A DNA stretch of 64,000 nucleotides from Bryobacteraceae bacterium (GTDB lineage: Bacteria; Acidobacteriota; Terriglobia; Bryobacterales; Bryobacteraceae). Positions 1-64,000 of this stretch are shown one piece after another. The stretch is from the NCBI GenBank assembly GCA_019187195.1, contig JABAQT010000022.1:34583-98582 (forward strand). Reading direction: 5' to 3'. The notes under the pieces are model-generated. The model had not been told where the DNA came from. It saw nothing but the letters and a program-made list of their open reading frames with translations, and did no database searches. Numbering within the stretch: the stretch's first letter is position 1; every line of letters begins with the position of its first letter. The position numbers and the translations under genes are program-made.

Positions 1-123
1 ACTCCGGACGCCCCACGGGCCACGTCCGATCAAGCGCCGGAGCCAGGATCCTCCGCACCGCCGCCACCATCTCCTCATCCGGAGCCACACCCACGCTTCG
101 CCGTTCCGGCGCGCGCTCCCGTC
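1..123 (-). pseudogene. Broken duplicate of the aldo/keto reductase 3' end
   Basis: Bases 1-101 are identical to bases 206-306, inside the 3' end of the aldo/keto reductase gene. After that this copy lacks one base and then a 16-base block, and similarity stops at 123 (matching 345). The 17-base total loss shifts the frame, and no start codon context is present, so this is a non-functional remnant of about 40 codons. The repeat unit spacing is 205 bp and the copy may continue left of the window. An assembly artefact cannot be excluded. Confidence 0.7.
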
Positions 124-197
124 TTGGCTCGCTGCCCGGACAAAACCGAACACATCCGAACAGAAAACTCCGGAACGTCCGTCACCATCCGCCATCC

Positions 198-1127
198 CTA
201 CTGGTACTCCGGACGCCCCACGGGCCACGTCCGATCAAGCGCCGGAGCCAGGATCCTCCGCACCGCCGCCACCATCTCCTCATCCGGAGCCACACCCACG
301 CTTCGCGCGTTCCGGCGCGCCTCCTCCGCCGTCCGCGCTCCCGTCAATGTCACGTGGATTCGCGGATTCGCCATCGCGAACCGCATCCCCAACTCCGCGA
401 TGTTCACTCCACGCGAGGCGCAGTATTCGGAGGCTTCCCGGCACGCCGCCTTTATCCCTTCATCGGCGAGATGCCATGACTGCGGTCCCTGCGGCGTCAA
501 CAACCCCAGCCCCAGCGGGCTCGCGTTGATCACCCCAAGCCCATGCTTCTCAAACAGCGGCAGCATTCCTTCCACGCTCGTGTTCTGAAGAGTGTAGTTG
601 GCGTACGTGATCACCACATCCAGGTCCGCCCTCGCCAAAATCGCCGGGTAGATCTTCAGTGGCAGCCCCGATGCCCCGATAAACCGCACTTTCCCCTCCG
701 CCTTCGCATCGAGCGCCGCCCGCAGCCCCTCCTCAACCACCTGGTTCAACGGAACAAACTCGATGTCATGCAGAATTACGATATCCAGGTACCCGCACCC
801 CAGCCTTGCCAGTGTGCCTTCCAGTCCCTCCTTCACCCTCTGATACGAGAAATCGGAATCATCCACCGCATACCGCCCCACTTTCGACGAGATGTAATAC
901 CGGTCCCGCCCGATCCCTTTCAACGCCTTTCCGGTAATCGTCTCCGATTTCGTCAGCGCGTACAACGGAGCCGTATCGAGGTAGTTGATCCCTTCATCGA
1001 GAGCCGTATGCAGAGTCCGGGTCGCCTCCGCCTCCGTCAACTCCCCATACACGCCGCCCAACGCCGCGCACCCCAGCCCGAGAGCCGATACCTTCAGCCC
1101 TGTCTTTCCCAATATTCGATATTCCAT
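198..1127 (-). CDS. Aldo/keto reductase
   Basis: A 309-residue NADPH-dependent oxidoreductase of the aldo/keto reductase superfamily with a complete TIM-barrel length. The catalytic tetrad is visible: Asp51 and Tyr56 in LDTAPLY, Lys82 in SSKVG and His120 in ILHDIE. The N-terminal MEYRILGKTGLKVSALGLG is the usual first strand of the family. It resembles the L-galactose/L-fucose dehydrogenase-like branch (EC 1.1.1.-), but the substrate cannot be read from the sequence. The ATG lies 28 bp after the stop of the ADP-ribosylglycohydrolase gene, so the two are probably cotranscribed. Its 3' end is partly duplicated downstream (bases 1-123). Confidence 0.9.
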   Translation of the reverse strand: MEYRILGKTGLKVSALGLGCAALGGVYGELTEAEATRTLHTALDEGINYLDTAPLYALTKSETITGKALKGIGRDRYYISSKVGRYAVDDSDFSYQRVKEGLEGTLARLGCGYLDIVILHDIEFVPLNQVVEEGLRAALDAKAEGKVRFIGASGLPLKIYPAILARADLDVVITYANYTLQNTSVEGMLPLFEKHGLGVINASPLGLGLLTPQGPQSWHLADEGIKAACREASEYCASRGVNIAELGMRFAMANPRIHVTLTGARTAEEARRNARSVGVAPDEEMVAAVRRILAPALDRTWPVGRPEYQ

Positions 1128-1155
1128 TTCCTGGTCCGGCCTTCACCCGCGCGCT

Positions 1156-2715
1156 TCATTCAAAGACAATCACATCATCGAGCGCTATATCCGCCCCCTT
1201 CGAGTCGAAAATGCTCTCCCCCAATACCTCGACGCGCAGCGTGTGCTTCCCCCTGCCAAGTCCAAACAGGTGATACATCGAGTCGTTGCTCTTCTTGTGA
1301 GGTTCATCGGGGTAGCAGTCCGTCACCTTCTCCCCGCGCCCGTCCACGCTCACCCTGGCCTTGCCGCAGGTGGTGAGAAACGGCCCCGTAAGCACGATGC
1401 CCGTCCCCTCGAATGTCACCTCCGCGCTCGCTCCCTTCGCCGCGCTGACGCGCAACTGCCGCGTGCCTTCCCGCACGGTCTGGGAATCCCGCCGCCAGTT
1501 CCCGGAGAAACTCCAGCGTGAATCGCTCACCGCGATGCGCTCTTTCGGAGCCGCGCGATCCTTCCACGTCTCCCACGGCGCGGGCCGCGCCGCCTGCCGC
1601 TTCACCAATAGAACGCCCCCCTGCCGCGAGCCTCCATTGCGCTCCGCCATCGCCACCGCCCGCCGCTGCGTGCTCTCCACAATGCTCTCGAAGGTGAAGT
1701 CGGTGTATCGGAACTTCTCCTGGGAAAGAGCAGGAATGCCGCCCTTCCAGTCCTCCGGAATGCGGTTGTATCCCAGCATCACACCCAGAATGCCGCCCGC
1801 GCTCGAAGGGTTGCAATCGGAGTCCTGCCCCGCGCGCGTGCTCACCTCGATCGTCCGGCTGAAATCCCCGCCGCCGTAAAGAAGACCCAGCGCAATGTAG
1901 GCGCCGTTGAGAGCGGCATCTATATTAAATGGACGCAGCGCTCCTTCCGGGCAGGGTTCATTGCGGTTCCATTTGGAATCCAGCCGCTTCCACACCGCTT
2001 CCCAGTTTCCTGGCTCCGCTCTCGACCACGACAGCACATCGCCGATCACTTGCGCGTACTTGCTCCGCGGCGGCAGACACCGTAACCCGGCCTCCACCAC
2101 CCCTCGCGGGTCCTTCTCGAAAAATGCGGCCGAATACATACACGAAACAAACACCCCGCCGTATATGCCCTCCCCGAAGTTCATGACCCTTCCGGCGCGC
2201 ATCGCGATGTCCAACGAAGCGCGAGGCATCCCCGGGGCCATCAAGCCGATGAAATCCGACTCGATCTGGAAGTCGATATCATCGCCATGGATGTTGTACT
2301 CCATCGTTCCCGACAGCGATGCCGGAACTCCCCGCTTCAGATTCCGCCTCGCCGCCAGGTTGGCGTGCCACAGCGAATACTGCGCCTCCCGGAACATCCG
2401 CCCGAAGTCTTCGGTGGTGGCATCGAGACCTCTGTCGTCAAGAACCTTCGCCAGCGTCATATCCACGTACAGGTCATCCTGGTTCAGCGCGTTGCTCACC
2501 TTCTCCGGCGACCACTTGGGCAACTCCTCCTTGGGAATGATGCGGCCGTTATACCGGAACTCCGTCGGAGCCCCGAAGCTGACGCCGATCATCTGCCCCG
2601 CCCATCCCCCGCGAATGCGGTCTCGCAACTCCTCGAGGCTGATCCGGGATGTCTGCTGGCCAAAACCCGCCAGGGGAAGAAAACACAAAGCGGCGATCAC
2701 AACTCTCATACGCAT
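1156..2715 (-). CDS. Exported ADP-ribosylglycohydrolase family protein
   Basis: A 519-residue protein with an N-terminal signal peptide (hydrophobic residues 4-19, ending AGFGQQ). The DraG/ADP-ribosyl-GH fold follows: a QDDLYVDMT motif at residues 79-87 and AGQDSDCNPSSAGGILG near residue 295-310, matching the paired Asp metal-binding motifs of the family (with Cys in place of the usual Thr). The C-terminal 150 residues look like a beta-sandwich, possibly carbohydrate-binding. Family enzymes remove ADP-ribose from proteins or nucleotides. A periplasmic or secreted location suggests another substrate, perhaps a glycoside, but that is inference. ATG at 2715 or 2709 are both possible. It lies between the glycosyltransferase and the aldo/keto reductase in one likely operon. 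Confidence 0.85.
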   Translation of the reverse strand: MRMRVVIAALCFLPLAGFGQQTSRISLEELRDRIRGGWAGQMIGVSFGAPTEFRYNGRIIPKEELPKWSPEKVSNALNQDDLYVDMTLAKVLDDRGLDATTEDFGRMFREAQYSLWHANLAARRNLKRGVPASLSGTMEYNIHGDDIDFQIESDFIGLMAPGMPRASLDIAMRAGRVMNFGEGIYGGVFVSCMYSAAFFEKDPRGVVEAGLRCLPPRSKYAQVIGDVLSWSRAEPGNWEAVWKRLDSKWNRNEPCPEGALRPFNIDAALNGAYIALGLLYGGGDFSRTIEVSTRAGQDSDCNPSSAGGILGVMLGYNRIPEDWKGGIPALSQEKFRYTDFTFESIVESTQRRAVAMAERNGGSRQGGVLLVKRQAARPAPWETWKDRAAPKERIAVSDSRWSFSGNWRRDSQTVREGTRQLRVSAAKGASAEVTFEGTGIVLTGPFLTTCGKARVSVDGRGEKVTDCYPDEPHKKSNDSMYHLFGLGRGKHTLRVEVLGESIFDSKGADIALDDVIVFE

Positions 2716-2737
2716 TGATTAGCTTACCTGGATTTCA

Positions 2738-3886
2738 TCAAACCTGGCGTCCCTTCCAGGCCGTCTTCACTCCCAGGATGCTCGCCAGCACCGCCGCCGT
2801 TGCCACGCATTGGAAAATGTAGACGGCGGGAAAAAACAGCACCGCCCGGAAGATGCTTCCGTACCAGGGCCGGAACAGCAGCAGTGGAACGAGAAGCCAG
2901 GCGGCCAGAAATCCCCACTGCTCCTGCCGCCACAACCAGACCGCCACCGGCGCAATGCTCGTCAGCAGCAGCGACGTGAGTATCACCTGCGCGCCCCACG
3001 CCTTGTCCATGCGCAGCAGCCGTGCCCCGTTCTTCCTCAGTCTGCGCCACAACGATGCAAACCCCCTGTACACCCGCGCGCTCCCCAGCTTCTCGGCCCG
3101 CACGATGCGCAGTGCCATGTGGTGCCGCTTCACCTTCCCTGCGATGGCGACGTCATCGAGCGGGCTCGTCTTCACCGACATGTAGCCGCCGAAAAATTCG
3201 TGCGCCGTTCGCAGGAAAAGCGTGCACTGACCGTCGGAAATGAAGTGAGAGGATCGCGGATCCTGAACCTTCCGCACGTTGATTCCGGAAAAGTAAAGCG
3301 CCTGTATGTAAGGGACCAAGATCTTCTCGATCAGCGTGACGTGCCTCCGTTTCAGCAGAATGACGGTCATCACGCTCTTTGATTCCGCGGCGTACCTTAC
3401 AGCCGATGAAAGAAAACCAGGTTGATAGCGTGTGTCGGCGTCGGCAAACAGAATATAGCCGGTCTCCGCCAGTTTCGCTCCCGCCGCCATCGCATTGGCC
3501 TTTCCGGCAACGCCCCTCGGCAACACCGGCGCCGGAACCACTTCCGCTCCCGCGCCGCGCGCCTTGAATGCCGTCGCGTCGGAGGAATCGTCGTCCACCA
3601 CGATCACCCGCGCGTCCCGCAACCCCGCGGCGCACGGCCCGATATTCGACTGCTCGTTGCGGGCTGGAATGACGACCGTCACGTCCGGCTTGCCCTCCCC
3701 TTCCACCGCGGCAAGCGACGGCAGCGCGTTGTAGTTCCGGCGCCCCTTGTACAGCAGAAAGAACAGAAGCAGAAGCAGCAGGACCGCTGCCGGAGCGCTC
3801 CATGGAAAATATTCGATATCTTCCGGACCGCCGAGATTGAAGTCCAGTTCGCGCCAGGATTGCAGAAAAATGAGTATCGGAGCCAC
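2738..3886 (-). CDS. Membrane family 2 glycosyltransferase (CrtQ/HpnB-like)
   Basis: About 382 residues when started at the in-frame GTG at 3886; the open frame continues upstream but overlaps the divergent cytochrome gene. An N-terminal membrane helix (AAVLLLLLLFFLLYKG) precedes a GT-A domain with VVIPARNEQSNIGP, VVDDDSSD and the DxD-type motif FADADTRY. The C-terminal half has SPLDDVAIAGKVK and at least two further membrane helices. This matches glycosyltransferases acting on lipids such as carotenoid acids or hopanoids; the acceptor is unknown. The next gene starts 22 bp downstream. The start codon is uncertain because no Shine-Dalgarno sequence precedes the GTG. Confidence 0.8.
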   Translation of the reverse strand: MAPILIFLQSWRELDFNLGGPEDIEYFPWSAPAAVLLLLLLFFLLYKGRRNYNALPSLAAVEGEGKPDVTVVIPARNEQSNIGPCAAGLRDARVIVVDDDSSDATAFKARGAGAEVVPAPVLPRGVAGKANAMAAGAKLAETGYILFADADTRYQPGFLSSAVRYAAESKSVMTVILLKRRHVTLIEKILVPYIQALYFSGINVRKVQDPRSSHFISDGQCTLFLRTAHEFFGGYMSVKTSPLDDVAIAGKVKRHHMALRIVRAEKLGSARVYRGFASLWRRLRKNGARLLRMDKAWGAQVILTSLLLTSIAPVAVWLWRQEQWGFLAAWLLVPLLLFRPWYGSIFRAVLFFPAVYIFQCVATAAVLASILGVKTAWKGRQV

Positions 3887-3955
3887 GGGAAGACTTACAG
3901 GAATTAGACCACGGCTGCGCGCCGCGCGTCGCGTGTGACAATGGAGGTGTAGTCC

Positions 3956-5074
3956 ATGCGGGCATTGCTTAGCATCGCCTTCATCTGCTCGAGCGGCTTT
4001 GCGGGCGCGGTGGAACTCGCAAACTCGAACAACGGCAGACAGGCGCTCGAGGAGCAGGGCTGTCTCGGGTGTCACAATTTCCAGGTGCGTCCCCGAAGCG
4101 ACGCTCCGGGGGTTCTCTCGAAGCGCCGGCTTTCGGCTACACGCCTGGCGGCGGCTATCTGGAGCCACGCGCCTACCATCTGGCATGCTCGGGAACAGCG
4201 GTCCTTCACCGTATTGAGCGCGCCTCAGGCTTATGATCTCGTGGCCTGGTTCATGGCGGCAGGCTACTTCGAACAGCAGGGAAGCGTGCGCAAAGGCGGA
4301 ATCCTGTTCGAAGCGGAAGGTTGCCTCAAGTGCCACGCCGTAATCGGAAAGCCCGCCGCCAGTCCGGATAACGCGGGACCCCCGCTCTCGAGTTGGAATA
4401 CCGTGACCGATCCCGTGCCGTTCCTTAAAGCCATCTGGAGCCACGCCCCCGTCATGCGCGCGGCGATGGATCGCAAACAGATGAACTGGCCTAGCCTCTC
4501 CTCCCAGGAGATGGGTGATATCCTCGCCTACGCCGGAGCCGTTGCCGGCCGTCCCAAGGATCCGGAGCTCGTCCTGGGGGACCCGGAGAAGGGGAAGGCC
4601 ATATTACGAATGCGCGAATGCGCCTCCTGCCACAACGGAAAACTCCTTGTGGGATCCGAACCCCGGGACCACACCTTGACCGAACTGTCCGCCACCCTCT
4701 GGGATCACGCTCCCATGATGATGAACTTCCCGCCCTCCCTCAATGGAAGTGAGATTTCGAATCTGCTTGCCTTCCTTTGGCAATCCGGCTACTTCGAAAT
4801 GCCCGGCAACGCCGTGCACGGGAAAGCGGTCTTTGAGGAGAAAAGCTGCGCGCTCTGCCATCAAGCCTCGAAGCAGAACACGCCGTTCCCCGGCAGGGAA
4901 GGTTTCGATGCCGCCAGGATGATCGCCGCCTTGTGGAGCCACCCGCCCCAGGTGATCGAGCAGGCCCGCGGCAAGGGAATCGTGTGGCCGCGCTTTGACG
5001 CCGTCGAGATGGCTGATCTCATCGCCTACATCAGGAACGGAAACGCTTCCCGCTGGCAAATCGAGCCCCGGTAA
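3956..5074 (+). CDS. Tetraheme c-type cytochrome with four repeated modules
   Basis: A 372-residue exported protein with a signal peptide (residues 1-18) and four CxxCH heme sites at C36, C123, C222 and C298. Each site is followed by the same module of roughly 85-95 residues: a W-S/D-H-A/P-P motif at W69, W161, W249 and W327, then an E/Q-(M/I/A)-x-(D/N)-L-(I/L/V)-A-(Y/F/W) helix (EMADLIAY in the last). It looks like four fused class I-type cytochrome domains, so a periplasmic electron carrier is likely; the redox partner is unknown. A GGAGGTG Shine-Dalgarno sequence precedes the ATG. It diverges from the glycosyltransferase, and bamA follows after 155 bp. Confidence 0.88.
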   Translation: MRALLSIAFICSSGFAGAVELANSNNGRQALEEQGCLGCHNFQVRPRSDAPGVLSKRRLSATRLAAAIWSHAPTIWHAREQRSFTVLSAPQAYDLVAWFMAAGYFEQQGSVRKGGILFEAEGCLKCHAVIGKPAASPDNAGPPLSSWNTVTDPVPFLKAIWSHAPVMRAAMDRKQMNWPSLSSQEMGDILAYAGAVAGRPKDPELVLGDPEKGKAILRMRECASCHNGKLLVGSEPRDHTLTELSATLWDHAPMMMNFPPSLNGSEISNLLAFLWQSGYFEMPGNAVHGKAVFEEKSCALCHQASKQNTPFPGREGFDAARMIAALWSHPPQVIEQARGKGIVWPRFDAVEMADLIAYIRNGNASRWQIEPR

Positions 5075-5229
5075 AGGCAAACAGGAAAATGAGAAGGGGC
5101 GAACCAACGAACGCCCCATCCTCTGTTAAAATAGGGGATTCGTTGTCAACCCGTCCCTGGTCTCGTGAAACCAATCAAAGGGGTTAAACGTCTCGATAAG
5201 GGCGCAGAGAGGAAAGGACCGTTGTATTG

Positions 5230-8196
5230 ATGATGTCTCCCAGGCTTGGAGGCCTGCACGCCCTCTTCGTCTTGCAAGCGGCTTTATTTCTAGGGGTTTT
5301 CAGTTCGGTGCAGGCTCTGCTTGCGCAGCAATCTCAACCACAGGCTCCTCCGCCGAAGCCTGCGCCCCAACAAAAAAAGGCCAATCCCTTCGAAGCGGTG
5401 CCGGAAGCGGCTCAACCAGAAACACCACAGGCGAAGCCCGGCCAGGCGAAGCCGGTGCTCGAAACTCCCAAGGCGGCTGAAGGCGCTCCCAAGCCGGGCG
5501 CCGTCGAGAATGTCATCGAGGCCATCGAGTTTCGCGGCTCCCGCCGGGTTCCCCAGGATACCCTGCGTGCCCTCATCTTCAGCAAGAAGGGTGACAAGGT
5601 GGATGACGATGCCCTGCATCGTGATTTCATGGCGTTATGGAACACCGGGCGTTTCGACGATATCAGCCTCCAGCGCGAACGCGGAACCTACGGCTGGATC
5701 ATCCGCTTCATGCTTACCGAACGCCGCGTAGTCCGCTCCATCAAGTACGAGGGCAACAAGTCGATTACAGTCTCCGAGATCCTGGACCGGTTCAAGGACC
5801 GCCGCGTGGGCTTGTCCGTCGAGTCACAGTACGACCCGAACAAGGTACAGCGCGCGACGAATGTCCTCAAGGAGTACCTCGCCGAACGCGGCCGGCAGTA
5901 CGCTTCGGTCGAGCCCGAGATCCGCCAGATCCCTCCCTCCTCGCTCGAAGTCCTCTTCAAGATCAAGGAAGGCCCCAAGGTGAAGGTCGGCAAGATCGAT
6001 ATTCAGGGCAACAAGGTGTTCAGCGATCGCGTCGTGATTCGCGCCATGAAGAACCTCCGGCCCATCGGAATCCCTCACAGCCTCCTCTTTGAGAACCTCT
6101 TCGCCAAGAGCTTCGACTCCACCAAACTCGAGGAAGACAAGGATCGCATCCGTAACTTCTACCAGGAAAAAGGCTACTTCACCGCCCGCGCCCTCGACCA
6201 CAGCATCAAGATGCGCGATGTGGGCGGCGGCGGCTTCCGCATTCCTCTCTTCTATCCGAACAAGCCCGGCAAGCGCGCCGATATCACCGTCCCCATCGAA
6301 GAAGGGCGTCAGTATCATTTGAACAAGATCAACTTCGTGGGAATGAAGTTGTTCCGCACGCCCGATTCGCTCATGAAGCCTCTTTTTCAGATGGGCGAAG
6401 GAGACGTCTTCTCGACGGCCAAGCTGCGCAAGGGCCTCGAAAGCATGCGCAAGCTCTATGGCCAGTTCGGTTATATCGATTTCGTGCCCGAGCCTGGCTT
6501 TGACATCATCCCCAACAGCGACAAGCTGGATATGACGCTGACCGTCGATGAAGGCAAACAGTTCTTCGTGCGCCGCATCGACTTCAGCGGCAACACCACC
6601 ACGCGCGACAAAGTCATCCGCCGCGAACTCCTCATCGACGAAGGCGACATCTACAACACCCAGCTCTGGGATGTCAGCATTCTCCGCCTCAATCAGCTCG
6701 GCTACTTCGAGGTGCTCAAGGAAAACGAAGCCGCCACCATCACCCGCGACACCAAGAACAACACCGTGGACATCACCCTCAAAGTGAAGGAGCGCGGCAA
6801 GAACTCCGTCCAGTTGAATGGCGGCGTTTCCGGCATCGCGGGCAGCTTCGTCGGCTTCGGATACTCCACGAATAACTTCCTCGGGCTCGGTGAAACGTTG
6901 TCCATCAGCTCGCAACTCGGCGACCGCGTCCGCGACGTGACCTTCGGATTCACCGAGCCGTACCTGTTTGACCGGCCCATCCAGGCCGGCTTCACCGTCT
7001 ACATGCAGCGGTTCAACTACGATCAGGCGCGGGAAGTCTCGCTGCTCTCCGGCCGCAACCTCATTCCGCTGTATCAATCTCTCGGTACGAATAACCTGTT
7101 GAACTATGTTTCAAACGGCGGCGGCTTCACGGCGTACACCAGCTACCAGTTGCGGCGCAGCTTCGCCCGCGTGGGCCTGAGTTACGGATATAACCGGCAG
7201 AACATCACCACCCTCACCGACGCCTCGAAGGCCTACTTCGACTACATCAATTTCCAGGGCTTGAGCGGACCGAACTCGCTCAGCGGAATTCGAACCAGCC
7301 AGTTGATCCCTTCCTATAGCTACAACACGGTGGACCACCCCATCACGCCGAGCCGCGGCAAGAGCCTGTACATCACCACATCCTTCGCCGGCAGCTTCCT
7401 GCGTGGGAACGTGAACATGATCGAGCCGACAATCGACGCCAAGTATTTCCGGCACGGCTTTTTCAAGGGGCACGTCATCGGCGCCCACGTGTTGGGGCGC
7501 TTCGTATCCGGCTACGGCGGGCGGACAGCGCCGCCGTTCAACCGCTTCTACATGGGCGGTGAAAACGACATCCGCGGATTTGAAATCTGGGGCATCAGCC
7601 CGATCGCCTACATCCCCAGCAGCGGGCAGGTGCCGCTGTTGAACTCGGACGGCTCTGCCCGCCAGCAGAAGCAGATCATCGACGGAGTGGAACAGTGGGT
7701 GACGGTCACCAAGACCATTCCCACCTATCAGTTGATCTTCCCCGGCGGCGACACGCAGGGAGTAGGAAACTTCGAATACCGCATCCCGATTGTCGGCCCC
7801 GTTGTGCTGGCCGCGTTCTTCGATATCGGGATCAACAAGATCAGCCTGCAGCGGGACCTCTCCTTGAACGCCGGGCGTCTGGCGGAGTTGAATTCCACCT
7901 TCCCCCAGGCGAACTTCAGCCCGCAGGCCGTCATCGTCAAGGGGACGGAAAAAATGCGCAGTTCGACGGGCCTCGAACTGCAGATCATGATGCCCGTCGT
8001 CAATGCCCCTTTCCGGCTGTATTGGGCTTATAACCCCAACATCTACCGCGACATGCTGATTCCACCCATTGTCGCGGACCGTTCGCTGTTCCCCAACAAC
8101 GCGTCGTTCATCAACGCCGTGCAGACCATCGGACAGCCCATGCCTTTCTGGGAGAAGAGAAGTACGTTCCGGTTCACGATCAGCCGCACATTCTAA
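5230..8196 (+). CDS. bamA: Outer membrane assembly factor BamA
   Basis: An Omp85-family protein of 988 residues, longer than the roughly 800 usual for BamA. After a signal peptide (about residues 1-35) comes a Pro/Gln/Lys-rich linker to about residue 90. Five POTRA repeats follow (recognisable starts VIEAIEFRGSRRV, RSIKYEGNKSI, KVGKIDIQGNKVF, LNKINFVGMKLF and VRRIDFSGNTTT), with an insertion in the third. The C-terminal beta-barrel carries the loop-6 motif IRGF within GGENDIRGFEIWG and ends in Phe (TISRTF), the normal BAM signature. It inserts outer membrane proteins. A TTG at 5227 is in frame, but ATG at 5230 (or 5233) behind GAGGAAAGG is the better start. skp follows, the usual pairing. Confidence 0.95.
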   Translation: MMSPRLGGLHALFVLQAALFLGVFSSVQALLAQQSQPQAPPPKPAPQQKKANPFEAVPEAAQPETPQAKPGQAKPVLETPKAAEGAPKPGAVENVIEAIEFRGSRRVPQDTLRALIFSKKGDKVDDDALHRDFMALWNTGRFDDISLQRERGTYGWIIRFMLTERRVVRSIKYEGNKSITVSEILDRFKDRRVGLSVESQYDPNKVQRATNVLKEYLAERGRQYASVEPEIRQIPPSSLEVLFKIKEGPKVKVGKIDIQGNKVFSDRVVIRAMKNLRPIGIPHSLLFENLFAKSFDSTKLEEDKDRIRNFYQEKGYFTARALDHSIKMRDVGGGGFRIPLFYPNKPGKRADITVPIEEGRQYHLNKINFVGMKLFRTPDSLMKPLFQMGEGDVFSTAKLRKGLESMRKLYGQFGYIDFVPEPGFDIIPNSDKLDMTLTVDEGKQFFVRRIDFSGNTTTRDKVIRRELLIDEGDIYNTQLWDVSILRLNQLGYFEVLKENEAATITRDTKNNTVDITLKVKERGKNSVQLNGGVSGIAGSFVGFGYSTNNFLGLGETLSISSQLGDRVRDVTFGFTEPYLFDRPIQAGFTVYMQRFNYDQAREVSLLSGRNLIPLYQSLGTNNLLNYVSNGGGFTAYTSYQLRRSFARVGLSYGYNRQNITTLTDASKAYFDYINFQGLSGPNSLSGIRTSQLIPSYSYNTVDHPITPSRGKSLYITTSFAGSFLRGNVNMIEPTIDAKYFRHGFFKGHVIGAHVLGRFVSGYGGRTAPPFNRFYMGGENDIRGFEIWGISPIAYIPSSGQVPLLNSDGSARQQKQIIDGVEQWVTVTKTIPTYQLIFPGGDTQGVGNFEYRIPIVGPVVLAAFFDIGINKISLQRDLSLNAGRLAELNSTFPQANFSPQAVIVKGTEKMRSSTGLELQIMMPVVNAPFRLYWAYNPNIYRDMLIPPIVADRSLFPNNASFINAVQTIGQPMPFWEKRSTFRFTISRTF

Positions 8197-8259
8197 CCCG
8201 TGCGAGCAGAGAATCGTCAAAAAAGTTGCTAGAGTGAGAAGATTCGAAGGAGTTTCGCA

Positions 8260-8874
8260 ATGCAAATGAGACAGCATTTGTTGCTGCCCCTGCTCGCGGC
8301 CCAGGTTGTGGGTATCGCGGCGGCACAGGCGCCGAACAAAGTCGGCATCATCAATATCAACGCGGCGATCGCCAGTACGAAGGACGGGCAGAAGGCAATC
8401 GGTGAGCTGGAGAAGAAGTTCGCGCCCCGCAAACAGGATCTCGAAAAGAAGCAGCAGGCCATCCAGAATCTGCAATCCCAGTTACAGAAGGGCGGGTCGG
8501 TGTTGAGCGACGATCAGAAGCGCAGGCTGATGGGCGACATCGACGCGCAAACCAAGAGCTACAACCGCGACTTGCAGGACGCCAGCGAGGAACTGGAACA
8601 GGCGCAGCAGAAGATCTTCCAGGACCTTGGCGGCAAGATGATGGCCGTAATCGACAAGTACGCCAAGGAAAAGGGGTTTTCGGTGATTCTGGACGTCAGC
8701 TCCCAGCAGACTCCGGTGCTTTACGCGGCTAGTGAAGTGGACGTGACCAAGGATGTCATTACCGCCTACGATACGAGCGCTCCGGCCGCGACAAGCGCCG
8801 CGCCGCCCGCTTCGCTTCCTTCCGCGGCCAAGCCGGCGCCCGCCAGGCCTGCCGCCCCGGTAACCAAGAAGTAA
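8260..8874 (+). CDS. skp: OmpH/Skp family periplasmic chaperone
   Basis: A 204-residue exported protein: signal peptide to about residue 24 (ending GIAAAQA), then VGIININAAIAST, the typical first strand of OmpH/Skp. A long Lys/Glu/Gln-rich coiled-coil arm runs from about residue 45 to 125, then the conserved KEKGFSVILDVSS strand returns. The last 40 residues are an Ala/Pro-rich tail, longer than in E. coli Skp. The family holds unfolded outer membrane proteins in the periplasm and hands them to BamA, which is encoded 63 bp upstream. GGAG lies 8 bp before the ATG. It converges with galM with only 3 bp between stop codons. Confidence 0.9.
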   Translation: MQMRQHLLLPLLAAQVVGIAAAQAPNKVGIININAAIASTKDGQKAIGELEKKFAPRKQDLEKKQQAIQNLQSQLQKGGSVLSDDQKRRLMGDIDAQTKSYNRDLQDASEELEQAQQKIFQDLGGKMMAVIDKYAKEKGFSVILDVSSQQTPVLYAASEVDVTKDVITAYDTSAPAATSAAPPASLPSAAKPAPARPAAPVTKK

Positions 8875-8877
8875 GTA

Positions 8878-9849
8878 TCAGTAACCTTCGGCGCGCACCC
8901 AGTAACTTTCCCGCCACCGTCCTCCGGGGGCGATATGCTGTAAGCCGGCGTATTTCCCCTCGTGGGCCAGATTGAATGCGTTGGTGACTCCCGACATCGG
9001 CTCGAAGCAGATGAAGTCGCGCCCCGGCGGCGCGTATACCACGGCCACCTGGAACTTCGGTCCGAAGCGGAGCGCTATCTTCTTACCGCCGCCTTCGACG
9101 GAAAATTCCGCGCCGTGATCGACGCCGGCAAAGACGTCGTCGAGTTGCCGCCCATCGAGGGAGATGGGCTGGGCCGCCGTATATGGCTCCTGCTGGCCGG
9201 TTGGCGTCAGCTTTTCGTTCAAGACGACGTGTTCGCGAACAGGGATGCGAACCTGCCATTGGGCGCGCGGAACGCCCGGCAGCGTGAAGTACGGATGGAA
9301 GGCTACCGATACCGGCATCTGTTCGACGGAGAGATTCTCCACGGTGGTGTCCACCTCGAGTACTCCGTCTTTCAAACGGTACGTCATCTCGTAGGCATGC
9401 GCGAAGGGAAACTGCGCCATCCATTCCGGATAGCGCCAAAACTCCAGGCGGCTGGTGGCGGCGGCGTGTTCCTCACCGCTTTGCAGCGAGGTCACCTGCC
9501 ACTGCGAAGCGTTACTCACCAACCCGTGGATCGGCTGATGGAAAGGATCGTAGCGGAAGTTCTTCAGGTCGGGATTGAGCCGGTACTTCCTGCCGTTGGC
9601 CCAGAAGGCGTCCTGGTCCAGGCGATTCGCCCACGGAGCCAGGAACGGATTCCCCAAAAGCGCGGGCTTGGCCTTCCATTCGGCCAGCGTCCGGTAGGGC
9701 GACCAATACACAGGCTGTCCGTTCACGGTCATCTCATGGGAGTTGTTGCCCATTGAGGGGACGATCGAGACCTGTGCCCGGCCGCGGGCGTCAGTAAGAC
9801 GGACAATCTCAAAGCCGTCGATAGTTTGCCGTTCGGCGGTGTAATTCAT
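8878..9849 (-). CDS. galM: Aldose 1-epimerase
   Basis: A 323-residue cytosolic protein of the galactose mutarotase fold. Family features are visible: GNNSHEMTVNGQPVYWSPY near the N-terminus, FLAPWANRLDQDAF, the catalytic-histidine region DPFHQPIHGLVSNASQW, VSVAFHPYFTLPG and the C-terminal FICFEPMSGVTNAFN with the candidate catalytic glutamate. It interconverts alpha and beta anomers of free hexoses. There is no signal peptide. The start codon comes 5 bp after the stop of the small exported protein upstream, so both are likely read from the divergent promoter at 10281-10316. Exact sugar specificity is not evident. Confidence 0.88.
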   Translation of the reverse strand: MNYTAERQTIDGFEIVRLTDARGRAQVSIVPSMGNNSHEMTVNGQPVYWSPYRTLAEWKAKPALLGNPFLAPWANRLDQDAFWANGRKYRLNPDLKNFRYDPFHQPIHGLVSNASQWQVTSLQSGEEHAAATSRLEFWRYPEWMAQFPFAHAYEMTYRLKDGVLEVDTTVENLSVEQMPVSVAFHPYFTLPGVPRAQWQVRIPVREHVVLNEKLTPTGQQEPYTAAQPISLDGRQLDDVFAGVDHGAEFSVEGGGKKIALRFGPKFQVAVVYAPPGRDFICFEPMSGVTNAFNLAHEGKYAGLQHIAPGGRWRESYWVRAEGY

Positions 9850-9854
9850 GTCGG

Positions 9855-10274
9855 TTAGTTATCCAGCTTCTCGCGCGGATCGAGCGCGGTTTCCTGCTGG
9901 CAGCATACACACTTACCGGGCGTGTAAGTACGGATGGCGCAAACATCGCACCAGTAAGTGACATACAACTTCTTTCCATCCTTTTCCACGAAGAGACCGC
10001 GCTTGTGCATCGGCTCCACGCGAAACACGCCGGCCGAATAGTGGCCCGATACTTCAAGCGGAAAGCCGTTCAGCCGTGGATCATTCAGTACGCTCGTGGT
10101 GGGCTCGTCCGCGGCCAGCCTGACCGTGGAGCCATCCTTCAGCGCCAGCGCGGGAGGCTGCCCCTTCACCTGGGTGAGCGTGCCGTGCAACTCCTGAAGC
10201 CCGTCCGCGGAAGCGCCGGCCCGGGCGGACGTGGACGCCAACAGCAGAAGGAAGGAGAACTGCCCGCGGGTCAC
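9855..10274 (-). CDS. Exported hypothetical protein with a Cys cluster
   Basis: I do not recognise a family. The protein is about 139 residues from the GTG at 10274; an in-frame TTG at 10295 would add seven residues but would overlap the -10 element. A signal peptide (QFSFLLLLASTSARAGA) leads into a beta-rich domain with an OB-like feel (LHGTLTQVKGQPPALALKDGSTVRL). The C-terminal third has CDVCAIRTYTPGKCVCCQQE, a CxxC plus CxCC arrangement that could bind a metal. It sits immediately before galM. The GTG is exactly 6 nt from a TACAAT box, which suggests a leaderless message. Confidence 0.65.
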   Translation of the reverse strand: MTRGQFSFLLLLASTSARAGASADGLQELHGTLTQVKGQPPALALKDGSTVRLAADEPTTSVLNDPRLNGFPLEVSGHYSAGVFRVEPMHKRGLFVEKDGKKLYVTYWCDVCAIRTYTPGKCVCCQQETALDPREKLDN

Positions 10275-10280
10275 CCCCTC

Positions 10281-10316
10281 ATTGTAACGCGGCAACGGGC
10301 ACAGTCCTGTTACAAT
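10281..10316. promoter_or_regulatory. Symmetrical divergent -10 elements (ATTGTAAC / GTTACAAT)
   Basis: ATTGTAAC at 10281-10288 and GTTACAAT at 10309-10316 are exact reverse complements separated by 20 bp. Read outward, each gives a TACAAT -10 hexamer: 6 nt before the GTG of the exported protein (minus) and 11 nt before lutA (plus). No good -35 is seen for either. The same arms could also be an operator. Confidence 0.45.
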
Positions 10317-10327
10317 CCTTCTTTGAC

Positions 10328-11053
10328 ATGCCCGCCCGAGTTTCCATTTTCGTCACCTGCGTCGTCGATCAGTTGTTCCCGCGCGTTGGAATGGCCATGG
10401 CGGAAGTGCTCGAGCGGGCAGGCTACGAAGTCGAATTTCGCGAAGACCAGACATGCTGTGGCCAGCCGGCGTTCAACACCGGCTACCGCGAGGACGCGCG
10501 CAAGGCAGCCGGGCATTTCATCCGGGTCTTCCGCGACGCGGAGTTCATCGTGGTGCCGTCCGGTTCGTGCGCGTCCATGGTTTCCCATCATTTTCTCGAC
10601 CTGTTTCCCAAGGATTCCAGCCACTACGAAGAGGCGGAATATCTGGCCCCGCGCGTCATCGAGTTCTCGCGATTCCTCACCGACGTGGCGAAAGTCGAAG
10701 ACGTCGGGGCGCGGTTTGAAGGCATCGTAACCTATCACGACAGCTGCCACGCGCTGCGCGAGTTGCGCATCAAGGAGGGACCGCGCCGGCTGCTGCGAAA
10801 AGTCCGCGGGCTCGAACTGCGCGAGATGAGCGCGGCCGAGGAATGCTGCGGTTTCGGAGGCACCTTTTCCGTGAAATTTCCCGAGGTGTCAGGAGCCATG
10901 GCACGCACGAAACTCGAGTCCATTCTCGCCACCGGAGCCTCCACGGTGGTTTCGATCGACTCCAGTTGCCTGATGCAGTTGCAGGGAGTGTTTACCCGGG
11001 CAGGCGCTCCGCTGAAGACGATGCATCTGGCTGAAGTGCTCGCCTCGAGGTAA
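10328..11053 (+). CDS. lutA: Lactate utilization Fe-S protein LutA
   Basis: A 241-residue cytosolic protein with two CCG domains, the cysteine-rich units that bind iron-sulfur clusters in LutA/YkgE and heterodisulfide reductases: CCGQPAF at residues 43-49 and CCGFGGTFS at 173-181, each paired with an upstream single Cys (VTCVVD; SGSCASM; HDSCHAL). LutABC proteins oxidise L-lactate to pyruvate. lutB follows after 6 bp. No Shine-Dalgarno sequence precedes the ATG; instead TACAAT lies 11 nt upstream, so the leader would be only a few bases. Confidence 0.9.
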   Translation: MPARVSIFVTCVVDQLFPRVGMAMAEVLERAGYEVEFREDQTCCGQPAFNTGYREDARKAAGHFIRVFRDAEFIVVPSGSCASMVSHHFLDLFPKDSSHYEEAEYLAPRVIEFSRFLTDVAKVEDVGARFEGIVTYHDSCHALRELRIKEGPRRLLRKVRGLELREMSAAEECCGFGGTFSVKFPEVSGAMARTKLESILATGASTVVSIDSSCLMQLQGVFTRAGAPLKTMHLAEVLASR

Positions 11054-11059
11054 TTCGCG

Positions 11060-12469
11060 ATGCTGATGAAACCGGAACAAGAGAAGCAGATCCGCCAGAC
11101 CGTGGCGGATCCCAAGATTCAACTGGCGCTCTATTCAGCGACGGCGCGGCTCAAGGAGAAACGGGAGGAAGTGGTGGCGCCCGAGGCGCTGCCCGAGTAC
11201 CAGGAACTGCGCACGCAGGCCAACCGCATCAAGAAGCACACGCTCGAAAATCTCGATGTCTATCTGGAGGAGTTCGAGGCCAACGTCGAGGCGCACGGGG
11301 GCAAGGTGGTCTACGCGCGCAACGGCCAGGAGGTGACGGATTTCATTCTCGGGCTGGCGCGCGAGCGCGGCGTGAAGATGCTGGTGAAATCGAAGTCGAT
11401 GACGACCGAGGAGATTCACCTCAACGAACGTTTGGAGCATCACCACCTGGAGGCCGTCGAGACCGACCTCGGCGAGTACATCATTCAGCTCGCCCACGAC
11501 CGTCCCTACCACATCGTCGCCCCGGCCGTGCACATGACCCGTCAGGACGTGGCTGACGTTTTTGAAAAGAACCTAACGGATCCGCGCACCGAGGAACCCG
11601 GCAAACAGGCGATGATCGCCCGCCGCAACCTCCGCGAGAAGTTTCTCGAAGCGGGCATCGGCATTTCCGGCGCGAACTTTCTGGTGGCGGATTCGGGCGC
11701 CGTCTGCATTGTCGAGAATGAGGGAAACGCCCGCCTGACGACCACGGCTCCGCCCATCCACATTGCCGTGGCGGGGATCGAGAAGATGATTCCGCGGGCG
11801 CGTGATCTGGCCGTGTTTCTGAAACTGCTGGCGCGCAGTGGAACGGGTCAGTTGTTGACGGTGTACACCTCGTTTCTCTCCGGCCCGCGGCGCGGCGGCG
11901 AAGCCGATGGGCCAGCCGAATTCTACGTTGTGCTCATGGACAACGGCCGGACGCGTCTGCTGGCCGACGCGGAGAAACGCCAGTCGCTCTACTGCATCCG
12001 CTGCGGCGCCTGCCTCAACGCCTGCCCCGTCTACCGCAAGATCGGCGGGCACAACTATCCCGGCGCTTATTCCGGCCCCATTGGAGCCATCATTACGCCG
12101 CAATACCAGGGCATCGCAAAGGATCCGTGGCTTCCTTTCGCCTCGAGTCTTTGCGGAGCCTGCGCCGAGGTTTGTCCGGTCAAGATCGACATACCGAAGA
12201 TCCTCCTCGATCTGCGCAAGGAGGTGATGGAGGACCGCGCGGCCCGCGGTGACGGCTTCCTCGAACGCAAGGCGTTTCAGATGTACGGCTGGCTGACGCG
12301 GCGGCCGAAACTCTATGCCCTGGCCGGACGAATCGGGGCGAGGATGGCGCGCGCGCCGGGGGCGGCGTCGATGGGCCCGGCGGCGAAGTGGGCGAGCGTG
12401 CGCGAAGTGCCGCTGCCGGCCAGGAAGAGCTTCCGTGACCAATGGCGGGAACGGGAGAAATCGAAGTGA
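11060..12469 (+). CDS. lutB: Lactate utilization Fe-S protein LutB
   Basis: A 469-residue protein of the LutB/YkgF family. The N-terminal two thirds is the LUD domain (KSKSMTTEEIHLNERLE and GANFLVADSGAVCIVENEGN). Two ferredoxin-like 4Fe-4S motifs follow: CIRCGACLNACP from residue 312 and CGACAEVCP about 50 residues later. The basic C-terminal domain (KSFRDQWRER) is typical of the family. It is the electron-relay subunit of the L-lactate oxidising LutABC complex. Its gene ends inside the start region of lutC (GTGA overlap with the preferred lutC start), which indicates translational coupling. Confidence 0.92.
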   Translation: MLMKPEQEKQIRQTVADPKIQLALYSATARLKEKREEVVAPEALPEYQELRTQANRIKKHTLENLDVYLEEFEANVEAHGGKVVYARNGQEVTDFILGLARERGVKMLVKSKSMTTEEIHLNERLEHHHLEAVETDLGEYIIQLAHDRPYHIVAPAVHMTRQDVADVFEKNLTDPRTEEPGKQAMIARRNLREKFLEAGIGISGANFLVADSGAVCIVENEGNARLTTTAPPIHIAVAGIEKMIPRARDLAVFLKLLARSGTGQLLTVYTSFLSGPRRGGEADGPAEFYVVLMDNGRTRLLADAEKRQSLYCIRCGACLNACPVYRKIGGHNYPGAYSGPIGAIITPQYQGIAKDPWLPFASSLCGACAEVCPVKIDIPKILLDLRKEVMEDRAARGDGFLERKAFQMYGWLTRRPKLYALAGRIGARMARAPGAASMGPAAKWASVREVPLPARKSFRDQWREREKSK

Positions 12470-13122
12470 CACCGCGGGAAGAGATCCTCGATCGTGTACG
12501 AAAAGCCCTCGGACGCAAAGCCGGCCAGGGGCGCGATCGGGTTCCGGAGCCACGTATCCGAATTCCGGAAATCCCCCCCGAGCGCCGCGTGGCTCTTTTC
12601 GCCGAACGGCTGGAGGCTCTCGGAGGCAAGGTGTACCGCGCGGCCGCGCTCGCGCAGGTTCGTGATATCACGGCCGGAATTCTCGAGGGCTCCGCCGCGG
12701 TGTGTTCCATGGATCCGCTCCTTGAGAAAGCCGGCATCCCCGGTCTGCCGGGCGTCGTCTCCGGATTCGGGGACGAGCCCTCGCTTCGCGCCGCCTGCGC
12801 CGCCGCGCCTTTTGGCATCACGGGCGCCGATTACGGTCTTGCCGAAACAGGAAGCATTGTCACCCGGTCCGTAAGCGAAGCGCGGCTGATCTCCCTGCTG
12901 CCGCCCGCTCATATCGCCGTGCTGCCGGTGAGCCGCATGCTCACTGGCCTGGATGAATTCTACAGCGAACTCCCCATGCCCGCGGACGCGGCTTCTTCCA
13001 CGGTCTTCATCACCGGCCCCAGCCGCAGCGCGGATATCGAGATGATCCTCGTGCGCGGCGTTCACGGTCCTCGCGTGATTCACGTTATCGTTGTAGATGA
13101 GGAGCATGCTACAAATCGATGA
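12466..13122 (+). CDS. lutC: Lactate utilization protein LutC
   Basis: LutC/YkgG family LUD-domain protein, about 218 residues. Family motifs present: TPREEILDRVRKALG at the N-terminus, GITGADYGLAETGSIV and the C-terminal TGPSRSADIEMILVRGVHGP. I prefer the GTG at 12466, which overlaps the lutB stop as GTGA and has GGGAGA 6-8 nt upstream; an ATG at 12442 would add eight residues. With LutA and LutB it forms the lactate-oxidising complex. Its stop overlaps the ATG of the next gene (ATGA). No lactate permease gene is adjacent. Confidence 0.9.
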   Translation: MTPREEILDRVRKALGRKAGQGRDRVPEPRIRIPEIPPERRVALFAERLEALGGKVYRAAALAQVRDITAGILEGSAAVCSMDPLLEKAGIPGLPGVVSGFGDEPSLRAACAAAPFGITGADYGLAETGSIVTRSVSEARLISLLPPAHIAVLPVSRMLTGLDEFYSELPMPADAASSTVFITGPSRSADIEMILVRGVHGPRVIHVIVVDEEHATNR

Positions 13123-13718
13123 GACGGATGAGTCCGCGAGTCTTCTGCTTCCTGCTGTTTTGCGCTGTTCCCGCGCTTCCCCAATCGGCCGAGTTTTCAA
13201 TTATCGGCGGCGTGTCCCGGCTGAATAACAAGAATCTCGGCGTCTTGAACGACGGGCAGAGTCTGACTGCCTATAGCCTCACCGACGGCTGGAGGATCGG
13301 CTTCCGGACCACGCTCAACAACTGGCGCTATTTCGGCCATGAGTTCGGCTACGCTTACAACCGCACGCACCTGCGAAATGATACGGCCGGCCAGGAGAAT
13401 GGAATGGCCATTCACCAGGGCTTCTACAACTTTCTGGCCTATGCGACCAAGGAGGGCTCGAAAGTGCGGCCATTCGCCGCCGGCGGAGTTCACTTCAACA
13501 GCTACACGCCGCCGGGAACGAGCGTGACATCCGGCGGCGCTTATACGAAGTTCGGCTTCAACTACGGCGGTGGAGTGAAATACCGGCTGACGCCCATCTT
13601 CAACCTGCGTTTCGACGTGCGCCAGTACCAGAACGGCAAGCCTTTCAATTTTCTGGTGAACCGCTCGGGATTCATCGGGCAGTTGGAAGTGTCGGTTGGG
13701 TTCGGGCTGGTGATCTGA
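13119..13718 (+). CDS. Outer membrane beta-barrel protein
   Basis: A 199-residue protein with a signal peptide (residues 1-23, ending PALPQSAEF) and alternating beta-strands rich in Gly, Tyr and Phe (GHEFGYAYNRTHL, AAGGVHFNSYTPPG, GFNYGGGVKYRL, LRFDVRQYQN, QLEVSVGFGLVI). This fits a small eight-stranded OmpX/OmpW-like outer membrane barrel; no specific family is certain. The ATG overlaps the lutC stop codon by 4 nt, so it appears to be translated as the fourth gene of the lut operon, which is unusual. An in-frame ATG nine bases downstream is an alternative start. Confidence 0.75.
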   Translation: MRRMSPRVFCFLLFCAVPALPQSAEFSIIGGVSRLNNKNLGVLNDGQSLTAYSLTDGWRIGFRTTLNNWRYFGHEFGYAYNRTHLRNDTAGQENGMAIHQGFYNFLAYATKEGSKVRPFAAGGVHFNSYTPPGTSVTSGGAYTKFGFNYGGGVKYRLTPIFNLRFDVRQYQNGKPFNFLVNRSGFIGQLEVSVGFGLVI

Positions 13719-13751
13719 GAAACGGGACCCGCCGGCGAGGCCCGCTCGCTA

Positions 13752-16700
13752 TCAGAAAATGAACTTCAACGCGAGTTGCATCTGACGCATCGCGGTGCGC
13801 GTGCTTGCGATGGTGCCGAACGCGCCGGAATAGAAGTTCGTGCTGGGATCGCCCCAGTTGGGATGGTTGATGGAGTTGAACAACTCCCAGCGGAACTGAG
13901 TTCTCATCGTCTCTTTAATGTAGAAGTCCTTGATCAGAGACGCGTCGATGTTGAAGATGCGCGGGCCGATCATGGTATTCCTCCCCACGTTGCCGAATGT
14001 TCCGAAGACCTGCCCCGAGTAGGCGTTCGTGTTGAAGAAAGCCTCGGTGGTTTGCTGGCTGCGGGGGCGGACGGGATCGATGCCCGGGACGGCATTGGGT
14101 CGGTCAAACCCCGCCCCGATGTTCGAAGAGTCGCGGGCGGCGGCGCTGATGGTGAGAGGGAAACCCGACTGGTAGGTCCAGATGGCTCCAATCTGCCAGC
14201 CGCCAATGACCGCATCGAGGGCACGGCTCTGAATGTTTTTCTGCCGTCCCCTGCCGATGGGAAGATCGTAGAGCAGGCTGGTTACAAAGCGGGATTTTGT
14301 GTGGAATTGGGAGAGCGCCCGTTCGCAGCGCAGGCAGTTGCTGTTCTGTGGGAACAGAGTATCTCCGTTGTGCGTCCGAATCGAACTCGAACTGTCAATC
14401 GATTTCGCCCACGTGTAGGAAACAAGATAGGTCAGCCCGCTGCTGTAACGCTTGGTCAGTTTGCCGGACAAGCCGTTGTAGTTGCCGTTCGAACTGGCGT
14501 CCACCAACTGGATGCGTCCGAATTCGGCGAAGGGCGTGCGCTGGAGCACGGGCGTGGTGCCGGGAATCGCTTCATTCACCGCGCGCAGCGACTCGAGGTG
14601 GTGGCTGATGGAGCCGAGATAGCCGACTTCGACCACCGTGTTTCCGGGCAGTTCCCGCTGGATGTTGAGGAGCATCGTCATGCTGCGCGGGGTCTTGCGG
14701 TCGTAGAGATTCGCGAAGGCGTAGGGACGGAACACCGTGGCTTTAGCTCCGGCGAGGCTCGCGAAGGCGTTATTGAAGGTGTAAAGAACGGGATCGATCG
14801 ATTCGAAGCGTGTGCGTCCGGCAAGATTGCGCGCCATGTCGAAACGGGGGTTGCCCGTATCCTGCGAGAAGAAAGTGCCGAAACCGCTGCGGACCACCCA
14901 TTTCGGGGTGGGATTCCAGGTGATGCCGATGCGCGGCGCGAAGTTCATGTTGTCGACGGAGACCAGGCGGTTGCCCAGGTGTCCGTCGCGCCGCGACTGG
15001 ATATCCGGCCAGAGAAGATTGATTCCTTCGTAGAAATCTCCCGAGCCTTGTCTCTCCCAGTAGGGATGAAGCTTGGGATCGGCCACCTGGGGAACCATGG
15101 TGTCGAGCGGAATGGCGGCGGTGATCAGTTTGCCCGTCTGGTCCTCGAAAGGCGGAGTGCGCTCGTAACGCAGGCCGAGGTTCAGGGTCAGCTTCGGACT
15201 CACCTTCCAGACATCGTCGATGTAAGCGGCGAAACTGGTGGACCGGAACTGAGCTTCGGCGATCTGGACGGCCGCCTCGGAGCGCTTCACCTGGCCGAGC
15301 AGAAAGTCGGCGAAGTCGTCTCCGCCGGCAGCCATGGCGGGGTTGCGCGTGGCGTTGATGTCGAAGGTGAAGGACCCGCGCGCGAACTGATTGCCCACCT
15401 GGTTGTAGGCGTCGCGGCGGATCTCGCCGCCGAAGCGGAACGAGTGCTTTCCGCGCACCCACGAGAAGTTGTCGACAAACTGGAGCGCATTATTGTCGTT
15501 GGCGTACGGACCTTCCGAGCTGTCGCCGAAGCCGCTATAGCGCGCGAAGGCGACGGCGGGAATGCCCCACGTCACCGGGTCGCCGGCATTCAGGCCGGGA
15601 ATGGCGAGTTCCTTCACGACATTGCGGATGAAGGCCAGCTCCCGTCCCGCCGAATTGAAGAACCGCGAGTAACCGAAGCGGAATTCATTGACCATGGAAG
15701 GGCTGAGTACGCGCGTGTTCGAGCCCATGTACTGCTCGACATTGGTGAGCACCTTGAAGCCGTTCAGCTTCAGCCCTTCGTTGAGCAGATTCTCGTCTCC
15801 CCAACTGTAACGGCCCGCCCATTGGGAGTTGGCTGATTCATTGAAATCCATGCGCAGGATGAATTGATCCTTGTTCCGCGGCGCGGCCTGGGATTGCTGG
15901 AAGTTACGGATGAGCGTCGAGTTCGGCAGATTAGGGGCGGGATAGAAATCGAGAAACTTCTTCGAGATGGGGTCGATCCGGTTAGCGGGGATGAGGTTGC
16001 CGGCAAACTGCGTGGCGCTGATCTTTCCATCGGCGCCGGTGACGCGGGTGGCCGGATCATAGATGGCGATCCCGCGGGCGAGCATTTCGGAAAAGTCCCC
16101 GTTGCGCATGGCCGAAGAGGGCAGGTTGTAGAGAGCCTGGCTGCTCTGCCTTTGCCGGAACGATTCGTAGTTGCCCATGAAGAACAGTTTGTTCTTGCCG
16201 TTGAAGAGCTTGGGAATCAGAACCGGTCCCCCGAACGTGCCCCCGTATTGATTCCACTTGAACGGGTACTTGGTGGTGCGGACGGAAGTGAACGAATAGT
16301 TATTGGCGTCCAGGGCGTCGTTGCGCAGGAACTCGTAGAGGGTGCCGTGATAGCTGTTGGTTCCCGGCTTTGTCGAGACGTTGATCTGGGTCCCCTCGCG
16401 GCCGAACTCGGCCGGGTAGACGCCGGTTTGCACCTTGAATTCCTGCAGGGCGTCGATCGAGGGCTGGATGATGTAGGTGTTGAAGTTAGGGTCGGTGTTA
16501 TCGACGCCGTCGAGGGTGAAGTTATTGAACTCGCTGCGGGCGCCGCCGACGGAGATATTTTGCGCGGCGCGTTCGCCCCCCTGGCGCGCGTCGGCTTGTC
16601 CGGCGCCCCCGAACCCGTAGCTTACGTTGGGGGCAAGAGAAACAAGCTGGAGATAGTTACGGCCATTGAGCGGCAATTCGACAATGCGTTTGGTCTCGAC

Positions 16701-17108
16701 GACGGTGCCGACGGTGGCGTTTTCAGTGGAAAGCAGCGCGGCGGATGCGGAAACCTCGACGGATTCGGAGACCTGGCCGATAGGCATCTCGATATCGAGA
16801 CGCGCGCTCTGTTGCACCTGAAGCTGGATGCTCGTGCGGGTGACCGACTTGAACCCCGCCTTCTCGGCGCGGACGTTATACGAGCCCGGCACCATGGCCG
16901 GAAAACTGTAGACTCCGGCGTCGTTCGTTACCGTGTTACGGGAGACGTTGGTTTCGGTATTTGTGGCGGTAACCTGGACTCCCGGAATGCCTGCTCCGCT
17001 TTGATCGCGGACTTCCCCGCTGATTTCACCGAAAGTCTGTCCCCAAAGGGAGAGGCTGAACGCGAGGACAAAGATCCCCGCTCCCAACGGCTTAGTTTGC
17101 ATAGACAC
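13752..17108 (-). CDS. Oar-like TonB-dependent receptor with carboxypeptidase-regulatory domain
   Basis: A 1118-residue outer membrane protein. A signal peptide (residues 1-23) precedes a carboxypeptidase regulatory-like Ig domain (about 25-110; GEISGEVRDQSGAGIPGV and VPGSYNVRAEKAGFKSV). The plug domain follows (AALLSTENATVGTVVETKRI, GGARSEFNNFTLDGVDNTDP, EFGREGTQINVSTKPGTN), then a large barrel ending MQLALKFIF, with the terminal Phe needed for BAM. This is the Oar/CarboxypepD_reg-type family that is greatly expanded in Solibacter-like Acidobacteria; substrates are mostly unknown, probably carbohydrates or peptides. No classical TonB box is obvious. A palindrome and a possible -10 lie upstream. 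Confidence 0.92.
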   Translation of the reverse strand: MSMQTKPLGAGIFVLAFSLSLWGQTFGEISGEVRDQSGAGIPGVQVTATNTETNVSRNTVTNDAGVYSFPAMVPGSYNVRAEKAGFKSVTRTSIQLQVQQSARLDIEMPIGQVSESVEVSASAALLSTENATVGTVVETKRIVELPLNGRNYLQLVSLAPNVSYGFGGAGQADARQGGERAAQNISVGGARSEFNNFTLDGVDNTDPNFNTYIIQPSIDALQEFKVQTGVYPAEFGREGTQINVSTKPGTNSYHGTLYEFLRNDALDANNYSFTSVRTTKYPFKWNQYGGTFGGPVLIPKLFNGKNKLFFMGNYESFRQRQSSQALYNLPSSAMRNGDFSEMLARGIAIYDPATRVTGADGKISATQFAGNLIPANRIDPISKKFLDFYPAPNLPNSTLIRNFQQSQAAPRNKDQFILRMDFNESANSQWAGRYSWGDENLLNEGLKLNGFKVLTNVEQYMGSNTRVLSPSMVNEFRFGYSRFFNSAGRELAFIRNVVKELAIPGLNAGDPVTWGIPAVAFARYSGFGDSSEGPYANDNNALQFVDNFSWVRGKHSFRFGGEIRRDAYNQVGNQFARGSFTFDINATRNPAMAAGGDDFADFLLGQVKRSEAAVQIAEAQFRSTSFAAYIDDVWKVSPKLTLNLGLRYERTPPFEDQTGKLITAAIPLDTMVPQVADPKLHPYWERQGSGDFYEGINLLWPDIQSRRDGHLGNRLVSVDNMNFAPRIGITWNPTPKWVVRSGFGTFFSQDTGNPRFDMARNLAGRTRFESIDPVLYTFNNAFASLAGAKATVFRPYAFANLYDRKTPRSMTMLLNIQRELPGNTVVEVGYLGSISHHLESLRAVNEAIPGTTPVLQRTPFAEFGRIQLVDASSNGNYNGLSGKLTKRYSSGLTYLVSYTWAKSIDSSSSIRTHNGDTLFPQNSNCLRCERALSQFHTKSRFVTSLLYDLPIGRGRQKNIQSRALDAVIGGWQIGAIWTYQSGFPLTISAAARDSSNIGAGFDRPNAVPGIDPVRPRSQQTTEAFFNTNAYSGQVFGTFGNVGRNTMIGPRIFNIDASLIKDFYIKETMRTQFRWELFNSINHPNWGDPSTNFYSGAFGTIASTRTAMRQMQLALKFIF

Positions 17109-17123
17109 TGACCCCTGTGCTGA

Positions 17124-17153
17124 ATACTATCCAAAGTTACCGGCGGACGGTAA
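17124..17153 (-). promoter_or_regulatory. Possible promoter and operator of the Oar-like receptor gene
   Basis: On the minus strand TAGTAT (17124-17129) lies about 15 bp before the ATG at 17108. Upstream of it, overlapping the -35 position, is the inverted repeat TTACCG-GCGGA-CGGTAA (17137-17153). The arms are perfect with a 5-bp spacer, the size expected for a dimeric repressor or activator site. Confidence 0.35.
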
Positions 17154-17281
17154 TATCGGAGCTAACCACACCAACCCTGTCCGCGGAGTTCCTCTTACCC
17201 GATCTCCGCTGAAGCGCTGAACCGTTCCACAGTACAACCGAAAATTAGTGAAGTCAAGGGCGGCTCATTGGACGAATCGCC

Positions 17282-18718
17282 TCAGGCAATAATCCCCGGG
17301 ACCGGTACGCCATACACGTCGGTAAGTCGCATCTGCCGTCCCTGGTAGCGGTAAGTCAGCCTCGTATGATCCATGCCCAGCAGATGAAGGATGGTCGCAT
17401 GGAGATCATGGATGCTCACCGGCTGTTCCTCGGCTTTATAGCCGAACTCGTCACTCGATCCGATTACCTGGCCGCCCTTGATGCGGGCTCCGGTCATGAA
17501 GATGGTCATCGCGCCGGGATTATGGTCGCGCCCCACGCCACGTTGCGAGATCGGCATGCGGCCGAACTCGCTTTGCCAGATCACCAGCGTGGAATCGAGC
17601 AGGCCGCGATTCCGGAGATCGGTGATCAGGCCGGAGATGGGGAGGTCGACCTCGGCGGCGTGGCGCGTGTGATTGTCCGCGATGTTTTCGTGCGCGTCCC
17701 AGGTGTCGAGGTTCTGGATGCCGAGCCCGCCATGGTACAACTGCACGAAACGGACGCCGCGCTCGACCAGGCGGCGCGCCAGGAGACACTGCCTGCCGAA
17801 CGGCTCAGTCGTGGGCTGATCGAGCCCGTACAGCTTCTTCGTCGCCGGGGATTCCCCTTCCATATCGACCGCCTCGGGCGCGCGCGACTGCATACGGTAG
17901 GCCAGTTCATACGATGTGATGCGGGCGGCCAGTTCGGAATTCGCGGGATTCCTCTGCTCGTCGAGTGCATTGAGCCTGGCGAGCAGGTCGAGCCGCGCCC
18001 GCTGCCGCGCGTCCGAAATGGAAGGGGGCGGTTTCAGATCGGTGATGGGGCTGCCGGAGGAGCGGAAGATCGTGCCCTGATACACCGCGGGCATGTAGCC
18101 CGCGCTCCAATTGGCGGGACCTCCGAACGGGCCTCCCCTGGCGTCGTAGATGACGACAAAAGCCGGCAGATTCTGATTCTCCGACCCGAGCCCGTAAGTT
18201 ACCCATGAGCCCACGGACGGCCCTCCCATGCGTACGGAACCGGTTGCCAGTTCGTAGTGGGCCATCACGTGGTCATTGGACCGTCCCACCACGGACCGTA
18301 TAAATGCCAATTCGTCGGCGTGGCGCGCGATCTCCGGGAAGATCGATGAGATTTCCATTCCACAATCGCCGTACCTGCGGAACTCGAACGGAGAAGGCAT
18401 CAAGGGTCCGGGATGGCCTTGTCTCACGACGATCTCGCCCCTGCCCGCGAGCGGCTGTCCGGCATACTTGCGCAGCGCGGGCTTCGGGTCGAATGTGTCC
18501 AGGTGGCTCACGCCGCCACTCATGAAGAGGGAGATTACGGCTTTGGCGCGCGGCGCGAAGTGGGGTTTTCCCGGCGCCAATGGAGTTTGGCGAGACTCGC
18601 CGGCGGACTGTGCGGCAAGCAGATCCTCACGGTCCAATAAATAGGCGAGCGCAAGGCCGCTCAGGCCTCCGCCCGCTTCAAACAGGAGTTGCCGGCGCGA
18701 GACAAACTGCTTCGGCAT
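17282..18718 (-). CDS. DUF1501 family protein, Tat-exported
   Basis: A 478-residue protein of the DUF1501 family (alkaline phosphatase/sulfatase-like fold). The N-terminus carries a twin-arginine signal, SRRQLLF at residues 7-13, followed by a hydrophobic stretch. Family motifs visible include KAVISLFMSGGVSHLDTFDPK, GDCGMEISSIFPEIARHADELAFIR, SVVGRSNDHVMAH and WQSEFGRMPISQRGVGRDHNPGAM. The biochemical role of DUF1501 is not established. In Planctomycetes and Acidobacteria it is almost always beside a DUF1549/DUF1553 gene, as here: the gap to that upstream partner is only 3 nt, so the two are cotranscribed and probably act together outside the cytoplasm. Confidence 0.9.
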   Translation of the reverse strand: MPKQFVSRRQLLFEAGGGLSGLALAYLLDREDLLAAQSAGESRQTPLAPGKPHFAPRAKAVISLFMSGGVSHLDTFDPKPALRKYAGQPLAGRGEIVVRQGHPGPLMPSPFEFRRYGDCGMEISSIFPEIARHADELAFIRSVVGRSNDHVMAHYELATGSVRMGGPSVGSWVTYGLGSENQNLPAFVVIYDARGGPFGGPANWSAGYMPAVYQGTIFRSSGSPITDLKPPPSISDARQRARLDLLARLNALDEQRNPANSELAARITSYELAYRMQSRAPEAVDMEGESPATKKLYGLDQPTTEPFGRQCLLARRLVERGVRFVQLYHGGLGIQNLDTWDAHENIADNHTRHAAEVDLPISGLITDLRNRGLLDSTLVIWQSEFGRMPISQRGVGRDHNPGAMTIFMTGARIKGGQVIGSSDEFGYKAEEQPVSIHDLHATILHLLGMDHTRLTYRYQGRQMRLTDVYGVPVPGIIA

Positions 18719-18721
18719 GGG

Positions 18722-21301
18722 CTACCTCATGTAGAGAAATTCGCTGAGGTTGACCAGAACGTGGGTCAGATCCTCGATGCTGTTGTGTTGCAGAAACTCG
18801 AGGCCGAGGGAACGCTCCTTGTCCGTGGGAGGGCGGCTGAGAGCGATCTCGTAGGCAAGCCGCAACTGTTCGTCCGGCCTGCTGGAAAGGCCTCGAACGC
18901 GGTCCGCAAAAAGCCTCGACTGTTCGAGGACAAATTCGTTGTTGAGCAGGGCGAGCGCCTGGGTCGCCACCGTGGATACGTTCCTCCGCCCGCAGGTGAT
19001 GGTCTGGTCCGGCAGGTCGAAGATCTCGAAGAACGGGAAGGGAAGGCCGCGTTTGCGGTAGACGTATACGCCGCGGCGCCACGTTTCCGGCCCGTCTTTC
19101 TGGCGGCGCCAGATGCCGTTCTTCATCGATTCGAGCGACTCCCTGGGGAGGGCGGGGAACACGGCAGGTCCTTCCATTCGCGCGTTGAGCGTTCCGGCCA
19201 CGGTGAGGATCGCATCGCGCACGATCTCCGCCTCGAGGCGCTGTTCACGAAAACGCCACAGCCACGTATTGTCCGCATCGCCGGCCTCATCCCGCGCGTC
19301 TCCGAAAGAAGAAGCCATCTGATATGTCCGGCTGTTCATGATGAGCCGGTGCAGGTTCTTGATGCTCCAACCCCGCTCGCGAAATTCCACCGCCAGCCAG
19401 TCGAGCAGATCCGGATGCGAAGGCATATCGCCGGTGTGGCCGAAGTTATCGAGCGACGGTACGATGCCGCGCCCGAAGTGGTGATGCCAGATGCGGTTCA
19501 CGATGACCCGCGCCACCAGCGGGTGGTCCGCTGAGGTGAGCCACTCCGCCAGCGCGCGGCGGCGTCCGCTGGTATGACGTCCGGGGGGCGGCGACTCGAC
19601 AGGCGGTTCTCCTTTCACCAGCACGGTTACAAAGCCCGGCCGCATGGTCGAGCCATGGCTGTACATGTCCCCGCCATAAAGGAAGTAGGATGGCGGGGGA
19701 ACGTAGGGCTTGCCGGGATCCGGCCGGTACGATCCTTCCGCCGCCTCGCGCCTCATCCCCTTGCCCGGCGCCGGCTCATCACCGGGACCGTCCGGAGCGA
19801 AGCGGTAATCCCCATCCGCGATCCCCATCGCCATCGGGATGGGCGCCGGCCGCTCCCTTTCAATGTTTCTCATCTCCGCCAGAATTCCGTCGCGAAGCGC
19901 GCGCTCTCCGGGTTTAAGAAGCGGTTCCACTTCCGCGCTCGAGACCGTGGTGGTGCGAATCACCTGGTTGGCCAGCAGCGACTGGCCGGGGGTGCGCCGC
20001 TCCTCGGGGGTCGCGATGGCTTCCCTGACATTGGCCGGGAACTTCTCGTATTTTTGCCGGACCAGAAGCAGCTTATAAGGATTCTCGATGGCGGCGATCC
20101 GGCGTTTCAGCGGCGCGAGGCGAGCGTCGATGGCGGCGTTGCGCCGCTGGTATTCTTCCGCCCGCGCCTTGGAAACCAGGGGGTAGTCCACCTCCACGTA
20201 GCTGAACAGCGAGGCCTGGAGCCGGTAGTAATCGCGCTGGAGGATGGGGTCGAACTTGTGGTTGTGGCAGCGGGCGCAGTGGACGGTCAACCCCATCACG
20301 CCGCGCCCGAGCGTGGCGATCATGTCATCCAGGTAGTCGTAACGGAACTGAGGATTGTCCTTCTCGCGGAAGCCGACCTTGGCGTAGTTGCGAAGAAATC
20401 CGGTTGCGATCAACGTGTCGTTGGTAACATCGTCTACTTCGTCGCCCGCGATCTGCTCTTCGAGGAACCGGTTGTAGGGCGTGTCCCGGTTGAACGCACG
20501 GATTACGTAGTCACGGTAGCGCCAGGCATTGGGCCGGTCGAAGTCATGTTCATAGCCGTTCGAGTCGGCATAGCGCGCCACATCGAGCCAGTGGCGTCCC
20601 CAGCGCTCGCCATAATGCGGCGAGGCCAGCAGTTTGTCGATGAGTCTTGCCCAGGCATCCGGCCGCTTATCGTCGAGGAAGGCGCGAACCTCGGCGGGAG
20701 AGGGGGGCAGCCCGATAAGGTCGAGGTACGCGCGCCGTACCAGCGTGCGGGCGCCGGCGCGCGGAGCAGGCGTCAGGCGGCGCGCGTCGAGAGCCGCCTT
20801 GATGAAGGCGTCAATCGGGTTGTTCGCCCATTGCGCGTCCGTCACCAGGGGCACGGGCGGGCGAGTGGGAGCGCGAAAACTCCACCAATCGCCGGCATGG
20901 GGCGGCAGAGGCGAATCCTCGAGCGCCTTCAGCGGATTGGCCGCCGTCTTGCCGATTTCCCCCTCCCATACGGCTCCCTGATCGATCCACTCCCTGATGG
21001 AGTCCACTTCGGCCGCCGTGAGTTTTCCGTCCATCGGCATGGCCGGCTTTCCGAGGCCGGAAATACGCTGGAAAAGAACGCTTTGGCTGGCGTTGCCCGG
21101 GGACAGGGCGGGTCCCTTTTCGCCGCCCTTGAGCGCCGACCGGCGGCTGCGAAGATCGAGTTTGCCCAACTGTATGGCGGCCCCGTGACACTTCACACAT
21201 CGCGCCTCTAAAATAGGTCTGATCTCTTTTTCGAACGAGACCGGCGCGGCCGCGCACACGGAGATCGCCAGAAACAAGAACAGGGGTCTTGGCGCCAGCA
21301 T
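18722..21301 (-). CDS. PSD1/DUF1549/DUF1553 cytochrome-domain protein
   Basis: An 859-residue exported protein. A signal peptide (1-19) is followed by the planctomycete-type cytochrome domain (PSD1) with one CVKCH heme site at residues 35-39 and GNASQSVLFQRISGLGKPAMPMDG. DUF1549 follows (about 140-350; NPIDAFIKAALDARRLTPAP, RRAYLDLIGLPPSPAEV, GERWGRHWLDVARYADSNGY). DUF1553 is C-terminal (LAEWLTSADHPLVARVIVNR, GRGIVPSLDNFGHTGDMPSH, RRNVSTVATQALALLNN). The function of this architecture is unknown; it is widely thought to work with DUF1501 in degrading polymers. A TATAAT on the minus strand at 21318-21323 lies 16 nt before the ATG. Confidence 0.9.
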   Translation of the reverse strand: MLAPRPLFLFLAISVCAAAPVSFEKEIRPILEARCVKCHGAAIQLGKLDLRSRRSALKGGEKGPALSPGNASQSVLFQRISGLGKPAMPMDGKLTAAEVDSIREWIDQGAVWEGEIGKTAANPLKALEDSPLPPHAGDWWSFRAPTRPPVPLVTDAQWANNPIDAFIKAALDARRLTPAPRAGARTLVRRAYLDLIGLPPSPAEVRAFLDDKRPDAWARLIDKLLASPHYGERWGRHWLDVARYADSNGYEHDFDRPNAWRYRDYVIRAFNRDTPYNRFLEEQIAGDEVDDVTNDTLIATGFLRNYAKVGFREKDNPQFRYDYLDDMIATLGRGVMGLTVHCARCHNHKFDPILQRDYYRLQASLFSYVEVDYPLVSKARAEEYQRRNAAIDARLAPLKRRIAAIENPYKLLLVRQKYEKFPANVREAIATPEERRTPGQSLLANQVIRTTTVSSAEVEPLLKPGERALRDGILAEMRNIERERPAPIPMAMGIADGDYRFAPDGPGDEPAPGKGMRREAAEGSYRPDPGKPYVPPPSYFLYGGDMYSHGSTMRPGFVTVLVKGEPPVESPPPGRHTSGRRRALAEWLTSADHPLVARVIVNRIWHHHFGRGIVPSLDNFGHTGDMPSHPDLLDWLAVEFRERGWSIKNLHRLIMNSRTYQMASSFGDARDEAGDADNTWLWRFREQRLEAEIVRDAILTVAGTLNARMEGPAVFPALPRESLESMKNGIWRRQKDGPETWRRGVYVYRKRGLPFPFFEIFDLPDQTITCGRRNVSTVATQALALLNNEFVLEQSRLFADRVRGLSSRPDEQLRLAYEIALSRPPTDKERSLGLEFLQHNSIEDLTHVLVNLSEFLYMR

Positions 21302-21317
21302 TGGAAACTTGGGTGCA

Positions 21318-21325
21318 ATTATATT
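21318..21325. promoter_or_regulatory. Shared divergent -10 region (ATTATATT)
   Basis: The 8 bp ATTATATT give TATAAT on the minus strand (21318-21323, 16 nt before the DUF1549/1553 gene) and TATATT on the plus strand (21320-21325, 15 nt before the MaoC gene). The divergent genes are only 39 bp apart, so their promoters must overlap. Confidence 0.35.
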
Positions 21326-21340
21326 CCTGTTGAGGTGTGA

Positions 21341-21817
21341 ATGCCAGAACGTGAGATTCCGGATATTGCCGGATTACAGAGCCTGACCGGCGAAGAGGTA
21401 GCCGTCAGCGATTGGATCGAGATCACGCAGGAGCGCATCAACGCATTCGCGGATGCCACGGGCGATCACCAGTGGATCCACGTCGATGCCGGGCGCTGCG
21501 CCCGCGAATCCCCGTTCGGAACCACCATCGCCCACGGCTTCCTGACACTGTCGCTGATCCCGCGGTTCACCGATACGGCCATCCGCATCCGGCAGAAATT
21601 CGCCATGACCATTAACTATGGTTGCAACAAGGTCCGCTTTCCCCACCCGGTGAGGTGCGGTTCTCGCCTGCGCGCCCGCCACCGCCTGCTCGAAGTGGCG
21701 GAAGTGGCGGGCGGATGGCAGGCCCGATGGCAGGTGACCATCGAGATGGAAGGCGTGACGAAGCCAGCGTGCGTGGCGGAAACCGTGACGCGGTACTATG
21801 TTTCGGGTCCGGCTTGA
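21341..21817 (+). CDS. MaoC family (R)-hydratase
   Basis: A 158-residue hotdog-fold protein of the MaoC/(R)-specific enoyl-CoA hydratase family. The hydratase-2 signature is present: DATGDHQWIHVD gives Asp42 and His47 with the same spacing as the catalytic Asp/His pair of PhaJ, followed by TTIAHGFLTLSLIP and NKVRFPHPVRCGSRLRAR. It would add water to (R)-3-hydroxyacyl-CoA precursors in beta-oxidation or a side pathway. GAGGTG precedes the ATG. The next gene starts about 70 bp downstream and may be in the same transcript. Confidence 0.9.
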   Translation: MPEREIPDIAGLQSLTGEEVAVSDWIEITQERINAFADATGDHQWIHVDAGRCARESPFGTTIAHGFLTLSLIPRFTDTAIRIRQKFAMTINYGCNKVRFPHPVRCGSRLRARHRLLEVAEVAGGWQARWQVTIEMEGVTKPACVAETVTRYYVSGPA

Positions 21818-21887
21818 CCTGGCGGCCCGGTTCCTCAGGTTTTCTTCCTACGCCGAATCCCCGGCCGTCCGCCGATCCATTCCAGGA

Positions 21888-23042
21888 ATGCCCGAACCTA
21901 CCCTAGCGTTCCTCTCGAAGCAAAAACTCCACCTCCGCCGCGACGGCGTTACCCGGATGGTGGAAAGCGAATTCGAACGCACCGTCCGTGAGCGGGCCGC
22001 GTCCATCGAGCGGCGGCATGCCTGGAAAACCCAGGGCCGGGGCGCCGCGTTCATGCACGGTGTCTGGGCCACCGAGGCGAATGGACATAATGCCGTACCT
22101 GTGCTGTGGACGGGACTCACCGCCGGACCGGACGGCTCCCTGTTCTACTCGATGGAGACGGATGCCGTCAGCGGCATCTTTCTGCTCGATGCCGCGGGCG
22201 TGGAGACGCGGCTCTTTCACACCGCCGATTTCCATATTCGCCACGCCGCCATCCACCCTTCCGGCGCCACGCTTGCCGTCTCGGTCTTTCACACCGATAG
22301 CGCGCGCTCGAATATCGCCGTGCTCCCCGTCCACGGCACGGATTTCCAGGAAGTGACCGAAGGGGATTCCTTCGACCAGTCCCCATCCTGGGTTCCGGGA
22401 GTGAGGCGGCGGATCATTTTCCAAAGCGGCGGAATCGGGCGCGACGCGAGCGGGCGCTTTGCGGGTCTCGGCCCGTGCACCATCCAATCGCTCGATCTCG
22501 ATACGGGCGATCTCGAGGAGGTGGCCGGGGAGCAAGGCCATGACCTTCTTCAACCGCGCCAGACCGCCGATGGAACTCTCTACTACATCCGTAAACCGTA
22601 CGAATCCGGCGTGCCCGCCGCGAGCGTGCTCGGCTCGTTGAAGGATGCCGCTCTATTCCCCTTCCGCATGGCGCGCGCCGTGTTTCAGTACTGCAACCTC
22701 TTCTCGATGATGTACACGGGCAAACCATTGGTCTCGGGCAAGGGAGCGATGCACCGGCGAATGGACCCGCGGCAGATGTTCATCCACGGCAACCTCGCCC
22801 AGGCCCAGGCGCCGCAGGCCGGGGATGAGGCGCAAAGCCTGGTTCCCGGATCATGGGAGCTGATACGGCGCGCCCCGGGAGGACAAACGGAAACGGTGGC
22901 GAAAAAAGTGCTTGCCTTCGATCTCGCCGCTGACGGCAGCGTGTATTGCTCGGACGGCTCCGCGATCACGCGGATCCGTTCGCGGGGAAGCGCCGAGCGC
23001 CTCGTGCAGGCGGAAATGATCGACCGCGTACTGGCGCTGTAA
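21888..23042 (+). CDS. Beta-propeller (PD40/TolB-like) protein of unknown function
   Basis: A 384-residue protein from the ATG at 21888 (CCAGGA lies upstream); an in-frame ATG at 21798 overlaps the MaoC gene. There is no signal peptide. Repeated beta-blade units are visible: LTAGPDGSLFYSME, AIHPSGATLAVSVFHTD, DSFDQSPSWVPGVRRRIIFQSGG and LLQPRQTADGTLYYIRKPY, the pattern of PD40/WD40-like propellers as in TolB. The middle (about 240-300) departs from the propeller pattern, and the protein ends with LAADGSVYCSDGSAITRIRS. I cannot name a function. It follows the MaoC gene and converges with the small hypothetical gene downstream. Confidence 0.7.
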   Translation: MPEPTLAFLSKQKLHLRRDGVTRMVESEFERTVRERAASIERRHAWKTQGRGAAFMHGVWATEANGHNAVPVLWTGLTAGPDGSLFYSMETDAVSGIFLLDAAGVETRLFHTADFHIRHAAIHPSGATLAVSVFHTDSARSNIAVLPVHGTDFQEVTEGDSFDQSPSWVPGVRRRIIFQSGGIGRDASGRFAGLGPCTIQSLDLDTGDLEEVAGEQGHDLLQPRQTADGTLYYIRKPYESGVPAASVLGSLKDAALFPFRMARAVFQYCNLFSMMYTGKPLVSGKGAMHRRMDPRQMFIHGNLAQAQAPQAGDEAQSLVPGSWELIRRAPGGQTETVAKKVLAFDLAADGSVYCSDGSAITRIRSRGSAERLVQAEMIDRVLAL

Positions 23043-23054
23043 ACTCTTCCCGCC

Positions 23055-23312
23055 TCAGCTCCCCGCTTCTTTTTTCTTCAACTGTGCGTCGTTGGCCGCG
23101 ATGAACTGGCGCAGTTCCTCCGACCGGCCGAGGAGCCTTTCCCATTGCTCCTTGTATAAAGTGATGGGGAAGCGTCCCAGTCCATATACGGAAACCGCGC
23201 CCTTGACGCTGACCTTGTAGCTGATGGCCCCTTTGGCCGTTGATTTTTTCAGCGCCTCGTTCTCCGCCTTGAGACGCTCATTTTCACGCTGCAGATCGTC
23301 CGGGGTTGACAT
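23055..23312 (-). CDS. Conserved hypothetical protein, 85 residues
   Basis: A small soluble protein. The N-terminal 25 residues form a short coiled coil (DDLQRENERLKAENEAL); residues 30-70 form a compact domain with KVSVKGAVSVYGLGRFPITL followed by YKEQWERLL. I recall similar small proteins, without known function, in many bacteria. It converges with the propeller gene (12 bp apart) and diverges from the sugar isomerase-like gene. TAGAAT (minus, 23322-23327) lies 9 nt before the ATG and no Shine-Dalgarno sequence is present. Confidence 0.7.
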   Translation of the reverse strand: MSTPDDLQRENERLKAENEALKKSTAKGAISYKVSVKGAVSVYGLGRFPITLYKEQWERLLGRSEELRQFIAANDAQLKKKEAGS

Positions 23313-23321
23313 AGTATTGGG

Positions 23322-23359
23322 ATTCTAGCGCGGATCGGGACCCCCTTGCATGATACAAT
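23322..23359. promoter_or_regulatory. Pair of divergent -10 hexamers
   Basis: TAGAAT on the minus strand (23322-23327) is 9 nt from the ATG of the 85-residue protein, and TACAAT on the plus strand (23354-23359) is 10 nt from the preferred ATG of the isomerase-like gene. Both would give messages with leaders of only a few bases. Confidence 0.35.
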
Positions 23360-23369
23360 CCCCACCGTC

Positions 23370-24260
23370 ATGCAGCGCAGGGAATTTGCCGGACTCATTC
23401 CCGCGGCGGCTCTGGGCGCCGGGGGTTCTCCATTCCTCAAGAGCATTTGCGGCGGCATCTTCCCGCCGGAGATGCCACTTGCGGAGCAATTCCGCCGCGC
23501 GCGCGATGCCGGCTTCGCGGGCCTGGAGATCCGCCTCGGCGGCGAGTTGCCGCACGATGCTCCGCTCGAACAGGCGGCGCGCCTTGCCGAAGAAGCCCGA
23601 AGAGCGGGGATCGCCATTGTCAGCCTGTGGGTGGGGCAAGCGCTGAGCGCGGCTCCGCTGAATCACCCGGACCCGGAGGTGCGCGCCAGGGGTTCCGCCG
23701 TGATTCATCAGGCGATCGATCTCGCCAGGGCCATGAATTGCGGCGCCCTGCTTATCGTGCCCGGCCGTCTCGGCGACGGGGGGAAGTTCATCCACGGCTA
23801 TCAGGACACCTGGGACCGCGTGACGGCCGAGTTCCGCAAATTGATTCCGCACGCCGCGCGGGCGCGCGTCATGCTGACGCCCGAAAATGTCTGGAACAAG
23901 TTCCTCGTCAGTCCGCTCGAGATGCGAACCTTCATCGACCAGTTCTCGAGTCCCTGGCTGCAATCTCATTTCGACATCGGCAATGTCATGCAGTTCGGCT
24001 ATCCGCAGGATTGGATTCAAACGCTCGGACCCCGCATCAAGCGGGTCCATGTCAAGGACTATAAGCTCAGCCGGCGCGCCGAGCAGGGCCGTTTTGCCGA
24101 CCTGCTCGAGGGCGACGTGGATTGGCCCTCCGTGATGGCGGCGCTCCGGAAGGCGGGCTATCGCGGCTTCCTCAGCCCCGAAATGGGGCGCCGTCCCGAA
24201 GATCCCGGCTATCTCGAAAAAGTCTCGAAGGCTCTCGATCAGATCCTCGCCATGGCATAA
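23370..24260 (+). CDS. Sugar phosphate isomerase/epimerase-like TIM-barrel protein
   Basis: A 296-residue protein of the xylose isomerase-like TIM barrel family. The preferred start gives MQRREFAGLIPAAALGAGG, a short twin-arginine-like export signal; an upstream in-frame TTG at 23346 is less likely. Family features: FRRARDAGFAGLEIRLGGEL, IAIVSLWVGQAL, VMLTPENVWNKFLVSP with the metal-site glutamate, QSHFDIGNVMQFGYP with the metal-site Asp/His region, RIKRVHVKDYKLS and GFLSPEMGRRPEDPGY. It probably epimerises or isomerises a sugar or polyol; the substrate is unknown. It precedes the IOR fusion gene by 24 bp. Confidence 0.85.
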   Translation: MQRREFAGLIPAAALGAGGSPFLKSICGGIFPPEMPLAEQFRRARDAGFAGLEIRLGGELPHDAPLEQAARLAEEARRAGIAIVSLWVGQALSAAPLNHPDPEVRARGSAVIHQAIDLARAMNCGALLIVPGRLGDGGKFIHGYQDTWDRVTAEFRKLIPHAARARVMLTPENVWNKFLVSPLEMRTFIDQFSSPWLQSHFDIGNVMQFGYPQDWIQTLGPRIKRVHVKDYKLSRRAEQGRFADLLEGDVDWPSVMAALRKAGYRGFLSPEMGRRPEDPGYLEKVSKALDQILAMA

Positions 24261-24284
24261 CGGGATAATGGAATTGGCGCATTC

Positions 24285-27200
24285 ATGAAACTGAACGACC
24301 GCTATGCCGTCGAATCGGGCTCCGTCTATATGACGGGCATCCAGGCGCTGGTCCGCCTGCCCATGGACCAGATGCGCCTCGACCGCGAAGCGGGTTTGAA
24401 GACCGGGGCCTTCCTCTCCGGCTACGAAGGATCTCCCCTCGGCGGCTATGACCTGCAGTTGGAGCGCGTGCGCGGCATGCTTGCGGAACTGGATATTCAC
24501 TTCTGGCCGGCTGTCAACGAGGATATGGCGGCCACGGCGATCCTCGGCAGCCAGATCCACCAGGTGCTCGGCCCGTCGAAATACGATGGCGTGCTCGGCA
24601 TCTGGTACGGGAAAGGCCCCGGTGTCGACCGTTCGGGCGACGCGTTGCGTCACGCCAACCTCGCCGGCTCACCCGGATATTGCGGCGCGCTCGTGCTGGC
24701 GGGCGACGATCATGCCTGCAAGAGCTCCTCGATTCCCCACCAGAGCGATTTCAGCCTGATGAACGCGGGCATCCCCGTTCTGTTCCCCGGCAATACCCAG
24801 GAAACTCTCGATCTCGGCCTCCTCGGCATTGCGCTCTCGCGCTACACCGGAGCGTGGTGCGGAATGAAGCTTCTCACCGCGGTGTGTGATGGCGGGGGTA
24901 CGGTGGAAGTTGGCTCGAGGAGGGAAATCCGGCTGCCGGATGGCTACCGCAAGCGGACCGATCCGCGGCTGCTCATTCCGTTCACAAGCGGCATGGAGCC
25001 GGAAGTCAACCACCGCCGTCTCGAGGCGGCCAGGGAGTTCGCGCGCGCCAACCGATTAAACCGCTGGTTCGGGGCGCGCGGCAACGCATGGCTCGGCATT
25101 GCTACCGCCGGCAAGTATTACTACGACCTTGCGCAGGCTCTGCGCGACCTCGGAATCACCTCCGCCAGGCTGGAGGAGATGGGCATCCGGGTGGCGAAGT
25201 TCGGCATGACCTTTCCCCTCGAACCGCACTTTGCCCGCGACTTCGCTTCCGGCCTCGAGAAGATCCTCGTCATCGAGGAAAAGCGCAGTTTCCTCGAAAT
25301 GCAACTGCGCGATGTCCTTTATAACCTCGACTCGCGTCCCGTCATCCTCGGCAAGGAGGACGAATCCGGCGCGCCGCTGCTGCCCGCTTCCCACGAGATG
25401 GACGCCGATCTGCTCGCCCGGGTCATTGCCGGGCGCTTTGAGCAAAAGGAACTCAGCGAGTCCATGAGGAACAGGCTGGCGCGCCTCGACGCGGCGTCAT
25501 TGCGGCCAATGCAACTTGTGCCGGTGCGTCCTCCCAGCTTCTGTTCGGGGTGTCCGCACAACCGCTCGACACTCCTGCTCGAGGGCCAGGTGGCCGGTGG
25601 CGGCATCGGCTGCCACGGCATGTCGGCCATGCTGGATGATGCAAGCCGTGGCTACCTGTTCTGCACTCACATGGGAGCGGAGGGTGTTCCGTTCATCGGC
25701 ATGGCGCCGTTTGTCGAACGCAAGCACATCTTCCAGAACATGGGGGATGGAACCTACTTCCACTCCGGCTCGCTCGCCATCGAGAGTTGCGTGGCGGCCG
25801 GCGTGAACATCACCTTCAAGATCCTCTATAACGGGCACGTGGCCATGACGGGCGGGCAGGAGGCGACGGGCGCGTTACCCATCCCGGAGCTCTCGAGGAA
25901 GCTCGAGGCCGAGGGGGTCAAGAAAATCGTCGTCCTCGCGGAAGACGTATCCCGTTACCTCGACGGAGCCGTAATGGCGAAGAACTGCGAGGTGCGCGAC
26001 CGCATGGAAATTGAGGCGACGCTCGCTGAGCTCGAGAAGATACCCGGCGTCACCGTCATTATTTACGATCAGGAGTGCGCGGCCGAGAAGCGCCGCGGGC
26101 GGTCGCGCGGCAAGACCAGGGAACCAGTGAAGCGCCTGGTTATTCACGAGGAAGTCTGCGAGGGATGCGGCGATTGCGTAAAGCAATCCAACTGCATGAG
26201 CCTCCATCCGGTCGAGACGGAACTGGGGCAGAAAATACGCATTCATCAGTCTTCCTGCAACAAGGATTACACCTGTGCTCTCGGCGATTGCCCTTCCTTT
26301 CTTACAGTGACAATCGCCGAGGGAACGGGCCTCAGGAAGCGGACTCTGCCGGCTCTCCCGGCGGCGGACGTTGCCCCGCCGCGGCAGAAGGTGAAAGCGC
26401 GCGACGGCTATCGCATTCTCATGCCGGGAATCGGCGGTACGGGCGTGGTAACCATTAATGCGCTGCTCGCCGCGGCCGGATCAATGGATGGCCTGCACGT
26501 GCTGACGCTCGACCAGACGGGTCTGGCGCAAAAGGGCGGAGCCGTGGTTTCACACCTCGTGCTCAGTGAAACGCCCATCGAGATGGCCGCGCGGACCAAC
26601 ACCGGCAATGCCGATTTGATCCTCGGCTTTGACCTGCTGGGCGCGGCGAATGCGGACAACCTGAAGACGGCCGATGCCGGACGCACGGTGGCGGTGCTCA
26701 ACACCACCCATGTGCCGACCGGAGAAGAGGTGCGGAACCGGAGAGCGCTCTCCGGCCTCGATCACCTTACGGACGCCGTCAAGAGCCAGACACGGCACGG
26801 TCTCAACGTCTACCTGGACGCGACCCGTCTGGCGGAGAGCCTGTTTGGAAGCCACCTTGCCGCGAATGTGATTCTGCTCGGAGCCGCCTACCAGGCGGGT
26901 TTGCTGCCCGTGAGCGAAGAATCCCTCAACGCTGCCATTCGTCTCAACGGCGTCGAAGTCGAGCGTAACCTCCAGGCGCTGCTATGGGGCCGTAAGTATT
27001 ACGCCGATGCCGCCTGGGTCGAAGCTTTCCTGTCACCGGAAAAGCGGGAACAGCGGCCGTTCGACCGGGTGGGGGAATTGACCCGCTATCAGAGCGCCGC
27101 CTACGCGCGGCAATACGAGGACTTCGTCGCCGAGGTGGCCCGCCAGGCGCCGCCGCTCGCGGACGTGGCCGCCCGGTATCTGTACAAATTGATGGCGTAT

Positions 27201-27674
27201 AAGGACGAGTATGAAGTTGCGCGCCTGCTCACCAAGCCGGAGACGGAGCGCGAGGTGCTGGGAATGTGGGAAAAGCCCGAGTCGCTCTCCTATAACCTGC
27301 ATCCGCCGTTTCTGCGCGCGCTCGGGGTGAAAAGGAAGATCCGGCTGGGGCCGTGGTTCCGCACGCCTCTGCGTATCCTCGCGGCCCTCAAGTTCCTGCG
27401 TGGCACGCCGTTTGACGTGTTCGGCTATTTTCCCCACCGCCGCATGGAGCGCCAACTCATATCGTGGTACCGGGAACTCACTCGCGAGGTGCTGAGCCAT
27501 TTCACGGGGGAGAATGACGCACTCGCGCTGGAGATTTTGACCCTGCCCGAACAGATCCGCGGCTACGAGCGGATCAAAGAGGAGAATGTCCGGAAGGTGC
27601 GGAATCTGGCGGCCAGGAAACTCGAGGAGCTGCAAAAGCGGGGGGCGGGAGCGGCTGTAAAGACGGGCGGCTAG
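24285..27674 (+). CDS. Indolepyruvate ferredoxin oxidoreductase, fused alpha/gamma type
   Basis: A 1129-residue fusion. The N-terminal pyrimidine-binding region (TGIQALVRLPMDQMRLDREA, GYEGSPLGGYDLQL) is followed by a C-terminal TPP-binding region (FCSGCPHNRST, GIGCHGMSAML, NMGDGTYFHSGSLAIESCVA). Next come ferredoxin-like cysteines (CEGCGDCVKQSNC near residue 625 and CNKDYTCALGDCPSF) and a C-terminal gamma-type domain (GIGGTGVVTINALLA, LDQTGLAQKGGAVVSHL). These enzymes oxidatively decarboxylate aryl pyruvates from aromatic amino acids to acyl-CoA, reducing ferredoxin. GATAAT lies 15 nt before the ATG. Confidence 0.93.
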   Translation: MKLNDRYAVESGSVYMTGIQALVRLPMDQMRLDREAGLKTGAFLSGYEGSPLGGYDLQLERVRGMLAELDIHFWPAVNEDMAATAILGSQIHQVLGPSKYDGVLGIWYGKGPGVDRSGDALRHANLAGSPGYCGALVLAGDDHACKSSSIPHQSDFSLMNAGIPVLFPGNTQETLDLGLLGIALSRYTGAWCGMKLLTAVCDGGGTVEVGSRREIRLPDGYRKRTDPRLLIPFTSGMEPEVNHRRLEAAREFARANRLNRWFGARGNAWLGIATAGKYYYDLAQALRDLGITSARLEEMGIRVAKFGMTFPLEPHFARDFASGLEKILVIEEKRSFLEMQLRDVLYNLDSRPVILGKEDESGAPLLPASHEMDADLLARVIAGRFEQKELSESMRNRLARLDAASLRPMQLVPVRPPSFCSGCPHNRSTLLLEGQVAGGGIGCHGMSAMLDDASRGYLFCTHMGAEGVPFIGMAPFVERKHIFQNMGDGTYFHSGSLAIESCVAAGVNITFKILYNGHVAMTGGQEATGALPIPELSRKLEAEGVKKIVVLAEDVSRYLDGAVMAKNCEVRDRMEIEATLAELEKIPGVTVIIYDQECAAEKRRGRSRGKTREPVKRLVIHEEVCEGCGDCVKQSNCMSLHPVETELGQKIRIHQSSCNKDYTCALGDCPSFLTVTIAEGTGLRKRTLPALPAADVAPPRQKVKARDGYRILMPGIGGTGVVTINALLAAAGSMDGLHVLTLDQTGLAQKGGAVVSHLVLSETPIEMAARTNTGNADLILGFDLLGAANADNLKTADAGRTVAVLNTTHVPTGEEVRNRRALSGLDHLTDAVKSQTRHGLNVYLDATRLAESLFGSHLAANVILLGAAYQAGLLPVSEESLNAAIRLNGVEVERNLQALLWGRKYYADAAWVEAFLSPEKREQRPFDRVGELTRYQSAAYARQYEDFVAEVARQAPPLADVAARYLYKLMAYKDEYEVARLLTKPETEREVLGMWEKPESLSYNLHPPFLRALGVKRKIRLGPWFRTPLRILAALKFLRGTPFDVFGYFPHRRMERQLISWYRELTREVLSHFTGENDALALEILTLPEQIRGYERIKEENVRKVRNLAARKLEELQKRGAGAAVKTGG

Positions 27675-27784
27675 GCCGGCACTGGGGCAGTTCACCCAGG
27701 AAGACCGCGCGGAAGGTTTTCCCGGTGGTTTGATCTTCTCCGTTATTTTGTTTCTTTTCAATCTCTTTCAATAATCGATCCGGT

Positions 27785-27801
27785 TTGGAACGGCTCGTGC
27801 T
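27785..27801 (+). promoter_or_regulatory. Putative sigma-54 (-24/-12) promoter
   Basis: TTGGAACGGCTCGTGCT has the invariant GG (27787-27788) and GC (27799-27800) exactly 10 bp apart and matches the sigma-54 consensus YTGGCACGrNNNTTGCW except at two positions. A start about 12 bp downstream would leave a leader of roughly 45 nt containing the AAGGAGGAG ribosome site (27835-27843) before the decaheme cytochrome gene. Confidence 0.4.
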
Positions 27802-27855
27802 ATCCTGCACTCCGGTTGTCTCATCCTGTAACCGAAGGAGGAGCGTTCTAATATT

Positions 27856-29973
27856 ATGAGGACTAGCAGAAAGCGAAGAGTCATCCTTCGAATCAGCCTG
27901 ACGCTCATGGTGTTGATCGGCGCGGCTGTCCTGGTGAGCGCGCCCAAGTCACCGTTTACACAGAACGACAGGGCCTATTATCTCGATGAAAAGACGGTGA
28001 ACTATGTGCGGCCCGGATTGAAGGTGACCGTAACCGCCGCATCGATTGCCACCGACGGCGTCATCACGGCGCGGGTGAAGTTCACCGATCCGGCGGGCGT
28101 TCCGCTGGACAAGGACGGCATTCAAACCCCCGGCGTGATTGCGGCGAGCGCCATTGCCGCCTACATACCAAATGGCCAAAGCCAGTACACCGCCTACACC
28201 ACGCGGCGGCAGACCAGCGCCCTCACGGGGGAGAGCGCGATACAGGCCAACGCCGATTCCGGGGGAACATGGACCAAAGTGGCGGACGGTGAATACGCCT
28301 ACAAGTTCGGCTTCAAGGCGCCGGCAAACTATGAGAAAAGCTCGACCCATGCCATTGGCGTCTATGCCAGCCGCAACCTGACGGAATTCGAACTGGGCAC
28401 GGCGCTATCCGACTCGGTTTTTCCTTTCGTGCCCGACGGCTCGGTGAAGCCCGAGACGCGGGACGTCGTTCGCACCGAAAGCTGCCAGCGCTGCCATGTG
28501 GATGATTTCGCCTTCCACGGAACCACCGGAAGAACCAGCGTCCAGATGTGCGTTCTCTGCCACACTCCGCAGTCGACGGACCCGGACACCGGGAACACGC
28601 TAGACTTCCCGGTGATGGTCCACAAGATACACATGGGCAAGGACCTGCCGGGGGTGAAGGCCGGCGGAAAGTACCAGATCATCGGATTCGGCAATGCCGT
28701 GCATGACTATTCCCACATCGGCTTTCCCACCGATCAGCGGAACTGTACGGTGTGCCATGAACAGACCACCGGCGCCGGGCAGGCCAGGAACTACCTCACC
28801 AAACCGAACCGCGCGGCCTGCGGCGCCTGCCATGACGACGTGAATTTCGAGACCGGCGAGAACCACGTCAATCTTCCGCAGGTCAGCGATAACCAGTGCT
28901 CGGGATGCCACATTCCGCAGGGTGAGTTGGAATTCGACGCTTCCATCCTGGGCGCGCATACCATTCCCTACAACTCACGGGAGTTGACGGGGTTCCAGTT
29001 TGCCATCACCAAGGTGGATAACGGCTCGGCCGGAAAGAAGCCGTCGGTCACCTTCACTCTCGCCGACAAGAACGGCAATCCGCTCGCGCCATCGAACTTC
29101 TCGTCGCTGAATGCGGTGTTGGGCGGGCCGACGACGGACTATATCACCAGGTTCCCGGGAGCCGCCACGAGCGGTTATGTCTCCGAGAGTGTGCTCAAAG
29201 CGACAGGGGCAGACGGCACCTACACCTACACCCTTTCCAATGCGATTCCCGAAAACGCCCGCGGAACCTTCTCGATCGGATTGGAGGGCCGGCGCGTCGA
29301 GGTCATCTATAAAGGCACCAGGCAGGAACAATCCGTCCAGTACGGGCCCAAGAAGAACGCCGTTGCCTACTTCACGGTTGACGGGACCCCGGTTTTCCCG
29401 CGCCGGCAGGTTGTGGCGATCGAAAAATGCCAGCGCTGCCACGTCAGCCTGCGCCTGCACGGTGAAAACCGTATCGACACCATCGAGCAGTGCGTCACCT
29501 GCCACAACCCCGTGGAAACCGATGTGGCGCGGCGTCCCGCTTCGGCCGGAGCCCCGCAGAGCATCGACTTCCGCCAGATGATTCACAACATACACGGCGG
29601 CGAGAGAACGAAGAATGCGTACAAGATCGAGGACTACATCATCTATGGATTCGGCGGCGCCGTGCATAACTTCAGCGAAGTCACCTTTCCTGGCCGTCTC
29701 GCTTCCTGCGACATGTGCCACGTGAACGGATCGCAGCAGTTGCCGCTGCCCGAAACCAATGCCGAGGTCTCGAATCCACGCGGCTACCTCAACCCGGGCG
29801 GACCGGTGGCGGCGGCCTGCCTGTCCTGCCACCGCGGCAGGGACGCCGCCTCGCATGCGCTCGCCAACACGACAACGCTTGGTGAGAGTTGCGCGGCCTG
29901 CCACGGTTCCAACTCGGAATTCGGGGTCGTGAAGGTTCACGCGGCGCCGTCGACTCCCCAGGCAAACGAATAG
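27856..29973 (+). CDS. OmcA/MtrC-family decaheme c-type cytochrome
   Basis: A 705-residue exported protein with exactly ten CxxCH sites between residues 210 and 683: CQRCH, CVLCH, CTVCH, CGACH, CSGCH, CQRCH, CVTCH, CDMCH, CLSCH and CAACH. The arrangement is two pentaheme halves split by a beta-rich domain (about 375-515), as in OmcA/MtrC; the heme-free first 200 residues are also beta-rich. The N-terminus (RVILRISLTLMVLIGAAVLVS) is a signal peptide or anchor with no lipobox Cys, unlike MtrC. Such proteins move electrons to or from minerals or partners at the cell surface. No MtrA/MtrB homolog is adjacent. It is monocistronic, with a terminator at 30000. Confidence 0.92.
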   Translation: MRTSRKRRVILRISLTLMVLIGAAVLVSAPKSPFTQNDRAYYLDEKTVNYVRPGLKVTVTAASIATDGVITARVKFTDPAGVPLDKDGIQTPGVIAASAIAAYIPNGQSQYTAYTTRRQTSALTGESAIQANADSGGTWTKVADGEYAYKFGFKAPANYEKSSTHAIGVYASRNLTEFELGTALSDSVFPFVPDGSVKPETRDVVRTESCQRCHVDDFAFHGTTGRTSVQMCVLCHTPQSTDPDTGNTLDFPVMVHKIHMGKDLPGVKAGGKYQIIGFGNAVHDYSHIGFPTDQRNCTVCHEQTTGAGQARNYLTKPNRAACGACHDDVNFETGENHVNLPQVSDNQCSGCHIPQGELEFDASILGAHTIPYNSRELTGFQFAITKVDNGSAGKKPSVTFTLADKNGNPLAPSNFSSLNAVLGGPTTDYITRFPGAATSGYVSESVLKATGADGTYTYTLSNAIPENARGTFSIGLEGRRVEVIYKGTRQEQSVQYGPKKNAVAYFTVDGTPVFPRRQVVAIEKCQRCHVSLRLHGENRIDTIEQCVTCHNPVETDVARRPASAGAPQSIDFRQMIHNIHGGERTKNAYKIEDYIIYGFGGAVHNFSEVTFPGRLASCDMCHVNGSQQLPLPETNAEVSNPRGYLNPGGPVAAACLSCHRGRDAASHALANTTTLGESCAACHGSNSEFGVVKVHAAPSTPQANE

Positions 29974-29999
29974 ACGATCACCTCCTTTGTGGTAATCAA

Positions 30000-30028
30000 G
30001 GCCCGCCGGGTTGGCGGGCCTCTTTCTT
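30000..30028 (+). terminator. Rho-independent terminator after the decaheme cytochrome
   Basis: A perfect 8-bp stem GGCCCGCC/GGCGGGCC (30000-30007 and 30013-30020) with a 5-nt loop, followed by TCTTTCTT. Confidence 0.85.
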
Positions 30029-30372
30029 GACCCTCTTAAAAAAAGATCCGGTTCCGTGATGGGTTTTTCCCGTCGATTTCGCTTTTCAATGTGGAAGCAC
30101 GTTGCCCGAAGTCCCTGCCATCGGCTTCGAGCGGGCTGAAACTAGAAAGAAAGACGAAATTGCCTGCTCGTGTTTGCTCCCAGGGCCTCCGCAAGCATTA
30201 TCTGTTGAACTTTGGGATGTGCTGTGATAGGTATGTACAACGGGCTGCTGGGAGAGGGGCTTGCGCCCTCGTCCACGCGCATCCCAATGGAGATCGAAGT
30301 TGGTGGTTCTCCAGCCGGCGTAACGGTCGGGTGACGCCTTCCTGAGAACCGGAAATCTAAAGAGGGTTTGAA
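30029..30372 (+). other. Intergenic region before the T6SS cluster
   Basis: No convincing gene is seen in these 344 bp. It must carry the promoter of tssB. TTGAAC at 30205-30210 could be a -35, but no good -10 sits 16-18 bp downstream. A GG/GC pair at 30093-30105 resembles sigma-54 but has 9 instead of 10 bp spacing. AGAGG precedes the tssB ATG. Confidence 0.5.
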
Positions 30373-30894
30373 ATGGCAAGAGAAAGCGCTCAGCATAAAC
30401 TGGATCGGGTACGGCCCCCGAGAGTTCATATCACCTACGACGTGGAAGTGGGCGACGCAATCGAGATCAAGGAGTTGCCGTTTGTCCTCGGCGTTCTCGG
30501 TGATTTCACCGGCATGCCCGAACAACCCCTGCCCCGCCTTCGGGACCGCAAGTTCGTCGAGATCAATCCCGACAACTTTGACAAAGTCCTCGAGGCCATG
30601 AATCCGCACCTGGCCTTCCAGGTCGAAAACAAGCTCAGCGAAGATCCGGACGCCGGACAACTTCGCGTCAATCTGAATTTCAAGAGTCTCGACGACTTTG
30701 AACCGGAACAGGTGGCCAAGCAGGTGAAGCCTCTCAAGGAACTCCTCGACCTGCGCACCAAGCTGGCCGATCTTCGCGGCAGCCTCATGGGCAACGACAA
30801 ACTCGAGGAAATGCTGCTCGACTCCGTCGGAGATCCGGACAAGCTCGCGAAATTGAAGGCGGAAGTAAAGCCCGAAGGAGGCAGCAATGAGTGA
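30373..30894 (+). CDS. tssB: T6SS contractile sheath small subunit TssB
   Basis: A 173-residue ImpB/VipA family protein. The N-terminal RVRPPRVHITYDVEVGDA and KELPFVLGVLGDFTG are diagnostic, followed by LRDRKFVEINPDNFDKVLEAM and DLRTKLADLRGSLMGNDKL. TssB pairs with TssC to form the contractile sheath that drives the Hcp tube outward in the cytoplasm. It is the first gene of the T6SS cluster, with AGAGG upstream of the ATG; its stop overlaps tssC by 8 nt. Length and motifs are normal. Confidence 0.95.
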   Translation: MARESAQHKLDRVRPPRVHITYDVEVGDAIEIKELPFVLGVLGDFTGMPEQPLPRLRDRKFVEINPDNFDKVLEAMNPHLAFQVENKLSEDPDAGQLRVNLNFKSLDDFEPEQVAKQVKPLKELLDLRTKLADLRGSLMGNDKLEEMLLDSVGDPDKLAKLKAEVKPEGGSNE

Positions 30895-32371
30895 CGCACA
30901 ACGCGTAGCCGCGCAGGCGCAGGAGACCGTCCTTGAAACCAGTCTGCTCGACAAGATCGTGGACGAAGGCCGTTTAGGCAAGGACCCCGCCGCCAAGGAG
31001 CGCGGCAAGGAACTCATCAAGATCTTCGCCGAACAGGTGCTGGAAGGCTCGATGGCCGTGTCGAAAGACGCCGAGGCCATGATCAACGCGCGCATCGCCC
31101 AGATCGACCACCTGCTCTCCATCCAGTTGAATGAAGTCATGCACCATGCCGCGTTCCAGAAGCTCGAATCGACCTGGCGCGGCGTGAAGTACATGATGGA
31201 CCAGAGCGAAACGAGCGATATGTTGAAGATCAAGATCTTCAACTGCAACAAGCGCGAACTCCTCCGCGACCTGCAACGGGCGCCGGAGTTCGACCAGAGC
31301 ACCCTGTTCAAGAAGGTTTACGAGGAAGAGTTCGGTGTCTTTGGCGGCGCGCCCTTCGCGGCCCTGGTCGGCGACTACGAATTCAGCCGTCATCCGGAAG
31401 ACGTCGAGTTGCTCGAGCGCGTGGCCCAGGTGGCGGCTTCCGCGCATGCGCCCTTCCTTTCCGCCGCTTCACCGGAAATGTTCAACCTCGAGAGCTACAC
31501 CAGCCTCGATGCTCCTCGCGACCTCGGAAAAGTGTTCGACACGACGGAGTACGCCAAGTGGAAGTCCTTCCGCGCCAGCGAGGACAGCCGCTACGTCGGT
31601 CTCACTGTTCCACGCATCCTCATGCGTCTGCCCTATGGCCGGGCCAATAAGCAGATCGAAGCCTTCAACTACGAAGAGGGAGTGGACGGCACCGACCATA
31701 GCAAGTATCTCTGGGGCAATGCGGCCTGGGCTCTCGGCGCCCGGCTGACCAACGCTTTTGCCCGCCATGGCTGGTGCGCCGCCATCCGCGGCGTCGAAGG
31801 CGGCGGCCTCGTCGAAGGCCTTCCCGTACACAACTTCTACACTGATGAAGGCGACGTCGCCATGAAGTGCCCCACCGAAGTTCCCATCACCGACCGCCGG
31901 GAGAAGGAACTCGCCGACCAGGGGTTTGTCCCGCTGGTGCACTGCAAGAACACCGACTACGCCGCTTTCTTCAGCGTGCAGTCCTGCCAGAAGCCCAAAC
32001 TGTATGACAAGCCGGCGGCTAACGCCAACGCCCGCCTGTCCACGCAGTTGCCCTACATTCTTGCCTGCAGCCGCTTTGCGCACTACCTCAAGGCGATGAT
32101 GCGGGATAAGATCGGCAGCTTCATGTCGCGCACGGACTGCGAAATCTGGCTCAACCAGTGGATCAATAATTACGTGGTTCCGGATGACACCGCGTCACCC
32201 ACCATCAAGGCTTCGCACCCGCTCCGTGAGGCACGAATCGACGTCCAGGAGATTCCCGGCAAGCCGGGAGCCTATCGCGCGGTTGCGTTCCTGCGGCCCC
32301 ATTTCCAGCTCGACGAACTGACAGTTTCGTTGCGCCTGGTAGCTGAACTCCCCGCGCCGGCGAAGAAGTAA
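30887..32371 (+). CDS. tssC: T6SS contractile sheath large subunit TssC
   Basis: A 494-residue ImpC/VipB family protein, normal length. Motifs: LLSIQLNEVMHHAAFQKLES, WRGVKYMMDQSETSDML, GDYEFSRHPEDVELLERVAQ, LMRLPYGRANKQIEAFNYEE, YLWGNAAWALGARLTNAF and the C-terminal LNQWINNYVVPDDTASP and HFQLDELTVSLRLVAELP. It forms the sheath with TssB. The start ATG lies inside the end of tssB, so translation is coupled. A 92-bp gap then separates it from hcp. Confidence 0.95.
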   Translation: MSDAQRVAAQAQETVLETSLLDKIVDEGRLGKDPAAKERGKELIKIFAEQVLEGSMAVSKDAEAMINARIAQIDHLLSIQLNEVMHHAAFQKLESTWRGVKYMMDQSETSDMLKIKIFNCNKRELLRDLQRAPEFDQSTLFKKVYEEEFGVFGGAPFAALVGDYEFSRHPEDVELLERVAQVAASAHAPFLSAASPEMFNLESYTSLDAPRDLGKVFDTTEYAKWKSFRASEDSRYVGLTVPRILMRLPYGRANKQIEAFNYEEGVDGTDHSKYLWGNAAWALGARLTNAFARHGWCAAIRGVEGGGLVEGLPVHNFYTDEGDVAMKCPTEVPITDRREKELADQGFVPLVHCKNTDYAAFFSVQSCQKPKLYDKPAANANARLSTQLPYILACSRFAHYLKAMMRDKIGSFMSRTDCEIWLNQWINNYVVPDDTASPTIKASHPLREARIDVQEIPGKPGAYRAVAFLRPHFQLDELTVSLRLVAELPAPAKK

Positions 32372-32463
32372 CCGGCAAAGGAAAACCTTCCTGGAGAGTT
32401 ACCGCACCTGACTCTTCGTAACTGATAGAACAAACACTTGAGCTGAGAGGAGAATTCTCGAAT

Positions 32464-32958
32464 ATGTCGCAATTTGATGCATTCCTGAAGATCGATGGGA
32501 TCAACGGGGAAACCGACGACAAGATGTTTCCGCAGCACATCGAGCTGCTTTCCTATTCGTTCGGAGCCACGCAGACCGGTAGCTTCGCCTACGGCGGCGG
32601 CGGTTCCACCGGCAAGGTCCAGTTCCAGGACTTCCACTTCAGCAAGCGCGCCGACGACGCCACGCCCCACCTCTTCGATGCCTGCTGCAGCGGCAAGCAC
32701 ATTCCCAAGTGCGAGCTGCTTGTACGCAAGTCGACCGGTGACGGCGGCCAGCAGGTCTTCTACAAAGTGACCTTCGAGGACGTGCTGCTCTCGAGCCAGA
32801 CCGTCAGCGGCCAGGGCCACGGCGATCCCATCCCCACGGAGTCCATCAGTTTCAACTTCGCCAAGATGATCATGGCGTATGGGAAACAGGACGCCAAGGG
32901 CAAGGTGGGCGCTCTCGTCCCCAAGGGCTGGGATCAGAAGAAGAACGCCAAGGTTTAG
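32464..32958 (+). CDS. hcp: T6SS tube protein Hcp (TssD)
   Basis: A 164-residue Hcp family protein: MSQFDAFLKIDGINGET, HIELLSYSFGATQTGS, FQDFHFSKRADDATPHLF, VTFEDVLLSSQTVSGQG and ESISFNFAKMIMAYGKQD. Hcp stacks as hexameric rings to form the inner tube and carries effectors. A strong AGAGGAG ribosome site overlaps the 10-bp palindrome GAGAATTCTC just before the ATG. The 122-bp gap behind it holds two inverted repeats, consistent with separate expression control of this abundant subunit. Confidence 0.95.
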   Translation: MSQFDAFLKIDGINGETDDKMFPQHIELLSYSFGATQTGSFAYGGGGSTGKVQFQDFHFSKRADDATPHLFDACCSGKHIPKCELLVRKSTGDGGQQVFYKVTFEDVLLSSQTVSGQGHGDPIPTESISFNFAKMIMAYGKQDAKGKVGALVPKGWDQKKNAKV

Positions 32959-32995
32959 TCCGCGCGTTTCTTCGGCTGATTGTAACGGAAATGAC

Positions 32996-33064
32996 GCATG
33001 GCGCCCGACCGTATTTACCGGACGCCATGCGCCCGACTATTTTGTTCTGCTGCCATGCGGGCAG
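32996..33064 (+). promoter_or_regulatory. Two hairpin-forming repeats between hcp and tagJ
   Basis: GCATGGCG/CGCCATGC (32996-33003 and 33023-33030, 19-nt loop) is followed by CTGCC/GGCAG (33050-33054 and 33060-33064, 5-nt loop). GCGCCCGAC also occurs twice here (33001, 33029). Neither hairpin has a clean T-tract, so partial termination or mRNA processing is more likely than a full terminator. Confidence 0.4.
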
Positions 33065-33080
33065 ATTAATCGAGTAAACA

Positions 33081-33827
33081 ATGACATCCAGGGAACTATT
33101 CCAGGCCGGCAAGCTGACCGAGGCCATTCAGGCGCTGAGCGCCGAGTTGCGTGACAACCCCAGCGACTCCAAGAGGCGGACATTCCTGTTCGAACTGCTT
33201 TGCTTTGCCGGCGATTTTGACCGCGCCCGCAAACACTTGGAACTGCTGGCAAAGGAAAATCAGAAAACGGGCATGGGCGCTCTCCTCTACGAGGGGCTGA
33301 TGAACTCCGAGCGCACCCGCAACGAGACTTTTGAAAAGAAGGAGTATCCGTTCGTTCCCGCCGGCCCATCCCGCGGCGGCGTCCTGAACGGCACTGCATT
33401 CGAATCCATCGAAGACGCCGACCCGAGGATCGGCGCGCGGCTCGAGGTCTTCACCGCCGGAGCCTACTTGTGGATTCCCTTCGAGCATATCGATTCCATT
33501 ACCATCGAGCCCCCCAAACGCCTTCGGGATCTTCTTTGGGCGCCGGTTCTCATTCACACCGCCGAGAGCTTCAGGGGAGCGGAACTGGGCGAATGTCTCC
33601 TGCCCGTTCTCTGCCCCTTCTCCTTCAAACACCCCGATGACAATGTCCGGCTCGGCCGGTCGACGGTCTGGGAATCCGAAGATAGCAGGGACATCCCCTA
33701 CGGCCAGAAGATGTTCACCGTCGACGGCGAGGACTTTCCCCTGCTCGACATTCGCAAGATCGAGTTCCACGCAGCCGAGGCGCCCGCCGCATCCGCCGGC
33801 GAGGTGGGAGAAGCATCGGCGAGCTGA
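33081..33827 (+). CDS. tagJ: T6SS accessory protein TagJ (ImpE family)
   Basis: A 248-residue ImpE/TagJ family protein. The N-terminal half is TPR-like (ELFQAGKLTEAIQALSAELR, RRTFLFELLCFAGDFDRARK, HLELLAKENQK). The C-terminal half has the ImpE domain (DPRIGARLEVFTAGAYLWIPFEHI, PKRLRDLLWAPVLIHT, GECLLPVLCPFSF). In Pseudomonas aeruginosa the homolog HsiE1 binds the TssB sheath subunit and is thought to help sheath handling by ClpV; it is found only in some T6SS clusters. No Shine-Dalgarno sequence is evident before the ATG. It sits between hcp and tssE in the usual order for clusters with ImpE. Confidence 0.88.
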   Translation: MTSRELFQAGKLTEAIQALSAELRDNPSDSKRRTFLFELLCFAGDFDRARKHLELLAKENQKTGMGALLYEGLMNSERTRNETFEKKEYPFVPAGPSRGGVLNGTAFESIEDADPRIGARLEVFTAGAYLWIPFEHIDSITIEPPKRLRDLLWAPVLIHTAESFRGAELGECLLPVLCPFSFKHPDDNVRLGRSTVWESEDSRDIPYGQKMFTVDGEDFPLLDIRKIEFHAAEAPAASAGEVGEASAS

Positions 33828-33904
33828 TCACTGCTGCCTTGGCGGGGGCAAACCTGGCGGCATCTCCGTGTCCCCCCGCGCTTTCGCCACGGCCGGTTTG
33901 ACCC

Positions 33905-34402
33905 ATGCCCAGGGATAACGATCAGATTGTTTCGCTGCCGATCCTCGACAGGCTGACGGATCTGGAGCCGAATCTGGCCTCCGACCCTCCCCTCACGAGG
34001 GCCCATTCCGTGCGCCTGCTCAAAGCCTCCTTGCGGCGCGACCTCGAATGGCTCTTCAACTCGAGGGCGAACCACGAATGTCCCCCCGCTTCCGAACTGC
34101 CCGAGGTGGCCAAATCCGTTTACAATTACGGTTTGCCCGACTATACGCACCTCAGCCTCAACAATTTTGGAGACCGCCAACGCCTGCAAAAGCAGTTGGA
34201 ACTGGCTATCAGTCTCTTCGAACCGCGCCTTGACGGCATCACCGTCCGTCTTCTCGACAACAGCTTCGATCCGGGCCGTGCCCTGCGCTTCCACATCGAC
34301 GGCATGCTGAAGATGGACCCCGCCCCGGAGCACATCTCCTTCGACACCGTGCTCGATATTCCGACGGGTGAGTACCAGGTGAGGGATTCCAGTGCGGGAT
34401 GA
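33905..34402 (+). CDS. tssE: T6SS baseplate subunit TssE
   Basis: A 165-residue gp25-like protein of the TssE family. Motifs: SVRLLKASLRRDLEWLFNSR, ELPEVAKSVYNYGLPDYTHL, SLNNFGDRQRLQKQLELAI and ISLFEPRLDGITVRLLD. It belongs to the baseplate wedge and helps start sheath assembly. A 77-bp gap without a clear ribosome site separates it from tagJ; the tssF GTG lies inside its 3' end (11-nt overlap), so tssE-tssF-tssG form a tightly coupled block. Confidence 0.92.
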   Translation: MPRDNDQIVSLPILDRLTDLEPNLASDPPLTRAHSVRLLKASLRRDLEWLFNSRANHECPPASELPEVAKSVYNYGLPDYTHLSLNNFGDRQRLQKQLELAISLFEPRLDGITVRLLDNSFDPGRALRFHIDGMLKMDPAPEHISFDTVLDIPTGEYQVRDSSAG

Positions 34403-36230
34403 TTTCCTTCCATATTACGAGAAGGAACTCAGCTATCTCCGGCAAATGGGAGCGGAATTTGCCGTTAAGTATCCCAAGATCGCCTCCCGCCTGTTCATGG
34501 AGCCCGACAAGTGCGATGATCCGCACGTCGAGCGCATCATCGAATCGGTGGCCTTCCTCGCCGCCCGCGTGCATCTCAAGATCGACGATGAGTTCCCGGA
34601 GATCACCGAAGCGCTCCTGTCGATCGTCTACCCGCACTACGTCCGCCCCGTACCCTCGATGTCCATTGTCGAAATGGTCCTCGATCCGGAGCGCGGCAAG
34701 CTCACCTCCGGCCTGAAAATTCCCCGCAACACGACGATGTATTCAAAGTCCGTCGGCGGCGATCCCTGCAAGTTCCGCACCTGCTACGACACGACGCTCT
34801 GGCCCGTCAGCATCACCGAAGCGAACTATCTGCCGCCGGACCGCCTCACTCCGCCCATCAAGTCGACCGAAGCCGTGGGCGCCGTCCGCCTGCAACTGCA
34901 GACGGCGCAGGACGTCCAGTTCGATAAACTCGAAATGGACGCCCTCCGCTTCTATCTTCACGGCGACAGCAAGCTGGTTCATACCACCTACGAACTCCTG
35001 CTCAACAACTGCGTCCAGATCCAGATTCGCGATCCTCAGAATACCCGGCGCAAGCCCATTATCCTGCAGCCTTCCAACCTGCGCGCCCTGGGCTTCGCCG
35101 AGGAGGAAGGGATGCTCCCCTATCCGCGCCGCTCGTTTCTCGCCTACCGGCTTTTGCAGGAGTATTTCACTTTCCCCGAGAAGTTTTTCTTCCTCGAGTT
35201 GAAGGACATCGCCCATGTCTGGAGCATGGGCTTCAAGGAGCAGGCGGAAATCGTGTTTCTGATCCGCCCCTTCGAGCTCGAGGACAGGCGCCAGGAGCTG
35301 GAACTGAACATCAGCCCCAAGACTTTCCGCCTTGGCTGCACCCCCATCATTAACCTGTTTCCGCAGACCTGCGAACCGATTCTGCTCGACCAGCGCAAGT
35401 ACGAATACCCGGTCATTCCCGATATCCGGAGAATCAATTCCACGGAAATCTTCTCGATCGAGGAGGTTGTTTCCATAGACCCGCAATCACGGGAAAAGAA
35501 GACCTTCGAACCTTTTTATTCGTACCGCCACGCCGCCACGCGCGATAACAAACAGACGTTCTGGGTGGCCAACCGCCGCCTCTCGGAACGGCGAAACGAC
35601 GAGGGCACCGATATTCATCTTTCGCTGGTCGATCTCTCGATGCGGATGGTGCGGCCCGACGCGGACACCCTGACCGTGCGCACCCTCTGCACCAACCGCG
35701 ATCTCCCCTCCCGTCTCCCGTTCATGAGTGAAACCGGAGATTTCAACATCGAGGGAATGTCGGCCCTGCGAAAGATCGTGTGCCTGCGCAGACCGACATC
35801 CCCGCTGCGCCCTCCCGCCGGCAAGGGCATCTTCTGGCGCCTGATCTCCCATCTCTCCCTCAACTACCTCTCGCTGGTCGAGGAGGGCAAGGATGCTCTG
35901 CAGGAGATTCTCAAGCTGTACAATTTCACTGACTCCGTGTACACCGCCAAGCAGATCGACGGGATTGTCGCCTTGAAGAGCAGCCGCCAGTTCGCCCGCG
36001 TGATCTCGGAAAACGGCATCAGCTTCGCCCGCGGGATCCGCGCCGAGGTGACATTGGATGAAGAGCAGTTTGTCGGGGGCGGCGTGTTCCTCTTTGCCGC
36101 CGTCATCGAATATTTCCTCGGCCTTTATGCGACGCTCAACAGCTTCAGCCAGTTGGTGGTCCATACGCGCCAGAGAAAGGAGGCATTGCGGGAATGGCTG
36201 CCGCGAGCCGGCCAACGGATTCTGATGTAA
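34392..36230 (+). CDS. tssF: T6SS baseplate subunit TssF
   Basis: A 612-residue TssF/ImpG/VasA family protein starting at a GTG inside tssE. Family motifs: FLPYYEKELSYLRQMGAEFA, YPKIASRLFMEPDKCDDPHV, VERIIESVAFLAARVHLKID, LLSIVYPHYVRPVPSMSIV, LTVRTLCTNRDLPSRLPF and the C-terminal GGVFLFAAVIEYFLGLYATL. It builds the baseplate wedge with TssE, TssG and TssK. The 3' end overlaps tssG by 37 nt. Length is normal. Confidence 0.95.
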   Translation: MRDDFLPYYEKELSYLRQMGAEFAVKYPKIASRLFMEPDKCDDPHVERIIESVAFLAARVHLKIDDEFPEITEALLSIVYPHYVRPVPSMSIVEMVLDPERGKLTSGLKIPRNTTMYSKSVGGDPCKFRTCYDTTLWPVSITEANYLPPDRLTPPIKSTEAVGAVRLQLQTAQDVQFDKLEMDALRFYLHGDSKLVHTTYELLLNNCVQIQIRDPQNTRRKPIILQPSNLRALGFAEEEGMLPYPRRSFLAYRLLQEYFTFPEKFFFLELKDIAHVWSMGFKEQAEIVFLIRPFELEDRRQELELNISPKTFRLGCTPIINLFPQTCEPILLDQRKYEYPVIPDIRRINSTEIFSIEEVVSIDPQSREKKTFEPFYSYRHAATRDNKQTFWVANRRLSERRNDEGTDIHLSLVDLSMRMVRPDADTLTVRTLCTNRDLPSRLPFMSETGDFNIEGMSALRKIVCLRRPTSPLRPPAGKGIFWRLISHLSLNYLSLVEEGKDALQEILKLYNFTDSVYTAKQIDGIVALKSSRQFARVISENGISFARGIRAEVTLDEEQFVGGGVFLFAAVIEYFLGLYATLNSFSQLVVHTRQRKEALREWLPRAGQRILM

Positions 36231-37228
36231 GACAACCTGTTCTCGCGGGCGACATCAGGCAGACCCCGTGGGAGTTCCAGTTTTTTCAGTGCGTGCGCTG
36301 GCTGCAACGCATTGAAACCGGCCGCGGGCAGATCGGCAAGTTTTATCCGCCTTCGCGCGAGGTGTTGCGCTTTCATGCCAACCCCTCGACGGCATTTCCG
36401 CCCTCGCAGATCCATGGCATCGAGTGGCCCGAGGAGGGCGCTATCGCGCTTACGGTGAACTTCATGGGGTTGTTCGGCCCCATGGGCGTGCTTCCGCTCT
36501 ACTACTCGCAGTACATTATGGCGCGCCTGCGGACGAAGGATGGCGGCTTCGCCGCTTTCCTCGATATGTTCAACCACCGCATGATCTCGCTCTTCTATGC
36601 CGCCTGGGAGAAGTACCGCTTCTATGTGTCTTATGAGCGCGGCGAACGGGACCGGCTGTCGCAGTATCTGATGGATCTGATCGGACTGGGCACCAAGGGG
36701 CTGCAGCGGCGCCAGGACGTGCGCGACGACTCGCTGCTCTTCTATAGCGGGCTGCTTTCGCTGCTGCCCCGTTCGGCCCTCGCCCTGGAGCAGATCCTCT
36801 CGGATTACTTCGACGTTCCCATCGAGGTGGAGCAGTTCGTCGGGGCGTGGTATCCGCTCGAGCCGAACTCGATCTGCCGCTTTCAGCGCGGCGACAGTTA
36901 TGCCGAACAGTTGGGCGTCGGCGTCGTGGTGGGCGACGAAGTGTGGGATCCCCAATCGGGGATCCGCGTGCGCGTGGGGCCGCTGACGCTTCGCCAGTAT
37001 CTCGACTTTCTCCCCAACGGGACGGCCTACAAGCCGCTGAAGGCGATCACCCGGTTTTTCTCGAACGGGGAATTGAGCTTTGAAGCGCAACTGGTCCTCC
37101 GGCGCGAGGAGGTGCCCTCGTGCGAGTTGGGGATGCTCGGCGAGGCCGGACCGCGGCTCGGTTGGGTCACCTGGGCCAAGAATGTCCCCATGCAACGGGA
37201 TCCCGACGAGACCGTTTTCAAGATATGA
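36194..37228 (+). CDS. tssG: T6SS baseplate subunit TssG
   Basis: A 344-residue TssG/ImpH/VasB family protein. Motifs: WEFQFFQCVRWLQRIE, VLRFHANPSTAFPPSQI, LTVNFMGLFGPMGVLPLYYS, FLDMFNHRMISLFYAAWEKY, GGLLSLLPRSAL-like FYSGLLSLLPRSALALEQIL, and LRQYLDFLPNGTAYKPLKAI. It joins TssF in the baseplate wedge. The ATG overlaps tssF by 37 nt; clpV starts 25 bp after its stop. No truncation or unusual feature is seen. Confidence 0.94.
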   Translation: MAAASRPTDSDVRQPVLAGDIRQTPWEFQFFQCVRWLQRIETGRGQIGKFYPPSREVLRFHANPSTAFPPSQIHGIEWPEEGAIALTVNFMGLFGPMGVLPLYYSQYIMARLRTKDGGFAAFLDMFNHRMISLFYAAWEKYRFYVSYERGERDRLSQYLMDLIGLGTKGLQRRQDVRDDSLLFYSGLLSLLPRSALALEQILSDYFDVPIEVEQFVGAWYPLEPNSICRFQRGDSYAEQLGVGVVVGDEVWDPQSGIRVRVGPLTLRQYLDFLPNGTAYKPLKAITRFFSNGELSFEAQLVLRREEVPSCELGMLGEAGPRLGWVTWAKNVPMQRDPDETVFKI

Positions 37229-37253
37229 TTTTGCAACTCTGGAAAGGACTGCT

Positions 37254-39896
37254 ATGGGCGTCAACCTCAAACAATTGATTGGCAAACTAAACGACGTGAC
37301 GCGTAACGCGCTCGAGGGCGCGGCGGGACTTTGTCTCTCGCGCACGCATTATAACGTCGAGATCGAGCATTACCTGCTCAAACTGCTGGACTACAGCGAC
37401 TCGGACGCTGCCAGGATCCTGCACCAGTATGGAGTCGATCCCTCCCGGTTGACCGCTGAACTGGGGCGTTCGCTCGACCAGGTGAAGCGGGGCAATGCCA
37501 GCACTCCCTCGATCAGCCCGAACATCTTCAAGCTGATGACGGAAGCCTGGACCTATGGCTCGATCGACTATGGCGCCGCGAAGGTGCGCAGCGGATTCAC
37601 CCTGCTGGCGCTTCTCGCCAACGAGGAACTCGCCCGTGTCGCGCTCTCCTTTTCGAAGGAGTTGCAGAAGATTCCCGTCGAGGCGTTGAAGAAGGACATC
37701 CTGTCGATTGTCTCCGGCTCCTCGGAAGACACCATCGCCGAGATTGCCGAGGCTCCCGCTCCCGGTAAACCGCGCGCCGGCGGCAAGACTCCCAACCTCG
37801 ATCAGTACACGGTCGATCTGACGGGCAATGCCCGGAAGGGCAAGGTGGATCCGGTGCTCGGCCGCGATTTCGAGATCCGGCAGATCATCGACATCCTCAT
37901 GCGCCGCCGGCAGAACAACCCGATTCTCACGGGCGAGGCCGGCGTCGGGAAGACCGCCGTGGTGGAAGGTTTCGCCCTCCGCGTCGTGCACGGCGATGTT
38001 CCGCCTCCGCTCAAGAACGTCGAAGTCCGCACGCTGGACCTCGCGCTGCTGCAGGCCGGAGCGGGGGTCAAGGGCGAATTCGAGCAGCGGCTCAAGAACC
38101 TGATCGAGGAAGTGAAGTCCTCCCCAACCCCCATCATTCTCTTCATCGACGAGGCGCACACCATGATCGGCGCCGGCGGGCAGGCCGGACAGGGCGACGC
38201 CGCCAATCTGCTCAAGCCCGCGCTGGCGCGCGGCGAGTTGCGCACCATCGCCGCCACGACGTGGTCCGAATACAAGAAGTACTTCGAGAAGGACCCCGCC
38301 CTCGCCCGCCGTTTCCAGGTGGTGAAGGTCGAGGAACCGGACGAGAAGACCGCCATGATCATGATGCGGGGCATCGTCGGAGCGCTCGAGAACCACCACA
38401 AAGTCCGCATTGTCGATGAAGGCGTCTCGGCGGCGGTGAAATTCTCCCACCGCTACATTGCCGGACGCCAGTTGCCGGACAAGAGCGTGAGCGTGCTCGA
38501 TACGGCGTGCGCCCGGGTGGCGCTCGGGCAAAACGCCATTCCACCGGCGCTCGAGAATGCCCGCCGCGAAGTGGATGACCTCGAAACGCAGGAACGGGTG
38601 CTGAAGCGTGAGGAGACGGTGGGAGCGGACCACTCGGAGCGCCTCGAACAGATCGCCGCGCGGAAGGAAGCCACGATCGCGAGGCTGAAGAGCCTCGAGG
38701 AGCGGTTTGAACGCGAGAAGGGGCTGGTCGAGAAGATAAGGGCCATCCGTTTCCGCCTCGAGGATCCCAACGCCAAGATGCCGGAGGGCATGGAAGAACC
38801 CGCCGGCACGCCGCAGGAGATGAAGGAGAACCTCATCGCCCTGAACAAGGAACTCGACGAGTTGCAGGGCGAGACCCCGCTGATGCGGGTGACCGTGGAC
38901 TCGACCGTGGTCGGGGAGATCATTTCCGGCTGGACGGGCATTCCCGTCGGCAACATGATGCGCGACGAGGTGAAGACCATCATGGAGCTGGAAAAACACC
39001 TCGGCAAGCGGGTGATCGGCCAGGATCACGCGCTGTTCGCGATCAGCCAGCGCATCCGCACCAACAAGGCGCGGCTTGAGGACCCCAAGAAGCCGATCGG
39101 CACTTTCCTTCTGGTGGGTCCGAGCGGCGTGGGGAAAACGGAGACGGCGCTCACTCTGGCGGACATGCTCTACGGAGGCGAGCACAACGTCATCACCATC
39201 AACATGTCCGAGTTCCAGGAAGCTCATACGGTGTCGACCTTGAAGGGTTCGCCCCCCGGATATGTGGGTTATGGAGAGGGCGGCGTGCTGACGGAAGCGG
39301 TGCGGCGCCGGCCCTACTCCGTGGTTCTGCTGGATGAGGTGGAGAAGGCTCATCCGGACGTTCTGGAACTGTTCTTCCAGGTCTTCGACAAGGGCATGAT
39401 GGAGGACGGAGAAGGCCGCGAGATCGACTTCAAGAACACGATCATCATCCTGACTTCGAACGCCGCCACCGATTCCATGATGAAGCTGCTGGCGGATCCC
39501 GAGACGGCCCCCTCGCCGGAGGGCCTGGTCAAGGCGATCAAGCCGGAGCTCGACAAGGTCTTCAAGCCGGCGTTCCTTGGAAGGCTGGTAATCATACCGT
39601 ACTATCCGATTCGTGATGAAGCGATGAAGAATATCATCCGGCTCAAGCTGGGCAAGATCCAGCGGCGGCTTCAGGAGAACCACAAGATCGAACTCACGGT
39701 AACGCCGGAACTGGTGGATGAAGTGGCGAAGCGCTGCACGGAAGTGGAAAGCGGCGCTCGCAACGTGGACAACATCCTCACCAACACCCTGCTGCCGGAC
39801 ATTTCGCGGCAGTTGCTGGCGGCGATGGCGGAAGGCGTGAAACTCGGCGAGATCCACGTGGCCGTTGGGGAAAACGGCCAGTTTGTCTATTCCTAA
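37254..39896 (+). CDS. clpV: T6SS sheath-recycling AAA+ ATPase ClpV (TssH)
   Basis: An 880-residue class B Clp ATPase. The N-domain (NLKQLIGKLNDVTRNALEGA, SRTHYNVEIEHYLLKLLDY) is followed by AAA1 with Walker A GEAGVGKTA near residue 225 and Walker B ILFIDEAHTM. A coiled-coil middle domain (about 430-530) and AAA2 with Walker A GPSGVGKTE near residue 621 and VVLLDEVEKAHPDV complete it. The TssH/ClpV assignment rests on the N-domain and on its place in the T6SS cluster. It disassembles contracted TssB-TssC sheath. The start at 37254 follows GGAAAGGA; the open frame extends further upstream into tssG. A strong terminator follows. Confidence 0.95.
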   Translation: MGVNLKQLIGKLNDVTRNALEGAAGLCLSRTHYNVEIEHYLLKLLDYSDSDAARILHQYGVDPSRLTAELGRSLDQVKRGNASTPSISPNIFKLMTEAWTYGSIDYGAAKVRSGFTLLALLANEELARVALSFSKELQKIPVEALKKDILSIVSGSSEDTIAEIAEAPAPGKPRAGGKTPNLDQYTVDLTGNARKGKVDPVLGRDFEIRQIIDILMRRRQNNPILTGEAGVGKTAVVEGFALRVVHGDVPPPLKNVEVRTLDLALLQAGAGVKGEFEQRLKNLIEEVKSSPTPIILFIDEAHTMIGAGGQAGQGDAANLLKPALARGELRTIAATTWSEYKKYFEKDPALARRFQVVKVEEPDEKTAMIMMRGIVGALENHHKVRIVDEGVSAAVKFSHRYIAGRQLPDKSVSVLDTACARVALGQNAIPPALENARREVDDLETQERVLKREETVGADHSERLEQIAARKEATIARLKSLEERFEREKGLVEKIRAIRFRLEDPNAKMPEGMEEPAGTPQEMKENLIALNKELDELQGETPLMRVTVDSTVVGEIISGWTGIPVGNMMRDEVKTIMELEKHLGKRVIGQDHALFAISQRIRTNKARLEDPKKPIGTFLLVGPSGVGKTETALTLADMLYGGEHNVITINMSEFQEAHTVSTLKGSPPGYVGYGEGGVLTEAVRRRPYSVVLLDEVEKAHPDVLELFFQVFDKGMMEDGEGREIDFKNTIIILTSNAATDSMMKLLADPETAPSPEGLVKAIKPELDKVFKPAFLGRLVIIPYYPIRDEAMKNIIRLKLGKIQRRLQENHKIELTVTPELVDEVAKRCTEVESGARNVDNILTNTLLPDISRQLLAAMAEGVKLGEIHVAVGENGQFVYS

Positions 39897-39911
39897 GAGT
39901 GAATTGAGCGG

Positions 39912-39964
39912 CGGCGGGCGGCGTCATTTTTCTCGGTCGAAATGATAACGCCCGCCGTTTTTTT
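39912..39964 (+). terminator. Rho-independent terminator after clpV
   Basis: A 9-bp stem CGGCGGGCG/CGCCCGCCG (39912-39920 and 39949-39957) with a long 28-nt loop is followed directly by seven T residues. It separates the tssB-clpV genes from vgrG, so vgrG probably has its own promoter. Confidence 0.75.
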
Positions 39965-40021
39965 GCGCGTATCTATATTGAAGCCGGAAACGGTCTACAC
40001 TAATCCGGAGGAGGTTGGCCG

Positions 40022-41959
40022 ATGCCTGAATATACACAAACGGACCGCCCGATCAAGGTGAAAACACCCCTTGGCGAGGATGTCCTGCTGCTGGAGAGAT
40101 TTGACGGCAAGGAAGCGATCTCGCAACCGTTCGAGTTCCACCTCCACATGGTGTCCACGCAGAAGGCGCTCGACCTCAGTCAGCTGATCAATCAATCGAT
40201 CACCCTCTACCTGCGGCTGCCCGACAATACGAACTACCGCTGCATCAACGGCAAGTGCCGCAGCGCGCGGCAGTTGGAACTGGACATGGGGCTCACCACC
40301 TACCAACTCGAGATGACCTCCTGGCTCTGGTTTCTCACGCAAAGAACGAATTGCCGGTTTTTTCTGGATAAGACGGTTCCCGAGATTCTGGAAACGATCT
40401 TCGGCGAACACGGCGGGACTTTCACCATGGCTCTCTCCCGGGGCTACGAAAAGCGCAAGTACTGCGTTCAGTTTCGCGAGACGGATTTCAATTTCGTGAG
40501 CCGCCTTATGGAGGAGGAGGGCATTTCCTACTACTGGCAGCAGAGCGAGTCCAGCCACACGATGGTCCTGATGGACGCCCCCTCGAGCGTGAAGCCCTGT
40601 CCGGTGCAATCCACGGTGAAGTTCGCCCACCAGGTCTACATCGACGAGCCCGAGGATTTCATTCACACCCTCGATTTCGAGCGCTCCTACCGTACCGGGA
40701 AGGTGTTTCTCGCGGAGTTCGATTTCACCCAGCAGTACGATCCGTTTACGACGAACGTCAGCGGAAAGTACAGCGAATCGGAGAAGTACGATTTTCCTGG
40801 CTACAAGTGGAATGGTCCGGGGATGGATAAACTGGCGCGGGACTGGCTGGAGATGGAGGAGTGGCCGGAGAACCTGGTGCGGGGGCACAGCACCGTGCGG
40901 TCCTTCACCCCGGGCTACAAGTTCACGCTGGCCGAACATTTCAATGCCGCCATCAACCAGTCCTACCTGCTGCTGGCTGTCTATCACCGGGCGGAAGGAA
41001 GCAACTTCCGTTCGGAACTCGAGGAGCCATTCCGCTACACCAACACATACGAGGCAATGCCGTCCGCTATCCCGTACCGGCCTCCGCGCCTGGCCATCAA
41101 GCCCACCATCAAGGGGACGCAAACGGCCATCGTGGTGACCGACGTGGCCGGGGAAGAGATCTATCCCGACAAGTACGGAAGAGTGAAAGTGATGTTCCAC
41201 TGGGACCGGGAGCGGAAGAACTCCTGCTGGATCCGCGTATCGCAGTCCTGGGCGGGCCACAAGTGGGGATGGATCACGATTCCCAGGGTGGGCCAGGAAG
41301 TGGTGGTCAGTTACATGGAGGGCGATCCCGACCGCCCGTTGATCACGGGCCGCGTGTACGACGAGATGCAGCAGGTTCCCTACACGCTGCCGGATCACAA
41401 GACGGTGAGCACCTGGAAATCCCGCAGCAGCAAGCAGGGCGGCGAATCGAACTACAACGAAATCCGCATGGAGGACCTCAAGGGCTCCGAGCAGCTATTC
41501 ATCCACGCCGAGTTCCAGCGCGACGACCGCACCAAGCAGGAGATGCGGGAGTACGTGGGCGGCTCGCGCCACCTGATGGTGAAGCAGGACCAGCGGGAGG
41601 ATATCACCGCGAACAAACACCTCAAGGTGGGCGGCGACCAGAAGGAAAAGATCGGCGGGAACTATTCGCTCAACGTGGGCGGCAACCAGCAGAACAAGGT
41701 GGGCCAGAACGCGGCGCTCGAGGCCGGTATGGAGATCCACATCAAGGCGGGGATGAAACTCATCCTCGAGGCGGGCATGCAGGCCACCCTGAAGGGTCCG
41801 GGTGGATTCGTGGATGTCAGCCCGGCCGGAGTGACGATTCAGGGCACCATGGTTCTGATCAACAGCGGCGGATCGGCGGGGAGCGGTAAAGGCTGCAGTC
41901 CCGAGGATCCGACGGCTCCGGATCAGGCGGACGACGGAACGAAGTTCACGAAGATGTAA
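40022..41959 (+). CDS. vgrG: T6SS spike protein VgrG (TssI)
   Basis: A 645-residue VgrG. The gp27-like N-terminal part (LLERFDGKEAISQPFEFHLH, MEEEGISYYWQQSESSHTMV, YRTGKVFLAEFDFTQQYD) leads into the gp5 OB domain (IVVTDVAGEEIYPDKYGRVK, FHWDRERKNSCWIRVSQSWA, GWITIPRVGQEVVVSYMEGD). The C-terminal beta-helix needle has repeats such as LKVGGDQKEKIGGNYSLNVG. The protein ends about 30 residues later with no added enzymatic domain, so it is a structural spike rather than an evolved VgrG. No PAAR or adaptor gene is adjacent. It has a strong GGAGGAGG ribosome site and follows a terminator. Confidence 0.95.
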   Translation: MPEYTQTDRPIKVKTPLGEDVLLLERFDGKEAISQPFEFHLHMVSTQKALDLSQLINQSITLYLRLPDNTNYRCINGKCRSARQLELDMGLTTYQLEMTSWLWFLTQRTNCRFFLDKTVPEILETIFGEHGGTFTMALSRGYEKRKYCVQFRETDFNFVSRLMEEEGISYYWQQSESSHTMVLMDAPSSVKPCPVQSTVKFAHQVYIDEPEDFIHTLDFERSYRTGKVFLAEFDFTQQYDPFTTNVSGKYSESEKYDFPGYKWNGPGMDKLARDWLEMEEWPENLVRGHSTVRSFTPGYKFTLAEHFNAAINQSYLLLAVYHRAEGSNFRSELEEPFRYTNTYEAMPSAIPYRPPRLAIKPTIKGTQTAIVVTDVAGEEIYPDKYGRVKVMFHWDRERKNSCWIRVSQSWAGHKWGWITIPRVGQEVVVSYMEGDPDRPLITGRVYDEMQQVPYTLPDHKTVSTWKSRSSKQGGESNYNEIRMEDLKGSEQLFIHAEFQRDDRTKQEMREYVGGSRHLMVKQDQREDITANKHLKVGGDQKEKIGGNYSLNVGGNQQNKVGQNAALEAGMEIHIKAGMKLILEAGMQATLKGPGGFVDVSPAGVTIQGTMVLINSGGSAGSGKGCSPEDPTAPDQADDGTKFTKM

Positions 41960-42017
41960 GCCCTCGGCTGTGTAGTGGCGCTATGCAGGCTGTCCAGTTC
42001 CGCCGCCGGGATTGATG

Positions 42018-42023
42018 TATAAT
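42018..42023 (+). promoter_or_regulatory. Consensus -10 hexamer before the MerR/TPR gene
   Basis: A perfect TATAAT ends 11 nt before the ATG at 42035, leaving a predicted leader of about 4-5 nt. No clear -35 or Shine-Dalgarno sequence is present. Confidence 0.45.
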
Positions 42024-42034
42024 TTGCGGCGCTT

Positions 42035-43633
42035 ATGAATCGCATGGAGCAGCGCCCTTCCGGCCAAGATTCCGCTTCACGGTACGTCACGATAAAGACG
42101 ATCCTGCAGAGGACCGGCGTCCACCGGCAGACGGTGCATTACTACCTGCGCAAGGGGCTGCTGCCGCAGCCGGCCCGCACAAGCCGCACGTCCGCCCTCT
42201 ACCTGAGCTCGACAATCGACCTCATCCAGTTGATCCGCACCCTGCAACGGCAGCAGCGGATGAGCCTCGATGAGATCGTGGCTCTTTTCCACCGGCACGG
42301 CTACGATGTCCGCGCCATCCGGGCGGCCGCGCCGCAAACGGCCGGAGCGTGGGCCGCCGATGGGCCGAGAGAGCCGGCGACCGCGCCCATCGCGATCGGG
42401 GATATCGCCGACCGGTTGGACCCTCCCCCGGCGCGCGAGTGGATCGAGCGGGCGCTTGGTTCCGGCATCGTTCATTCGGAGATGAGGGACGGGCGCAGGG
42501 TGATCCCGGCCGGCAGTCTCGAGACGCTCGGCGCCATGTGGGAGGGCGTACGCAGCGGCGCCTCGCTCGATCAGTTCCGGGAGCTGGCGCAGTCGATTGA
42601 GCAACAGGCGCGGACGGAGTTCGATCATTTTCTGTCGGCGCTGCGCAACCTGAACGCGGTGAGCGAGGCGGGTACGCAGGTGGCGCGTCTGTTTTCGAGC
42701 CTCGAGCGGTTCGGCGCTTCCCGCCGGCGGGAGACGCTGTACAACCTGTTCATGGAGCGGCTGCGCCTGCCCGGCTATATTTTTCTTCGTCCCAACCGCA
42801 CAAACGTGTTTCCCAGCCGGACGTTTCTCCAGCGCATGGGCCTGTTCCGGGAACTGGATCTGATTCTGCGGCAACTCGACCGCCGGCCGGACGACCTCGC
42901 GGCATTGCGCAACCTCGCTCGGGCGAGCTATCTCAGCTCGGACTGGGTACGGTCGCGGAGCGCGGCGGCGGAGATTCTGCGGCTGGTTCCGAACGACGCC
43001 GGCGCGGAGGCGCTGAACGGACAGGCGCTCACGTTTCTGGGCCGCATTCCGGAGGCGATCACGTTTCTCGAGGACGCGGTGACGCACGGGCCAAACCCGA
43101 TGGCGAAGATCCGGCTGGGGCAGGCCATCGCGTTGCACGCCTACGAAACGGGGGATGCTTCGCTGTTGCTCGATGCGGTCGTGCGGCGGGCGCGCCTGGC
43201 CAGGGAGGCAATCCACGAATCGGAAGGAAACCCCGGACTGCGGCGCAAGGTTCGTCTGAACGTGGTTCTGGATACCCTGCACTTCAGCGATCCGCTGGGA
43301 TTGAACCGCCCCGTGGAGAAGGAGGCCCAGGCGCTTTACGAAGAGTTCCGCGCCATTCCCGATAAGAAGCTGCCGGTATTGGCGAGGATTTCGCTGGCGA
43401 TGTCGAGGATGTACATCACCTACGCGCTCTATCTCATCCGCCAGCAGCAAGGGAATCCGAAAGCGGAAAAGCTGCTATCGGAGATCGCGCGGCTGGACCC
43501 TGATTGCGTTCTCGCGGGACGGGGCGCCGGACAACCGGCGCCGGTCAAAGGAGAGAAAGCAGCGCGCCGCGCATCCAGGCGAGCGTCTCCTCGAAAGCCT
43601 GCTGGTGGGGTTCGTGGCGGGCCCCGGGGATGA
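42035..43633 (+). CDS. MerR-like regulator with C-terminal TPR-like region
   Basis: A 532-residue protein. Residues 17-90 form a MerR-type winged helix-turn-helix (YVTIKTILQRTGVHRQTVHY, YLRKGLLPQPART, LSSTIDLIQLIRTLQRQQRM). Residues about 120-190 look like a second winged-helix unit (IAIGDIADRLDPPPAREWIE, GRRVIPAGSLETLGAMWEG). From about 280 to 510 the protein is alpha-helical with TPR-like repeats (RRPDDLAALRNLARASYLS, LVPNDAGAEALNGQALTFLG). It ends in a very basic tail (KAARRASRRASPRKPAGG) encoded opposite the 3' end of the hydrolase gene. Its place directly after vgrG suggests a T6SS regulator, but that is inference. Confidence 0.75.
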   Translation: MNRMEQRPSGQDSASRYVTIKTILQRTGVHRQTVHYYLRKGLLPQPARTSRTSALYLSSTIDLIQLIRTLQRQQRMSLDEIVALFHRHGYDVRAIRAAAPQTAGAWAADGPREPATAPIAIGDIADRLDPPPAREWIERALGSGIVHSEMRDGRRVIPAGSLETLGAMWEGVRSGASLDQFRELAQSIEQQARTEFDHFLSALRNLNAVSEAGTQVARLFSSLERFGASRRRETLYNLFMERLRLPGYIFLRPNRTNVFPSRTFLQRMGLFRELDLILRQLDRRPDDLAALRNLARASYLSSDWVRSRSAAAEILRLVPNDAGAEALNGQALTFLGRIPEAITFLEDAVTHGPNPMAKIRLGQAIALHAYETGDASLLLDAVVRRARLAREAIHESEGNPGLRRKVRLNVVLDTLHFSDPLGLNRPVEKEAQALYEEFRAIPDKKLPVLARISLAMSRMYITYALYLIRQQQGNPKAEKLLSEIARLDPDCVLAGRGAGQPAPVKGEKAARRASRRASPRKPAGGVRGGPRG

Positions 43634-44291
43634 ACCGCGTCTCGACGGGGCCCCGGCAGCAGGCCCGGATAGCCTCGATCTGGGCGGGTGAGCCGTACTC
43701 GTCGTCGGTTCCCTGCAAGGCGAAGACCGGACAGCTTACCCGCTTCGCCTCTTCGCGGATGTCGAACGCGTCGAATGAGGGCGCAAGCCAGGAGCCCGCC
43801 CAATTCCAGAACAACGTGTCGGTTTTTTCGCCATGATGCCGCATCAGCCGCTCCCGCAGACCCTGGCCGTAGGCGTCCACGGCCGCTCGGATGCCGGCGC
43901 GGGTGATGCCGTCCACAAACAGGTGCGCCGCCTCGGTGAGGATGGCGCGCGGCGGAGTGGCGTTCGCAAGCGCGGCATAGAGGAGGGCGATGGAGGCGCC
44001 ATCGCTATGGCCGACGAGAAAAAAATCGCGTATCTTTTCCTTGCCGATCAGATGATCAAGCGCCTGGGCCTCTTCATGCAGGTAGCGCGGAGTGCGTGGT
44101 TGCGTCAAAGCCGGTGAGCGGCCGTGTCCCTTGCGGTCATAGATAAGCGCGGGGCACCCCACCGCCTCGGCGAGCTTGGCGGGGTAATCACGCCACAGCG
44201 ACACACACCCCAGGCCGTGATGAAGAAAGATCATCAGCGGATGATTCCGCCGTCCCGCGATCCGCTCGACGTACAAAGAACCGGAACACAC
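43545..44291 (-). CDS. Alpha/beta hydrolase
   Basis: A 248-residue alpha/beta hydrolase from the GTG at 44291. The oxyanion region FLHHGLG, the nucleophile elbow GHSDG (Ser96), an acid candidate in LQGTDDEYG and the catalytic His in GARHEPHQ are in the right order. There is no signal peptide, so it acts in the cytosol; the ester or other substrate is unknown. The open frame extends far upstream, but TATAAT lies exactly 6 nt before this GTG and a divergent gene starts 22 bp away. The 3' end overlaps the MerR/TPR gene by 89 bp on the opposite strand. Confidence 0.82.
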   Translation of the reverse strand: MCSGSLYVERIAGRRNHPLMIFLHHGLGCVSLWRDYPAKLAEAVGCPALIYDRKGHGRSPALTQPRTPRYLHEEAQALDHLIGKEKIRDFFLVGHSDGASIALLYAALANATPPRAILTEAAHLFVDGITRAGIRAAVDAYGQGLRERLMRHHGEKTDTLFWNWAGSWLAPSFDAFDIREEAKRVSCPVFALQGTDDEYGSPAQIEAIRACCRGPVETRFIPGARHEPHQQAFEETLAWMRGALLSLL

Positions 44292-44297
44292 TTCCAA

Positions 44298-44305
44298 ATT
44301 ATAAT
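44298..44305. promoter_or_regulatory. Palindromic shared -10 element (ATTATAAT)
   Basis: The 8-bp palindrome ATTATAAT reads as TATAAT on both strands. On the minus strand it ends 6 nt before the hydrolase GTG (44291); on the plus strand it ends 7 nt before the guanine deaminase GTG (44313). Polymerases could not occupy both at once, so the two genes should compete for one site. Confidence 0.5.
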
Positions 44306-44312
44306 CGTGCCT

Positions 44313-44780
44313 GTGAATACGGCTTTTCTGGAACGGGCCATCGAACTGGCCGTGGAGAACGCGCGCGCGGGCGGCGGCCCGTTCGGCGCGGTGATCGTCC
44401 GCGACGGTAAGATCCTCGCCGAGGGCGTCAATATGGTGATTTCCACCAACGATCCGACGGCGCACGCCGAGGTGACGGCGATTCGCAACGCGAGCCGCGT
44501 GCTCGGAGCGTTTCATATGCCCGGCTGCGAGATCTATTCGAGTTGCGAGCCGTGCCCGATGTGCCTCGGCGCCATCTATTGGGCCCATCTCGATCGCGTA
44601 TATTTTGGGGCCACCCAGCGGGAAGCGTCGCAATCGGAATTCGATGACTCGCATATCTACGAGCAGATCGCGCTGCCGCCGGAATCCCGGCTGATTCCCA
44701 TGATTCACGTGGCGAGCGGAGCGCGCGCGCTCGCGCCGTTCCGGGTGTGGATGGAACGCGAGAACCGGATCCGGTATTGA
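44313..44780 (+). CDS. guaD: Guanine deaminase
   Basis: A 155-residue cytidine deaminase-fold protein closely resembling Bacillus subtilis GuaD, which converts guanine to xanthine. The zinc site is complete: HAEV (His51, catalytic Glu53) and PCPMC (Cys81, Cys84), within SCEPCPMCLGAIYW. Also shared are GGPFGAVIVRDGKILAEG, NDPTAHAEVTAIRNA and the C-terminal FDDSHIYEQIALP. The GTG at 44313 gives the usual N-terminus (MNTAFLERAIELA); the frame stays open upstream without family similarity. TATAAT lies 7 nt upstream and there is no ribosome site. The gene converges with the zinc protease gene, with 14 bp between stop codons. Confidence 0.88.
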   Translation: MNTAFLERAIELAVENARAGGGPFGAVIVRDGKILAEGVNMVISTNDPTAHAEVTAIRNASRVLGAFHMPGCEIYSSCEPCPMCLGAIYWAHLDRVYFGATQREASQSEFDDSHIYEQIALPPESRLIPMIHVASGARALAPFRVWMERENRIRY

Positions 44781-44794
44781 GAGTCCGGAAAGGG

Positions 44795-46000
44795 TCAATA
44801 TTCGACGCTGCTGACTAGAGTCGACTGAAGCCGCACGAGGAAACGTCCGCCGTCGATGGTTCCTTCCATTTCGGAATCCGATTCCCTATCGAGAGTGAAG
44901 GTCTTCGATTTTCCCTGGAGCACCTTCTTGTAGAGCCGGAAGACATCGCGGGCGGCCTTCTCGTCCTGCCAGTCGGAGGCGTAGAGCAGGACCGCGCGGG
45001 ACTTGTCCTTCTTGTTCTCGAAGATGCGAAATTCGGCTCCGCGCCACTTGCGGGCGAGTTTGGCGTCCGCTTCGCCGCCGTATTGCCGGAACAGGATCTC
45101 GTGATCGAACTCACCAACGGTTCCCTCGACCACACCGGTGTATCCCTTGGTGGAAGCCTTCGGAAGAGGAGGTTTCGTGGGTTGTATCTTGTCGAAGTAC
45201 TTATCCGGGTGGATGATCTGCTGGGAGCTGCGCGGCGGGTTCCTGAAAACCTCGAGAAACCCTTCCTTGCCGAGTTTCAAGACCACCGCCTGCTGGAAGG
45301 CGAAGCCCTTGGTGTAGGGAAACATCAGCGATTCGCGGAGGTAGAGGGGGACGGAATCGAAGACGGGGAAGGCTCCGGCGGAAGAGCCGGCCATGCGGCT
45401 CATGACGTCGACCATTTCGGGGGACTTGGTGAGGGATCCGCCCATGCGGGACATGATGTATTCCGACATCAGCCAGGTGGCCTGTCCTTCCATGACCGCC
45501 TGGCGCGCGAGCGCCGAGTCGTCGCTCCGGCTCTTGAAAATGTACTTCTCGAGGCTGACCTGGGTATCGGCCAGGGCGTGCGCGAGTTCATGCACGAGTA
45601 CAGGTTTTTGGGTGATGGTGGCGTTGGTGTCGAGAATGAAGAGCTTCTTCTTGCGGTAATCGTAGAAGGCGGCGGCCTGTTCAGTGAGCAGGTCGACGGT
45701 GGTTTTCCTCAGGTCGAAGGTTTTCGGCACGAGCCCAAGCTTCTTGAGCGAGAGTTCCTCGGCGTGGAGTTCCTCGGGCTTGACGATCTCCTTCATGCGG
45801 TCCTCGAGGAACTGTTTGAGGCCATCCTTGGTTATCGTGTCCGAGTCGACCTTCCTGGGGGCCTTCCAGCCGGTGAACTTGGAAAGCTCGGCGAGAATTC
45901 CGTCCATCTCCTCGAAGAGTTCGGGTTTGGCGCTCTGCTGCGCCGGCGCCGGGGCAAGCCACAACAGAAGCGGGATCAGGATGGTGGTCAGACGAGGCAA
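44795..46000 (-). CDS. Exported zinc metalloprotease-like protein
   Basis: A 401-residue protein from the TTG at 46000, which sits inside the end of the MFS gene behind AGGAGG (13-nt overlap). A signal peptide (LIPLLLWLAPAPAQQ) is followed by a helical region and HELAH at residues 137-141 (VLVHELAHALAD), with a candidate third zinc ligand Glu171 in VMEGQATW, the gluzincin arrangement. The family is not one I can name. It would act in the periplasm or outside the cell; the substrate is unknown. A longer open frame upstream overlaps the MFS gene and has no signal peptide. Coupling to the exporter suggests a linked role. Confidence 0.75.
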   Translation of the reverse strand: MPRLTTILIPLLLWLAPAPAQQSAKPELFEEMDGILAELSKFTGWKAPRKVDSDTITKDGLKQFLEDRMKEIVKPEELHAEELSLKKLGLVPKTFDLRKTTVDLLTEQAAAFYDYRKKKLFILDTNATITQKPVLVHELAHALADTQVSLEKYIFKSRSDDSALARQAVMEGQATWLMSEYIMSRMGGSLTKSPEMVDVMSRMAGSSAGAFPVFDSVPLYLRESLMFPYTKGFAFQQAVVLKLGKEGFLEVFRNPPRSSQQIIHPDKYFDKIQPTKPPLPKASTKGYTGVVEGTVGEFDHEILFRQYGGEADAKLARKWRGAEFRIFENKKDKSRAVLLYASDWQDEKAARDVFRLYKKVLQGKSKTFTLDRESDSEMEGTIDGGRFLVRLQSTLVSSVEY

Positions 46001-47265
46001 ACTTCCTCCTGTTGATGGACCCAGGCTTGGAACGCGGGCATGGCGAAACGGAACGCGATGCCGCCGGCAAGGCACAGGACGCCGGCCGAAAAGACGACCG
46101 GACGGGGGCCGAAACGGTCCGCCAGGAAGCCGGCGGCGAGGCTGCCAAAGGGCAGCAATCCGGTGACGAACATGGTGTAGAGGGCCATCAGGCGGCCGCG
46201 GAACTCGTCGGGAACGGTGGTCTGGATCAGGGAGTTGCCGCCCGCGTTCTGGCGCATGATGCTGAACCCGATGCACATCATCATGAACAGGGAGAGGGAG
46301 AACCAGGGGGACAGGCCGAAGACGGCGAGTGAGGCGCCCATGAGCAGAGAACTCGAGAGGATGATTCCCGGCAACTGCCGTATGCCTTTGTACCGCGCCA
46401 GGTGCACAACGCCGATGACGGCTCCGATGCCCATGGCTCCAAGGAGAAATCCCAAACCGGCGGATCCTTTCCGGAAGATATCATCGGCAAAAAACGGCCC
46501 GAGCGCGAGGAGGGGCGCGTACCCGATGTTGAGCAGGCCGCTCATGACCAGCAGGAGGCGCAGTTCGCGGCTTCGCCAGGCGTAGCGGAAGCCCTCGGCG
46601 AGGCTGCCGGACCCCCCTTTGCCGAGGGGGTTGATGACATGGGGCAGGCGCATCGAGGCGACGCAGGCGAGCATGGCGAGAAAACTGGCGGCGTTGATGG
46701 TAAAGCAAACAGCCTCGCCGAAGGCGGCCACCACAAGGCCGGCGAGCGAGGGGCCGATAATGCGCGAGAGGTTGAACACGGCGGAGTTGAGGGAGATGGC
46801 GCTGATGAGGTCCTGGCGGCCGACCATCTGGATGAACAAGGTCTGGCGTCCGGGGATGTCGAAGGCGCTGATGACGCCGACAACAGCGGCGAGGGCAATG
46901 ACGTGGTAAGCGGTGACGCGGCCGGACCAGGTGAGCGCGGCGAGGGTGAGAGCCTGCAGGAGGGCCAGGAGTTGCGTGGTGAAAACAATCCACTTCCGCG
47001 AGAACCGGTCGGCGGCCATACCCCCCAGGGGACCGAGCAGGAGGACGGGGATGTAGGTGGCAAAGAGCGTGATGCCGAGCATGGACTCGGAGTGGGTAAG
47101 CCGGTAGACGAGCCAGCTTTGGGCCACCGATTGCATCCAGGTCCCGATGAGCGAGACCGATTGTCCGGCGGTGTAGAGACGGAAATCGCGGTGGCGGAGC
47201 GCGCGGAATGAATCCTGCAACCCGGATAGCCCCACACTGACCGCGCTGTTGGTTTCGACCTTCAA
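45988..47265 (-). CDS. MFS exporter (MFS_3/EntS-like)
   Basis: A twelve-helix major facilitator of about 425 residues. The N-terminal signature FRALRHRDFRLYTAGQSVS is followed by LIGTWMQSVAQSWLVYRLT, LGPLGGMAADRFSRKW and, in the second half, GIGAVIGVVHLA. This matches the EntS-like family of drug or siderophore exporters. The start is uncertain: TTG at 47265 gives a normal N-terminus, while a GTG at 47319 adds 18 residues and overlaps the divergent small gene. The following zinc protease gene begins within its last codons, so the pair is translationally coupled. Confidence 0.85.
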   Translation of the reverse strand: MKVETNSAVSVGLSGLQDSFRALRHRDFRLYTAGQSVSLIGTWMQSVAQSWLVYRLTHSESMLGITLFATYIPVLLLGPLGGMAADRFSRKWIVFTTQLLALLQALTLAALTWSGRVTAYHVIALAAVVGVISAFDIPGRQTLFIQMVGRQDLISAISLNSAVFNLSRIIGPSLAGLVVAAFGEAVCFTINAASFLAMLACVASMRLPHVINPLGKGGSGSLAEGFRYAWRSRELRLLLVMSGLLNIGYAPLLALGPFFADDIFRKGSAGLGFLLGAMGIGAVIGVVHLARYKGIRQLPGIILSSSLLMGASLAVFGLSPWFSLSLFMMMCIGFSIMRQNAGGNSLIQTTVPDEFRGRLMALYTMFVTGLLPFGSLAAGFLADRFGPRPVVFSAGVLCLAGGIAFRFAMPAFQAWVHQQEEVCLV

Positions 47266-47309
47266 AGCCCTTGCTTTCAGGATAAACCGTGGCGGGTTAC
47301 AATATGGGA

Positions 47310-47489
47310 TTGGATTCACTTAAGAAGAGGGGAATTATCACCTTGGCAGACGAAAAAGCGACCAGCGAGAAGCTCTACAGCGCGGAGTACATCGGCAGCG
47401 GCACGTTCATCATCAGCAAGCCGCCGCGGAAGAGGAAGAAGATCCAGCAGAGCCGCGTGAGGAACCCGCGCCGCGGGAGCAGAAAGTAG
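47310..47489 (+). CDS. Small basic hypothetical protein
   Basis: A protein of about 48-66 residues depending on the start. A TTG at 47310 follows TACAAT (47298-47303) by 6 nt, which would be leaderless. A TTG at 47343 has GAGGGG 10 nt upstream; GTG 47289 and ATG 47304 are also in frame. The middle (EKLYSAEYIGSGTFIISKPP) could be a short beta hairpin. The C-terminus is strongly basic (KRKKIQQSRVRNPRRGSRK), which suggests nucleic-acid or ribosome binding. I do not recognise a family. The 240 bp behind it contain no supported gene. Confidence 0.5.
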   Translation: MDSLKKRGIITLADEKATSEKLYSAEYIGSGTFIISKPPRKRKKIQQSRVRNPRRGSRK

Positions 47490-47731
47490 CGGAAGTCCGC
47501 CGGGCGATCCGGATCGGGTGGCAGGACGGGCGGGGGTTTCCGGCGGGATCAACGGGGGAGAAAGGCGGGGTGCGAACCGGTGGGACCGGATCTGCCCTCG
47601 GACAACTCCACGTTAGCCGGAAGGCGCTCGACTTCCCGCCTGCTGATTTTTCAACTCATTGTATTAATTCGAGATAAAATTTTCGTTCGGTTGTTACCGC
47701 CAACCGGCGGGCCGATCGGATTCTGCCGCAT

Positions 47732-48151
47732 TCAGCCTGCCTGCGTGGCCAACCGCAGCTCGTCTTCGAGTTCGTAGATCCTGTCCTCGAGATTCCGCAC
47801 CGGCTTCGATGCCGCCTTCGCCTCCTCGAGCTTCTTCCTTGCCGCGGCCAGCCGCTTTTCGAGGCCCGCAACCTTGGGCCCCGGCCTGGCGGGCGGTTCC
47901 TGCGCCACCGGCGGGGTTTGCTTCCTTGCCGCCTTCCTGCCCTTTCCCTTGGATCCGGATTTATACCGGAAGGCCGTTACGGGGGCGGGGGGCCTGAGGG
48001 CGGTTCCAAAATCGGACCGGTACTCCTCGGCCACCTGGACAGCCTCGGCGAGGAGGTCTTTGAAGCGCGCCTCCATCGCCTGTCTGGCCTGAGCCCGAAG
48101 CGTCTCGCCTTGCTGCTTCCACTTCTGGTATTCCGAAATGACGTTGCTCAT
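47732..48151 (-). CDS. Hypothetical coiled-coil protein with a Lys-rich linker
   Basis: A 139-residue protein starting at the ATG at 48151. The N-terminal helix (SEYQKWKQQGETLRAQARQA, AVQVAEEYRSDFG) is followed by a basic, Pro-rich linker (YKSGSKGKGRKAARKQTPP). A C-terminal coiled coil (GLEKRLAAARKKLEEAKAA, VRNLEDRIYELEDELRLA) could mediate dimerisation. The layout is compatible with a DNA-binding or architectural protein, but no known domain is recognised. TAAAAT lies 7 nt before the ATG; CAGGA in between could serve as a weak ribosome site. It diverges from the nuo operon. Confidence 0.6.
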   Translation of the reverse strand: MSNVISEYQKWKQQGETLRAQARQAMEARFKDLLAEAVQVAEEYRSDFGTALRPPAPVTAFRYKSGSKGKGRKAARKQTPPVAQEPPARPGPKVAGLEKRLAAARKKLEEAKAASKPVRNLEDRIYELEDELRLATQAG

Positions 48152-48158
48152 TCCTGTG

Positions 48159-48164
48159 ATTTTA
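48159..48164 (-). promoter_or_regulatory. -10 hexamer before the coiled-coil protein gene
   Basis: TAAAAT on the minus strand ends 7 nt before the ATG at 48151, a spacing that would place the transcription start at or next to the start codon. Confidence 0.35.
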
Positions 48165-48275
48165 CGCCAGTTCCCGTTTTTCACGCGGTGAGGCGGCGCG
48201 TGGCCCAGGTCCTGGTGGGGCCGTCTTCCAAAACATTTTTCACCGCGCGTGCCGGTTCCCGCCGGAGCCGCGGAT

Positions 48276-48305
48276 TTGACTCGCCTTCCCGCGGGTCATT
48301 ATAGT
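48276..48305 (+). promoter_or_regulatory. Sigma-70-type promoter of the nuo operon
   Basis: TTGACT (48276-48281) and TATAGT (48300-48305) are separated by 18 bp. Each hexamer differs from consensus at one position. The predicted leader to nuoA is about 34 nt. Confidence 0.6.
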
Positions 48306-48345
48306 CAAAGGTTGAGCAATATCTCAGCCCCTCAACCTATCCGCG

Positions 48346-48771
48346 ATGCCTACTTCCTATCCTGAATCCTATTTCCCTATCTTGCTGCAGGCGATGCTGG
48401 GGTGTGTCGTCGCCGCCGCGCTAGTAGGGTTGGCATTTCTACTGGGGAAGCGAGTGAAGAACAAAGTCAAGGACACTCCCTACGAATGCGGAGTGATCCC
48501 CGTCGGCACGGCGAAGGAGCGCTTCAGCGTGAAGTTCTACCTCGTGGCGATGGTCTTTATCCTCTTCGACATTGAAGCCATCTTCCTCTATCCCTGGGTG
48601 GTCGTCTACCGCGACCTGAAAATGTTCGCCTTCATTGAGATGGTGGTCTTCATTGCTCTCATCCTCTGCGGGTTTTTCTATATCTGGAAGAAAGGGGTCC
48701 TCAGTTGGGCCGAAGAGGAATGGCGCCACGGCGGCAGAACCGAGCTTTGGAAGAAGGGCGCGGCACGCTGA
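48346..48771 (+). CDS. nuoA: NADH-quinone oxidoreductase subunit A
   Basis: A 141-residue membrane protein with three transmembrane helices (about residues 10-33, 64-86 and 92-114). The loop signature KVKDTPYECGVIP and FSVKFYLVAMVFILFDIEAI are diagnostic of NuoA. It forms part of the quinone-site junction between the membrane and peripheral arms of complex I. It opens the operon; nuoC follows after 22 bp, where nuoB would normally be. A sigma-70 promoter lies upstream. Confidence 0.95.
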   Translation: MPTSYPESYFPILLQAMLGCVVAAALVGLAFLLGKRVKNKVKDTPYECGVIPVGTAKERFSVKFYLVAMVFILFDIEAIFLYPWVVVYRDLKMFAFIEMVVFIALILCGFFYIWKKGVLSWAEEEWRHGGRTELWKKGAAR

Positions 48772-48793
48772 TCCGCCCCCGGCAGGAGCCTGC

Positions 48794-49285
48794 ATGATTC
48801 CCGAAGAATTGAACCAAGACCCGATTGTGGCCGCGATACGCGAGCGGTTTCCCGATGCCATTCAGGAAGCCAGAAGAGACTTGGGCGAACTCACCCTGAT
48901 CATCGCTCCCGGGCATCTGGTCGAAGTCTGCCGCTTCCTCAAACGCGAGCAGACATTCGTGCGGCTGAGCAGCGTGACCGGCGTCGATTGGATGCCGCGC
49001 ACCCCGCGTCTCGAAGTGGTCTACCATATCGAGTCGGTCGCGAGAAAGCAGCGCCTCCGGCTGAAGGCATGGGCCGGCGGCGAGCCTCCCGCGATTGATT
49101 CGGTGACGCCGGTATGGCGCGGCGCCGATTGGTATGAGCGCGAGGTCTTCGACCTGTTCGGCGTCGTTTTTCGCAATCACCCCGACATGCGGCGCATCAT
49201 GATGCCGGATACCTGGGAAGGGCATCCGCTGCGCAAGGACTTCCCGGTGCACGGGTATAAGTACAGCTACGCGGACGAGGAGTAG
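48794..49285 (+). CDS. nuoC: NADH-quinone oxidoreductase subunit C
   Basis: A 163-residue peripheral-arm subunit. The family signature is GADWYEREVFDLFGVVFRNH followed by PDMRRIMMPDTWEGHPLRKD; the N-terminal part has FLKREQTFVRLSSVTGVDW. It is a separate gene here, not fused to nuoD. AGGAG precedes the ATG at 48794; the frame stays open upstream into nuoA. It contacts NuoB and NuoD in the complex, although nuoB is absent from this operon. Confidence 0.94.
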   Translation: MIPEELNQDPIVAAIRERFPDAIQEARRDLGELTLIIAPGHLVEVCRFLKREQTFVRLSSVTGVDWMPRTPRLEVVYHIESVARKQRLRLKAWAGGEPPAIDSVTPVWRGADWYEREVFDLFGVVFRNHPDMRRIMMPDTWEGHPLRKDFPVHGYKYSYADEE

Positions 49286-49294
49286 GAAACCGTC

Positions 49295-50521
49295 ATGGCA
49301 GACATCGATACGCTCACGGAAAACGCGGGAGAAACAGCGGCGGCGGAAGCGGGCACCACCCGCAAGATGACCCTCAACATGGGTCCGCAGCATCCCTCGA
49401 CGCACGGGGTGCTGCGCATTGTGCTCGAACTCGACGGCGAAACCATCACCCGCGCGAAGCCGGAGATCGGCTTTCTGCACACGGGAATCGAAAAGCAGGC
49501 CGAGACACGAACCTGGCAGCAGGTGGTTCCCCTGACCGACCGCACGGACTACCTGGCCAATCTCTCGAACAATCTCGGCTATGTGCTGGCGGTGGAAAAA
49601 CTCCTCCAGATGGAAGTGCCGCCGCGGGCGCAGTTCATGCGGGTGATGCTGACCGAGATAACGCGGATCAACTCGCACCTTGTGTGGCTCGGCACGAGCG
49701 CCCTCGACGTGGGCGCGATGAGCGTCTTTTTTTACTGCTTCCGCGAGCGGGAAGAGATTCTGCGGCTGTTCGAGTTCTTTTCCGGGCAGCGGCTCATGAC
49801 GAGCTACTTCCGTATCGGGGGCCTGGCGCTCGACGCGCCGCGCGGGTGGCGGAAGTGGATCGAAAAGTTCCTCGATGTAATGCCCTCGCGCATCGACATG
49901 CTCGAGGGACTGCTCACGGAGAACATCATCTTCAAGCAGCGTACGCAGGGAGTGGGCTACATCAGCCTCGATGACATGCTCGATCTGAGCGTCACCGGAC
50001 CCATGCTGCGGGCGGCCGGACTGAAGGTGGACGCGCGCAAGGACTACCCTTATTCGAGCTACGACAAGTTTCAGTTTGAAGTTCCCACGCGTACCGAAAA
50101 CGACGTCTATGCGCGATACCTGGTGCGCATGGCGGAGATGCGGGAAAGCCTCAAGATCATTCGCCAGGCGCTCGATGGAATGCCCGAAGGACCGTACACC
50201 GCCGACGCCCAGAACGTGGTCCTGCCGGACCGCGAGAAGATGAAGACCCAGATGGAGGCGCTGATCTACCACTTCAAGATCGTCAGCGAAGGATTCCGCG
50301 TTCCTCCGGGCGAGGCCTACCAGGTGGTGGAATCGCCGCGCGGCGAACTGGCCTATTACGTAGTGAGCGACGGCACTTCAAAGCCCTACCGCGTATTCAT
50401 GCGGACGCCGAGTTTCGGGAACCTGCAGGCGCTCGAGACCATGTTCGTGGGCTTCCCCATCGCCGACTCGATCGCCTCGCTCGGCAGCATGGATTTTGTG
50501 CTGGGCGATACCGACAGGTAA
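49295..50521 (+). CDS. nuoD: NADH-quinone oxidoreductase subunit D
   Basis: A 408-residue subunit (49 kDa type). Motifs: MTLNMGPQHPSTHGVLRIVL with the quinone-site His, PEIGFLHTGIEKQAETRTW, LTDRTDYLANLSNNLGY, EITRINSHLVWLG and the C-terminal SIASLGSMDFVLGDTDR. With NuoB it forms the quinone-reduction pocket at the tip of cluster N2. It lies 9 bp after nuoC. Residues 1-20 are a short acidic extension. Length is typical. Confidence 0.96.
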   Translation: MADIDTLTENAGETAAAEAGTTRKMTLNMGPQHPSTHGVLRIVLELDGETITRAKPEIGFLHTGIEKQAETRTWQQVVPLTDRTDYLANLSNNLGYVLAVEKLLQMEVPPRAQFMRVMLTEITRINSHLVWLGTSALDVGAMSVFFYCFREREEILRLFEFFSGQRLMTSYFRIGGLALDAPRGWRKWIEKFLDVMPSRIDMLEGLLTENIIFKQRTQGVGYISLDDMLDLSVTGPMLRAAGLKVDARKDYPYSSYDKFQFEVPTRTENDVYARYLVRMAEMRESLKIIRQALDGMPEGPYTADAQNVVLPDREKMKTQMEALIYHFKIVSEGFRVPPGEAYQVVESPRGELAYYVVSDGTSKPYRVFMRTPSFGNLQALETMFVGFPIADSIASLGSMDFVLGDTDR

Positions 50522-50528
50522 GAGTGAA

Positions 50529-51011
50529 ATGACGTTCTCCCCTGAGCTTGAAGCAAAACTCGAAAAACTGATGAACAGCTACCCGCCGGGTAGAAAGAAA
50601 AGCGCGCTGATTCCGATGCTGATGTTCACCCAGGATGAAGTGGGCTCGATCACTCAGGAACTGGTGGAAGAGGTGGCCAGGCGCATCGGCATTCCCACGG
50701 TGCAGGTGGACGAGGTGGTGACTTACTATTCCATGCTTCACCGCAAGCCGATGGGAAAACATCACATCCAGGTGTGTACCAATATCAGTTGCCTGCTGTG
50801 GAACGGCGACGAACTCTATGAACATGCCCGCGAGAAACTGGGGATCGGCCACAAGGAGGTGACCGCGGATGGCATGTTCTCGCTCGAGGAAGTGGAATGC
50901 ATGGGCGCCTGCTCCTGGGCTCCCGCGATTCAGGTGAACTACGATTTTCACCACCACGTGACGAAAGAGAAGCTCGATCAGATCATCGACAGTCTGAGGA
51001 AACTCCGGTAA
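50529..51011 (+). CDS. nuoE: NADH-quinone oxidoreductase subunit E
   Basis: A 160-residue thioredoxin-like 2Fe-2S subunit. The cluster ligands are CTNISC (Cys-x4-Cys) and CMGAC (Cys-x3-Cys), as usual for cluster N1a. Other family features are RRIGIPTVQVDEVVTYYSM and DGMFSLEEVECMGACSWAPA. It partners with NuoF in the NADH-oxidising module. The ATG at 50529 is preferred over an in-frame start overlapping nuoD. nuoF follows after 6 bp. Confidence 0.95.
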   Translation: MTFSPELEAKLEKLMNSYPPGRKKSALIPMLMFTQDEVGSITQELVEEVARRIGIPTVQVDEVVTYYSMLHRKPMGKHHIQVCTNISCLLWNGDELYEHAREKLGIGHKEVTADGMFSLEEVECMGACSWAPAIQVNYDFHHHVTKEKLDQIIDSLRKLR

Positions 51012-51017
51012 ACGTTC

Positions 51018-52337
51018 ATGCTCTTCAACGACCCCAGCCCGCTCGAGGTCAAGATCCTCACCAGGCGTCTTGGCCTTCCCAATTCCGCTTCGATTGAAAC
51101 CAATCTCGCCAACGGCGGCTACAAGTCCTTCGAGAAGGCGCTCGAGATGACGCAGGACCAGATTATCCAGGAAGTGAAGGATTCGAACCTGCGCGGCCGC
51201 GGCGGAGCGGGGTTCCCCACGGGGATGAAGTGGGGATTCGTTCCGCGGCAATCGCCCAAACCGAAGTACATCGTGGTGAACGCGGACGAGAGCGAACCCG
51301 GCACATGCAAGGACCGGGTGCTGATTGAAAACGACCCGCACCTGCTGATCGAGGGGTGCCTCATCGCGGCGCAGGCGGTGGGAGCGAAAGCCGGCTATAT
51401 CTACGTGCGCGGGGAATACCGCTACCTGATCGGCATCCTCGACAAGGCGATTGGCGAAGCCTACGCGCGCGGCTACCTTGGAAAGAACATTCTCGGCCGT
51501 GGAGTGGATTTCGATCTCTACACGCACACCGGCGCCGGAGCCTACGAGTGCGGCGAGGAATCCGCGCTGCTCGAATCGCTCGAAGGCAAGCGCGGACAGC
51601 CGCGCATCCGTCCGCCGTTTCCCGCTGTCGCCGGGCTCTATCAATGCCCCACGGTTTTGAACAATGTCGAGACGTACTGCGCCGTGCCGTCCATCATCGA
51701 GATGGGCGGAAAGGCGTGGGCCGCCCTGGGCATTCCAAAAGCCGGCGGCACCAAGCTCACCTGCCTCACCGGGCATGTGAACAGGACCGGCGTTTATGAG
51801 CTCCCACTCGGCTTTCCCGTGGAAAAGATGATCAATGAAGTGGGCGGCGGCATTCGCGGCGGTAAGAAGATGAAGGCGTTTATCCCCGGCGGCTCCTCAT
51901 GCCCTGTGTTGACCGGCGAGGAGGCATGGCCACTGACGATGGATTACGATTCGATGGCGAAGGCCGGAACGATGCTCGGCTCGGGCGGCGTGATCATCAT
52001 GGACGAGGATACGGATATGGTGAAGGCCGCGCTGCGCATCATGCACTTTTACGCGCATGAAAGCTGCGGGTGGTGCATCCCCTGCCGCGAGGGGACGGCG
52101 TGGTTGAAGAAACTGCTGACGCGGCTCAACGAAGGCGTGGGCACGGCGAAGGACGTCGACCTTGTGGGCGACCTTGCCGACAACATGCTGGGCAAGACGT
52201 TCTGTCCGCTGGGCGATGCGGCGGCGCTCCCCACGGCGTCCATTGTGCGCAAGTTCCGGCATGAATTTGAAGCGAAACTGGCCAGGGCGCAGGCGGCGGT
52301 TCCCGGCATGGCCAACAATCCTTTCGCGATTGTCTGA
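51018..52337 (+). CDS. nuoF: NADH-quinone oxidoreductase subunit F
   Basis: A 439-residue subunit (51 kDa type) carrying FMN, the NADH site and cluster N3. Motifs: GRGGAGFPTGMKWGFVPR and ADESEPGTCKDR (FMN/NADH site), GAGAYECGEESALLESLEGK, and the 4Fe-4S ligands in ESCGWCIPCREG plus the distal Cys in KTFCPLGDAA. It accepts hydride from NADH and passes electrons to the Fe-S chain. Gene spacing to nuoE is 6 bp and to nuoG 24 bp. Confidence 0.96.
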   Translation: MLFNDPSPLEVKILTRRLGLPNSASIETNLANGGYKSFEKALEMTQDQIIQEVKDSNLRGRGGAGFPTGMKWGFVPRQSPKPKYIVVNADESEPGTCKDRVLIENDPHLLIEGCLIAAQAVGAKAGYIYVRGEYRYLIGILDKAIGEAYARGYLGKNILGRGVDFDLYTHTGAGAYECGEESALLESLEGKRGQPRIRPPFPAVAGLYQCPTVLNNVETYCAVPSIIEMGGKAWAALGIPKAGGTKLTCLTGHVNRTGVYELPLGFPVEKMINEVGGGIRGGKKMKAFIPGGSSCPVLTGEEAWPLTMDYDSMAKAGTMLGSGGVIIMDEDTDMVKAALRIMHFYAHESCGWCIPCREGTAWLKKLLTRLNEGVGTAKDVDLVGDLADNMLGKTFCPLGDAAALPTASIVRKFRHEFEAKLARAQAAVPGMANNPFAIV

Positions 52338-52361
52338 CGCTTGGGAGAAACGGTGGTGTGA

Positions 52362-54443
52362 ATGGCTGATCTTGTCAACCTAACAATCAACGGCCGGGCC
52401 ATCCAGACGCCGGCGGGAACGCTGGTGATCGACGCGGCGAAAAAAGCGGGGATTGAAATTCCCGCCTTCTGTTACTACGAAGGCTATTCGCTGCAGGCGG
52501 CCTGCCGGATGTGTCTGGTGGAAGTGGAAAAGATGCCGAAGCTGCAGGCGGCCTGCACGCTCCCGGCCGGTGAAGGGATGGTCGTGCGGACCGAATCGGA
52601 ACCGGTGGTGAAGACGCGCAAGTCGATGCTCGAGTTCCTGCTGGCGAACCATCCACTCGATTGTCCGGTGTGCGACAAGGGCGGCGAGTGCGAACTGCAG
52701 GACATGTCCTTCCGCTACGGGGTGGGCGAGAGCCGGTTCACGGAGATGAAGCACCACGTGGACGAAAAGCAGTGGTCGCCCGTGGTCTTTTATGACGGCC
52801 CGCGCTGCATCCTCTGCTACCGCTGCGTGCGCGTGTGCAACGAAGGCATGGGCGTGAGCGCGCTGGGGGTGATCAACCGCGGCGAGCAATCCCTGATCAC
52901 GCCGAACTTCGAGGATCATCTTGAATGCGACGAGTGCGGCATGTGCATCGATATCTGCCCCGTGGGGGCGCTCACCAGCGGCACCTACCGCTACCGCACG
53001 CGGCCCTGGGAGATGAAGCATACCGGCACCATCTGCGCGTTCTGTTCGGATGGCTGCAAGACAACGTTGGGCACGCGCGGCCATGAGATCATCCGCGGCA
53101 ACAACCGGGACCGCAGTGGAATCAACGGGGAATTCCTCTGCATGAAGGGGCGCTACGCCTTCGATTTCATCGAACACCCCGAGCGGCTCACCTCGCCGCT
53201 GATGAAGGTGAACGGCAAACTCGAGCCGGTGAGTTGGGCAAAGGCGCTCGAAGCCGTCGCCAGGAAGTTCACCGAGGTGAAGACGCGCGGAGGCAGGTTC
53301 GGCATCGCCGCTTCCACCAAGACGACGAACGAAGAGAACTACTATCTGCAGAAGTTCGCAAGGCAGGGGCTGGGAACGAACAACATCGATCATCACCGCT
53401 CGGGCGACGTGGTGGCGCTCATCGACGCTCTCAACGGCCGCGCGGATGCGCTCGCCACCATGCAGGATGTGTACACGATGACGGCGTCGCTCGTCATCGC
53501 ATCCGACCTGGCGCAGGAGCACCCTCTCATTGCGTTCCAGTTGCGGGCCAACAACCGGCATCACCAAAGCAATACCTATACGGTGACGAAAGGTCCGGTT
53601 CGCGAGGATAAGTACGCGGCCGCCTCGATACGCTGTGAAGAGGGCGGGGAACTCGAGGCCGTGGCGGGGTTGCGCGAGCAGCTATCGAAAGAGAAAGAAC
53701 TCCTGGTAATCTTCGGCGGCGCCATTAAGGGCGAGGCGGTGGGGAAACTGGTGGCCTTCGGCGATTCGCTGGGCATCCCGGTGAAATATATCTGCCTGGT
53801 CGATTACTCGAATTCCCGCGGGGCGATGGACATGGGGCTGCTGCCCGATCTCGGCCCCGGCTACGAACCGGTGGATCAGCCGGGGATGACGCTGCCCGGG
53901 ATGATGGCCGCCAGCGACCTGGACGTGCTCTGGGTGGTGGGGTCGAATCCGCTGGCGCGCTATGAACTGGCCTCGCCAGGCGCCTTCGTGGTGGTGCAGG
54001 AAATGTTTCTCACCGAAACCGCCGCCCGCGCCGACATCGTCCTGCCGGCGTCGGCCGCCTATGAGAAGGCGGGCACGCTCACCAACGTCACCGGAGAATG
54101 CCAGAAACTCCACGCGGCCGGTCGAACCATGGGCGCCAAGCCCGATCTCGAGATTCTGGGACTGATCGCCAGGGAGATGGGGCTCAATCTCGGGATCTGG
54201 TCATCATCCAATGTTTTCGAGGAGATCCGGAAATCCGTTCGTGGGTATAATATTCCTTTGCCAATCATAGCTACCGGCCAGGCAGCGCAAACCAACCCCG
54301 TGAAGGGGGGAGTTCCGTTGAGGCCGCGTCCGGACCTGATTCAACCGGCGGGGAATACGCTGTTCACCTCGGGTTCGCTGGGGCGGTACTCGAAGAAGTT
54401 GACGTCGGTTATCGAGTATCCCGGCCAGCTATACCGGCCGTAA
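52362..54443 (+). CDS. nuoG: NADH-quinone oxidoreductase subunit G
   Basis: A 693-residue subunit. The N-terminal 2Fe-2S domain (IEIPAFCYYEGYSLQAACRM, CLVEVEKMPKLQAAC) is followed by the His-Cys3 cluster (HPLDCPVCDKGGECELQ) and ferredoxin-type motifs CILCYRCVRVC and CDECGMCIDICPVG. An additional CAFCSDGCKTT motif opens a molybdopterin oxidoreductase-like domain, which is long and intact but without evidence of a bound cofactor. It wires electrons from NuoEF toward NuoI and NuoB, which are missing from this operon. Length is shorter than E. coli NuoG but normal for many bacteria. Confidence 0.95.
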   Translation: MADLVNLTINGRAIQTPAGTLVIDAAKKAGIEIPAFCYYEGYSLQAACRMCLVEVEKMPKLQAACTLPAGEGMVVRTESEPVVKTRKSMLEFLLANHPLDCPVCDKGGECELQDMSFRYGVGESRFTEMKHHVDEKQWSPVVFYDGPRCILCYRCVRVCNEGMGVSALGVINRGEQSLITPNFEDHLECDECGMCIDICPVGALTSGTYRYRTRPWEMKHTGTICAFCSDGCKTTLGTRGHEIIRGNNRDRSGINGEFLCMKGRYAFDFIEHPERLTSPLMKVNGKLEPVSWAKALEAVARKFTEVKTRGGRFGIAASTKTTNEENYYLQKFARQGLGTNNIDHHRSGDVVALIDALNGRADALATMQDVYTMTASLVIASDLAQEHPLIAFQLRANNRHHQSNTYTVTKGPVREDKYAAASIRCEEGGELEAVAGLREQLSKEKELLVIFGGAIKGEAVGKLVAFGDSLGIPVKYICLVDYSNSRGAMDMGLLPDLGPGYEPVDQPGMTLPGMMAASDLDVLWVVGSNPLARYELASPGAFVVVQEMFLTETAARADIVLPASAAYEKAGTLTNVTGECQKLHAAGRTMGAKPDLEILGLIAREMGLNLGIWSSSNVFEEIRKSVRGYNIPLPIIATGQAAQTNPVKGGVPLRPRPDLIQPAGNTLFTSGSLGRYSKKLTSVIEYPGQLYRP

Positions 54444-54456
54444 CGCGGAATTCGAA

Positions 54457-55677
54457 ATGGAATTCATCATCATCAGCCTAGTGAAGGCCGCACTGGTGGC
54501 CGCCGTATTGCTCACGCTCGCCGCCTACCTGGTGTGGATTGAACGGAAGGTCCTGGCGCACATCCAGTTGCGCGTGGGGCCCTATCGTGTCGGTCCCAAC
54601 GGGCTTCTTCAGCCGCTTGCGGACCTTGTCAAACTGGTCACCAAGGAGGGCGTCATGCCCGCCCAGGTGAACCGGTTCTACTACCTGCTGGCTCCCTTTC
54701 TGGCGGTGGCTCTGGCCCTGGTCTCCATCTCCGTCATCCCCTTCGGAACCGAGATCGAGGTCTTCGGAATCAAGACGTACATGGGGCTGGCCGACGTCAA
54801 CATCGGGCTGCTCGTAATTCTGGCGATTTCGGCCGTCAGCGTCTACGCCATCGCCCTTGGCGGATGGGCTTCCAACAACAAGTACGCGCTGCTTGGAGGG
54901 CTGCGGAGCGCGGCGCAGATGATCAGCTACGAGTTGCCGATGTCGCTCGCCATCGCCTCGCCGCTGTTGCTGGCGAACACCCTGAGCCTGAGGGAGGTAG
55001 CCGAGGCGCAGGCCGGTTTCTATTTCGGCTTTCTGCCGAGGTGGCACATCTTTCAGATGCCGATGCCGCAATTGATCGCCTTCGCCGTCTTTCTCGTTGC
55101 CGGGTTCGCGGAGACCAACCGCGTGCCATTCGATCTTCCCGAAGCGGAAAACGAACTGGTCGCGGGCTTCCACACCGAATACAGCAGCACCTGTTTCGCG
55201 GCTTTCTTCACGGCCGAGTACGTGAACATGGTGACCATCTCCGCGCTGGCGACCCACCTGTTCCTGGGGGGCTGGAATCCGATTGTTCCCGAACCGGTCG
55301 CGGGACTCGTGCCGGTGTTCCTCTTTCTCGCGGCGGCCGCCGCGCTGTTTTTCCACGGTTTGAACAGTGTATCCACGCGGCCGTGGGACAAGTATTCTTT
55401 TCCGGTGGTTGGCGTGGTGGCGTTGGGGCTGGCGGGTATTTTCGCGCTGGCGTTCCTGCCGCTGCCGGGCCCGTTGGCCTCCATCGCCGCGGCGCTTCAT
55501 CCGCTGTTCTGGTTTTGCGCCAAGGTGGGCGTCATTCTGTTCCTGTTCATCTGGGTCCGCGGCACGCTGCCGCGGTTCCGCTTTGACCAGTTGATGAAGT
55601 TCGCCTGGACGTTCCTGTTTCCGGTCGCGATTGTGCAGTTGCTCGCCACGGCATTGATGGTGGCGCTGGTGAAATAA
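54457..55677 (+). CDS. nuoH: NADH-quinone oxidoreductase subunit H
   Basis: A 406-residue membrane subunit with about eight or nine helices. Diagnostic loops are WIERKVLAHIQLRVGPYRVG and GLLQPLADLVKLVTKEG near the N-terminus and AETNRVPFDLPEAENELVAG with GFHTEYSSTCFAAFF in the middle. The quinone passes through this subunit. No NuoI-like Fe-S domain is fused at either end: it has no CxxCxxCxxxCP motif. nuoJ follows only 5 bp later, exactly where nuoI is normally found. Confidence 0.95.
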   Translation: MEFIIISLVKAALVAAVLLTLAAYLVWIERKVLAHIQLRVGPYRVGPNGLLQPLADLVKLVTKEGVMPAQVNRFYYLLAPFLAVALALVSISVIPFGTEIEVFGIKTYMGLADVNIGLLVILAISAVSVYAIALGGWASNNKYALLGGLRSAAQMISYELPMSLAIASPLLLANTLSLREVAEAQAGFYFGFLPRWHIFQMPMPQLIAFAVFLVAGFAETNRVPFDLPEAENELVAGFHTEYSSTCFAAFFTAEYVNMVTISALATHLFLGGWNPIVPEPVAGLVPVFLFLAAAAALFFHGLNSVSTRPWDKYSFPVVGVVALGLAGIFALAFLPLPGPLASIAAALHPLFWFCAKVGVILFLFIWVRGTLPRFRFDQLMKFAWTFLFPVAIVQLLATALMVALVK

Positions 55678-55682
55678 GTTCC

Positions 55683-56180
55683 ATGGATGCGATTCTGTTT
55701 CTGCTGTTCGCGGCCATCGCGGTGGCCTGCGGAATCAACCTGGTGGTGCAGACCCACCCGATTTCGAGCGCCCTGTCGCTGATTGGCGTCATGGCGTCGC
55801 TGGCCGTTCTCTATCTGCTGCTCGGAGCCGAGTTCATGGCGGCGGCCCAGATGATTGTCTATGCCGGAGCCATCATGGTGTTGTTTGTCTTCACCATCAT
55901 GCTGCTCAACGCCGGCGCGGAGCACAAAAAGGGCAGATCGGTCATCGCCAGATTGTTGGGCGTGCCCGCGCTCATCGGGTTTCTGGGGCTGGTGAGCTTT
56001 CTCATTCAGTCACTGCTCCCGCGCAGCGAAGAGGTGAGGTTCGGCGCTTTCACCGGCGGCACCGCGCAGGCTATCGGAAAGAAGTTGTTCACCGGATACC
56101 TGCTGCCCTTCGAGGTTACCTCGGTGCTGATTCTGGTGGCGATACTCGGCGCGGTGGTGCTGGCCCGCAAGGAGATCTGA
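55683..56180 (+). CDS. nuoJ: NADH-quinone oxidoreductase subunit J
   Basis: A 165-residue membrane subunit with five predicted helices. Typical segments are HPISSALSLIGVMASLAVLY, LGAEFMAAAQMIVYAGAIMV and LFVFTIMLLNAG. It contributes to the proton-conducting membrane arm next to NuoK. ATG at 55683 lies 5 bp after nuoH; nuoK starts 3 bp after its stop. Length is normal. Confidence 0.93.
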   Translation: MDAILFLLFAAIAVACGINLVVQTHPISSALSLIGVMASLAVLYLLLGAEFMAAAQMIVYAGAIMVLFVFTIMLLNAGAEHKKGRSVIARLLGVPALIGFLGLVSFLIQSLLPRSEEVRFGAFTGGTAQAIGKKLFTGYLLPFEVTSVLILVAILGAVVLARKEI

Positions 56181-56183
56181 CCC

Positions 56184-56495
56184 ATGCCCACAACGGTCCC
56201 TTTGAACTGGTATCTGATTCTCAGCGCGATTCTCTTCGGGCTGGGAATCGCCGGATTCATCTTCCGGCGCAACATCATTACGGTGTTCATGTCCATTGAG
56301 CTGATGTTGAACGCGGTGAACCTGAGCTTCATCTCGTTCAGCTATCAATTGCGGCAGGTGGACGGACACATATTCTCGTTTTTTGTCATGGTGGTGGCGG
56401 CGGCCGAAGCCGCGGTCGGGCTGGCGATTATTCTCACGGTGTTCAAGAACCGCGCCACGCTCGCCATTGACGACGTGAGCTCGATGAAGAACTGA
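56184..56495 (+). CDS. nuoK: NADH-quinone oxidoreductase subunit K
   Basis: A 103-residue three-helix subunit homologous to MrpC. The conserved membrane glutamates are present in MSIELMLNAVNLSFISFS and VVAAAEAAVGLAIILTVFK. It belongs to the proton path between the quinone site and the antiporter-like subunits. It is tightly packed between nuoJ (3 bp) and nuoL (3 bp). Confidence 0.94.
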   Translation: MPTTVPLNWYLILSAILFGLGIAGFIFRRNIITVFMSIELMLNAVNLSFISFSYQLRQVDGHIFSFFVMVVAAAEAAVGLAIILTVFKNRATLAIDDVSSMKN

Positions 56496-56498
56496 TCC

Positions 56499-58355
56499 AT
56501 GCAACATCTCTGGCTGATTCCCTTACTGCCCCTCACCGGTTTTCTGATCAACGGCCTCTTCGGCAAGAGGCTGCCGAATTTTCTGGTCAGCCTTATCGCC
56601 GTGGTTTCGGTGGCGTTGAGCTTCGGATGGGTGTTGAAGACGCTATCGGCGCTCGGCCCGCTCGAGACAGCCTACGTCGAGCGTTACTACACGTGGTTCC
56701 AGAGCGGCGCGTTGAACGTCGGAGTGGACCTCGCCGTGGACCGCCTGACCGCGATCATGCTCCTGGTGGTGACCGGCGTGGGCTTGCTCATCCATATCTA
56801 CGCCATCGGCTACATGGCGCATGAAGGCGGCTACTACCGGTTCTTCTCGTACATGAACCTGTTCATGTTTTTCATGCTGACGCTCGTGCTCGGAGCCAAC
56901 TTCCTGCTGTTGTTTGTCGGCTGGGAAGGCGTCGGTTTGTGCAGCTATCTGCTGATCGGCTTCTACACTCTGAAAAAGAGCGCCGGCGACGCGGCCAAGA
57001 AGGCGTTCATCGTCAACCGCATCGGCGACTTCGGGTTCGCCCTGGCGATGTTTCTGGTGGTGGTGAACTTCGGCACCCTCGATTTCCAGAAAGTGTTTGA
57101 CGCCGCGCGCCCCATGCCGGTGGAGCAGAGCGCCGGATTGCTCACCGCCATCGCGCTGTTGCTCTTTGTCGGAGCGACGGGCAAGTCGGCGCAGGTTCCG
57201 TTGTACGTGTGGCTGCCGGACGCAATGGAAGGCCCCACCCCCGTCTCCGCCCTGATCCACGCCGCCACCATGGTGACCGCGGGCGTCTACATGACCGCCC
57301 GATCGGCGGTGATCTTTGAGCGCGCTCCGGTGGCGATGGACGTGGTTGCGGTGGTGGGCGTCATCACGGCGGCGATGGCGGCGACGATCGGCATCACGCA
57401 GTTCGACATCAAGAAGGTATTCGCTTACTCGACCGTTTCGCAGTTGGGCTACATGTTCATCGCCTGTGGCGTCGGCGCCTTTTCGGCGGGCGTCTATCAC
57501 CTGGTGACGCACGCCTTCTTCAAGGCCCTGCTCTTTCTTGGCGCGGGCAGCGTGATTCACGCCCTCGGCGGAGAGCAGGATTTGCGGCACATGGGCGGGC
57601 TGATGAAGAAGATACCCATCACCTTTGGAGTGCTCGCCTGCGCGTGGCTTGCCATCAGCGGGGTGCCGGGTTTCTCGGGTTTCTACTCGAAGGACGAGAT
57701 CCTCATGGCGGCGCATCACAGCTCTCCCTGGATCTACTGGGTGGGGGTGGTGACAGCGGGCATGACGGCGTTCTACGTTTCGCGCGCCATGTTTCTGTGT
57801 TTCTTCGGCAGCTACCGCGGGCATCACCATCCACATGAATCGCCGTTTGTAATGTGGGGTCCGCTCGCCGTGCTGGCCGTGCTTTCGGTAATCGGCGGAT
57901 GGTACTTCCAGGTGCCTCATTACCTGGCCCCGATGTTCCCGCTCGCCGAAGGCGCGCACGATGAAACTCTGGTCTATATATCCGTAGCCTTCGGATTCGG
58001 CGGCATCGCGCTCGCCTATCTGATGTACGTGGTGAGCCCGGGAATCCCGGATGCGATCTCGAATGCCCTGGGACCCATCTACCGCCTGGTCTACCGCAAG
58101 TACCTCGTGGACGAGTTGTATAACGCGGTGATCGTCTCGCCGCTGGTGAATGGATCGAGAACCGTCCTCTGGCGGTTCGTGGACGCCGGATTGATCGACG
58201 GCATCGTGAACGGGACGGCGACGCTGTCGCGAACCGTCGGCGGAATGCTCCGGCTGTTCCAGTCCGGCAGCATACGCAGCTACGCGGCATGGGTCACCGT
58301 GGGGTGCGTGGTGGTGCTGGTGGCGCTCGGCGTAATGGCGGGAGGTGCGCAGTGA
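56499..58355 (+). CDS. nuoL: NADH-quinone oxidoreductase subunit L
   Basis: A 618-residue antiporter-like subunit. Motifs: VGWEGVGLCSYLLIGFYTLK with the key Glu, FIVNRIGDFGFALAMFL, GKSAQVPLYVWLPDAMEGPT and PVSALIHAATMVTAGVYM with the conserved membrane Lys and His, and KKVFAYSTVSQLGYMFIACG. The C-terminal part contains the transverse helix region. It pumps protons at the distal end of the membrane arm. Its TGA overlaps the GTG start of nuoM. Confidence 0.96.
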   Translation: MQHLWLIPLLPLTGFLINGLFGKRLPNFLVSLIAVVSVALSFGWVLKTLSALGPLETAYVERYYTWFQSGALNVGVDLAVDRLTAIMLLVVTGVGLLIHIYAIGYMAHEGGYYRFFSYMNLFMFFMLTLVLGANFLLLFVGWEGVGLCSYLLIGFYTLKKSAGDAAKKAFIVNRIGDFGFALAMFLVVVNFGTLDFQKVFDAARPMPVEQSAGLLTAIALLLFVGATGKSAQVPLYVWLPDAMEGPTPVSALIHAATMVTAGVYMTARSAVIFERAPVAMDVVAVVGVITAAMAATIGITQFDIKKVFAYSTVSQLGYMFIACGVGAFSAGVYHLVTHAFFKALLFLGAGSVIHALGGEQDLRHMGGLMKKIPITFGVLACAWLAISGVPGFSGFYSKDEILMAAHHSSPWIYWVGVVTAGMTAFYVSRAMFLCFFGSYRGHHHPHESPFVMWGPLAVLAVLSVIGGWYFQVPHYLAPMFPLAEGAHDETLVYISVAFGFGGIALAYLMYVVSPGIPDAISNALGPIYRLVYRKYLVDELYNAVIVSPLVNGSRTVLWRFVDAGLIDGIVNGTATLSRTVGGMLRLFQSGSIRSYAAWVTVGCVVVLVALGVMAGGAQ

Positions 58356-59905
58356 ATCTGCTGAATCTGGTTCTGGCGCTTCCGCTCGCCGGCTTCCTGG
58401 TGACGCTGCTGTTGCCCAAGAACAACAGCCATGCGATCCGGCTGTTCTCGCTCGTCGTCTCGCTGGCGGTCTTCGTCCTCTCGCTCGGTCTGACGGCTCC
58501 CTTCCATGCGACCGGCAACGGCAACTGGTTTGTCACGGATGTGCCGTGGATTCAGAGCCCGGAGATCCGCTATCACGTGGGACTGGACGGCTTGAGCCTG
58601 TGGCTGGTGCTGCTGTCGACGCTGCTGACGCCGGTTTCGATCCTGGTGAGCTGGAAATACATCGACCGGCGGGTGAAGGAATTCTACGCCTTTCTACTGC
58701 TGCTCGAATTCGGGCTTATCGGCGTCTTCGTTGCCTGGGACCTCTTCCTGTTCTACGTATTCTGGGAAGTGAGCCTGGTGCCGATGTACTTCCTCATCGG
58801 CGTATGGGGTCATGAACGGCGAATCTACGCCGCCGTGAAGTTCTTTCTTTACACGATGGCCGGATCAGTGCTGATGCTGGCCGGGATCATCTTCCTTTAC
58901 AACAAAGCAGGCACGTTCGATTACGTAAATCTGGTGGACCTGCTGCAGCGCGGACGGCTGGTGCTGACTTCGCAGGAGCAGTTGCTGCTGTTCCTCGCCT
59001 TCTTCGTGGCGTTTGCCATCAAAGTGCCGCTGTTTCCGCTGCATACATGGCTGCCCGACGCGCACGTGGAAGCGCCCACGGCCGGTTCGATCATGCTGGC
59101 CGCCGTCATGCTGAAGATGGGCTGCTACGGCCTGGTGCGGTTCTGCCTGCCGATGTTTCCCCAGGCGGCTCACCAGTGCCAGAGTTGGATCGTGATCCTG
59201 GCGATCATCGGAATCATCTACGGCGCGCTGGTGGCGATGGTGCAGCCGAACATGAAGAAACTGGTGGCGTATTCATCGGTGAGCCACCTTGGTTTTGTCG
59301 TTCTGGGCGTGTTTTCGTTCAACCAGAACGGACTTGACGGCGCGGTTTATCAGATGTTGAACCACGGCATCTCGACGGGTGCGCTCTTCATGCTGGTGGG
59401 CTATCTTTACGAGCGCACGCACACGCTCGAGATCAAGGATTACGGCGGGGTGTCGACCCCGGCTCCGATGCTGGCGACAGTATTCCTGATCACCTTGCTG
59501 GCGAGCATCGGACTGCCCACGCTGAACAACTTCGTCGGCGAGTACCTCGTCCTGCAGGGATCGGCGGCCGTGAACTTCAACTGGACCGTCGCCGCGGCGG
59601 TGGGCGTGATCCTCTCGGCCTGCTACATGCTCTGGCTCTACCAGCGGGTCTTCGTGGGCGAGACCAACAAGGACCTCTCGCACCATCATCCCTTCCTCGA
59701 TCTGAACGGGCGGGAACTGGCGGCGGCGGTGCCCCTGCTGGCCCTGATGGTGTGGATGGGCGTTTACACGAAAACATTCCTGCCGGTGGTAAGCGCCGCC
59801 AACCAGCGCATCATCGAGCAGAGCAAGACCGGAGTGGAAACGCTGGTCGAGAAACAGGGCGGTAAGCGAATCGCCGAGTTGAGGGAGCTGATCCATGGCC
59901 GATAA
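58352..59905 (+). CDS. nuoM: NADH-quinone oxidoreductase subunit M
   Basis: A 517-residue antiporter-like subunit. The GTG at 58352 overlaps the nuoL stop codon (GTGA) and gives a normal first helix (NLLNLVLALPLAGFLVTLL); the frame is open further upstream without similarity. Motifs: VAWDLFLFYVFWEVSLVPMY with the conserved Glu, IKVPLFPLHTWLPDAHVEAP and TAGSIMLAAVMLKMGCYGLV with the membrane Lys residues, and NFVGEYLVLQGS. It is one of the three proton-pumping subunits. Its end overlaps nuoN by 11 nt. Confidence 0.95.
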   Translation: MNLLNLVLALPLAGFLVTLLLPKNNSHAIRLFSLVVSLAVFVLSLGLTAPFHATGNGNWFVTDVPWIQSPEIRYHVGLDGLSLWLVLLSTLLTPVSILVSWKYIDRRVKEFYAFLLLLEFGLIGVFVAWDLFLFYVFWEVSLVPMYFLIGVWGHERRIYAAVKFFLYTMAGSVLMLAGIIFLYNKAGTFDYVNLVDLLQRGRLVLTSQEQLLLFLAFFVAFAIKVPLFPLHTWLPDAHVEAPTAGSIMLAAVMLKMGCYGLVRFCLPMFPQAAHQCQSWIVILAIIGIIYGALVAMVQPNMKKLVAYSSVSHLGFVVLGVFSFNQNGLDGAVYQMLNHGISTGALFMLVGYLYERTHTLEIKDYGGVSTPAPMLATVFLITLLASIGLPTLNNFVGEYLVLQGSAAVNFNWTVAAAVGVILSACYMLWLYQRVFVGETNKDLSHHHPFLDLNGRELAAAVPLLALMVWMGVYTKTFLPVVSAANQRIIEQSKTGVETLVEKQGGKRIAELRELIHGR

Positions 59906-61361
59906 CTTCATGCCGAGCGCCGCGGAGATGCTCCGCTTCTTGCCGGAGACGGTGTTGATCGTCTTCGGTACGCTCATCATGTTTCTGGACGCGCTGGTGG
60001 GCGAGGGGAAGAAGGCCTGGCTCGGGACGGTTGCGATTGTGGGGCTCCTGCTGGCCGCCTGGGGGACGGTGGTGGCATGGTCGAATCCCGGTCCGGCGTT
60101 TCAATCGATGCTCATGGTGGACGGCTACGCCACATTCTTCCGCTTCCTGGTGATTGCCGTGGGAGTGTTGACCGTTCTCGCTTCCGTCACCTATCTCGAG
60201 CGCGAACGCGCCGACTCGGGCGAGTTCTACGCCCTGGTGTTGTATTCGGTCGCCGGGCAGTGCGTCATGGTCACCGCGAACGAACTGATCATGATTTTCA
60301 TCGGTCTCGAGATCTCGTCGATTTCAAGCTATATCCTCGCCGGCTACCTGCGGGATGACAAGCGCAATAACGAATCGGCGCTCAAGTATTTCCTGTTGGG
60401 CTCGTTCGCCACCGCGTTCCTGCTGTACGGAATCGCCTGGATCTACGGGGCGACGGGGACGACGAATCTGGCCGATATCCGGCGCGTGCTGTCGAACCGC
60501 GAGATCGCTCCGGCGCTGGGGCTGATCGGGACCTCCGCCGCGCTGATGTTCGTGGGCTTCGCGTTCAAGGTATCGGCCGCGCCGTTTCAGGTGTGGGCTC
60601 CGGATGTATACCAGGGCGCTCCCGCGCCGGTGAGCGCGTTTCTTTCAGCCGGTCCCAAGGCCGCGGCTTTCGCCATTTTCTTGCGGGTCTTCATGACCGC
60701 CTTCGAGCCGGTGGCCGACAAGTGGGCGCCGGTGATCTGGGTTTCGGCGCTGGCCACGATGACCGTGGGCAATTTCGCGGCGCTGCTCCAATCGAACATC
60801 AAGCGGCTGCTCGCGTACTCCTCGATTGCGCACGCCGGCTATGTGATGGTGGCCATAGCCGCGCATTCACAGATCGGCACCGAAGCCGTGATGTTCTACA
60901 TGGCGGCCTACGCGTTCATGAACGTGGGCGCCTTTGTCGTGGTGGCGCACTTCGCGCGGCAGGGCGAGAAATACGTGAACACGGACGATCTGGCGGGTCT
61001 GGGGCAGCGGCAACCGGTGACCGCCGCCCTTCTCACCATCTTTCTGCTGTCGCTGATCGGAGTTCCGCTGACCGGCGGCTTCTTCGGCAAGTTCTACATC
61101 TTCAAGGCGGCGCTGGACGCGAACCTGGTCTGGCTGACGGTGCTGGGCCTGTTGAACAGCGCGGTGGGAGCCTACTATTACCTGCGGATCATCGTGGTGA
61201 TGTACTTCAAGGAACCGGGCGAATCGATGCACGATCTGCAGCCGCTCGCCGCCGGAACGCAGGCTGTCTTGTGGGGGTCGGCGCTCGCGACGCTCGTGCT
61301 GGGAATCTATCCCTCCGTGATTCTCGACTTCGCCCGGAAGTCCGCCGCGCTTGTGAAGTGA
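59895..61361 (+). CDS. nuoN: NADH-quinone oxidoreductase subunit N
   Basis: A 488-residue antiporter-like subunit and last gene of the operon. Motifs: FIGLEISSISSYILAGYLRD with the conserved Glu, GFAFKVSAAPFQVWAPDVYQ and GAPAPVSAFLSAGPKAAAFA with the pumping Lys residues, and NIKRLLAYSSIAHAGYVMVA. The ATG lies inside the end of nuoM. A strong hairpin starts at its stop codon and separates it from the converging receptor gene. Confidence 0.95.
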   Translation: MADNFMPSAAEMLRFLPETVLIVFGTLIMFLDALVGEGKKAWLGTVAIVGLLLAAWGTVVAWSNPGPAFQSMLMVDGYATFFRFLVIAVGVLTVLASVTYLERERADSGEFYALVLYSVAGQCVMVTANELIMIFIGLEISSISSYILAGYLRDDKRNNESALKYFLLGSFATAFLLYGIAWIYGATGTTNLADIRRVLSNREIAPALGLIGTSAALMFVGFAFKVSAAPFQVWAPDVYQGAPAPVSAFLSAGPKAAAFAIFLRVFMTAFEPVADKWAPVIWVSALATMTVGNFAALLQSNIKRLLAYSSIAHAGYVMVAIAAHSQIGTEAVMFYMAAYAFMNVGAFVVVAHFARQGEKYVNTDDLAGLGQRQPVTAALLTIFLLSLIGVPLTGGFFGKFYIFKAALDANLVWLTVLGLLNSAVGAYYYLRIIVVMYFKEPGESMHDLQPLAAGTQAVLWGSALATLVLGIYPSVILDFARKSAALVK

Positions 61362-61387
61362 ACCGGGCGCCCTTCTTCGCCCGGTTC
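61360..61387. terminator. Hairpin terminator between nuoN and the receptor gene
   Basis: A perfect 10-bp stem GAACCGGGCG/CGCCCGGTTC (61360-61369 and 61378-61387) with an 8-nt loop lies between convergent genes. It begins within the nuoN stop codon. There is no T-tract on the plus strand, so its efficiency is uncertain, but it could serve both directions. Confidence 0.6.
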
Positions 61388-61407
61388 CACTGTGGTGACG
61401 ATGGACG

Positions 61408-64000
61408 TCAGAACTGGAAGCGCAGCGCCATCTGAATTGTCCGTGGATTGTTTCCGAAGGCGATCTCCGGGTTATTGAAATCCACGTTCGAGGGGAGCAG
61501 GTAGTTGCGCGTATCGGTGCGGCTTTGCAGGTACGCATTGTCGATCAATCCCGGAGTGAACTGCGAGTGGTTGAACGCGTTGTACATCTCCGTGCGGAAT
61601 TCGATCGACTTGTGCTCGCTGACATAAATCCGCTTGCTGAAGGAGAGATCGAAGTTGTTGATCCCCCGCAGTGGAAGCGTCGAACGCCCGCCGTTGGCAT
61701 AGGCGCCCAGGCCCGCTGAGATGTACCGCGCGTTGGGGTTGGTGGCCAGGTAGGCCACCGTGGCGCCGGCGCTGTTCTTCAAGGGGGTCACCGCGCTGCC
61801 GGTCCCGTCCGTGCCAGCCGGATTGATGATCACGCGATCGCCGGCGGAATCGCCGTTGAGGTTCGAATCGATGCCGCTTTGGACGGTGGCCAGCATGGGG
61901 GATTCAGCGATATAGGTTCCCGAGAACGTGTAGTTGGCGAGGAAGTCCCGTAACAGCCAGTTCGTGCTCTTGGCGAACCATGGCGTTTCGTAGACCCAGC
62001 TCATGGTGAATCGCTGCCTGCGGTCGAGCGCGGATGAGGCGCGTTCGGCGGCGTAGTTCTGGAAGTCCTGCGGGCGGCGGGGTTGGATCAGGGTCGAGAA
62101 GACGGCCGCCGTTCCATCATCGATGTTGTGGCTCCAGGTGTACGACCCGAGAAACTGCAGGTTGCGCGAGAAGCGCTTGCGAATCTGGGTGGCCAGTCCG
62201 TGGTAGGTGGAATTGCCAATCGGCATGAAAGCGGTGATGAACTGGTCAAATCCGTATTGAGCCAAAGTGTTCCTTTGCGCGGCCGCCTGCGCGGTGAGCA
62301 TGTTGAGCGTCAGCGGCAGACTGTCGAGCGTGGCCTGCGAGGGGGCGGACATGTAGGTAGGCAGGCTGTTGCCCGGCGTCACCACCGAGGCCGCGTTAAG
62401 CCGCATCTGCGCCGGCAGGTTCACTCCGCGGGTGCCCAGGTAGCGCACCTCGAGAGTGTAGTCGTGAGCGAACACCTTTTCGACGCCGAGCGTCCAGTTG
62501 ATGGCGTACGGCCGCTTCTGGTCGGGCACGTACGACGCGGTCAGCGCCCGCGCATCGGCGGCGCTCAGTTGCGTGCCGAGCTGCGGCGGCGCGGTCAGCC
62601 CGCCGTTTGCCAGGAAGCCCGTGGCGTTGCTCGACAGGTCCACGTCCGAAGTGGTGAAGAATTGCGGCGGCAAGGACAGAATGCCGAGGTTCTGATACAC
62701 CTGGTCATAGGCCATTCCGAATCCGGCGCGGATCGAAAGCGAATCGCTTCCCCGAGGGGACCAGGCCAATCCAACGCGAGGCGCCCAGTTGTTGGTCTGC
62801 GCGGTTGGAGCCCGGAAATCGATCACTCCCGGAACGGAAGCGATGGAGTTCAGAGACTGCGTCTGATTCCCCGCTGGCACCCCCACATATTCGTACCTCA
62901 CCCCGAGGTTCAGCGTCAGGTTGGGTTTGAGGCGGAAATCATCGTTCGCGTAGAAGGCGTGCGACCAGAGGTTGCCCCAGAACGCCGATGCTCCGAAGCT
63001 GCGCTCTCCGATATCATCCGGCACCTGATCAAAGAGGTAGCGGTCAAGCGTGGTGTACTCGTAGTCGCCGCGCACCCTCTGCACAAAGAACTGCGGAGCC
63101 ACCACGCGCCGCAGGTCGTAGCCGAACTTCAGCGTGTGCCGTCCCAGAACCTTCGTCACATTGTCATTGAAGGTGTAGGTGTTGATCGCCGAACTCTGGG
63201 GCGCGTTCGGATCCGGTCCGATCTGAAGATTCAAGTCGTTGGTGAAGGCCAGGTTGGGAAACTGGCTCAATCCCGGAAATTGAAAGTTGCCCACGGGGAA
63301 GTCGCTGAAATACCGTGTATAGGCCAGCCTCCCCTCGTTAAACATCGTTGGCGAAAACGTGTGGATTTCGGAGAACGAAGTTACATAGGAGTTGACCGGC
63401 GAACTACTAAAAAAGGCGGGCAAGGTCGCCGTGTTGTCGATGGACCGCTGGTTATTGCCCACCAGCCGGAACCGCAACTGGTCCTTCTCCGAAAGGTTGT
63501 AATCCACGTTTCCCAGGTAGTTGTAACTGTTGATGTAGAAGGGAGCGACAATGGGCAGAATGCCCGTGGGGATGTTCGTCCCCCCCACGGTGGTGGAAGC
63601 CGACGCCGTGGGAGCCGTGGGAACATATTGCTTGAAGATGCTCCAGTTCGTCTGGTTGATGCCGGGCATCTGGTCGATCATGGCCACGCCGGCGGCCGTG
63701 GGCGCAAAAACGGCGCTCTCCGGCGTACCCGCCTGCCCGTAGGGGATGTACTCGAAATTGCCGAAATAGAACAGCTTGTTCTTGAGGATGGGTCCGCCGA
63801 TCGTCGCGCCGAGGCGGTTCTGGTCGAGTCTCTGCCTGTCGCTGATTCCCTGCCGCTTGTAACTCGCGTCGAGGGCATTCAGGTCCCTGTTCTGGAAATA
63901 TTCGTAGATCGAGCCGTGTAACTCATTGGTCCCGCTTTTCGGAACGACGTTGAACGTCCCTCCCGAATTGTTTCCGAATTCCGGCGACATCATGTTCTGA
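61408..64000 (-). CDS. Oar-like TonB-dependent receptor, N-terminus outside the window
   Basis: The frame is open to the right edge, so the signal peptide, carboxypeptidase-regulatory domain and start of the plug are not seen. The visible part of about 863 residues begins in the plug (MMSPEFGNNSGGTFNVVPKS, GTNELHGSIYEYFQNRDLNA) and contains the barrel, ending RTIQMALRFQF with a C-terminal Phe. It belongs to the same broad family as the receptor at 13752-17108, but the two are clearly diverged. An internal ATG at 63993 is not the true start. It converges with nuoN across a hairpin. Confidence 0.9.
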   Translation of the reverse strand, partial: QNMMSPEFGNNSGGTFNVVPKSGTNELHGSIYEYFQNRDLNALDASYKRQGISDRQRLDQNRLGATIGGPILKNKLFYFGNFEYIPYGQAGTPESAVFAPTAAGVAMIDQMPGINQTNWSIFKQYVPTAPTASASTTVGGTNIPTGILPIVAPFYINSYNYLGNVDYNLSEKDQLRFRLVGNNQRSIDNTATLPAFFSSSPVNSYVTSFSEIHTFSPTMFNEGRLAYTRYFSDFPVGNFQFPGLSQFPNLAFTNDLNLQIGPDPNAPQSSAINTYTFNDNVTKVLGRHTLKFGYDLRRVVAPQFFVQRVRGDYEYTTLDRYLFDQVPDDIGERSFGASAFWGNLWSHAFYANDDFRLKPNLTLNLGVRYEYVGVPAGNQTQSLNSIASVPGVIDFRAPTAQTNNWAPRVGLAWSPRGSDSLSIRAGFGMAYDQVYQNLGILSLPPQFFTTSDVDLSSNATGFLANGGLTAPPQLGTQLSAADARALTASYVPDQKRPYAINWTLGVEKVFAHDYTLEVRYLGTRGVNLPAQMRLNAASVVTPGNSLPTYMSAPSQATLDSLPLTLNMLTAQAAAQRNTLAQYGFDQFITAFMPIGNSTYHGLATQIRKRFSRNLQFLGSYTWSHNIDDGTAAVFSTLIQPRRPQDFQNYAAERASSALDRRQRFTMSWVYETPWFAKSTNWLLRDFLANYTFSGTYIAESPMLATVQSGIDSNLNGDSAGDRVIINPAGTDGTGSAVTPLKNSAGATVAYLATNPNARYISAGLGAYANGGRSTLPLRGINNFDLSFSKRIYVSEHKSIEFRTEMYNAFNHSQFTPGLIDNAYLQSRTDTRNYLLPSNVDFNNPEIAFGNNPRTIQMALRFQF

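Follow-up and report, generated by a model that had tools for sequence, protein, structure and literature searches.

An OmcA/MtrC-family decaheme cytochrome encoded apart from an MtrAB-type pair in a Bryobacteraceae genome

Here we report that a gene at positions 27856-29973 (+ strand) of a 64,000-nucleotide stretch of Bryobacteraceae DNA, hereafter the window, encodes a true member of the OmcA/MtrC family of decaheme c-type cytochromes standing alone outside any cluster, and that the same genome carries an MtrA-type decaheme and an MtrB-like barrel on a different contig. Based on these observations, we consider it fairly probable that the window decaheme serves a dispersed Mtr system as its outer cytochrome, working in trans with that MtrAB pair. 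Soils are rich in Acidobacteriota, whose role in iron and humic reduction is described as unsettled in PMC3669403. Surveys that require a contiguous mtrCAB, among them PMC8805035 as far as its accessible text describes it, miss dispersed systems of this kind. With a single copy of each part, each at its own locus, a genome such as this is also a test case for docking on a conduit encoded elsewhere, and raises the question of whether an outer cytochrome needs a lipid anchor.

The window decaheme and its surroundings

The open reading frame starts with ATG and encodes 705 residues. Its ten CxxCH motifs fall into a first pentaheme group (domain II, borders approximate; 28483-28911, + strand; residues 210, 232, 297, 322 and 348) and a second (domain IV; 29428-29904, + strand; residues 525, 546, 618, 655 and 679), while shuffling the residues in 10,000 trials gave at most two CxxCH per shuffle. 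The protein scores 532.8 bits against TIGR03507 (cut-off 209.3) over positions 3-672 of the 672 in the profile, PF22113 matches it in two stretches, and its top sequence relatives with a solved structure are MtrF, OmcA and MtrC. It is the sole TIGR03507 gene above cut-off in its genome.

An AlphaFold2 model made from 31 aligned sequences (mean pLDDT 84.1) has the predicted fold of OmcA, MtrC and MtrF. The 16 best rows in Foldseek and the 11 best in VIA-align were all OmcA, UndA, MtrC or MtrF; the top VIA-align match was 4lmh_B (Z 25.9, rmsd 4.1, 579 aligned), and the best row from outside these proteins reached Z 7.4. The initial annotation had called for such a comparison, and the model matches this group well above all other folds; together with the motifs and the profile score, it bears out the OmcA/MtrC-type assignment with heme sites in two fives that was first made from the letters. 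A closer periplasmic multiheme family, named there as the observation that would speak against the assignment, was sought, and none scored near TIGR03507.

Exactly ten histidines outside the CxxCH motifs (221, 256, 259, 337, 368, 535, 577, 580, 667 and 695) are kept in 30-31 of the 31 aligned rows, and His 165 in 29. From this conservation the ten are possible distal ligands, one per heme, the pattern expected for ten bis-His hemes. Heme number, grouping and fold are like those of the Shewanella MtrCAB cytochromes (MtrC, OmcA, MtrF and UndA; PDB 4LMH, 4LM8, 3PMQ and 6R2Q), and the ten further conserved histidines and the presence in the genome of an MtrA-type decaheme and an MtrB-like barrel are likewise shared. 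Unlike in Shewanella, the loci here are separate, there is no lipobox, and the barrel lies outside the reach of TIGR03509.

A hydrophobic N-terminal segment (residues 3-27; 27862-27936, + strand), which forms one helix in the model, is a predicted signal peptide or membrane anchor. The protein has 20 cysteines, every one inside a CxxCH, so a lipobox cysteine is impossible, in agreement with the earlier claim. A lipobox-like pattern occurs in only 5 of the 106 family rows tested (10 of 116 rows, without an N-terminal anchor motif, were left out), and copies beside mtrAB mostly do without one too; because absence is the rule in the group, the missing lipobox says little about location. The cysteine pair of domain III is also absent; 20 relatives carry a pair in that domain with a spacing of 5 or 6 (8 of 116 rows, again without an N-terminal anchor motif, were left out of this count), and Shewanella outer-membrane decahemes have a CX8-15C disulfide there according to the available part of PMC4486940. 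A Shewanella-type flavin switch is therefore not expected. The genome has a GspD above cut-off (367.8; cut-off 351.35), which is relevant to export of the window decaheme since MtrC and OmcA of Shewanella are type II secretion substrates, as stated by a title cited in PMC3669403.

The window comes from C19, a contig of 102 kb and one of the 110 that make up the genome (5.83 Mb, 97.8% complete); among named genomes, Bryobacterales and Bryobacteraceae MAGs are the nearest to it. No open frame of the window is an MtrA or MtrB gene, in agreement with the earlier claim that the decaheme has neither as a neighbour. No other frame of at least 70 codons has more than four CxxCH, and the motif occurs at all only in a tetraheme protein (3956-5074) and a PSCyt-type protein (18722-21301). 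In an mtrCAB operon mtrA and mtrB adjoin mtrC; here both homologues sit on contig C11.

Upstream of the decaheme lies a 1129-aa frame that we take to be an indolepyruvate ferredoxin oxidoreductase-like protein. The frames downstream are presumably TssB, TssC and Hcp, followed by ImpE and gp25 (Pfam), and we read 30373-34402 as a type VI secretion cluster. A terminator-like hairpin of 10 pairs with a T-rich tail stands just 3' of the gene (29999-30021, + strand); the hairpin scan by itself is weak, because its 4 sites in the window compare with 2.8 +/- 1.7 in shuffled sequence. A scan for a sigma-70-type promoter of the gene found none.

The MtrAB-type locus on contig C11

A search of the genome for paired CxxCH motifs located a locus on contig C11 in which an MtrA-type decaheme, a barrel and a small monoheme gene follow one another. 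The MtrA/DmsE-type decaheme (L049:7149-8090; 313 aa, ten CxxCH) scores 244.1 bits against TIGR03508 (cut-off 192.2). The MtrB-like barrel candidate is a family-less frame of 681 aa (L049:8030-10075), whose true start probably lies later, and the monoheme protein has 69 aa (L049:10108-10317). No OmcA/MtrC gene was found at this locus, which is on a different contig from the window gene and, judging by the lengths of the contigs, at least about 71 kb from it. A QrcA/c7-like pentaheme (L049:6132-6596) lies directly upstream, in a stretch (L049:3960-6596) that also holds a gluconate 2-dehydrogenase subunit 3 and a GMC oxidoreductase and that does not precede the pair in two other genomes of the genus, G003 and G010.

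The MtrB fold of the barrel is assigned through a homologue of the same genus (L181), 55% identical to it; the model is that of the homologue. Folded from 25 sequences (mean pLDDT 78.0), it has as its best PDB match 6r2q_B, the MtrB of the solved Mtr complex (Foldseek E 1.2e-13), aligned with Z 23.8 and rmsd 3.6 over 542 residues, the next row standing at 17.0. Sequence profiles reach less far. The C11 barrel scores 12.6 bits against TIGR03509, far under the cut-off of 240.05; no match to that profile was found in the genome, and since the controls gave no match either, this absence is not used as evidence. Pfam MtrB_PioB (PF11854) is reached by 5 of 16 barrel relatives (best E 4.1e-8) and TIGR03509 hardly at all, and a sequence-profile search of the barrel against the PDB returned no MtrB, so that the fold alone showed the likeness.

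With an MtrA-type decaheme and an MtrB-fold barrel on C11, the genome therefore has an MtrAB-type pair. The initial annotation had reasoned that passage across the outer membrane would need another kind of conduit; that inference fails, since the genome search it proposed finds such a pair, and the conduit looks scattered over the genome rather than missing. It had also named, as a finding that would tell against it, an MtrAB pair clearly partnering another cytochrome; that case does not arise here, for the window gene is the only one above the TIGR03507 cut-off in the genome, and none was found at the MtrAB locus. The locus resembles the mtrC-lacking mtr clusters in the available part of PMC4245776 in being mtrA-mtrB without mtrC, and differs from them in that a family mtrC is present elsewhere in the same genome.

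Linkage and lineage among relatives

Over 201 genomes, a TIGR03507 gene above cut-off and a strong relative of the C11 barrel (E < 1e-50) each occur in 100; 93 genomes have both, 7 and 7 have one only, and 94 have neither. Sampled loci held 134 family genes, 116 of them distinct, and mtrA, mtrB and mtrC lie together in most sampled relatives. An MtrA and/or MtrB homologue stands within 6 kb on the same strand of 77 of the 116, another 24 have no such neighbour despite flanks of 3.5 kb or more on either side, and 15 sit at contig edges; these counts are not population frequencies, because the loci were picked partly by closeness to the window protein. In the Group 5 MtrCAB of Bryobacterales, the same order, a tetraheme lies beside mtrB, and MtrC and MtrA are decahemes (PMC8805035, accessible text); here, unlike there, mtrC, tetraheme and mtrAB are apart. 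That survey took only clustered mtrC, mtrA and mtrB, and its accessible text reports no mtrC duplicates in Group 5, whereas stand-alone copies are common among the relatives sampled here. Judged by title or the start of the abstract, no paper that we found deals with mtrC genes standing alone in Acidobacteriota.

Two further features of the sampled loci may be recorded. A second, divergent MtrA and barrel pair, its barrel about 25% identical to the first, occurs in a conserved neighbourhood with no OmcA/MtrC gene (L136:5958-8900, L138:6899-9798 and L139:7054-10026). Records titled Acidimicrobiia and Arcobacter (L158 and L184) carry Bryobacteraceae-like mtrC-mtrB-tetraheme clusters, for which misbinned contigs seem likelier than transfer.

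Family members occur in each of the 12 genomes of the genus. Seven (G001, G002, G004, G005, G006, G007 and G011) have mtrA-mtrB with a nearby mtrC and the small monoheme gene; four (the present genome, G000, with G003, G008 and G010) have mtrA-mtrB-monoheme, a locus at which no mtrC was found, although the G010 contig ends 0.6 kb past the monoheme gene and a more distant mtrC is possible. Orthologues of the window gene (at least 62% identity) occur only in G000, G002, G003, G008, G009 and G010 among the 12. The window lineage is thus present in all 5 genomes without a clustered mtrC and in 1 of 7 with one, namely G002, a pattern that may reflect one or two events, because close relatives are few and 4 of the 5 are about 90% alike in the window protein. 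The pairing with MtrAB is not unique in G003 and G010, which have further family members. The remaining genome, G009 (99% complete), keeps the window gene and its neighbours, and in its assembly we found neither a barrel nor a TIGR03508 gene over cut-off (best E 8e-12); the syntenic place for MtrAB is occupied by other DNA up to the contig end.

A tree of the 116 rows, made by a quick method, places the window gene with L058, L065, L144, L145, L146 and L147 in a seven-row clade (SH-aLRT 97), all stand-alone or contig-edge genes. An origin as a displaced copy of the clustered mtrC of the genus was considered and rejected, as the clustered copies form a separate seven-row clade. Neighbour synteny is kept in G000, G003, G009 and G010 only, and among these four copies dN/dS is 0.07-0.10, which indicates constraint. 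Judged from the tree and the substitution rates, the window gene represents a stand-alone lineage of its own that is kept by purifying selection. The stand-alone state is not of single origin, because the label changes often on the tree (OP 15 changes, ORPH 16). Conservation of domain II minus domain IV leans lower in domain II in the stand-alone clade, within one standard deviation (0.009 versus 0.070, sd 0.062).

A candidate electron path and its alternatives

The window also encodes a tetraheme c-type cytochrome of 372 aa (3956-5074, + strand), a possible periplasmic partner, and its homology to the tetraheme encoded next to mtrB in clusters of relatives lends comparative support to the earlier guess that it is involved. 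All 34 of its 34 matches in the sampled loci fall in the class labelled by place near mtrB, a result partly expected because the sample was built around mtrC genes; a tetraheme lies within 6 kb of a family gene in 37 of 116 rows. A single best homologue, nearly full-length in most cases, occurs in each of the 12 genomes of the genus. For all Group 5 Acidobacteriia, Baker et al. 2022 (PMC8805035) report a predicted periplasmic tetraheme encoded directly after mtrB, with no quinone oxidoreductase close by. Judging by position and heme number, we infer that the two tetrahemes are of the same family.

Candidate quinol oxidases are encoded elsewhere in the genome. A protein on contig C5 (L051:7436-9151) has nine CxxCH and a b561 domain, an architecture like that of CbcL; in 6 of 116 rows a homologue of this protein lies close to the family gene. 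Contig C25 carries a pentaheme related to a NapC/NirT-type protein (L243:6132-7565), a 65% homologue of a pentaheme of that type. From heme and domain content and relatedness, these two are likened to the CbcL/MtoC/MtrH and NapC/NirT-type quinol oxidases of PMC6295460; the candidates here differ in being unlinked to the window gene. In G011 a relative of the nine-heme/b561 protein, a 1076-aa frame with 19 CxxCH, stands beside a clustered mtrC (L066:3426 onward and L199).

We propose that quinol would be oxidised at the inner membrane by the nine-heme/b561 protein or the NapC/NirT-like pentaheme, and that electrons would cross the periplasm, perhaps via the window tetraheme, and pass through the MtrA-type decaheme within the MtrB-like barrel. 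If expressed, located at the surface and docked to the C11 pair in trans, the window decaheme would then let them exit towards Fe(III), humics or a similar acceptor, provided that flow is outward. Behind this path stand the genes, families, folds and linkage in relatives described above, and the four genus genomes with an mtrC-less MtrAB locus all carry the window lineage. Against it stand G009, which keeps the gene in an assembly without MtrAB, the lack of linkage to mtrAB, and the absence of a lipid anchor and of the domain III cysteine pair.

The same G009 assembly is consistent with an unlikely alternative, that the stand-alone lineage left MtrCAB and works as a soluble or cell-associated OmcA-like extracellular carrier, receiving electrons from a different conduit or from other cells, with MtrAB and the monoheme protein working alone. 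The separation of the window clade from the clustered mtrC of the genus (SH-aLRT 97) and the missing lipobox point the same way, as does PMC4245776, which describes mtr clusters that in some cases have no mtrC, and conduction by MtrAB on its own. However, no other conduit was identified, the family and the barrel co-occur tightly over the 201 genomes, a window-lineage gene persists in every genome of the genus that lacks a clustered mtrC, and MAG gaps could explain G009. We give less credence still to an MtrC-type lineage wholly independent of MtrAB, a released or self-anchored extracellular electron mover of which G009 would be the natural case.

Improbable, too, and ranked below these, is retention of the window decaheme in the periplasm as an electron hub or store, either free or held by an uncleaved N-terminal segment. 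The missing lipobox, the single helix at residues 3-27 and a proline directly after the likeliest VSA cleavage site, as read from the sequence, would fit, but the fold and the arrangement of hemes are those of surface cytochromes, no periplasmic family comes near the TIGR03507 score, and the lipobox is generally missing from copies next to mtrAB as well. A local function tied to indolepyruvate oxidation or type VI secretion is very improbable, since the synteny kept in four genomes is set against other neighbours in the distant clade members L145, L146 and L147 and the terminator-like hairpin 3' of the gene.

Two other gene groups in the window may be mentioned. On the minus strand at 17282-21301, a DUF1501 protein adjoins a two-CxxCH protein of PSCyt1/PSCyt2/PSD1 type, and the two form a pair of the kind seen in Planctomycetes. 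At 10328-12469, a CCG-domain protein and a LutB-like LUD/4Fe-4S protein are encoded, probably for lactate utilisation, a possible electron donor pathway.
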